From the NCBI RefSeq assembly GCF_016901035.1, contig NZ_JAFEUF010000042.1, forward strand, positions 1 through 33,235: a DNA stretch of 33,235 bases, given 5' to 3'. Positions 1 through 33,235 of the stretch are shown piece after piece. Every line of letters starts with the position of its first letter. The first letter of the stretch is position 1. A program made the translations under genes and the position numbers. The notes beneath the pieces were generated by a model. It made no database searches, was not told the origin of the DNA, and worked only from the letters and a program-made list of their open reading frames with translations. This DNA is from Streptomyces durocortorensis (GTDB lineage: Bacteria; Actinomycetota; Actinomycetes; Streptomycetales; Streptomycetaceae).

Positions 1-56
1 TGGGCTCGGTGATGGGTATAATACACTCCAGACCACCCCGCCGGAGGCGATCCCGA

Positions 57-1025
57 GTGAACGACGTGTCCGACGTCGCCCTCCGTCTGGCCATCGTCTT
101 CGTCGTGTTCCTGGTCGCCCCCCTCCTCGTGGGCCAGACCGAGCACAAGGTGATGGCCCACATGCAGGGCCGCCTCGGCCCCATGTACGCGGGCGGCTTC
201 CACGGCTGGGCCCAGCTCGTCGCGGACGGCGTGAAGTTCGCGCAGAAGGAGGACGTGGTCCCGGCCGCCGCCGACCGCCGCGTCTTCCAGCTCGCCCCCG
301 CCGTCGCCCTCCTCCCGTACCTCCTCGTCCTCGCCGTCATCCCCATCGGCCCCGGCGACGGCGCGGTCGGCCAGGTCGTCGACGCGGGCATCTTCTTCGT
401 GCTCGCCGTCATGGGCATCGGAGTCCTCGGCTCGCTCATGGCCGGCTGGGCCTCCGCCAACAAGTTCTCCCTGCTCGGCGGCCTCCGTACCGCCGCGCAA
501 CTCCTCTCCTACGAGCTGCCGATGCTCCTGGCCGCCGCCTCCGTCGCCATGGCGGCCGGTACGGTCTCGCTCACCGGCATCCTCGACGCCTTCGCGTGGT
601 GGTGGCTGCCCTGGCAGATCGTCGGCGCCCTGGTCTTCTTCGTGGCCGGCCTCGCCGAACTCCAGCGGCCGCCGTTCGACATGCCGGTGGCCGACTCCGA
701 GATCATCTTCGGTGCGTACACCGAGTACACCGGGCTGCGCTTCGCCCTGTTCCTCCTCGCCGAGTACGCGGGCATCGTCATCCTTTGCGCGCTGACCACG
801 GTCCTGTTTCTCGGCGGCTGGCACGGCCCGTTCGGCGCCGATGGGCTCGGCTGGCTCTGGACCCTCCTCAAGACCGCGCTCCTCGCGTTCGTCGTCATCT
901 GGCTGCGCGTCAGCTACCCGCGTCTTCGTGAGGACCAGTTGCAGAAGCTCGCCTGGACCACCCTCGTCCCGCTCGCACTCGCGCAGATCGCGCTCACCGG
1001 CATCGTGAAGGTGGCGATCAACTGA
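57..1025 (+). CDS. nuoH: NADH-quinone oxidoreductase subunit H (NuoH), second-cluster type
   Basis: Membrane subunit of complex I that forms much of the quinone chamber and links the peripheral arm to the proton pumps. The 322-residue product is strongly hydrophobic, with about eight membrane segments. Family signatures are visible: a QGRLGP stretch (usual form MQxRxGPN), [11 protein letters not shown] (usual ADGxKxxxKED), [16 protein letters not shown], and [13 protein letters not shown] followed by [11 protein letters not shown]. The GTG at 57 is chosen because GGAGG lies at 43-47 at good spacing; the frame stays open upstream but that part (arginine-rich) is not NuoH-like. It is shorter and more divergent than the main-operon streptomycete NuoH I remember (about 450-460 residues), which suggests the partial nuo2 cluster. 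The stop overlaps the nuoI start (TGATG). Confidence 0.93.
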
Positions 1026-1642
1026 TGCCCCCGATCCCCGGATCCGGCCTGGCCAAGGGCCTCGCCGTCACCCTGCGCACGATGACGAAGAAGACCGTCA
1101 CCGCGCAGTACCCGGACACCCAGCCCGAACTCCCGCCCCGCTCACGGGGCGTCATCGGGCTGTTCGAGGAGAACTGCACGGTCTGCATGCTCTGCGCCCG
1201 TGAGTGCCCCGACTGGTGCATCTACATCGACTCCCACAAGGAGACGTCGCCGCCGGCCGCCCCCGGCGGCCGTGAGCGCAGCCGGAACGTCCTCGACCGC
1301 TTCGCCATCGACTTCTCCCTCTGCATGTACTGCGGTATCTGCATCGAGGTGTGCCCCTTCGACGCGCTGTTCTGGTCAACCGAGTTCGAGTACGCGGAGA
1401 CGGACATCCACGAACTCACCCACGAGCGCGACAAGCTCCGCGAGTGGATGTGGACCGTGCCGGAGCCGCCCGCCGTCGACCCCGCGGCCGAGGAACCGAA
1501 GGAGATCGCCGCGGCCCGCAAGGCCGCCGACAAGCTGGCAGCCCAACGCACCCAGGAACAGCGGGAACAGCAGGTACAGAAAGAACAGCAGGAACAGCAG
1601 GAACAGCAGGAACACCCGGGCGAGAAGGGAGGAACCCCGTAA
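1025..1642 (+). CDS. nuoI: NADH-quinone oxidoreductase subunit I (NuoI), two 4Fe-4S clusters
   Basis: Peripheral-arm ferredoxin-like subunit carrying clusters N6a/N6b, which pass electrons towards N2 and quinone. Two CxxCxxCxxxCP motifs are present: C51, C54, C57, C61 and C100, C103, C106, C110 of a 205-residue product. ATG overlaps the nuoH stop by one base. The core ends near residue 150. Beyond it is a charged, probably helical tail with many Glu-Gln-Gln units (about residues 175-198), not part of the usual subunit and probably a recent codon-repeat expansion. Direct succession H-I-J-K-L-M-N is the standard nuo order. Function as part of complex I is family knowledge; the electron donor cannot be told from this window. 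Confidence 0.95.
1552..1616 (+). repeat. CAG/GAA-rich tandem codon repeat at the 3' end of nuoI
   Basis: A run of GAACAGCAG-type units encodes a Glu-Gln-Gln repeat tail on NuoI. The A-rich composition differs from the surrounding GC-rich coding sequence. Probable replication-slippage tract with variable copy number; any function of the tail is unknown. Confidence 0.7.
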
Positions 1643-2298
1643 TGCTGCTCACCGCCACGGCTGACGCCACCGTCACCGCCGCAACCACCGCAGCCGCCGA
1701 CCACCCCGGCTTCCTCTCCCCGTCCGGCGTAGAGATCGCGTTCCTCCTCGTCGGCCTCGCCACCCTCGGCGCCGCCGTCATGACCGTCACCACCAGGCAA
1801 CTGGTGCACGCCGCACTCTGGCTCGTCGTGGCGCTCGGCGGACTGGCCGTGGAGTACCTCCTGCTCACCGCGGAGTTCATCGCCTGGGTCCAGGTGCTGA
1901 TCTACGTCGGTTCCATCGTCGTCCTCCTCCTCTTCGGCCTGATGCTCACCCGGGCCCCCATCGGCCGCTCCCCGGACGCCGATTCGGGCAACCGGTGGGT
2001 CGCCCTCGGGGTGGCCGCCACCGCGGCGGCGGCCCTCGTCTGGGTCGTGGTCGACGCCTTCCGTACGACCTGGATCGACCTCGACGGGCCGGCCCAGGGC
2101 TCCACAGAAGTCACCGGCGCTTTCCTCTTCCGGAACTGGGTCCTGCCCTTCGAGGCGCTCTCCGTCCTGCTGCTCGCCGCCCTTGTCGGCGCGATCGTCC
2201 TGTCCCGCAAGCACGACACGGACGCGCACACCGGCACCGGCACCGGCACGGACACCACGGGCCGCCCCGGTAAGTACGGCAAGGAGGAGCGGAGCTGA
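1642..2298 (+). CDS. nuoJ: NADH-quinone oxidoreductase subunit J (NuoJ)
   Basis: Small membrane subunit next to NuoK and NuoA in the proton-translocating arm. The 218-residue product has five hydrophobic segments. The conserved stretch [20 protein letters not shown], followed by [22 protein letters not shown], is the NuoJ signature, including the helix that carries a pi-bulge in solved structures (family knowledge). The ATG at 1642 overlaps the nuoI TAA (TAATG) and is preceded by GGGAGG. N-terminal Ala/Thr-rich residues and the C-terminal Thr-Gly repeat (from ACCGGC units near 2229-2252) look like tolerated low-complexity additions. Overlaps nuoK by one base. Confidence 0.93.
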
Positions 2299-2744
2299 TG
2301 CACCTCGCCTATCCCGCCGTGCTCGCCGCCCTCCTCTTCTGCGTCGGTCTCTACGGCGTCCTCGCCCGCCGCAACGCGATCCTGGTCCTGATGTCCGTCG
2401 AGCTGATGCTCAACGCCGTCAACCTCAACCTCGTCGCCTTCGACGTCTGGCTCCGCGACACCCTCCACTCCGGCCAGGCCCTCACGCTCTTCACCATCGC
2501 CATCGCCGCCGCCGAGATCGGCATCGGCCTCGCGATCGTCCTGGCCGTCCACCGCAACCGCGGCACCTCCGACATCGACCGCCTCCGCGACACCGCGGAG
2601 ACCGACGCGGCGGAAACGCTCCCCGACGACGCCGAGACCGGCCGGGCCGAGACCGACGGCGCCGCGAACGGCGACGCCGCGACAGCCACCGACCGAGCGG
2701 GCGGGAACACAGGAAAGACCAAGAAGGCAGAGGCCGCCACGTGA
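2298..2744 (+). CDS. nuoK: NADH-quinone oxidoreductase subunit K (NuoK) with long polar tail
   Basis: MrpC-like membrane subunit of the proton pump. Residues 1 to about 98 form the normal three-helix core, with [18 protein letters not shown] (the membrane Glu of helix 2 in MSVELML) and [17 protein letters not shown] (second conserved Glu in AAAEIGIG). Family members end near 100 residues; this one continues to 148 with a hydrophilic, Ala/Asp/Glu/Thr-rich tail, then a Lys-rich end. The ATG overlaps the nuoJ TGA (TGATG) and AAGGAGG precedes it. The tail may only be a relic of translational coupling to nuoL, whose GTG overlaps the stop by four bases. Confidence 0.95.
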
Positions 2745-4741
2745 CCACCACGACCCTCGCCGCCCTCGTCCCCCTCCTTCCCTTCCTCGGCGCCCTCGCC
2801 GGTCTCGCCGTCGGCCGCACCGCCCCCGGGTTCGTCCGCCCGCTGGCGATCCTCCCGACCCTCACCGCGGCCGTCCTCGCCGTGCTGGTCGCCGTCCGCC
2901 AGGGCGGCGGACGGGCCATCGACGCCGCGACCCAGCTCACCCCCACCGGCTCGGTCCCGATCGACCTGGCGCTGCACCTCGACGGCTTCGCCGTGCTGGT
3001 CGCCGTCCTCGTCACCGTCGTCGCCACCTGCGTACAGCTCTACTCCACGGCCTACCTGCGCGACGACGCCCGCTACCCCTCCTACGCGGCCCTCGTCTCC
3101 CTCTTCACCTCCGCGATGCTCCTGGTCGTCTACTCGGGCGACCTGATGGTGCTCCTGGTCGGCTGGGAGATCATGGGCATCTGCTCGTACTTCCTCGTCG
3201 GCCACTACTGGGAGACGCCCGAGGCCCGCGCCGCCTCCCTCAAGGCCTTCCTGGTCACCAAGCTCGGCGACGTCCCCTTCCTGATCGGTCTGTTCGCGCT
3301 GGCCGCCGACACCGGCAGCTTCCGGATCACCAAGATCCTGGCCGCCGTCACCACCGGCGCCCTCGACCACCCCACCCTCATCGCCCTGCTGCTCCTCGCG
3401 GGCGTCGCGGGCAAGTCGGCCCAGTTCCCCCTGCACACCTGGCTGCCCGACGCGATGGCCGGCCCCACCCCCGTCTCCGCGCTCATCCACGCCGCGACGA
3501 TGGTCGCCGCCGGCATCTACTTCGTGGCCCGCCTGCTGCCCGTCTTCGCCGCCTCCGGCGCGGCGCTCGTCGTCCTCGCCGTGATGGCCGCCGTCACGAT
3601 GATCGGGTCCGGGCTCGCCGCCCTCGCCCAGGACGACATCAAACGCGTCCTCGCCTACTCGACGATCGGTCAGCTCGGCTACATGTCCGGCGCCCTGGCC
3701 GTCGGTGACCGGGGCGCGGCCGTCTTCCACCTGATCTCGCACGGTGCGTTCAAAGCGGTCCTCTTCCTCGCCGCGGGCGTCGTCATCCACGCCGCGGGCA
3801 CCAACTCGCTGGCTGCCATGTCCCGGATGAGCGGCCTCGCCCGCCGTATCCCGGACGCCTACTGGACGATGACCGTCGCCCTCCTCGCGCTGGCCGCCAT
3901 CCCGCCGTTCGCCGGCTTCTTCTCCAAGGAAGCCGTTCTCGTCGCCGCCGAGCACACCGCGCTGGGGGACCGGACCGTCGCCCCGGCCGCCGCGGGCTGG
4001 ACGATCCTGATCGCCGGGCTCCTCGCCGCCGTCCTGACCGCCGCCTACGCCGTACGCCTCTGGCTCCTCGCCTTCCGCGGCCGTGGCGCCGAAGTCCCCG
4101 ACCACGGCGGGCAGCCCCTCGCCATGACCTCCGTCCTGTGGATCCTGGCCGTCCCCACCATCGGCTTCGGCCTCACCGTCGGCATGATCGGCGACTGGTT
4201 CGACGGCCACGCCCTCACGCCGTCCCTCACCACCGCCGTCCTCTCCACCGGCGTCACGCTCGTCGGCGGGCTCGTCACCTACGGCGCGTGGCGGCACACC
4301 ACCGCCCTCGCCGCCCGCACCCCCCTCGGGGCCGTGGCCGCCCACCCGGACGCCGAACCCGCGCTCGTCGAAGCCGAGGCCATGACGTCCCACACCGCCG
4401 CCTACGGCACCATCGCGGACGCCCCCGACCCGGCCGACCCCGGCAGGCTCCTCCTCGGGCCCCTGCACCGCCACGCGGTCACCGGCTTCCACCTCGACGC
4501 CCTGTACACCGCGCTGTTCGTCCGCCCCGTCCAGGGAGCCGCCCGCCTCGTCCGCTTCCTGGACCGCGAGGTCGTCGACACCTACGCCAACGGAACGGGC
4601 ACCGTCACCCGCCTCCTCGGCACCGCCGTCCGCCGGGCCCAGACCGGCAACGTGCAGACCTACGTCAGCGCCCTGCTCGCCGGGTCACTCGTCCTGGCGA
4701 TCGCCGCCGTCGTCTTCGCCAACGTCAACGCGGGGTCGTGA
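2741..4741 (+). CDS. nuoL: NADH-quinone oxidoreductase subunit L (NuoL)
   Basis: Distal antiporter-like proton-pumping subunit of complex I, 666 residues, in the usual family size range. Family landmarks in order: [43 protein letters not shown] (key membrane Glu in GWE), [47 protein letters not shown] (Lys of the broken helix and the HAATMVxAG motif), [18 protein letters not shown], and FFSKE in a later helix. The C-terminal part carries the long lateral-helix region and a final membrane helix. Start is the GTG at 2741 within GTGA shared with the nuoK stop; the frame remains open far upstream inside nuoK but that is out-of-frame overlap, not protein. Ends in another GTGA overlap with nuoM. 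Confidence 0.95.
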
Positions 4742-6402
4742 CCGTGATCGATATCAGCCCGTCCGTGATGCAGTTCCTTCTGGCGTTCATCGTCGTCGCC
4801 CCGCTCCTCGGCGCCGCCGCGGCCCTGCTCCCCGCCCCGCCCGGGCTCAAGGGACGGAATCCCGACCAGGCCGTGCTCCGCCACGGCGTCACCGTCACCG
4901 GGGCCGTCCTCATCGCCGCGATCGTCCTGGCCATCGGCTTCGACCACGACCACCCCGCCACGATGCAGGCGACCACCGACATCAGCTGGATCCCGGCGCT
5001 CGACGTCCGCATCCACCTCGGCATCGACGGCATCTCGCTCCCCCTCCTGGTCCTGACCGCGCTGCTGACCTTCCTCTGCGCGCTGTACAGCTACTTCAAG
5101 CTGCCCGCGGGCCCCTCACCGAAGGCCTTCGTCGCCCTCGTCCTCGTCCTGGAGTCCGGCACCCTCGCCACCTTCGCCGTCCTCGACCTGCTGCTCTTCT
5201 TCCTCGCCTTCGAGATGGTCCTCATCCCGATGTACTTCCTCATCAATCGCTGGGGCGGCGACCAACGGCAGGCGGCCGCCTGGAAGTTCATCCTCTACAC
5301 GCTGCTCGGCTCGGTCGTCATGCTGCTCGGCCTCCTCCTCATCGGGCTGAAGAGCGGCACCTTCGACATGGTGGCACTCGCCACTGACAACGGCCGCGGC
5401 CTCACCACATCCGTGCAGGTCATCGCCGTACTCGCGATCGGTCTCGGGCTCGCCGTGAAGACCCCGATGTGGCCCCTGCACAGCTGGCTGCCCGACGCCC
5501 ACACCGCCGCCCCCACGGTCGGTTCGGTCCTCCTCGCGGGCGTGCTGCTGAAGATGGGCACGTACGGATTCGTCCGGATCCTCCTCCCTGTCGCCCCGGA
5601 CGGCATGCGGACCTTCGCGCCCTACCTCGCCGCGTTCGCCGTCGTCAGCATCGTCTACGGATCCCTCGCCTGCCTGGCCCTGGCCCGTACCGGCGCCAAG
5701 GGCGACCTCAAGCGGCTCATCGCCTACTCGTCCGTGGGCCACATGGGCTTCGTCCTGCTCGGCATCGCCACCATGACCCCCACCGGAGTCAACGGCGCGC
5801 TCTTCGCCAACATCGCCCACGGCCTCATCACCGGCCTGCTGTTCTTCCTGGTCGGCGCGGTCAAGGACCGCTACGGCACCGCCGACCTCGACACCCTCGC
5901 CGGAGCAACCGGGGCCGCCCTCTACGGCCGCGCGCCCCGCCTCGGCGCGCTGCTCGCCTTCGCCGCCGTCGCCTCGCTCGGCCTGCCCGGACTCGCCGGA
6001 TTCTGGGGCGAGATGCTCACCCTGTTCGGCGCGTACAGCCCCGCCGAAGGCCTCAGCCGCCCCGCGTTCCGCACCTTCATGGCCATCGGGGCGTTCGGCA
6101 CCCTGCTCACCGCCGCGTACATGCTCATCGTCGTCCGCCGCGTCTGCATGGGCGACCACGCCCCCCACTCCCCGCTGTCGCCCGACGAGCAGGCCCCGCG
6201 AGCGGCGGACGACCCCGTGCCGTCCGGGGCCGCCGGCCCCCGAACGGCCACCACCCCGCAGCTCGCCGACATCCAGACGTACGAAGCGGCCGCCTGGACC
6301 CCGCTCGCCGCGCTCACCATCCTCGCCGGTCTCTGGCCCGCCGTCCTCCTCGGCCTCACCGACCCGGCCGTGCAGAAGCTCCTCGCAGGAGGCAAGTCGT
6401 GA
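4738..6402 (+). CDS. nuoM: NADH-quinone oxidoreductase subunit M (NuoM)
   Basis: Antiporter-like proton-pumping subunit, 554 residues. Landmarks: HLGIDGISLPLLVLTALLTFL, FFLAFEMVLIPMYFLINRWGG (pumping-channel Glu), AAWKFILYTLLGS, TPMWPLHSWLPDAHTAAPTVGSVLLAGVLLKMGTYGFVR (the canonical NuoM signature with its Lys and Pro), DLKRLIAYSSVGHMGFV and LPGLAGFWGE. GTG at 4738 shares GTGA with the nuoL stop; a second GTG two codons later (4744) is a possible alternative. A polar loop around residues 480-510 with Pro/Ala is longer than in enterobacterial NuoM. Overlaps nuoN by four bases, so translation of the whole pump module is probably coupled. Confidence 0.95.
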   Translation: MTVIDISPSVMQFLLAFIVVAPLLGAAAALLPAPPGLKGRNPDQAVLRHGVTVTGAVLIAAIVLAIGFDHDHPATMQATTDISWIPALDVRIHLGIDGISLPLLVLTALLTFLCALYSYFKLPAGPSPKAFVALVLVLESGTLATFAVLDLLLFFLAFEMVLIPMYFLINRWGGDQRQAAAWKFILYTLLGSVVMLLGLLLIGLKSGTFDMVALATDNGRGLTTSVQVIAVLAIGLGLAVKTPMWPLHSWLPDAHTAAPTVGSVLLAGVLLKMGTYGFVRILLPVAPDGMRTFAPYLAAFAVVSIVYGSLACLALARTGAKGDLKRLIAYSSVGHMGFVLLGIATMTPTGVNGALFANIAHGLITGLLFFLVGAVKDRYGTADLDTLAGATGAALYGRAPRLGALLAFAAVASLGLPGLAGFWGEMLTLFGAYSPAEGLSRPAFRTFMAIGAFGTLLTAAYMLIVVRRVCMGDHAPHSPLSPDEQAPRAADDPVPSGAAGPRTATTPQLADIQTYEAAAWTPLAALTILAGLWPAVLLGLTDPAVQKLLAGGKS

Positions 6403-8030
6403 CCGCGGACCTCAGCACCACCCCCGGAAGCCTCGTCGCGCAGGCCCCGGACGCGGCGGCCCCCGGCCTCGGCAACGCCGCCGGAAACCTCGTCGCGGCC
6501 GACGTCCCCAGCCTCGTCCAGTCCATCGACTGGCTCGCCATCGCGCCCCCCACCCTCACCGCGCTGGCCGCCCTGGTCGTCCTCGTCGCCGACCTGTTCC
6601 TGCCCGAGCACCGCAAACGGCTCCTCGGCTACGGCGCCCTCACCGCCCTCGCCGCCGCCCTGGCGCTCCTGATCCCCCTGCGCGCCGGGGACCGGTCCAC
6701 CTTCTGCGTCACCACCGGCGCCCAGGCCTGCAGCTACACCGCCGACCACTTCACCGTCGTCATCCAGGCCCTCGTCCTCGGCGGCGCGTTCCTCACCGTC
6801 CTGCTCTCGCTCGACGACACCCGGAAACTGCCGGCGGGGGAGTTCTGGTTCCTGCTCCTGGCCTCGGCCGCCGGGGCCGCCCTGCTGCCCGCATCCCGCG
6901 ACCTCGCCACGCTCGTCGTCGCCCTCGAAGTCGCCTCGCTGCCCGCATTCGCCCTCGTCGGCATCAAACGCGGCGACCGGCGCTCCTCCGAGGCCGCGCT
7001 GAAATTCTTCCTCTCCTCCGTCGTCGCCACCGCCGTGATGCTGCTCGGAGTCAGCTTCGTGTACGCGTCGACCGGCACCCTGCACCTCACCGAGATCGCC
7101 GCCCGTCTCGACGACGTACCCCCGGTCCTCGACACCCTTGTCAAGACCGGCGTGGCCCTCACCCTCGTCGGCTTCGCCTTCAAGACGGCCGCCGCGCCCT
7201 TCCACTTCTGGGTTCCCGACACCTACGTCGGCGCGCCCCTCCCGATCGCCGCCTATCTCTCCGTCGTCGGGAAGGCCGTCGGGTTCTCGGGCCTCATTCT
7301 GGTGACCGTCATCGCGTTCCCCTCCTATGCGGACGTCTGGGGGCCCGCCCTCGCCGTCCTCGCCGCGCTCACCATGACCGTCGGCAACGTCGCGGCCGTC
7401 CGCCAGCGGGCCGACCGCGCCCGCAGCGCCGTCCGACTGCTCGCCTGGTCCTCCGTCGCCCAGGCCGGCTACCTCCTGGTCCCGATCGCCGCCGCCGCGT
7501 ACTCCAGCGACGAACAGATCGGCTCCACCGTGGCGTACGCCCTCATGTACGCCGTCGTGAACCTGGGCGCGTTCGCGGTCGCCGCCCTGGTTGCCCGTAC
7601 GCACCCCGGCAACCGGCTCTCCGACTACCGGGGCCTGTACGCCACCCGCCCCCTCGCCGCCCTGGCCCTCGGGTTCTTCCTGCTCTGCCTGGCCGGACTG
7701 CCGCCCGGCATCATCGGGCTCTTCGCGAAGGTCACCGTCTTCTCCGCGGCGGTCGACGCGGGCCTCGGCTGGCTCGCCGTTGTCATGGTCGTCAACGTGG
7801 TGATCGCTCTCTACTACTACCTTCAGTGGACCGCGATCCTCTTCCGCGCACCGGACGGAGCCCCGGAAACGGCCGGGGCGGCCACCGGAACCCCGGCCTC
7901 CACCCCACCGCTCCGATTCCGGGCCCCTGCCCCGCTCACCACGGCGATCGTGCTCACCGCCGCCGCCGGAATCCTGCTCTCCGGGGTGCCGCAGGCCGTC
8001 CTGCGCTTCGCCTCCGTCAGCCTTTTCTGA
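6399..8030 (+). CDS. nuoN: NADH-quinone oxidoreductase subunit N (NuoN)
   Basis: Third antiporter-like subunit, 543 residues, closing the cluster. Landmarks: DLATLVVALEVASLPAFALVG (helix-5 Glu), SEAALKFFLSS, GFAFKTAAAPFHFWVPDTYVGAPLPIAAYLSVVGKAVGF (the NuoN version of the K/P broken-helix motif), RLLAWSSVAQAGYLL, and FLLCLAGLPPGIIGLFAKVTVF. GTG at 6399 overlaps the nuoM stop. The first 40 residues (Ala/Gly/Pro-rich) precede the first hydrophobic segment and look lineage-specific. A gap of 116 bases to mscL, in which I find no strong hairpin, ends the operon. Confidence 0.95.
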   Translation: MTADLSTTPGSLVAQAPDAAAPGLGNAAGNLVAADVPSLVQSIDWLAIAPPTLTALAALVVLVADLFLPEHRKRLLGYGALTALAAALALLIPLRAGDRSTFCVTTGAQACSYTADHFTVVIQALVLGGAFLTVLLSLDDTRKLPAGEFWFLLLASAAGAALLPASRDLATLVVALEVASLPAFALVGIKRGDRRSSEAALKFFLSSVVATAVMLLGVSFVYASTGTLHLTEIAARLDDVPPVLDTLVKTGVALTLVGFAFKTAAAPFHFWVPDTYVGAPLPIAAYLSVVGKAVGFSGLILVTVIAFPSYADVWGPALAVLAALTMTVGNVAAVRQRADRARSAVRLLAWSSVAQAGYLLVPIAAAAYSSDEQIGSTVAYALMYAVVNLGAFAVAALVARTHPGNRLSDYRGLYATRPLAALALGFFLLCLAGLPPGIIGLFAKVTVFSAAVDAGLGWLAVVMVVNVVIALYYYLQWTAILFRAPDGAPETAGAATGTPASTPPLRFRAPAPLTTAIVLTAAAGILLSGVPQAVLRFASVSLF

Positions 8031-8146
8031 CCTCTTCCGACCCCGCAAGACCGGTTTGCCCGCGGCCGCCGCCACAGGGCATGGTCTTGGCTGCATACGT
8101 CCCGTAATCGGCGTGGACGTGTCGGCGGCAAAGAGGAGAGAGAGCA

Positions 8147-8605
8147 GTGCTGAACGGCTTCAAGGACTTCATCCTGCGCGGGAACGTCATCTCGATGGCG
8201 ATCGGCCTCGCCGTCGGGGCAGCCTTCACCGCCGTCGTCACGGGCTTCAGCAACGCCTTCATCACCCCGCTGATCGGCCTCGCCACCCGCGGCACCGGCG
8301 ACTTCAGCAAGGCCCACTACACGGTCGACGGAGTCGACTTCCCCTACGGCCTCTTCGTCAGCGCCGCCATCGCCTTCATCATCACCGCCGCGGTCCTCTA
8401 CTTCTGCGTCGTGGTCCCCATGGCGAAGGTCCAGAACCGCTTCGCGAAGGAAGAGGCCGTCGACATCAAGGCCGCCCTCCGCGACTGCCCGCGCTGCTTC
8501 AGCGAGATCCCCGCCGTCGCCTCCCGCTGCGGCCACTGCACCAGCGAGGTCGAGCCCGACTCCGAGGCCCTCTCCCTCGCCAAGCTCCCCGCACAGCAGC
8601 ACTGA
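8147..8605 (+). CDS. mscL: Large-conductance mechanosensitive channel MscL with C-terminal zinc ribbon
   Basis: Pressure-relief channel of the cytoplasmic membrane that opens on hypo-osmotic shock. Residues 1-45 carry the MscL signature (GFKDFILRGNVISMAIGLAVGAAFTAVV and the NAFITPLIG stretch), a periplasmic loop follows at about 46-68, TM2 spans about 69-92, then PMAKVQNR. After this the protein departs from the classical helix-bundle tail: residues 114-131 hold CPRC and CGHC (C114, C117, C128, C131), a rubredoxin/zinc-ribbon-like knuckle. Total length 152. GTG start with GAGGAGAG upstream. The reading CPRCFSEIPAVASRCGHC resembles zinc-ribbon tails added to small membrane proteins; metal binding is inferred. 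Stands alone between nuoN and htpX. Confidence 0.93.
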   Translation: MLNGFKDFILRGNVISMAIGLAVGAAFTAVVTGFSNAFITPLIGLATRGTGDFSKAHYTVDGVDFPYGLFVSAAIAFIITAAVLYFCVVVPMAKVQNRFAKEEAVDIKAALRDCPRCFSEIPAVASRCGHCTSEVEPDSEALSLAKLPAQQH

Positions 8606-8620
8606 CCGACCACGGCAGTA

Positions 8621-8666
8621 CCGCCCCACCGAGTGACCCCGCCCCACCGAGTCACCCCGCACCACC
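8621..8666. repeat. 18-bp tandem direct repeat, about 2.6 copies
   Basis: Unit CCGCCCCACCGAGTGACC at 8621-8638 is repeated at 8639-8656 with one change (G to C), followed by a partial third unit CCGCACCACC at 8657-8666. It lies 15 bases after the mscL stop. No coding or clear hairpin role; probably slippage. Confidence 0.8.
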
Positions 8667-8774
8667 AGGACGGCACGCCGCCACCCGTACGGACCAGCCG
8701 GCCTTCGTACGGGGCCGGGGGCCCGACCGGCGCGAACACGCGGCACAGCCCCCGCCCTCCGGCCGCACGCACAA

Positions 8775-8801
8775 GGGAACTAGCTCCTCTCGCCTGGCGT
8801 T
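8775..8801 (+). promoter_or_regulatory. Candidate ECF-sigma (sigma-R-like) promoter for htpX
   Basis: GGGAAC at 8775-8780, an 18-base spacer, and GTT at 8799-8801 match the streptomycete sigma-R pattern as I know it (GGAAT, 18-19 bases, GTT), apart from C for T in the -35. It would give a leader of roughly 75 bases before the htpX GTG. Short degenerate motifs occur by chance, so this is a candidate only. Confidence 0.45.
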
Positions 8802-8882
8802 GACCAGTACAGGAGGCTCCACTGGGGAGTGGAGCACCACCATGCAAAGGGTTCCCCTGCTGCACCACTTGGAGGGCGTACC

Positions 8883-9746
8883 GTGCACCGCCGGCACAAC
8901 GGGCTCAAGACCGCCGTACTCCTCGGGGGACTGTCCGCACTCATCATCGTCATCGGCAGTTTCTTCGGACGTACAGGCCTCGTCGTCGCGCTCCTGGTAG
9001 CCGTCGGCACCAATGCGTACGCCTACTGGAACAGCGACAAGCTCGCGCTGCGGGCCATGCGCGCCCGTCCCGTCAGCGAATTCGAGGCGCCGCAGCTCTA
9101 CCGCATCGTCCGCGAGCTCTCCACGGCCGCCCGACAGCCCATGCCGCGCCTCTACATCTCCCCGACGCAGGCGCCCAACGCGTTCGCCACCGGCCGCAAT
9201 CCGCGCAACGCCGCCGTCTGCTGCACCGAGGGAATCCTCCAGATCCTGGACGAACGCGAGCTGCGCGGCGTCCTCGGCCACGAGCTCAGCCACGTCTACA
9301 ACCGGGACATCCTCATCTCGTCCGTCGCCGGAGCCCTCGCCTCCGTCGTGATGTTCCTGGTCAACTTCGCCTGGCTCATCCCGGTGGGCCGCTCCAACGA
9401 CGACGAGGGGCCCGGCCTCCTCGGCATGCTCCTGATCATGATCCTGGGGCCGCTCGCCGCCTCCGTCATCCAGCTCGCCGTCAGCCGCTCCCGGGAGTAC
9501 GAGGCCGACGCCTCCGGGGCGCAGCTCACCGGTGACCCGCTGGCGCTCGCCAGTGCCCTGCGCAAGCTCGACGCCGGGACGAAACAGCTCCCGCTGCCGC
9601 CCGAGCCCAGGATCGAGACCGCCAGCCACATGATGATCGCGAACCCCTTCCGCCCGGGCCGGGGGATGGCGAAAATGTTCTCGACGCACCCGCCGATGGC
9701 GGAGCGCATCGCCCGACTCGAACAGATGGCAGGTCATCGCCCGTGA
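8883..9746 (+). CDS. htpX: Membrane zinc metalloprotease HtpX (M48B)
   Basis: Integral-membrane quality-control protease that cleaves misfolded membrane proteins. The 287-residue product (usual HtpX size) has two N-terminal hydrophobic segments, the zinc motif HELSH at 133-137, two more hydrophobic segments (about 143-165 and 178-200), and SREYEAD with the third ligand Glu at about 205. The GTG at 8883 is preferred over the upstream ATG at 8829: GGAGGG at 8871-8876 sits correctly, and the protein then begins [10 protein letters not shown], as I remember for Streptomyces homologues. Overlaps yccF by GTGA, so the two are cotranslated. A sigma-R-like promoter lies about 80 bases upstream, fitting an envelope/thiol stress role. 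Confidence 0.95.
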
Positions 9747-10135
9747 AAACCATCCTGAACGTCATCTGGCTGATCCTCTGCGGATTCTGGATGTTCCTCG
9801 GCTACCTGCTCGCGGGCGTCCTGCTCTGCATCACCATCATCGGCATCCCCTTCGGCGTGGCCTCCTTCAGGATCGGCGTGTACGCGCTCTGGCCCTTCGG
9901 CTACACCGTCGTCGACCGCAGGGACGCCGGATCGCCCTCCTGCGTCGGCAACGTCCTCTGGCTGGTCCTCGCCGGCTGGTGGCTCGCCCTCGGCCACATC
10001 ACCACCGGCATCGCGCTGTGCATCACGATCATCGGGATCCCCCTGGGCATCGCCAACTTCAAGCTGATCCCCGTCTCCCTCATGCCCTTCGGCAAGGAGA
10101 TCGTCCCCTCGGACCAGCCCTTCGCCACCCGCTGA
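9743..10135 (+). CDS. YccF-domain inner-membrane protein
   Basis: Small membrane protein of 130 residues built from two copies of the YccF domain. Each copy has a helix pair followed by [16 protein letters not shown] (first copy, about 33-48) or [16 protein letters not shown] (second, about 94-109), each then leading into a V..L.PFG-type end. The internal duplication is obvious in the sequence. Biochemical function of YccF is not established. GTG start overlaps the htpX stop by four bases, so it is likely expressed with the protease under the same stress control. Confidence 0.88.
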
Positions 10136-10222
10136 CCGGCCGAGTCCGGCGACCCCGAGCAACCGAACACCTGCCCGCCGCGTCTTGGATTCCAAGACCA
10201 AGCAAGGGGTAGGGGCAGCGAC

Positions 10223-10495
10223 ATGAGCATCATCAGTTGGATCATTCTCGGCCTGCTCGCCGGACTCATAGCCAAGATCCTCCTCCCGGGACGCGACCCG
10301 GGCGGCATCATCGGCACCACCCTCATCGGCATCGCCGGGGCCTTCGTCGGCGGCTGGCTCTCCAGTCAGGTCCTCGACCGCCCCATCAGCAACGACTTCT
10401 ACGACACCGCGACCTGGATCGCCGCCATCGCCGGCTCCCTGGTCCTGCTGATCGCCTACCGGCTGTTGTTCGGCCACTCCCGCGACCGCCGCTGA
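10223..10495 (+). CDS. GlsB/YeaQ/YmgE family membrane protein
   Basis: Ninety-residue, three-helix, glycine-rich membrane protein. The opening MSIISWIILGLLAGLIAK, then GRDPGGIIGTTLIGIAGAFVGGWL and a third hydrophobic stretch, fits the transglycosylase-associated (YeaQ/YmgE, GlsB) family, often induced by stress in other bacteria. AGGGG-type ribosome binding sequences precede the ATG. The 87-base gap from yccF may allow a promoter of its own, but I do not see a convincing one. No enzymatic residues; the transglycosylase name of the family is historical. Confidence 0.85.
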   Translation: MSIISWIILGLLAGLIAKILLPGRDPGGIIGTTLIGIAGAFVGGWLSSQVLDRPISNDFYDTATWIAAIAGSLVLLIAYRLLFGHSRDRR

Positions 10496-10524
10496 CGCCG
10501 CCGACCGGGGCGGGCCACGCTCGC

Positions 10525-11271
10525 CTACGCGTCCCCCGACGCCATCCCGGTCTCCCGCAACGTCAGGTTCAACCGGCCGGCCCGCAGCCCCGCTGCCGGG
10601 TCGGCCGTTCCCGTGTACACCTTCGGTACCCCGTGGAACGCGAACCGCGACGGCCCGCCGAAGACGAACAGATCCCCGGACGCCAACTCCACATCCGTGT
10701 ACGGCTGCCCGCGCCCCTCCGCGTTCCCGAAGCGGAACACGCACCTCGCCCCGATGCTCAACGACACCACAGGAGCGCTCGACCGCTCCTCCTTGTCCTG
10801 GTGCATCCCCATCCGTGCCGCGTCGTCGTAGAAGTTGATCAGCGCGGTATCCGGTGCGTAGGCCTGTGCCGCACCCTCGTCCCCGTACGCCTCGGCCACC
10901 GCCGCCCGCCCCAGATCGCCCAGCCACTCCGGGAACGCGGCCACCCGGGCGCCGTTCACATCGTCGGCCGTACGGGCATACCGGTACGGCTGCCAGTGCC
11001 ACCCCAGGCACACCGTCCGCACCGACATCACCCCACCGCCCGGCAACACCGTGTGCCGCAACGGGACAGGCCCGCGCGCCCACTGACGGCACGCCGCCAC
11101 CAACTCCGCCCGCTGCTCCACCGACAGCCACTCCGGCACATGGACGGCGCCCGGCGCGACGACCGTCCTCGGACGCCGGAACAAGCCGTCCGAGGAGGGC
11201 GGAAGGTCAGAAGCAGGCGGAAAGCCCGAGGAGGGCGGAAGGTCCGAGGGAGGCGGGACGTCGGACGCCAC
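10525..11271 (-). CDS. alkB: AlkB-type 2-oxoglutarate/Fe(II) DNA dealkylase
   Basis: Oxidative repair enzyme that removes 1-methyladenine and 3-methylcytosine lesions. The 248-residue product carries the AlkB landmarks: LINFYDDAARMGMHQDKEE (iron ligands H157 and D159), SLSIGARCVFRFG, GDLFVFGGPSRFAFHG (third ligand H213) and RLNLTLRETG (R233 binds oxoglutarate; R239 is the second conserved Arg). Starts with GTG three bases after the ogt stop, so the two genes form an operon; I see no good Shine-Dalgarno, consistent with coupling. Residues 3-28 are a Ser/Asp/Pro repeat (SDLPPSS-like units) from a duplicated 36-base DNA unit and precede the conserved domain. Confidence 0.92.
   Translation of the reverse strand: MASDVPPPSDLPPSSGFPPASDLPPSSDGLFRRPRTVVAPGAVHVPEWLSVEQRAELVAACRQWARGPVPLRHTVLPGGGVMSVRTVCLGWHWQPYRYARTADDVNGARVAAFPEWLGDLGRAAVAEAYGDEGAAQAYAPDTALINFYDDAARMGMHQDKEERSSAPVVSLSIGARCVFRFGNAEGRGQPYTDVELASGDLFVFGGPSRFAFHGVPKVYTGTADPAAGLRAGRLNLTLRETGMASGDA
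11190..11260 (-). repeat. About 36-bp direct repeat encoding the AlkB N-terminal repeat
   Basis: On the plus strand CCGAGGAGGGCGGAAGGTC at 11190 recurs at 11226, each followed by a degenerate AGGCGGG stretch, giving two units with 36-base spacing. It encodes the SDLPPSS-rich leader of AlkB. Likely a slippage or duplication tract in a region under weak constraint. Confidence 0.75.
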
Positions 11272-11274
11272 GGC

Positions 11275-11796
11275 TCAGCCCGCCACGCCTTCGAGCCCCA
11301 GCAGCAGCTTCTTGCGCTCCAGCCCGCCCGCGTACCCCCGCAGCGCCCCGTCCGCACCGATCACTCGGTGGCACGGCCGTACGACCAGCAGCGGGTTGCG
11401 TCCGATCGCCGTGCCCACCGCCCTCACCCCCGCACCCGAGGCCCCGACCTGTGCCGCGACCTCCCCGTACGACACCGTGCTTCCGTACGGGATCGACTCC
11501 AGCACCGCCCAGACGCGCCGCTGGAACTCCGTGCCCACGCCCGCGGCGAGCGGCACGTCGAACCGCTTCGAGCGCCCCGCGAAGTACGCCTCCAACTGCC
11601 GGGCGACGTCCGTGAACGCCTCGGGGGCGTGCCGCCAGCCGTCCTGGACGGCCGCGCCGCCCTTCTGCCCGGGCACGGACAACGAACGCAGCCGGACATC
11701 CTCGGCCGTATCCGGTCCGTCCGCCGCCGGCACCTCGCCGACCAGCAGCAACTCGCCCAGCGGGCTCTCCACCCGCGCGTACACCGTCGTCGTCAT
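11275..11796 (-). CDS. ogt: Methylated-DNA--protein-cysteine methyltransferase (O6-alkylguanine transferase)
   Basis: Suicide repair protein that moves alkyl groups from O6-guanine to its own cysteine. The 173-residue product has the N-terminal ribonuclease-like domain (TPLGELLLVG-type start, here SPLGELLLVG) and the C-terminal domain: GTEFQRRVWAVLESIPYGSTVSYGEVA, the RAVGTAIGRNP recognition helix with its Arg finger, and the active-site PCHRV (C142). Ends RGYAGGLERKKLLLGLEG, also typical. Upstream partner of alkB with a three-base gap, so direct reversal and oxidative dealkylation are made together. No Ada-like regulatory domain is attached. Confidence 0.95.
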   Translation of the reverse strand: MTTTVYARVESPLGELLLVGEVPAADGPDTAEDVRLRSLSVPGQKGGAAVQDGWRHAPEAFTDVARQLEAYFAGRSKRFDVPLAAGVGTEFQRRVWAVLESIPYGSTVSYGEVAAQVGASGAGVRAVGTAIGRNPLLVVRPCHRVIGADGALRGYAGGLERKKLLLGLEGVAG

Positions 11797-11961
11797 GCCT
11801 TCTCACTTCCCCGGTCCGTACGGCCAGTCTGCGCCCGTCCGCACCACCGTCACCGGCGGTATTCGGACATCGCATCCGCACGCTCCGTACGCCCCGCACG
11901 AGCCGGAAACACGGAGAGGCACGCCGTCGAGGTCGGCCCCGGCGGCGTGCCCCCGCTGTGT

Positions 11962-11979
11962 ACGGCAGTCGACTGCCGT
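11962..11979 (-). terminator. Perfect 18-bp palindrome after yajQ
   Basis: ACGGCAGTCGACTGCCGT is a perfect inverted repeat lying two bases beyond the yajQ stop codon. It can fold as a short hairpin ending yajQ transcription, though no T-run follows. The rest of the 185 bases between ogt and yajQ shows no gene. Confidence 0.5.
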
Positions 11980-11981
11980 GA

Positions 11982-12470
11982 CTACCGGTAGTTCACGAAC
12001 TGGATCGCGAACTCGAAGTCCTTGCCCTTCAGCAGCGCCTGAACGGCCTGGAGGTCGTCCCGGCTCTTCGAGCTGACGCGCAGCTCGTCGCCCTGGACCT
12101 GCGCCTTGACGCCCTTCGGGCCCTCGTCGCGGATCGTCTTCGCCACCTTCTTGGCGTTCTCCTGGGAGATGCCTTCCTCGATCGTGGCGAAGATCTTGTA
12201 CTCCTTGCCGGAGAGCTGCGGCTCGCCGGCGTCCAGCGACTTCAGCGAGATGCCGCGCTTGATCAGCTTGGACTGGAAGATGTCGAGGATGGCCTTGACG
12301 CGCTCCTCGCCGTTCGCCTCCATCAGGATCTTCTCGCCGGACCACGAGATCGAGGCGCCCGTGCCCTTGAAGTCGTAACGCTGGGAGATCTCCTTGGCGG
12401 CCTGGTTGAGGGCGTTGTCGACCTCCTGCCGCTCGACCTTCGAGACGATGTCGAAACTGGAGTCGGCCAT
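11982..12470 (-). CDS. yajQ: YajQ family nucleotide-binding protein
   Basis: Cytoplasmic protein of 162 residues, the usual YajQ length. Hallmarks: [12 protein letters not shown] at the start, [20 protein letters not shown], a middle part with [20 protein letters not shown], and [20 protein letters not shown] near the end. In Xanthomonas a relative binds cyclic di-GMP; that role is not shown for actinobacteria. The ATG at 12470 is chosen over the longer frame (which opens about 19 codons earlier) because AGGAG sits just upstream and the family begins here. Monocistronic on the minus strand, divergent from tRNA-Tyr. Confidence 0.96.
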
Positions 12471-12648
12471 GACGTGTGGCTCCTTGCGTCGAATGTGCGT
12501 GGGGATATGCGTAGGGGTACAAGCCAAAGCCTAGCCACCGCCGCACCCTCCGGCTGCTGATCAATGAGGTGGCGGAGCACCCCTGGCCATCGGGTATTGT
12601 TTCCTTCGTCGCCAAGGAGCTCACCACGAGATCCGACGCGTCGTTCGA

Positions 12649-12730
<82 letters not shown>

Positions 12731-12737
12731 CGCGAAC

Positions 12738-12771
12738 GAAGCCCCCGACCGGTTCTCCGGGGGGGGGCTTC
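12738..12771 (+). terminator. Terminator hairpin after tRNA-Tyr
   Basis: GAAGCCCCCG at 12738-12747 pairs with GGGGGCTTC at 12763-12771, seven bases past the tRNA. The 9-G run in the right arm is at risk of sequencing-length error. Confidence 0.75.
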
Positions 12772-12847
12772 CTCGTTGTCCGGGGCATCCGGAGCAGTTG
12801 TCCGGAGCTGGTCGCGGGCCACCGGTCCGGCCGCCGCCCGCGAGGCC

Positions 12848-13504
12848 TCAGTTGCCCGCGACGTCCTTCACGGCCACCGTCACCGGCACGTTCCCGGAGA
12901 TCGCCTCCAGGGTGAGGCCCGCCGTCGCCGGGGTGTCCAGCAGCTCCAGCAGCGTGGCCGCCACGTCGTCGCGGGGGATCGGGCCGCGGCCCGTCGAGGC
13001 GGCCAGGAGGACCTGGCCGGTGCCCGCGTCATTCGTCAGCATGCCGGGGCGCAGGATCGTCCAGTCCAGCGCGGTGCGGGAGCGTACGTCGGCGTCGGCG
13101 GCGCCCTTGGCCCGCAGATACACGTCGAAGACCTCGTCGCCGGGGTGGCCGGGGTCGGCGCCCATCGAGGAGACGACGAGGTAGCGGCGGACGCCCGCCG
13201 CCTCGGCCGCGTCGGCGAACAGCACGGCCGCGTCGCGGTCGACGGTGTCCTTGCGGGCGGTGCCGCTGTTCGGTCCGGCGCCCGCGGCGAAGACGGCCGC
13301 GTCCGCGCCGCGCAGCACCTGAGCGGTCTGCTCCACGGTGGCCGATTCGAGGTCCAGCAGGGCGGGTTCGGCGCCGGCGTCGGTCAGGTCCTGGCTCTGT
13401 TGGGGGTTGCGGATGATCCCTACGGCTTCATCCCCGCGTGCGGCGAGCAGCCGCTCCAGCCGCAGTGCGATCTGTCCGTGTCCACCTGCGATGACAATGC
13501 GCAT
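12848..13504 (-). CDS. NAD(P)-binding atypical short-chain dehydrogenase-like protein
   Basis: Rossmann-fold protein of 218 residues resembling the atypical SDR/NmrA-like and YwnB groups. The N-terminus MRIVIAGGHGQIALRLERLLAARG gives the GGxGxI nucleotide motif, followed by RNPQQ, a DLES acidic strand, AVFAAGAG, and RYLVVSSMGAD. WTILRPGMLT and RGPIPRDDVAATLLELL are typical of this class. There is no YxxxK catalytic pair of classical SDRs (Y129 in DVYLRAK is the nearest), so it may act as a sensor or non-classical reductase. ATG at 13504 sits after a G-rich run; the open frame extends upstream into the amidohydrolase region only by chance. Confidence 0.88.
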   Translation of the reverse strand: MRIVIAGGHGQIALRLERLLAARGDEAVGIIRNPQQSQDLTDAGAEPALLDLESATVEQTAQVLRGADAAVFAAGAGPNSGTARKDTVDRDAAVLFADAAEAAGVRRYLVVSSMGADPGHPGDEVFDVYLRAKGAADADVRSRTALDWTILRPGMLTNDAGTGQVLLAASTGRGPIPRDDVAATLLELLDTPATAGLTLEAISGNVPVTVAVKDVAGN

Positions 13505-13538
13505 ACCCCCGACCGTACGCCCGGGGACGGGGTCGCGC

Positions 13539-14834
13539 TCAGTTCCTCGGCCCGGAGCCGGAGTCGGGCCGCCCCTGGCGCGGGAGTCCGCCGAGGCCCG
13601 TGACGGCGTCGGCGTCGGCGTCGCAGTATTCGCGTACGGCGCTGGTACGGGCGACGATCCGGCCGCCGTGGATGACGATGCGGCTGTAGGCGAGGGAGAG
13701 CGCCGCGGAGAGCCGTTCGCCGCGTACGGCGAGGAGTTCGGCGGGGAAGCCCGCCTCGACCCGCACGTCGGGGAGGCCGAGCGTCGCGCGCGCGGCCGTG
13801 GAGACCAGGGCGTACGCCTGCTCGGCGCGCAGCCCCGCCTGCGAGGCGAGGAGGTAGGCGGCTTCGAGCGGATCGCCCCGGCCGACGGGGTTGGCCGTGT
13901 CCCGCAGCGCACCGCTGCCCGCCGCGACGCGCACGCCGGCGGAGCGCAGAAGGCGTACGGGGGCGGTCGTACGGCGTTCCGCGCCGGCGCAGCCGCCCTG
14001 GGGCAGGCAGACCACGGTGATCCCGGCGGCGGCGAGCCCGTCGGCGGCGCGGGCCGCGATGTCCAGGGGCAGGTGGGCCAGTCCGGCGCAGGGGCCGAGG
14101 GTGACGCCCGGGCGGAGGCCCGCGGCCATCGCGGCGAGCCGGGCCAGCCGGGCGGGGTCGTCGGCGTCGGTGTGCAGGTCCACGGGGCAGCCGTGCTCGG
14201 CGGCGATCTCCAGGACGGCTTCGGTGTAGCCCGTGGGGTCGGGGTCGAGGTCCGGGCAGCCGCCGACGACGGCCGCGCCCATCTTCACCGCGTCCCTGAG
14301 CATCGCCAGGCTGTCCGCTCCGGCGATGCCGGTGAGGAGCCGGGGGACCGCGACGGGCAGGACGTCGGCGAGGCCGCGCAGGGCGCGCCGGGTCTGCAGG
14401 ACGGCTTCGAGCGGGGCGAGGCCCTGGACGTCGCCGACGCGTACGTGGGTGCGCAGGGCGGTGGCGCCGTGGCCGAGCTGGAGCAGAGCGGCCTCGGTGG
14501 CGCGGCGCTGGATGTCCTCGGCGCGGTGGGAGGCGGGGCCGGGGCTGTCGGGGCCCAGGCTGTCCGCGGTGAGGGCGGTGTCGCTGTGGGCGTGGGGTTC
14601 GGCCGGGGCGGGGAGCAGGAGGTAGCCGCGGAGGTCGATGCGGGGGCCGCGGGAGGTGAGGCTGCCCGCGGTGCCGCCGGCCGCGATCCGGCCGCCGCTC
14701 AGGCGTACGTCCACGGCCCGGCCGTCGGCGAGGCGGGCGCCGCCGAGGACGAGGACGGGGGTGTCGGCGGTGGTGGCTGCGTCGGCGCTGTCGGGCGCGT
14801 TGTCGTCGGGCCGCCGTGGCTGGCTGTCAGGCAT
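13539..14834 (-). CDS. Amidohydrolase-like protein (cytosine deaminase-type fold) with depleted metal site
   Basis: Amidohydrolase-superfamily protein of 431 residues. After a variable, polar first 25 residues comes the small beta domain (VLVLGGARLADGRAVDVRLSGGRI), then LRGYLLLPAPAEPHAHSDT with HxH at H81/H83. The rest follows the cytosine deaminase layout (PLEAVLQTRRAL, VDLHTDADDPARL with H221, TLGPCAGLAH, VRVAAGSGALRDTANPVGRGDPLEAAYLLA, and a C-terminal beta part). Compared with the E. coli CodA pattern I remember, the Glu after the third His is Ala, the fourth His position reads Pro, and the Asp of GxDN/HDDxxDPW reads Ser/Gly. It may therefore be catalytically impaired or have a different chemistry; substrate unknown. 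Start ATG at 14834 preceded by AGGAG. Lies 34 bases upstream of the NAD(P)-binding gene, probably one operon. Confidence 0.82.
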   Translation of the reverse strand: MPDSQPRRPDDNAPDSADAATTADTPVLVLGGARLADGRAVDVRLSGGRIAAGGTAGSLTSRGPRIDLRGYLLLPAPAEPHAHSDTALTADSLGPDSPGPASHRAEDIQRRATEAALLQLGHGATALRTHVRVGDVQGLAPLEAVLQTRRALRGLADVLPVAVPRLLTGIAGADSLAMLRDAVKMGAAVVGGCPDLDPDPTGYTEAVLEIAAEHGCPVDLHTDADDPARLARLAAMAAGLRPGVTLGPCAGLAHLPLDIAARAADGLAAAGITVVCLPQGGCAGAERRTTAPVRLLRSAGVRVAAGSGALRDTANPVGRGDPLEAAYLLASQAGLRAEQAYALVSTAARATLGLPDVRVEAGFPAELLAVRGERLSAALSLAYSRIVIHGGRIVARTSAVREYCDADADAVTGLGGLPRQGRPDSGSGPRN

Positions 14835-15048
14835 CGCGCTCCTGGGAGGGGTGCAAGATCACACGGAGTGACCACACCCTAGGGGCGTGCGGGGGCGGCT
14901 TCCGGGAGGAGCGGAATAGTCGTACCGGTGCGCCCGCCCCGGCGGCCGGACCGGCCCGCTCCGCAGTCGTACGTGACCTGGATCAAGGCCTGATCAGGGG
15001 GTGTGGGCGGCCCCGGACGGAGGGCCGGAAGGGGCGGCACAAACGGAT

Positions 15049-15076
15049 TTGGGCAACCGGCCCGGGACCGTGTAAT
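15049..15076 (+). promoter_or_regulatory. Candidate housekeeping promoter for the tRNA-Thr/tRNA-Met/rpmG unit
   Basis: TTGGGC at 15049-15054 and TGTAAT at 15071-15076 with a 16-base spacer, 14 bases before the tRNA. An alternative -10, TAATGT at 15073-15078, gives an 18-base spacer. The rest of the 255-base gap from 14835 shows no gene. Confidence 0.55.
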
Positions 15077-15089
15077 GTCTTCATCGCTC

Positions 15090-15162
15090 GCCCCAATAGC
15101 TCAGTCGGTAGAGCGTCTCCATGGTAAGGAGAAGGTCTGCGGTTCGATTCCGCATTGGGGCT
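15090..15162 (+). tRNA. tRNA-Thr (anticodon GGT)
   Basis: Acceptor GCCCCAA pairs with TTGGGGC. D-arm AGCTCAGTCGGTAGAGC, anticodon stem TCTCC/GGAGA with loop ATGGTAA (GGT), T-arm TGCGG-TTCGATT-CCGCA. Discriminator T at 15162, no encoded CCA. Confidence 0.97.
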
Positions 15163-15177
15163 CTGGTGATCGGGAAA

Positions 15178-15193
15178 CCCCGCTTCGGCGGGG
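15178..15193 (+). other. Small UUCG-type hairpin between two tRNAs
   Basis: CCCCGC-TTCG-GCGGGG is a compact stable stem-loop in the 45-base spacer between tRNA-Thr and tRNA-Met. It may guide processing of the joint transcript or cause partial termination. Confidence 0.6.
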
Positions 15194-15207
15194 GGACTCA
15201 TCATCAA

Positions 15208-15280
15208 AGCGGTGTAGCTCAGTCGGTAGAGCAAGCGGCTCATAATCGCTGTGTCACCGGTTCAAGTCCGGTCACCGCTA
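15208..15280 (+). tRNA. tRNA-Met (anticodon CAT), elongator
   Basis: Acceptor AGCGGTG pairs with CACCGCT, A at 15280 as discriminator. Anticodon stem AGCGG/TCGCT with loop CTCATAA. The A1:T72 pair and D-arm sequence argue against an initiator tRNA. A lysidine-modified tRNA-Ile(CAT) cannot be fully excluded by eye, but the neighbourhood (Thr tRNA, then rpmG) matches metT of Mycobacterium. Confidence 0.92.
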
Positions 15281-15285
15281 CTAAC

Positions 15286-15328
15286 GGTAGCCGATTGTTG
15301 GGTCGGTCCTTCGATCGGCTACCCTTTT
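15286..15328 (+). terminator. Hairpin with T-run between tRNA-Met and rpmG
   Basis: GGTAGCCGAT at 15286-15295 pairs perfectly with ATCGGCTACC at 15314-15323, followed by CTTTT. It would end the tRNA transcript or attenuate read-through into rpmG, whose start is 41 bases further on. Confidence 0.75.
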
Positions 15329-15368
15329 ATGCGTTCATCCGTCCAACGTCCGTCCAAGGAGCACTCAC

Positions 15369-15533
15369 GTGGCTGCCACCGACGTCCGCCCGAAGATCAC
15401 GCTGGCCTGCGTGGAGTGCAAGGAGCGGAACTACATCACCAAGAAAAACCGGCGTAACAACCCGGACCGTCTTGAGATGAAGAAGCACTGCCCGCGCTGC
15501 AACTCGCACACCGCGCACCGCGAAACGCGCTGA
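15369..15533 (+). CDS. rpmG: 50S ribosomal protein L33 (zinc-binding type)
   Basis: Short large-subunit ribosomal protein of 54 residues. The sequence begins [22 protein letters not shown] and ends [14 protein letters not shown]. Cysteines C14, C17, C41 and C44 form two CxxC pairs, marking the zinc-containing paralogue; streptomycetes usually keep a zinc-free copy elsewhere under zinc control (family knowledge). GTG start with AAGGAG at good spacing. It follows the tRNA pair and precedes hadAB, as in Mycobacterium. Confidence 0.97.
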
Positions 15534-15544
15534 ATCAGGCTCGT

Positions 15545-15579
15545 ACACGAGGCCGTCCCCTCTGGGGGCGGCCTCGTGT
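15545..15579 (+). terminator. Strong terminator hairpin after rpmG
   Basis: ACACGAGGCC at 15545-15554 pairs perfectly with GGCCTCGTGT at 15570-15579, with a further GCCCC-type pairing inside. It begins 11 bases past the rpmG stop and separates rpmG from hadA. Confidence 0.85.
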
Positions 15580-15665
15580 CGTTGTACGGGGTCGTTCCCC
15601 GCGCGGGGAGTGCCCTTGTTCGTCTTTCATCAGGTTCACCAGGTTTCTCAGGAGGTAGCGAGCTC

Positions 15666-16118
15666 ATGGCGCTCGACCAGTCCTTCGTGGGGCGGACCTA
15701 TCCGCCCACTCCGGCGTACGAGGTCGGCCGGGAGAAGATCCGCGAGTTCGCCGAGGCGGTGGGCGACACCCACCCGGCGTACGTCGACGTGGATGCCGCC
15801 CGTGCGCTCGGTCACGCCGATGTGATCGCGCCGCCCACGTTCGTCTTCTCGATCACCTACCGGGCCGCCGGAGAGGTGGTGCAGGACCCGCAGTTGGGCC
15901 TGGACTACAGCCGGGTGGTCCACGGGGACCAGAAGTTCTCCTATGTGCGTCCGGTGCGGGCGGGGGACCGGCTGACGGTCACCTCGACGATCGAGAGCAT
16001 CAAGTCCCTGGCGGGCAACGACGTCATCGACATTCGCGGGGATGTGCACGACGAGGCCGGTGAGCTGGTGGTCACGGCACTCACGAAGCTGGTGGCGCGC
16101 GCCGCCGAGGAGGCGTGA
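15666..16118 (+). CDS. hadA: MaoC-like dehydratase subunit HadA
   Basis: Hot-dog-fold protein of 150 residues resembling mycobacterial HadA (Rv0635 family). It begins MALDQSFVGRTYPPTPAYEVGREKIREFAEAVGD, then DVIAPPTFVFSITY, and ends with a typical beta-sheet core. At the hydratase motif position it reads GDTHPAYVD, with Tyr where the catalytic His of the D-x4-H motif would be, so it is probably the non-catalytic substrate-binding partner of HadB. AGGAGG at 15650-15655 supports the ATG; the longer open frame is not used. Overlaps hadB by one base. Streptomyces makes no mycolic acids, so the pair probably serves as the 3-hydroxyacyl-ACP dehydratase of ordinary fatty-acid synthesis (inference). 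Confidence 0.9.
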   Translation: MALDQSFVGRTYPPTPAYEVGREKIREFAEAVGDTHPAYVDVDAARALGHADVIAPPTFVFSITYRAAGEVVQDPQLGLDYSRVVHGDQKFSYVRPVRAGDRLTVTSTIESIKSLAGNDVIDIRGDVHDEAGELVVTALTKLVARAAEEA

Positions 16119-16546
16119 TGACGGCGAAGGTCTCTTACGGGTCGGTCGAGGTCGGTACGGAGCTGCCGGCGCAGTCGTTCCCGGTGACGCGGGCCACGCT
16201 CGTGCAGTACGCGGGTGCCTCGGGCGACTTCAACCCGATCCACTGGAACGAGAAGTTCGCGCGCGAGGTCGGGCTGCCGGACGTGATCGCGCACGGCATG
16301 TTCACGATGGCCGAGGCGATCCGGGTGGTCACCGACTGGGCCGGCGACCCGGGCGCGGTCGTCGACTACGGGGTGCGCTTCACGAAGCCGGTCGTCGTGC
16401 CCAACGACGACAAGGGCGCGCTGATCGAGGTCAGCGGCAAGGTCGCGGCGAAGCTGGACGACCACCTGGTCCGGGTGGACCTGGTCGCGATGTGCGACGG
16501 CAAGAAGGTGCTGGGGATGTCCCGCGCCGTGGTCCGGCTCGCCTGA
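16118..16546 (+). CDS. hadB: MaoC-like dehydratase catalytic subunit HadB
   Basis: Hot-dog hydratase/dehydratase of 142 residues with the R-specific enoyl hydratase motif YAGASGDFNPIHWNEKFA (catalytic Asp and His) followed by GLPDVIAHGMFTMAEAIR. It matches mycobacterial HadB (Rv0636), the catalytic half of the HadAB dehydratase acting on 3-hydroxyacyl-ACP. ATG overlaps the hadA TGA (TGATG) with GAGGAGG at proper distance; an in-frame GTG one codon earlier is too close to the ribosome binding site. A HadC homologue is absent: the next gene is a TetR regulator beyond a terminator. Confidence 0.93.
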   Translation: MTAKVSYGSVEVGTELPAQSFPVTRATLVQYAGASGDFNPIHWNEKFAREVGLPDVIAHGMFTMAEAIRVVTDWAGDPGAVVDYGVRFTKPVVVPNDDKGALIEVSGKVAAKLDDHLVRVDLVAMCDGKKVLGMSRAVVRLA

Positions 16547-16583
16547 GGCGTACCGGCGAACGCACGCACCTGGCGAACACGCA

Positions 16584-16625
16584 TGAGGGACGCCCGTCCG
16601 CGGAGGGGCGTCCCTCACTTGTTGT
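16584..16625 (+). terminator. Terminator after hadB
   Basis: TGAGGGACGCCC at 16584-16595 pairs with GGGGCGTCCCTCA ending at 16617, followed by CTTGTTGTT. A textbook intrinsic terminator for hadAB. Confidence 0.9.
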
Positions 16626-16642
16626 TCGTTCGCCCCGGTCCC

Positions 16643-16671
16643 TTGCCTCATTGGTTATTGAGTAATAACTT
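16643..16671 (+). promoter_or_regulatory. Promoter and autoregulatory operator of the TetR gene
   Basis: TTGCCT at 16643-16648 and TAACTT at 16666-16671 with a 17-base spacer would start transcription at about the ATG (16678), a leaderless message. The perfect inverted repeat GTTATT-GAGT-AATAAC at 16654-16669 covers the -10 region. A site of related sequence (15 of 19 bases in reverse orientation) lies before the MFS gene at 17276-17295. Confidence 0.65.
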
Positions 16672-16677
16672 ACTTTC

Positions 16678-17235
16678 ATGGCAAGGATGAGTGCGGAGGA
16701 ACGGCGCGAGAGCGTCGTCCGGGCGGCGATCACCGAGTTCGCCCGCGGTGGTTACAACGGCACGTCCACCGAGGTGATCGCCCGGCGGGTCGGCGTCTCG
16801 CAGCCCTATCTCTTCCGGCTCTTCCCCAACAAGCAGGCGATTTTCATCGCCGCCGCCGAGCGTTGCCTGCAGGACACCCGCCAGGTCTTCGTAGTGGCCT
16901 CCGAGGGGCTGGAGGGGGAGGAGGCCCTGCACGCCATGGCCAGGGCGTACCAGCGGCTGATCGTCCACGACGGCGAGAAGCTGATGATGCAGATGCAGGT
17001 GTACGCGGCGGTCGCCGCGGCCGAGGCCTCCGGGGACCACGCCTTCGGGGCGTCCCTGCGGGCGGCCTGGGAGCGGATGTGGGACGACGTGCACCTGGTG
17101 CTCGGGGCCGATGTGAACGAGACGACGACGTTCCTGGCGTACGGGATGCTCGTCAACACCCTCGCCTCGCTGGGCTTCCCGGCCGAACACCGCGTCTGGA
17201 CCGGGTTCTACGACTCGGCCAGGCCCGTCGAGTGA
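16678..17235 (+). CDS. TetR family transcriptional regulator
   Basis: Repressor of 185 residues. The N-terminal helix-turn-helix runs ERRESVVRAAITEFARGGYNGTSTEVIARRVGVSQPYLFRLFPNKQAIFIAA (about residues 8-58), typical TetR with GVSQPYLFRLFPNK as recognition region; the rest is the variable ligand domain. It precedes a DHA2-type exporter and both start regions share a palindrome, so it most likely represses itself and the exporter until a compound binds. The ATG at 16678 lies right after the operator and has no Shine-Dalgarno, consistent with leaderless translation. Ligand unknown. Confidence 0.93.
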   Translation: MARMSAEERRESVVRAAITEFARGGYNGTSTEVIARRVGVSQPYLFRLFPNKQAIFIAAAERCLQDTRQVFVVASEGLEGEEALHAMARAYQRLIVHDGEKLMMQMQVYAAVAAAEASGDHAFGASLRAAWERMWDDVHLVLGADVNETTTFLAYGMLVNTLASLGFPAEHRVWTGFYDSARPVE

Positions 17236-17275
17236 ACAGCGCGTACCGGGTGCGCCCGGATTTCTGTCCGCAGAA

Positions 17276-17295
17276 GTTAGTCATCAATAACTAAC
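17276..17295 (+). promoter_or_regulatory. Palindromic operator before the MFS exporter
   Basis: GTTAGT-CATCAATA-ACTAAC, six-base arms with eight-base spacer, 14 bases before the exporter ATG. Read in reverse it aligns with the regulator's own operator through GTTATTGA..A.TAACTT. A close relative, GTTGGT-N8-ACTAAC, occurs at 20515-20534. Confidence 0.75.
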
Positions 17296-17309
17296 CAGCA
17301 GGGGGAGAC

Positions 17310-18776
17310 ATGTCAGCAGGGGGAGCAGTGGACGCACAGCACGGTACGGCCGGCCGCGGGGGAGCGGTCTGGGTCCTCGTCATCACCAGCGTCGCCGGAT
17401 TCATGGCGGCCCTCGACAATCTCGTCGTCACGACCGCCCTTCCCTCCATCCGCGAGAGCCTCGGCGGCGGCCTGGAGGAGCTGGAGTGGACGGTGAACGC
17501 GTACACCCTGACCTTCGCCGTGCTGCTGATGCTCGGGGCCGCGCTCGGGGACCGGTTCGGCAGACGGCGGCTGTTCATGGCCGGCCTCGCCGTCTTCACG
17601 GCCGCCTCAGCCGCGGCCGCCCTCTCCCCGGGCATCGAGGAGCTCATCGCCTTCCGGGCGGTCCAGGGCGTCGGCGCGGCGGTCATGATGCCGCTGACGC
17701 TCACCCTGATCGGCGCGGCCGTCCCGGCCGAGCGGCGCGGAGCGGCCCTGGGTGTCTTCGGCGCGGTCACCGGCGTGGCGGTCGCCAGCGGCCCGCTGAT
17801 CGGCGGCGCGCTCACCGAGCACATCTCCTGGCAGTGGATCTTCTGGCTGAACGTGCCCATCGGCCTGGTGCTGCTGCCGCTGGCCCGGCTGCGGCTCACG
17901 GAGTCGTACGCCCCGAAGGCGCCGCTGGACATCCGCGGCACGCTCCTAGTCGGCGCGGGCCTCTTCGGCATCGTCTACGCCCTGGTCAACACCGCGAGCC
18001 ACGGATGGGGAGACCCCGTCGTCGTGACCGGGCTGATCGCGGGCACGGCGCTGCTCGGGCTGTTCGTCCACCACGGCCTGCGGGCGCAGAACCCGATGCT
18101 GCCGATGCGGCTGTTCCGCAGCCGGGCCTTCCTCGGGATCAACGCCGCGAGCCTGCTGATGTTCCTCGGGATGTTCGGGTCGATCTTCCTGCTCAGCCAG
18201 TTCCTCCAGAACGGCCTCGGCCACTCGCCCACCGAGGCCGGGCTGCGGATGCTGCCCTGGACCGGGATGCCGATCCTCGTGGCGCCGCTCGCCGGGTACC
18301 TCTCCGACCGCTTCGGCGGCCGTCCGGTGGTGGCCACCGGGCTCGCCCTCCAGGCCGTCGGGCTCGCCCTGTTCGCCCTGATCATCGATCCCGGGGTGAG
18401 CTACCTCGCCCAGCTTCCCGCCCTGATCATCGGCGGCGTCGGCATGGCGATGTACTTCGCGCCCGCCGCGAGCCTGGTGCTCTCCAGCGTCCGGCCCGGC
18501 GAGCAGGGCATCGCCTCCGGGGCCAACAACGCGCTGCGGGAGGTCGGCGGGGCGCTCGGGGTCTCCGTCCTCGCCGCCGTCTTCGCCGCGCAGGGCGGCT
18601 ACGGCTCACCCCGGCTGTTCGCGGACGGAACGATGCCCGCCCTCTGGATCGGGGCCGGTGCGGTCGCCCTGGGCGCCCTCGTCGCGCTCCTGATCCCGGG
18701 CCGCCGAGCCGCCGGCCGCCCCGCCCCGGAGCCGGATGACCAGGGGGCGGCGGAGCCGGCGCCGGTGGCCGTCTGA
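17310..18776 (+). CDS. MFS drug exporter, DHA2 (EmrB/QacA) family
   Basis: Proton-coupled efflux pump of 488 residues with about 14 membrane helices. Visible motifs: LDNLVVTTALPSI in TM1 (motif D1), WTVNAYTLTFAVLLMLGAALGDRFGRRRLF (motif A), FRAVQGVGAAVMMP (motif B, with Arg), GVAVASGPLIGGALTEHISWQWIFWLNVPIG (motif C plus the DHA2 WRWIFxINVP-type signature), and YLSDRFGGRP in the second half. ATG follows AGGGGGAG. The upstream TetR and shared operators mark it as its target. Substrates cannot be told. The tail (last about 25 residues) is Pro/Ala/Glu-rich and cytoplasmic. Confidence 0.95.
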   Translation: MSAGGAVDAQHGTAGRGGAVWVLVITSVAGFMAALDNLVVTTALPSIRESLGGGLEELEWTVNAYTLTFAVLLMLGAALGDRFGRRRLFMAGLAVFTAASAAAALSPGIEELIAFRAVQGVGAAVMMPLTLTLIGAAVPAERRGAALGVFGAVTGVAVASGPLIGGALTEHISWQWIFWLNVPIGLVLLPLARLRLTESYAPKAPLDIRGTLLVGAGLFGIVYALVNTASHGWGDPVVVTGLIAGTALLGLFVHHGLRAQNPMLPMRLFRSRAFLGINAASLLMFLGMFGSIFLLSQFLQNGLGHSPTEAGLRMLPWTGMPILVAPLAGYLSDRFGGRPVVATGLALQAVGLALFALIIDPGVSYLAQLPALIIGGVGMAMYFAPAASLVLSSVRPGEQGIASGANNALREVGGALGVSVLAAVFAAQGGYGSPRLFADGTMPALWIGAGAVALGALVALLIPGRRAAGRPAPEPDDQGAAEPAPVAV

Positions 18777-18790
18777 GCCCCCGGACCCCG

Positions 18791-18839
18791 GAGTACGGTC
18801 CGTGGCCCCGCACGAGCGGCGGGGGCGCGGACCGTACTC
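18791..18839 (+). terminator. Long inverted repeat between the exporter and murB
   Basis: GAGTACGGTCCG at 18791-18802 pairs with CGGACCGTACTC at 18828-18839, and GCCCCG pairs further in. It is well placed to terminate the exporter transcript. Its right arm overlaps TACTCT at 18835-18840, the likely -10 of a leaderless murB message (GTG at 18848). Confidence 0.75.
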
Positions 18840-19835
18840 TTGTCCCCGTGCAGGACCGCCACGACCGATGCCGAGGTGATCGCCGCCGTCCGCGAGGCCG
18901 ACGCGAGCGGCACCCCGCTGCTCGTCATCGGCGGCGGCTCCAACCTGGTCATCGGGGACAAGGGCTTCGACGGCACCGCCCTGCGGATCGCCACGAAGGG
19001 CTTCGAGCTCTCCGGTACGTCACTGGAGCTGGCGGCCGGAGAGGTGTGGACCGACGCCGTTGCCCGGACCGTCGAGGCGGGCCTCGCGGGCATCGAGTGC
19101 CTGGCCGGTATCCCCGGATCCGCGGGCGCGACCCCCATCCAGAACGTCGGCGCGTACGGACAGGAGGTGTCCTCCACCATCACGGAGGTCGTCGCCTACG
19201 ACCGGCACACCCGGGAGACCGTGACGATTCCGAACACGGAGTGCGCGTTCTCGTACCGTCACAGTCGCTTCAAGGCCGAACCCGACCGGTTCGTGGTGCT
19301 GCGTGTCCGATTCGAGCTGGAAGAGGCGAGCGGGCTTTCCGCGCCCCTCAAGTACCCCGAAACGGCCAGGGCCATGGGCGTCGAGCAGGGCGACCGCGTC
19401 CCGCTGCCGGCCGCCCGCGAGACCGTGCTGCGGCTGCGGGCCGGCAAGGGCATGGTGCTGGACCCGGAGGACCACGACACCTGGTCGGCGGGGTCCTTCT
19501 TCACCAACCCGATCCTCGAACCGGCCGCGTTCGAGGACTTCCTCGGCCGGGTTCGCGAGCACCTCGGCCCGGACGTGACGCCCCCGGCCTTCCCTGCCGA
19601 GGACGGCCGCACGAAGACCTCGGCCGCCTGGCTGATCGACCGGGCCGGATTCACCAAGGGCTACGGCAGCGGCCCCGCCCGGATCTCCACCAAGCACACC
19701 CTCGCGCTCACCAACCGGGGCGCGGCCAGCACCGAGGACCTGCTCGCCCTGGCCCGCGAGGTCGTCGCCGGGGTGCACGCGGCCTTCGGCGTCACGCTGG
19801 TCAACGAGCCGGTGGCGGTCGGCGTCAGCCTCTGA
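18840..19835 (+). CDS. murB: UDP-N-acetylenolpyruvoylglucosamine reductase (MurB), 5' end damaged
   Basis: Flavin enzyme that makes UDP-MurNAc for peptidoglycan. Core motifs are intact: VIGGGSNLVIGDKGF (FAD), GIECLAGIPGSAGATPIQNVGAYGQE, FSYRHSRFK, AGSFFTNP (proton-donor Ser, S219 counted from TTG 18840) and LVNEPVAVG (Glu 323). But the start is broken. GTG at 18848 followed by CAG GA is the expected streptomycete start (V/M-Q-E), yet that frame is not MurB; the MurB frame opens only with a TTG at 18840 and reads SPCRTA before joining the family at ATTDAEV. The N-terminal segment with its TTFRLGG-like FAD motif, about 24 residues, is missing, fitting a deletion of 3n+2 bases (about 68). Either the assembly is faulty here or the gene is a truncation. 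Coordinates are those of the open frame. Confidence 0.85.
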   Translation: MSPCRTATTDAEVIAAVREADASGTPLLVIGGGSNLVIGDKGFDGTALRIATKGFELSGTSLELAAGEVWTDAVARTVEAGLAGIECLAGIPGSAGATPIQNVGAYGQEVSSTITEVVAYDRHTRETVTIPNTECAFSYRHSRFKAEPDRFVVLRVRFELEEASGLSAPLKYPETARAMGVEQGDRVPLPAARETVLRLRAGKGMVLDPEDHDTWSAGSFFTNPILEPAAFEDFLGRVREHLGPDVTPPAFPAEDGRTKTSAAWLIDRAGFTKGYGSGPARISTKHTLALTNRGAASTEDLLALAREVVAGVHAAFGVTLVNEPVAVGVSL

Positions 19836-19865
19836 TCCGTCCGGGCGCGCGGCCCGGGCAAGGGC

Positions 19866-20501
19866 TCAGTAGGCGATGCCCACGCCCTGCTTCACGGTCT
19901 CCGCGTCGTCGATCAGCGCCAGCATCGCGTGCGCCACATCGGCCCGGGAGATGGACCGCCCGCTGCGCGGCGTACCGCCCACGGCCCGGCGGTAGACACC
20001 CGTGCGCGGCCCGTCCGTCAGCCGCGGCGGCCGCACCGAGGTCCAGTCCGTCGCACTGGCGGCCAACGCCGCCTCCATCCGGGCGAGATCGGCGTACAGC
20101 TCCGCCAGGACCGCCCCGATCCCCTTGCGCATCAGTCGGTCCACCAGCGGATCGCCCGCCGGCTCCGGCCCCACCGGCGCCGCGCTCACCACCACCAGCC
20201 GCCGGACGCCCTCGGCCTCCATCGCCGTCACGATCTGCCCGGTCAGCCGCTCGGCGACGCCGTTCGCCTTCCGGCCGCGCGACCCCAGCCCCGAGAGCAC
20301 CGCGTCCCGCCCCGCCACCGCCCCGCGTACAGCGGCCGCGTCGTCCAGCCGGACGACGGCGTGCAGCGTCCTACGGTCCAGCGGCTCCGGAAGCCGGTCC
20401 GGGGCGCGGACCACGACCGTCACCTCGTGGCCCGCGGCGAGCGCCTGCCCGACGATCTCCCGACCGACGCCGCCGGTCGCCCCGAACACGGTGATCCTCA
20501 T
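19866..20501 (-). CDS. NAD(P)-dependent epimerase/reductase-like protein
   Basis: Rossmann-fold protein of 211 residues of the NAD(P)H-binding atypical SDR (biliverdin reductase B/NmrA-like) group. MRITVFGATGGVGREIV gives the GxxGxxG nucleotide motif; then VVVRAPDRLP, AVLSGLGSRG, RRLVVVSAAPVG, and WTSVRPPRLTDGP with ISRADVAHAMLALI near the end. Start ATG preceded by AGGGGG. Divergent from a TetR gene with a palindrome between them, so probably its target, possibly as a reductase induced by electrophiles or quinones (inference). Substrate unknown. Confidence 0.9.
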   Translation of the reverse strand: MRITVFGATGGVGREIVGQALAAGHEVTVVVRAPDRLPEPLDRRTLHAVVRLDDAAAVRGAVAGRDAVLSGLGSRGRKANGVAERLTGQIVTAMEAEGVRRLVVVSAAPVGPEPAGDPLVDRLMRKGIGAVLAELYADLARMEAALAASATDWTSVRPPRLTDGPRTGVYRRAVGGTPRSGRSISRADVAHAMLALIDDAETVKQGVGIAY

Positions 20502-20514
20502 AGTGCGCCCCCTG

Positions 20515-20534
20515 GTTGGTGAGTGTTTACTAAC
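20515..20534. promoter_or_regulatory. Palindromic operator between divergent reductase and TetR genes
   Basis: GTTGGT-GAGTGTTT-ACTAAC, arms matching in five of six bases, eight-base spacer. It lies 13 bases upstream of the reductase start and 65 before the TetR ATG, placed to control both. Confidence 0.7.
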
Positions 20535-20599
20535 CTCTAGAGTGAGTGCCTTCCCGCCCGGTCGTCAAGATTTCCGGGTCACGGCCTCTTGGAGCACGC

Positions 20600-21190
20600 A
20601 TGGACCAGAAGCCCGCCCGCGTCCGGATCGTCGACGCGGCGCACGAGCTGATGCTCTCCATCGGCCTCGCCCGGACCACCACCAAGGAGATCGCCAGGGC
20701 GGCCGGCTGCTCGGAGGCGGCGCTCTACAAATACTTCTCCGGCAAGGAAGAGCTGTTCGTCACCGTCCTCGCCGAGCGGCTGCCCCGGCTCGGGAACCTG
20801 CTCGGCGAACTGACCGCCGGCGAGGGAGCCGTCGAGGGCAACCTCACCGAGATCGCCCGCGTGGCCGCCCTGTTCTACGAGCAGACCTTCCCCATGGTCG
20901 CGTCCCTGTACGCCGAACCCCAGCTCAAACGCCGCCACGAACAGGACGTGGGCGGGCTGGAAGCCGGACCCCACCTGCCGATCCAGCAGCTCGACGCCTA
21001 CCTGCGCGCCGAACAGGGCGCGGGCCGCATCCGGGCCGACGCGGAAACCTACGCCGCCGCCTCCCTGCTGCTGGGCGCCTGCGCCCAGCGGGCCTTCGCC
21101 TACGCCGCGCTCCCCGGCGGCAGGCCCCCGCAGCCCTTGGACGACTTCGCCGCCTCCCTCGCCCGTACGCTCCTGGCCGGGATCAGTTAG
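20600..21190 (+). CDS. TetR/AcrR family transcriptional regulator
   Basis: Repressor of 196 residues. Helix-turn-helix at about 6-55: ARVRIVDAAHELMLSIGLARTTTKEIARAAGCSEAALYKYFSGKEELFVTV, a clear TetR pattern. The C-terminal domain ends with a helix typical of ligand-binding AcrR relatives. ATG at 20600 is supported by GGAG; a GTG at 20546 in the same frame would add 18 residues with no family support. Divergent from the NAD(P)-binding gene, likely its repressor. Its 3' end overlaps the convergent deaminase gene by eight bases. Confidence 0.92.
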   Translation: MDQKPARVRIVDAAHELMLSIGLARTTTKEIARAAGCSEAALYKYFSGKEELFVTVLAERLPRLGNLLGELTAGEGAVEGNLTEIARVAALFYEQTFPMVASLYAEPQLKRRHEQDVGGLEAGPHLPIQQLDAYLRAEQGAGRIRADAETYAAASLLLGACAQRAFAYAALPGGRPPQPLDDFAASLARTLLAGIS

Positions 21191-22196
21191 CCAGCCAGTC
21201 GTCGATTCCGGACAGCAGCTTCTCCCGTACGTCCACGGGGGCCGCCGATCCGCGCACCGACTGCCGGGCCAGTTCGGCCAGCTCCTCGTCGGTGAAGCCG
21301 TGGTGGCGGCGCACCAGCTCGTACTGGGCGGCCAGCCGCGAACCGAACAGCAGCGGATCGTCCGCTCCCAGCGCCATCGGCACGCCCGCGTCGAACAGCG
21401 TGCGCAGGGGGACGTCGGCGGGCTTCTCGTAGACGCCGAGCGCCACGTTGGACGACGGGCAGACCTCGCAGGTGATCTGCCGTTCGGCGAGCCTGCGCAG
21501 CAGCCGGGGGTCCTCGGCGGCCCGGACGCCGTGGCCGATCCGCGAGGCGTCCAGGTCGTCGAGGCAGTCGCGCACGCTGGAGGGCCCCGACAGCTCCCCG
21601 CCGTGCGGGGCCGCCAGCAGACCGCCGTCCCGGGCGATGGCGAAGGCCCGGTCGAAGTCGCGGGCCATCCCGCGCCGCTCGTCGTTGGAGAGCCCGAAGC
21701 CGACGACGCCCCGGTCCGCGTACCGCACGGCGAGCCGGGCCAGCGTGCGGGCGTCCAGCGGGTGCTTCATCCGGTTGGCGGCGATCACCACGCGCATGTC
21801 CAGGCCGGTGTCCCGGGAGGCGCTGTCCACAGCGTCCAGGATGATCTCGATGGCCGGGATCAGCCCGCCGAGCAGCGGGGCGTACGAGGTGGGGTCGACC
21901 TGGATCTCCAGCCAGCCGGAGCCGTCCGCGACGTCCTCCTGGGCGCTCTCGCGCACCAGGCGCTGGATGTCCTCGGGGGACCGCAGGCAGGACCGGGCGA
22001 TGTCGTAGAGGCGCTGGAAACGGAACCAGCCGCGTTCGTCGGTCGCCCGCAGTTTCGGCGGCTCGCCGCCGGTCAGGGCGTCGGGGAGATGGACCCCGTA
22101 CTTGTCGGCGAGTTCGAGCAGGGTGGTGGGCCGCATCGACCCGGTGAAGTGCAGGTGCAGGTGGGCCTTGGGCAACAGACGTACATCACGCTCCAT
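21183..22196 (-). CDS. add: Adenosine deaminase family protein
   Basis: Zinc aminohydrolase of 337 residues that deaminates adenosine or a related nucleoside. Motifs in order: PKAHLHLHFTGSM (H14 and H16 metal ligands), FGLSNDE, APHGGE (H198 and catalytic E201), RIGHGVRA (H222), CEVCPSSN, and GADDPLLFGS (D279 metal ligand). All catalytic residues of the family are present. The start segment reads F-T-G-S where classical adenosine deaminases have L-D/E-G-A/S, so substrate preference may differ from the main streptomycete Add. ATG at 22196 with AGGA upstream. Downstream of aspC on the same strand but separated by a strong terminator. Confidence 0.88.
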   Translation of the reverse strand: MERDVRLLPKAHLHLHFTGSMRPTTLLELADKYGVHLPDALTGGEPPKLRATDERGWFRFQRLYDIARSCLRSPEDIQRLVRESAQEDVADGSGWLEIQVDPTSYAPLLGGLIPAIEIILDAVDSASRDTGLDMRVVIAANRMKHPLDARTLARLAVRYADRGVVGFGLSNDERRGMARDFDRAFAIARDGGLLAAPHGGELSGPSSVRDCLDDLDASRIGHGVRAAEDPRLLRRLAERQITCEVCPSSNVALGVYEKPADVPLRTLFDAGVPMALGADDPLLFGSRLAAQYELVRRHHGFTDEELAELARQSVRGSAAPVDVREKLLSGIDDWLAN

Positions 22197-22260
22197 CGGA
22201 AGATCCTGCCGCACGGGCGGGCCGGAGCGGTAGCCGCTTTCCCCTTCCGGGGGCTGCTCG

Positions 22261-22310
22261 AACAAAAAAAGCGCCCCCGGCCGGAGGGGATTCCGGCGGC
22301 CGGGGGCGCT
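22261..22310 (-). terminator. Intrinsic terminator of the aminotransferase gene
   Basis: AGCGCCCCCGGCC at 22270-22282 pairs with GGCCGGGGGCGCT at 22298-22310. On the minus strand it is followed by seven T, a classical rho-independent terminator. Confidence 0.93.
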
Positions 22311-22336
22311 CTTCGTCAGCGGTTCGCGCGGGGGTC

Positions 22337-23563
22337 TCAGGCCTTGGCCTCGCCCAGCAGCTTCTGGATCCGCGAGACGCCCTCGATCAGGTCCTCGTCG
22401 CCCAGGGCGTAGGAAAGGCGCAGGTAGCCCGGGGTGCCGAAGGCCTCGCCGGGCACGACGGCGACCTCGGCCTCGTCCAGGATCAGGGCGGCCAGCTCGA
22501 CCGTGGTGGCCGGGCGCTTGCCGCGGATCTCCTTGCCGAGCACGTCCTTGACCGCCGGGTAGGCGTAGAACGCGCCCTCGGGCTCCGGGCAGAACACGCC
22601 GTCGATCTCGTTGAGCATCCGCACGATGAGGTTGCGGCGGCGGTCGAAGGCGGTGCGCATCTCGGCGACCGCGTCGAGCGGGCCGGAGACGGCGGCGAGC
22701 GCGGCGACCTGGGCGACGTTGGAGACGTTGGAGGTGGCGTGCGACTGGAGGTTGGTCGCGGCCTTGACGACGTCCTTGGGGCCGATGATCCAGCCCACCC
22801 GCCAGCCGGTCATCGCGTACGTCTTGGCGACGCCGTTGACGACGATGCACTTGTCGCGCAGCTCGGGCACGATCGCCGGGAGCGAGGTGAAGGTCGCGTC
22901 GCCGTAGACGAGGTGCTCGTAGATCTCGTCGGTCATGACCCACAGGCCGTGCTCGACGGCCCAGCGCCCGATCGCCTCGGCGTCGGCCTCGCTGTAGACC
23001 GCGCCGGTCGGGTTGGACGGCGAGACGAACAGGACGACCTTGGTCTTCTCCGTGCGCGCGGCCTCCAGCTGCTCGACGGAGACCCGGTAGCCGGTGGTCT
23101 CGTCGGCGACGACCTCGACCGGGACACCGCCGGCGAGCCGGATCGACTCGGGGTAGGTGGTCCAGTACGGGGCGGGGACGATGACCTCGTCGCCCGGGTC
23201 GAGGATGGCGGCGAAGGCCTCGTAGATGGCCTGCTTGCCGCCGTTGGTCACCAGGATCTGGCTGGCGTCGACCTCGTAGCCGGAGTCGCGCAGCGTCTTC
23301 TCCGCGATGGCGGCCTTCAGCTCGGGGAGCCCGCCTGCGGGGGTGTAGCGGTGGTACTTCGGGTTGCGGCAGGCCTCGACCGCGGCGTCGACGATGTAGT
23401 CGGGCGTCGGGAAGTCGGGCTCGCCGGCCCCGAAGCCGATCACCGGACGCCCGGCGGCCTTGAGGGCCTTGGCCTTGGCGTCGACGGCGAGGGTCGCGGA
23501 CTCGGAGATCGCACCGATGCGGGCCGAAACCCGGCGCTCGGACGGTGAAGTTGCAGCGCTCAT
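22337..23563 (-). CDS. aspC: Pyridoxal-phosphate aminotransferase, aspartate type
   Basis: Class I/II aminotransferase of 408 residues, sub-type Ib aspartate aminotransferase as commonly next to secE in actinobacteria. Landmarks: [45 protein letters not shown] (phosphate loop), APYWTTYPE (Trp stacking on PLP), [37 protein letters not shown] with the Schiff-base K247, and LRLSYALG with the substrate-binding Arg. The ATG at 23563 ([11 protein letters not shown]) is chosen; the open frame extends 43 codons upstream without family similarity. Interconverts aspartate/oxaloacetate; prephenate activity is also possible in this sub-type. Confidence 0.93.
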
Positions 23564-23663
23564 GGCCCCATGCTCCCAGACCGTGAAAGCCGTCGGCACA
23601 GGGGTTTCAGGGACCGGACAGGACCCGGGCAGCATCCGGACAGGACCGGTCGGTAGTTGTCTG

Positions 23664-23693
23664 TTCGACGCGGCGGCCCTGAACACGTACACT
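23664..23693 (+). promoter_or_regulatory. Promoter for tRNA-Trp-secE-nusG
   Basis: TTCGAC at 23664-23669, 18-base spacer, TACACT at 23688-23693. The -10 is identical to that of the rpoB promoter at 29446. Divergent from aspC. Confidence 0.65.
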
Positions 23694-23775
23694 CACCTGT
23701 CGTTGGCCTTCACCAGCCACACCGTCTCCGCACCCGGTCACCGGGGAAGATGCGGTAGGTTGGTGGAAACCACCA

Positions 23776-23848
23776 AGGGTCGTAGCTCAATTGGTAGAGC
23801 ACTGGTCTCCAAAACCAGCGGTTGGGGGTTCAAGTCCCTCCGGCCCTG
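23776..23848 (+). tRNA. tRNA-Trp (anticodon CCA)
   Basis: Acceptor AGGGTCG pairs with CGGCCCT, G at 23848 as discriminator. Anticodon stem CTGGT/ACCAG with loop CTCCAAA. T-arm GGGGG-TTCAAGT-CCCTC. Position just before secE is standard for actinobacteria. Confidence 0.97.
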
Positions 23849-23954
23849 CTACACACTCCTTCGCCAGGATGTGTGCGCATGTACGTACTTCATTGCACAG
23901 CCGTGCGGCTCCACCGGGCGCGGCACGGCCACGACCCGGAATCAGGTGAGTAGC

Positions 23955-24242
23955 GTGACGGACGCCGTGGGCTCCATCGACATGCCTGATGCTGAGGATG
24001 AAGCTCCCGAGTCGAATAAGAAGTCTCGGAAGGGCGGCAAGCGCGGCAAGAAGGGCCCTCTGGGTCGGCTCGCGCTGTTCTACCGCCAGATCGTCGCCGA
24101 ACTCCGTAAGGTTGTCTGGCCGACGCGTAGCCAGCTGACGACTTACACCTCCGTGGTGATCGTGTTCGTCGTCGTCATGATCGGTCTTGTTACCGTTCTC
24201 GACATGGGCTTCGCCCGGGTCATCAAGTACGTCTTCGGCTGA
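23955..24242 (+). CDS. secE: Preprotein translocase subunit SecE
   Basis: Single-helix clamp of the SecYEG channel, 95 residues. A charged N-terminal part ([16 protein letters not shown]) precedes the conserved amphipathic motif [24 protein letters not shown] and one membrane helix ([20 protein letters not shown]). GTG at 23955 with AGGTGAG upstream; the same frame is open far upstream through the tRNA and is not protein. Lies 106 bases after tRNA-Trp and 73 before nusG, cotranscribed. Confidence 0.97.
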
Positions 24243-24315
24243 TCCCGCGGAAGGCGTCGGACCCGGCGCCCCTTTCGCACGTTCCACCCTTTGTATCCAG
24301 GAAGAAGCAGCCATC

Positions 24316-25209
24316 GTGTCTGACCCGAACCTGAACGACGCCGTCGAGCCCGAGGCCGGCGCCTCAGAGTCCGCCAAGGACGAGCTCGACATCGTTGAGG
24401 CTGCTGACTCCGTGGACCCGGACCAGGCCGAGGCCGCCGATCTCGCCGCGGGCGAGCCCGCCGAGGAAGCCGCCGTGAGCGTCGAGTCCGACGAGGACGC
24501 GGCCGCGGAGGACGTCGAGGACGAGGCCACCGAAGCAGTCGAGGCCGACGACGAGAGCGCCGACGAGGAAGAGGCCGAGCCGGCCGCCCCCGTCGACCCC
24601 GTCGCCGCGCTGCGTGACGAGCTCCGCACCCTCCCCGGCGAGTGGTACGTCATCCACACGTACGCCGGTTACGAGAAGCGCGTGAAGGCCAACCTGGAGC
24701 AGCGGGCCGTCTCGCTGAACGTGGAGGAGTTCATCTACCAGGCCGAGGTGCCTGAAGAGGAAATCGTCCAGATCAAGAACGGCGAGCGCAAGAACGTCCG
24801 GCAGAACAAGCTCCCCGGCTACGTGCTGGTGCGCATGGACCTGACGAACGAGTCCTGGGGCGTCGTGCGGAACACGCCGGGCGTCACCGGCTTCGTGGGC
24901 AACGCCTACGACCCGTACCCGCTGACGCTGGACGAGATCGTCAAGATGCTCGCCCCGGAGGCCGAGGAGAAGGCCGCCCGCGAGGCCGCCGAGGCCGAGG
25001 GCAAGCCGGCTCCGTCCCGCAAGGTCGAGGTCCAGGTGCTGGACTTCGAGGTCGGCGACTCGGTCACCGTCACCGACGGCCCGTTCGCCACGCTGCAGGC
25101 CACGATCAACGAGATCAACGCCGACTCGAAGAAGGTCAAGGGCCTCGTCGAGATCTTCGGCCGCGAGACCCCGGTCGAGCTCAGCTTCGACCAGATCCAG
25201 AAGAACTAG
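24316..25209 (+). CDS. nusG: Transcription termination/antitermination factor NusG
   Basis: RNA polymerase elongation factor of 297 residues. Residues 1 to about 105 form an acidic Glu/Asp/Ala-rich extension absent from E. coli NusG but usual in Streptomyces. The NGN domain follows ([47 protein letters not shown]), then a charged linker, then the KOW domain ([21 protein letters not shown] ... [18 protein letters not shown]). GTG at 24316 preceded by AGGAAG. Ends before a strong terminator at 25242. Confidence 0.97.
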
Positions 25210-25241
25210 CGCTTCCCGCCGGTTTCTGGACACATGCCTAC

Positions 25242-25288
25242 CCAGCAGGTCAGAGGGGCTTCACAGCCGCTCTGACCTGTTGGTTTTT
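25242..25288 (+). terminator. Terminator between nusG and rplK
   Basis: CCAGCAGGTCAGAG at 25242-25255 pairs with CTCTGACCTGTTGG at 25269-25282, followed by TTTTT. It ends secE-nusG transcription. An inverted CGCACA/TGTGCG pair (25292-25297, 25315-25320) with TATACC between lies in the rplK leader, perhaps its promoter or L1-related structure; unproven. Confidence 0.92.
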
Positions 25289-25384
25289 GGTCGCACAGCT
25301 ATACCCGTTATCGTTGTGCGGTATGCCTCCATCCGGATGACCGGAATCGGCGGCGAAACACTCTCATAGGACCCGGAGAGAGCA

Positions 25385-25819
25385 ATGCCTCCCAAGAAGA
25401 AGAAGGTCACGGGGCTTATCAAGCTCCAGATCAACGCCGGTGCGGCGAACCCGGCCCCGCCGGTCGGCCCCGCGCTCGGTCAGCACGGCGTCAACATCAT
25501 GGAGTTCTGCAAGGCCTACAACGCCGCGACCGAGTCGCAGCGTGGCATGGTCGTGCCGGTGGAGATCACGGTCTACGAGGACCGCTCCTTCACCTTCATC
25601 ACGAAGACTCCGCCGGCCGCCAAGCTGATCCTCAAGGCCGCGGGTGTGGACAAGGGCTCCGGCGAGCCGCACAAGACCAAGGTCGCCAAGCTGACGGCCG
25701 ACCAGGTCCGCGAGATCGCCACGACGAAGCTCCCCGACCTGAACGCCAATGACCTCGACGCCGCGTCGAAGATCATTGCCGGCACCGCCCGTTCCATGGG
25801 CATCACGGTCGAAGGCTGA
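25385..25819 (+). CDS. rplK: 50S ribosomal protein L11
   Basis: Protein of the GTPase-associated centre, binding 23S rRNA with L10-L12, 144 residues. Begins [46 protein letters not shown], with the proline-rich N-terminal region that is the thiostrepton contact in other species, and ends with the RNA-binding domain ([39 protein letters not shown]). GGAGAG precedes the ATG. First gene of the rplK-rplA operon. Confidence 0.98.
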
Positions 25820-25899
25820 TTCAGCCCCGTACCCCCCAGTGGTAGGACCAAGCGCTGGTCCGCACCACGACTCCACACTCTGAAACCACAGGAGTAGAA

Positions 25900-26622
25900 G
25901 TGAAGCGCAGCAAGAACCTCCGCGCTGCGGACGCCAAGATCGACCGGGAGCGCAACTACGCCCCGCTCGAGGCCGTCCGTCTCGCCAAGGACACCGCCTC
26001 CACGAAGTTCGACGGCACCGTCGAGGTCGCCTTCTGCCTGGGTGTCGACCCGCGCAAGGCCGACCAGATGGTCCGCGGCACCGTGAACCTCCCGCACGGC
26101 ACCGGCAAGACCGCCCGGGTCCTGGTCTTCGCGACCGGTGACCGTGCTGCGGCCGCGGAAGCCGCCGGAGCCGACATCGTCGGCGCCGACGAGCTCATCG
26201 ACGAGGTGGCGAAGGGCCGTCTGGACTTCGACGCCGTCGTCGCGACCCCGGACCTCATGGGCAAGGTCGGCCGTCTCGGCCGCGTGCTCGGTCCGCGTGG
26301 TCTGATGCCGAACCCGAAGACCGGCACCGTCACCCCCGACGTCGTGAAGGCTGTCAACGACATCAAGGGCGGCAAGATCGAGTTCCGCGTCGACAAGCAC
26401 TCGAACCTGCACTTCATCATCGGCAAGACCTCGTTCGACGAGACCAAGCTGGTGGAGAACTACGCAGCGGCGCTGGACGAGATCCTGCGTCTGAAGCCGT
26501 CCGCCGCCAAGGGCCGCTACATCAAGAAGGCCACCCTGGCCACCACGATGGGCCCCGGCATCCCGCTGGACGCCAACCGCACCCGCAACCTCCTCGTCGA
26601 GGAGGACCCGGCCGCCGTCTGA
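25900..26622 (+). CDS. rplA: 50S ribosomal protein L1
   Basis: L1-stalk protein and likely translational repressor of its own operon, 240 residues. Landmarks: [62 protein letters not shown] (L1 signature), and [20 protein letters not shown] start with AGGAGT upstream. Follows rplK by 80 bases; a terminator follows at 26671. Confidence 0.98.
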
Positions 26623-26670
26623 GCCGTCGCGCTCACCCGGTAGCCGCGTCGCACGCGTGCTCTGTGTGAA

Positions 26671-26703
26671 CGGGCCCCGCAACCTTTCGAGGTGCGGGGC
26701 CCG
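26671..26703 (+). terminator. Terminator after rplA
   Basis: CGGGCCCCGCA at 26671-26681 pairs with TGCGGGGCCCG at 26693-26703, with a one-base bulge nearer the loop. It separates the rplKA operon from the lipoprotein gene. Confidence 0.85.
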
Positions 26704-26792
26704 TCCTCGTATCCGAACGGCCCCTGTCTGTCAGTGCCCTGTGGCACGGTGATGCGGGGGACGAAAGCCGATACGAGGGGTGGACCGACAGC

Positions 26793-27710
26793 ATGAGGAC
26801 GAGCACGGCACGACGGATGGGCACGGCTCTGGCCGCCGCGGCGGCACTGACGTCGATAGCGGCCTGCAGCGGCTCCGACGGCTCGGCGGGCTCCGGCGAC
26901 TCCGGCACGGGCAAGGCGGGCGCCGTCGGCAAGGCGAGCCCCGTCGCCGCTCTGAAGCAGGTGCAGCAGAAGACCGGCGGCGCCCAGTCCGCGAAGGTCG
27001 AGGGCACCACCGAGATGGGCAGCACCGTCTCCATGAAGCAGTCCGGGGTCATCGGCTGGGCCGATGGCCTCTCGGGCGCGCTGACCATCACGTACACCGG
27101 CGGCACCATGGGCGACGCCCTGAAGCAGACCGGCGGCGACGGATCGGTCCAGGCGCGCTACTTCAAGGACGCGTACTACGCCAACCTGGGCGCCGGCATG
27201 GCGGCCAACACCGGCGGCAAGAGCTGGATCCGGTACTCCTACAAGGACCTCGCCGAGCTGGGCGGGGCCTCCGGCGACGTCATGCAGGACCAGGTCCAGA
27301 ACAGCACCCCCGACCAGGGAGTGAAGGCGCTCCTGGCCTCCGGCGACGTCAAGAAGGTCGGCCAGGAGGACGTCCGCGGGGTCTCCGCGACGCGCTACTC
27401 CGGCACGGTCGACGTGGCCGAGCTGACCGCGAAGAACAGCGACCTCGACGCGAAGCAGCTCGCCGAGTTCAAGGAGCAGCTGGCGCTGGCCGGGGTGACC
27501 ACCCAGACCGTCGACATCTGGGTCGACGACAACGACCTGCTGGTGAAGAAGACCGAGCGCGGCGAGATGAAGACCGGCGCGTTCAACTCGACGCTCTTCT
27601 ACAGCGACTACGGCACCGAGGTCCCCTCCGACAAGCCGGCGGCCTCGGACACCGTGGACTTCAAGGAGCTGCTGAAGCAGGGCGGCAATACCCCGGGCGG
27701 CGCCTCCTGA
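26793..27710 (+). CDS. Secreted lipoprotein, LppX/LprAFG-like
   Basis: Cell-envelope lipoprotein of 305 residues. The signal peptide has basic residues RTSTARRMG, a hydrophobic core, and lipobox SIAAC with the lipidated Cys at 25, followed by a Gly/Ser linker. The mature part alternates short beta strands and polar helices (SAKVEGTTEMG, IRYSYKDLAELG, ATRYSGTVDVAEL, TVDIWVDDNDLLVKKTERGE), a pattern like the DUF1396/LppX-LprG fold that carries lipids in mycobacteria; the assignment is by pattern only. It sits between rplA and rplJ, cut off by terminator and promoter on both sides, a conserved Streptomyces oddity. Substrate unknown. Confidence 0.85.
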   Translation: MRTSTARRMGTALAAAAALTSIAACSGSDGSAGSGDSGTGKAGAVGKASPVAALKQVQQKTGGAQSAKVEGTTEMGSTVSMKQSGVIGWADGLSGALTITYTGGTMGDALKQTGGDGSVQARYFKDAYYANLGAGMAANTGGKSWIRYSYKDLAELGGASGDVMQDQVQNSTPDQGVKALLASGDVKKVGQEDVRGVSATRYSGTVDVAELTAKNSDLDAKQLAEFKEQLALAGVTTQTVDIWVDDNDLLVKKTERGEMKTGAFNSTLFYSDYGTEVPSDKPAASDTVDFKELLKQGGNTPGGAS

Positions 27711-27741
27711 CACCTTCCGCACGGGACGAACAGAGACGGAT

Positions 27742-27771
27742 TTGCCCGTCGCCCGTCCGGTCGCGTACTCT
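27742..27771 (+). promoter_or_regulatory. Promoter for rplJ-rplL
   Basis: TTGCCC at 27742-27747, 18-base spacer, TACTCT at 27766-27771. It lies about 210 bases before rplJ, upstream of a structured leader. Confidence 0.6.
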
Positions 27772-27777
27772 CACCAG

Positions 27778-27930
27778 GAAGCCAAAGACCGCTGGTCGTC
27801 GCTGTGCCTCGTCAGAGGGACGGTGACCGAAGGTTCCGCTAGATCGGACGACCTGCGCAGGTGACTGTGGAATCGCTCCCGGACTCTGTTCGGTCGAGCT
27901 GCGCCCTGGCACTTGTGCTGGGGCGTTTCG
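27778..27930 (+). ncRNA. L10-type ribosomal protein leader with attenuator hairpin
   Basis: The untranslated leader before rplJ includes GACCTGCGCAGGTGACTGTGG (27848-27868), like the kink-turn/GCAGGUGA region of known L10 leaders to which the L10-L12 complex binds. At its end CGCCCTGGCA (27902-27911) pairs with TGCTGGGGCG (27916-27925), followed by TTTCGTCTTT, an attenuator. Autogenous control of rplJL is established for other bacteria; the assignment here is by pattern and position. Confidence 0.65.
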
Positions 27931-27984
27931 TCTTTCCCGGCCCCTTCTGAGCGGTCCTCATCACCCGGAAGGAGGCCGACGCTC

Positions 27985-28542
27985 ATGGCAAGGCCCGACA
28001 AGGCTGCCGCGGTAGCCGAGCTGACGGACCAGTTCCGCAGCTCGAACGCCGCCGTGCTGACCGAGTACCGGGGTCTCACCGTGGCACAGCTCAAGGAGCT
28101 GCGCCGTTCGCTCGGTGAGAACGCCCAGTACGCCGTGGTGAAGAACACGCTGACCAAGATTGCGGCCAACGAGGCCGGGATCGACACGCTGGACGACCTG
28201 TTCTCGGGTCCGACGGCGGTTGCCTTCGTCACCGGTGACCCGGTGGAGTCGGCGAAGGGTCTTCGTGACTTCGCCAAGGACAACCCCAACCTCATCATCA
28301 AGGGCGGTGTCCTTGACGGTAAGGCGCTGTCCGCCGATGAGATCAAGAAGCTCGCGGACCTCGAGTCCCGCGAGGTTCTGCTCTCCAAGCTGGCCGGTGC
28401 TTTCAAGGGCAAGCAGACGCAGGCGGCGCAGGTCTTCCAGGCCCTGCCCTCCAAGTTCGTCCGCACCGCGGAAGCTCTTCGCGCCAAGAAGGAAGAGCAG
28501 GGCGGTGCCGGTACTCCGGCTCCCGCCGAGGCCGCCGAGTAA
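27985..28542 (+). CDS. rplJ: 50S ribosomal protein L10
   Basis: Base of the L12 stalk, 185 residues. Begins [43 protein letters not shown], then [16 protein letters not shown], and ends with the helix that holds L12 dimers plus an Ala/Glu/Pro tail. ATG at 27985 with GGAAGGAGG at 27967-27975; an in-frame ATG farther upstream lies inside the attenuator and is not used. Operon with rplL (84-base gap). Confidence 0.98.
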
Positions 28543-28626
28543 TTTCGCTCAGCGGTCCAGCGGGCTCCACGTACGCCCGCCGACATATACATCCGGCACC
28601 TGCCGAATAGTGGAAGGACGCCTATC

Positions 28627-29010
28627 ATGGCGAAGCTGTCCCAGGACGACCTGCTCGCGCAGTTCGAAGAGATGACCCTCATCGAGCTCTCCGAGTTCGT
28701 GAAGGCCTTCGAGGAGAAGTTCGACGTCACCGCCGCCGCGGCCGTCGCCGTCGCCGGTCCCGCCGTGGGCGGCGCCCCGGCCGAGGCCGAGGCCGAGCAG
28801 GACGAGTTCGACGTCATCCTCACCGGTGCCGGCGAGAAGAAGATCCAGGTCATCAAGGTCGTGCGTGAGCTGACCTCGCTGGGTCTCAAGGAGGCCAAGG
28901 ACCTCGTCGACGGCACCCCGAAGCCGGTCCTCGAGAAGGTCGCCAAGGAGGCCGCCGAGAAGGCTGCCGAGTCCCTCAAGGCCGCCGGCGCTTCCGTCGA
29001 GGTCAAGTAA
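28627..29010 (+). CDS. rplL: 50S ribosomal protein L7/L12
   Basis: Stalk protein recruiting translation GTPases, 127 residues. N-terminal dimer domain ([32 protein letters not shown]), Ala-rich hinge, and C-terminal domain ([53 protein letters not shown]). ATG preceded by GGAAGGA. A terminator follows 48 bases after the stop. Confidence 0.99.
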
Positions 29011-29058
29011 CACCTCGGGAGTCCTCCGGACTCCCTGGGCACGTCATGTGCCCGCGCC

Positions 29059-29090
29059 AAGGGCGATCACCCATCCGGGTGGTCGCCCTT
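29059..29090 (+). terminator. Terminator after rplL
   Basis: AAGGGCGATCACCC at 29059-29072 pairs with GGGTGGTCGCCCTT at 29077-29090 with one G-T pair and a four-base loop. It separates rplJL from rpoB. Confidence 0.9.
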
Positions 29091-29220
29091 CGGCGTGCCC
29101 GCGGCGGGTGCCTTGCTCTTCGGCCGACGACGAGTAGGGTGATCTTCGCCGTGCGCCTCTCGCGGGCCCCTCAGGGGCGTCCTGCGGGTATCCCGGGGGT
29201 GGCCGGTGAAGGTCCCTGGA

Positions 29221-29272
29221 GGTCCGATCGGACCGGCGGGCCTTGACGAACCGGACGCGGCGCGCAATTCTC
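29221..29272 (+). promoter_or_regulatory. Palindrome and distal candidate rpoB promoter
   Basis: GGTCCGATCGGACC at 29221-29234 is a perfect 14-base palindrome. Nine bases on, TTGACG (29243-29248), an 18-base spacer and AATTCT (29267-29272) resemble a housekeeping promoter with a strong -35. Role of the palindrome (operator or hairpin) is not known. Confidence 0.45.
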
Positions 29273-29422
29273 AGGACGCGTCCTCACTTCGATCCGTATC
29301 CGAGGCATGGATCGAGAGTGAAGAGGGAAGTAAAGAAGCGCGCACCCCGCGCGAGGGCTAGGGCTAGACATAGGTGTTGAGAACAGCTGTTGAGAGCAAC
29401 GTGGGTCTCTGAGAACCCCGAC

Positions 29423-29451
29423 TGGACATCAGTGTGCCGCTTGGCTACACT
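29423..29451 (+). promoter_or_regulatory. Main rpoB promoter
   Basis: TGGACA at 29423-29428, exactly 17 bases, TACACT at 29446-29451, a near-consensus actinobacterial housekeeping promoter. It leaves a leader of about 175 bases before the TTG start. The 623 bases from 29011 to 29633 contain no gene; besides the listed elements there is a palindrome AACAGCTGTT at 29382-29391. Confidence 0.75.
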
Positions 29452-29633
29452 GACCCTTTGCGCTGCCTGTTAGCTGCCTCCTGCCCGTCACCAGGGGCAT
29501 GCCCACGCTGAAGCACCGATGACCGACCCCCTCCGACCTGGTCGTTTGCGACCGATTCGGAACGGCCTGTCTTTGTGTCCAGAGTGGGACCGGTACGCGC
29601 GTAGTGAGTCCGAGCCCTCGGAAGGACCCCCTC

Positions 29634-32600
29634 TTGGCCGCCTCGCGCAACGCCTCGACCGCGAATACGAACAACGGTGCCAGCACCGCCCCGCTGCGCA
29701 TCTCTTTTGCAAAGATCAAGGAGCCCCTCGAGGTTCCGAACCTCCTCGCGCTGCAGACCGAGAGCTTTGACTGGCTCCTCGGCAACGCCGCATGGAAGGC
29801 TCGCGTCGAGGCTGCTCTGGACAGTGGACAAGACGTCCCCACCAAGTCCGGCCTGGAGGAGATCTTCGAGGAGATCTCTCCGATCGAGGACTTCTCCGGG
29901 TCGATGTCGCTTACGTTCCGCGACCACCGCTTCGAGCCCCCGAAGAACTCGATCGACGAGTGCAAGGAGCGCGACTTCACGTTCGCCGCGCCGCTCTTCG
30001 TCACGGCCGAGTTCACCAACAACGAGACCGGCGAGATCAAGTCCCAGACGGTCTTCATGGGCGACTTCCCGCTCATGACCAACAAGGGCACCTTCGTCAT
30101 CAACGGCACCGAGCGTGTCGTCGTGTCGCAGCTGGTCCGCTCGCCGGGTGTCTACTTCGACTCCTCCATCGACAAGACGTCCGACAAGGACATCTTCTCC
30201 GCCAAGATCATCCCTTCCCGGGGTGCCTGGCTGGAGATGGAGATCGACAAGCGCGACATGGTCGGTGTCCGCATCGACCGCAAGCGCAAGCAGTCCGTCA
30301 CCGTCCTCCTCAAGGCTCTCGGTTGGACCACCGAGCAGATCCTCGAGGAGTTCGGCGAGTACGAGTCCATGCGCGCCACCCTGGAGAAGGACCACACCCA
30401 GGGCCAGGACGACGCACTGCTCGACATCTACCGCAAGCTGCGTCCGGGCGAGCCGCCGACCCGCGAGGCCGCTCAGACGCTGCTCGAGAACCTCTACTTC
30501 AACCCGAAGCGCTACGACCTCGCGAAGGTCGGCCGCTACAAGGTGAACAAGAAGCTCGGCGCCGATGAGCCGCTGGACGCCGGGGTGCTCACCACCGACG
30601 ACGTCATCGCGACCATCAAGTACCTGGTCAAGCTGCACGCCGGCGAGACCGAGACGATCGGCGAGTCCGGCCGGGAGATCGTCGTCGAGACCGACGACAT
30701 CGACCACTTCGGCAACCGTCGTCTGCGCAACGTCGGCGAGCTCATCCAGAACCAGGTCCGTACGGGCCTGGCGCGGATGGAGCGCGTCGTGCGCGAGCGC
30801 ATGACCACCCAGGACGTCGAGGCGATCACGCCGCAGACCCTGATCAACATCCGGCCGGTCGTCGCCTCCATCAAGGAGTTCTTCGGCACCAGCCAGCTGT
30901 CGCAGTTCATGGACCAGAACAACCCGCTGTCGGGTCTCACCCACAAGCGCCGTCTGTCGGCTCTTGGCCCGGGTGGTCTCTCCCGTGAGCGGGCCGGCTT
31001 CGAGGTCCGAGACGTGCACCCGTCCCACTACGGACGCATGTGCCCGATCGAGACCCCCGAAGGCCCGAACATCGGTCTGATCGGTTCGCTCGCCTCGTAC
31101 GGCCGCGTCAACGCGTTCGGCTTCATCGAGACGCCGTACCGCAAGGTCGTCGACGGCCAGGTCACCGACGACGTCGACTACATCACCGCCGACGAGGAAG
31201 ACCGCTTCGTCATCGCCCAGGCGAACGCGACGCTCTCCGACGAGCTGCGCTTCACCGAGCCCCGCGTCCTGGTCCGCCGTCGTGGCGGAGAGGTCGACTA
31301 CGTGCCCGGCACGGACGTCGACTACATGGACGTCTCGCCGCGCCAGATGGTGTCCGTCGCCACCGCGATGATCCCCTTCCTGGAGCACGACGACGCCAAC
31401 CGTGCCCTCATGGGCGCGAACATGATGCGGCAGGCGGTGCCGCTGATCAAGTCCGAGGCCCCGCTCGTCGGCACCGGCATGGAGTACCGCTGCGCCACCG
31501 ACGCCGGCGACGTCCTCAAGGCCGAGAAGGACGGTGTGGTCCAGGAGGTCTCCGCGGACTACATCACCGTCACGAACGACGACGGCACGTACACCACGTA
31601 CCGCATCGCCAAGTTCATGCGCTCCAACCAGGGCACCTCGGTCAACCAGAAGGTCGTCGTCTCCGAGGGCGACCGGATCGTCGCCGACCAGGTGCTCGCC
31701 GACGGACCGGCCACCGAGAACGGTGAGATGGCCCTCGGCAAGAACCTGCTCGTGGCGTTCATGCCGTGGGAGGGTCACAACTACGAGGACGCGATCATCC
31801 TGTCGCAGCGCCTCGTGCAGGACGACGTCCTCTCCTCGATCCACATCGAGGAGCACGAGGTCGACGCCCGTGACACCAAGCTCGGCCCCGAGGAGATCAC
31901 CCGGGACATCCCGAACGTCTCCGAAGAGGTCCTCGCCGACCTCGACGAGCGCGGCATCATCCGGATCGGTGCCGAGGTCGTCGCCGGTGACATCCTCGTC
32001 GGCAAGGTCACGCCCAAGGGTGAGACCGAGCTGACCCCCGAGGAGCGCCTGCTCCGCGCGATCTTCGGTGAGAAGGCGCGCGAGGTGCGCGACACCTCGC
32101 TGAAGGTGCCGCACGGTGAGATCGGCAAGGTCATCGGCGTCCGCGTCTTCGACCGCGAAGAGGGCGACGAGCTGCCGCCGGGCGTGAACCAGCTGGTCCG
32201 CGTCTACGTCGCGCAGAAGCGCAAGATCACCGATGGTGACAAGCTCGCCGGCCGTCACGGCAACAAGGGCGTCATCTCCAAGATCCTGCCGATCGAGGAC
32301 ATGCCGTTCCTGGAGGACGGCACCCCGGTCGACATCATCCTCAACCCGCTGGGTGTCCCGTCCCGAATGAACCCGGGACAGGTCCTGGAGATCCACCTCG
32401 GCTGGCTCGCCAGCCGCGGCTGGGACGTCTCCGGCCTCGGTGACGAGTGGGCCCAGCGCCTGCAGGCCATCGGCGCCGACCAGGTCGCCCCCGGCACCAA
32501 CGTCGCCACGCCCGTCTTCGACGGTGCGCGCGAGGACGAGATCACCGGCCTCTTCCAGGCCACGATCCCCAACCGCGACGGCGACCGCCTGGTCCAGCCC

Positions 32601-33119
32601 TCCGGCAAGGCCCAGCTGTTCGACGGCCGCTCCGGCGAGCCGTTCCCGGACCCGGTCTCGGTCGGGTTCATGTACATCCTCAAGCTGCACCACCTGGTCG
32701 ACGACAAGCTCCACGCGCGTTCGACCGGCCCGTACTCGATGATCACCCAGCAGCCGCTGGGTGGTAAGGCGCAGTTCGGTGGTCAGCGCTTCGGTGAGAT
32801 GGAGGTGTGGGCCCTTGAGGCTTACGGCGCCGCGTACGCCCTCCAGGAGCTCCTGACGATCAAGTCCGACGACGTGACCGGCCGCGTGAAGGTCTACGAG
32901 GCCATCGTCAAGGGCGAGAACATCCCCGAGCCCGGCATTCCCGAGTCCTTCAAGGTGCTCATCAAGGAAATGCAGTCGCTCTGCCTCAACGTGGAGGTGC
33001 TGTCCTCGGACGGCATGTCCATCGAGATGCGCGACACGGACGAGGACGTCTTCCGCGCGGCGGAGGAACTCGGTATCGACCTGTCCCGGCGCGAGCCGAG
33101 CAGCGTCGAAGAGGTCTGA
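29634..33119 (+). CDS. rpoB: DNA-directed RNA polymerase beta subunit
   Basis: Catalytic beta subunit of RNA polymerase, 1161 residues from TTG at 29634, the length I remember for Streptomyces. GGAAGGA at 29620-29626 supports the TTG; the earlier GTG at 29604 adds ten residues absent from the family. Starts [17 protein letters not shown], then [16 protein letters not shown]. The rifampicin region at about residues 420-442 ([20 protein letters not shown] then [11 protein letters not shown]) has the wild-type Asp427, His437 and Ser442, so no resistance change is seen. Further blocks [50 protein letters not shown] and [21 protein letters not shown] are intact. rpoC should follow but lies past the window end. 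Confidence 0.99.
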
Positions 33120-33123
33120 CGGG

Positions 33124-33181
<58 letters not shown>

Positions 33182-33235
33182 GCTTCCTTCTTCACAGTGG
33201 TCTGGTCACTGTGGTCCTCGGCAGGTGGGCCGTGG

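Follow-up and report, generated by a model that had tools for sequence, protein, structure and literature searches.

In S. coelicolor, TANNNT is the -10 motif of promoters, 21% of the primary transcript starts give rise to leaderless messages, and AUG, present at 76.4% of the leaderless starts, is preferred over GUG, according to the parts of that study dealing with promoters and start codons (PMC4895711). The enzymatic step carried out by MurB is described in passages of a further report that hold no test of essentiality (PMC6736417). The present locus is a murB gene of a Streptomyces draft of 7.96 Mb, split into 616 contigs. It lies in the window, i.e. the whole stretch of DNA that was analysed, which comprises the first 33,235 of the 40,307 bases of contig C373. 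A stretch of murB is missing from the deposited letters, and this is most likely no feature of the organism. Gene names other than murB were read by eye from translations unless a match is given.

The murB locus in the draft

The ordinary murB start is followed by a gap of 68 bases (Table 1), which puts GTG 18848 outside the reading frame of the MurB body and leaves the protein about 23 N-terminal residues short. A GTG is found 84 bases before the codon homologous to position 18864 in each of 80 named Streptomyces relatives (the best-matching among 554 retrieved with the MurB body alone as query), compared with 16 bases here; the loss of about 68 bases, of the form 3n+2, that had been estimated originally is thus exactly 68. 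The dinucleotide GA is common to both edges of the absent stretch, whose position is ambiguous by at most two bases. The original prediction that GTG-CAG-GA at 18848 leads into a nonsense frame, and that the MurB frame begins only near ATTDAEV, was borne out: the former frame reads VQDRHDRCRGD..., unrelated to MurB, and homology begins at TATTDAEV, at about 18861. Upstream, the MurB frame is open as far as the stop codon (18774-18776) of the gene before it, which is in the same frame, and no homology was found in this part. The N-terminal LTTFRLGG-type segment of Streptomyces MurB was not found here; LTTFRLGGPA is absent from the murB frame, in agreement with the anticipated loss of a TTFRLGG-like segment.

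Table 1. Features of the murB locus and of the end of the window (positions in the window unless stated).
Feature	Position	Strand	Remarks
murB	18848-19835	+	68 bases absent after GTGCAGGA
GTGCAGGA, ordinary murB start, out of frame with MurB body	18848-18855	+	GTG in frame here in 80/80 relatives
Deletion junction, 68 bases absent	18853-18856	+	Present in all relatives inspected; 2-base GA ambiguity
MurB body, TATTDAEV... to stop	18861-19835	+	NF010478, MurB_C and FAD_binding_4 matches
Inverted repeat, 21 bp, one mismatch, 7-base loop	18790-18840		3' arm holds -10-like box
TACTCT, predicted -10 box of leaderless murB promoter	18835-18840	+	Fits TANNNT
TTG, alternative start proposed originally	18840-18842	+	Overlaps -10-like box, unlikely
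Poly-G (36) and poly-C (18) junk after rpoB	33126-33235 (contig 33126-33363)		Assembly artefact

Alignment with close relatives, as the original prediction had suggested, revealed the short start in none of the 80 named relatives and in none of 29 further loci, the best among 198 genomes with a match; the two sets overlap, since some loci come from the same genomes as the 80 relatives. LTTFRLGG is exact in 78 of the 80 and changed by one residue in two (L082 and L110), and an alignment of 22 relatives shows little or no variation at any position of LTTFRLGGPA. When the N-terminal 45 residues of an intact MurB served as query, matches were obtained in 386 of 391 other Streptomyces genomes, 385 of them at an E-value of 1.3e-10 or better and G374 at 1.0e-6. 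Because the present genome also matches (7.8e-5), in what can only be the part after the gap, a match alone is no proof of an intact start, and it is the strong E-values with this query that point to an intact start in the other genomes. The query gave no match in G001, G010, G050, G285 and G337 (5/391), two of which are less than 85% complete, and the MurB body is present in G010 despite this result. That this search did not clearly reveal the N-terminal segment in six of the 391 genomes counts against an artefact. A search of 392 genomes with the 19-base junction, one mismatch allowed, gave matches in 70, about as many as a backward-read control (a rough count). Apart from the present genome, the exact junction occurs in G302 and G250, at sites judged by eye not to be murB.

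The MurB body is 95-97% identical to those of S. parvus, S. globisporus, S. griseus and S. anulatus, and the contig and five relatives are collinear along most of 40 kb. Genes for a TetR-like regulator and an MFS-like transporter (named by eye) precede murB at 16678-18776; this stretch aligns through in G126, G115 and G127 and is missing at that place from G066 and G005, revealing a variable site beside murB. Small indels relative to four or five of the five relatives are located at 12508 (+13), 25284 (-1) and 27873 (+1), and they break nothing, as they fall between genes according to the reading frames seen.

Promoter, start codon and hairpin

A TANNNT box, followed by seven bases and GTG, is present in all 21 aligned upstream sequences (this one and those of 20 of the 80 relatives), in which CTTGTCCCCGTG is invariant. 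The spacer between TANNNT and GTG varies in more distant relatives. Because such a box, as expected of a leaderless mRNA, lies seven bases upstream of GTG 18848, murB is predicted from sequence to be transcribed as a leaderless message from the G of this codon. The start codon, however, is GTG and not AUG, which casts doubt on the leaderless reading. A literature search for leaderless murB in Streptomyces returned a sole match, which dealt with antibiotics in wastewater.

The long hairpin that had been noticed beside murB was confirmed, with a folding energy of -51.6 kcal/mol (z -5.56; none of 200 shuffles as stable). It ends 13-15 bases before the murB gap, and its arms are visible by eye in most of 20 aligned relatives (20 of the 80). 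The inverted repeat overlaps the predicted murB promoter and both arms are kept in many relatives, while in some distant ones (L030, L031) an inverted repeat of different sequence is found. It could serve to terminate the upstream gene or act as an operator.

The MurB protein and its copy number

The protein scored 478 bits against NF010478 (NCBIfam, UDP-N-acetylmuramate dehydrogenase; cut-off 231), with the match covering profile positions 38-362 of 362. Pfam FAD_binding_4 and MurB_C were both over their cut-offs, the former from profile position 7. The predicted activity is that of an FAD enzyme reducing UDP-GlcNAc-enolpyruvate to UDP-MurNAc with NADPH. Each of the 13 MurB sequences of known structure that were matched to the intact protein has an alignment starting at residue 4-9, so that the lost segment is covered in every case (three alignments were viewed residue by residue). 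The dN/dS of the MurB body was 0.10-0.22 against eight named relatives, the 28 pairwise comparisons between these relatives gave similar values (0.10-0.31), and 3 residues out of 323 occur in this sequence alone; the body thus bears no sign of decay and is under ordinary purifying selection. Structure models of the full and the short protein reached mean pLDDT values of 64.5 and 67.4, respectively, which is too poor to judge, probably because the alignments hold few, similar sequences.

A search of the genome for a second murB, which had been raised as a possibility, found none in the assembly: MurB_C matches once, at this locus, and among nine places with FAD_binding_4 just this one coincides with MurB_C. 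When the intact 5' segment of a relative, containing the absent stretch, was searched in the assembly, partial matches of at most 52 bases were obtained among the 40 candidates scored out of 304, with the best one 28 bases long (E 3.1e-4). The MurB step is essential and there is a single MurB_C gene, so the living strain should carry an intact murB.

Quality of the assembly

Overlapping G16 and C16 matches amount to 2360 and 2926 in this draft (5286 together), compared with 0-35 each in 11 relatives, seven of which have none. In 840 kb of its own sequence 97 G/C runs of at least 12 bases and 23 N gaps were counted, while none occur in 1.26 Mb of the relative G066. One junk tract follows rpoB at the end of the window. 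Between the rpoB stop (33119) and rpoC there are about 233 bases here, as against 27 in four relatives and about 100 in a fifth (G005), and the matching stretches of these five contain no N and no G/C run of at least nine bases. A 10-N gap begins one base past the end of the window, which seems to be cut there, and a tract similar to the rpoB-rpoC one is located at 37549 of the contig. The assembly is therefore faulty on evidence independent of murB, as expected of an artefact. The murB junction, in contrast, is clean, with no homopolymer or N, unlike the junk tracts, and this counts against an artefact.

Broken genes were also surveyed by aligning 129 G066 reading frames to the draft's own contigs (about 176 kb). 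Of these, 102 aligned whole in a single frame; among the 27 flagged ones, three were counted as real breaks, namely murB, a FAD-linked oxidase and an ABC ATPase. One flagged frame (gC_633474) was cut by the end of the compared stretch, and the remaining ones were put down, on inspection by eye, to divergence, shadow frames or starts extended too far. Nucleotide-level alignment covered seven places of the survey; 14 frames with a stop in the best match were checked around the stop only, some with a provisional verdict (e.g., gA_41965, stop at residue 336 of 725), and for gA_815, gA_6433, gA_10891, gA_12502 and gC_510424 the judgement was based solely on match coordinates or the protein text. 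A preceding run with fewer frames had flagged 11 of 66 frames with matches, with 14 more giving no match. The contigs surveyed were non-random, and some of the largest were poorly matched by G066.

The oxidase gene, identified by its FAD_binding_4 match, carries a clean 23-base frame-breaking gap at about 12747-12781 of G000:C4, the G066 counterpart having 962 residues; this gap is seen against that one relative and could be a real mutation. The ABC-type ATPase gene (named by eye; G000:C557, about 17979-18128) has lost its start, with poly-C and a 10-N gap in its place. Since three breaks in 129 frames come close to a number that pseudogenes might yield, the survey supports an artefact without proving it.

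Origin of the gap

We consider it highly probable that the 68-base gap in murB is an error of the draft and that the strain most likely has an ordinary full-length gene. According to this explanation, the stretch just past the very stable hairpin would have been poorly read, and the assembler or gap-filler would have joined both sides without the 68 bases. In the living strain murB would be transcribed from the TACTCT box with a leaderless start at GTG 18848, and the intact product would be the FAD enzyme making UDP-MurNAc from UDP-GlcNAc-enolpyruvate. Secondary structure together with GC-rich DNA is the likely cause of the lost piece, while the way in which poor coverage would have turned into a clean 68-base gap is one that we infer. 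Eight of the 37 junk clusters were mappable to G066; two of these, including the rpoB-rpoC tract, are located at exceptional hairpins (a stability reached by at most 0.25% of 400 random windows), and six are not. The hairpin at G066's own murB site is not exceptional. The link between the hairpin and the gap is therefore weak, and we offer it as a suggestion.

Three readings had been proposed originally, an assembly deletion, a start at TTG 18840 and a second murB; the deletion in the assembly is the best supported, the TTG start is disfavoured, and a second murB is not present in this assembly. There is also a small chance that the deletion is real and arose very recently in the sequenced culture, in which case MurB would be weak or made from an internal start, e.g., GTG 18876, and the cells might be a subclone surviving poorly or with a suppressor. 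A clean junction with two common bases is what slippage or end-joining deletions leave, and a recent event would not yet have touched the conserved body; these points have to be set against the single MurB_C gene for an essential step, the retention of LTTFRLGGPA in all relatives inspected and its place within the aligned part of the 13 structure-matched MurBs, and an assembly that is demonstrably faulty. It is very unlikely that the strain lives with a working murB devoid of the N-terminal FAD-domain segment and with its leaderless start out of frame, with frame slippage, or a start that is internal or non-leaderless, giving rise to the protein. If the deletion were true, it would mean that MurB can do without a segment kept by every relative inspected.

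An N-terminally reduced, working MurB starting from TTG 18840 (MSPCRTATTDAEV) is in our opinion extremely unlikely, even though this codon is in frame with the MurB body and the low-confidence model of the short protein places a strand at residues 4-7. The first T of TTG 18840 is also the final base of the TACTCT box, itself seven bases before GTG 18848, and the codon precedes the predicted transcript start, which makes it an improbable start codon; no Shine-Dalgarno-like sequence was seen by eye outside the hairpin, and the short start is shared by none of the relatives inspected (0/80 and 0/29). We give next to no credence to a second, intact murB outside the assembled part with the present copy decaying, considering that MurB_C matches once, that a single FAD_binding_4 place coincides with it, that the 5' segment of a relative finds the above short matches among the candidates scored, and that the body is free of decay.

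An error of the draft, our preferred explanation, also bears on how such sequences are used. A draft rated 100% complete with a contamination of 0.09 still contains broken genes and, within the 840 kb of it that were examined, 37 junk clusters. We thus believe that apparent gene loss in this draft should not be read as biology.

Comparison with known systems

Compared with Streptomyces MurB as defined by NF010478, the body of the present protein is alike, and the differing part consists of the roughly 23 N-terminal residues absent here. The upstream region resembles the leaderless mRNAs of S. coelicolor, as far as these are described in the relevant parts of that study (PMC4895711), in having a TANNNT box seven bases ahead of the start codon; the difference is that AUG is preferred there while GTG is found here, and that the leaderless state of murB is a prediction. 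With regard to the gap itself, a parallel is provided by the false gene losses that GC content causes in genome assemblies (PMC9516821). Although those cases concern vertebrate assemblies, and here the fault is one that we infer, in both a GC-rich stretch at the start of a gene is missing from a fragmented draft.
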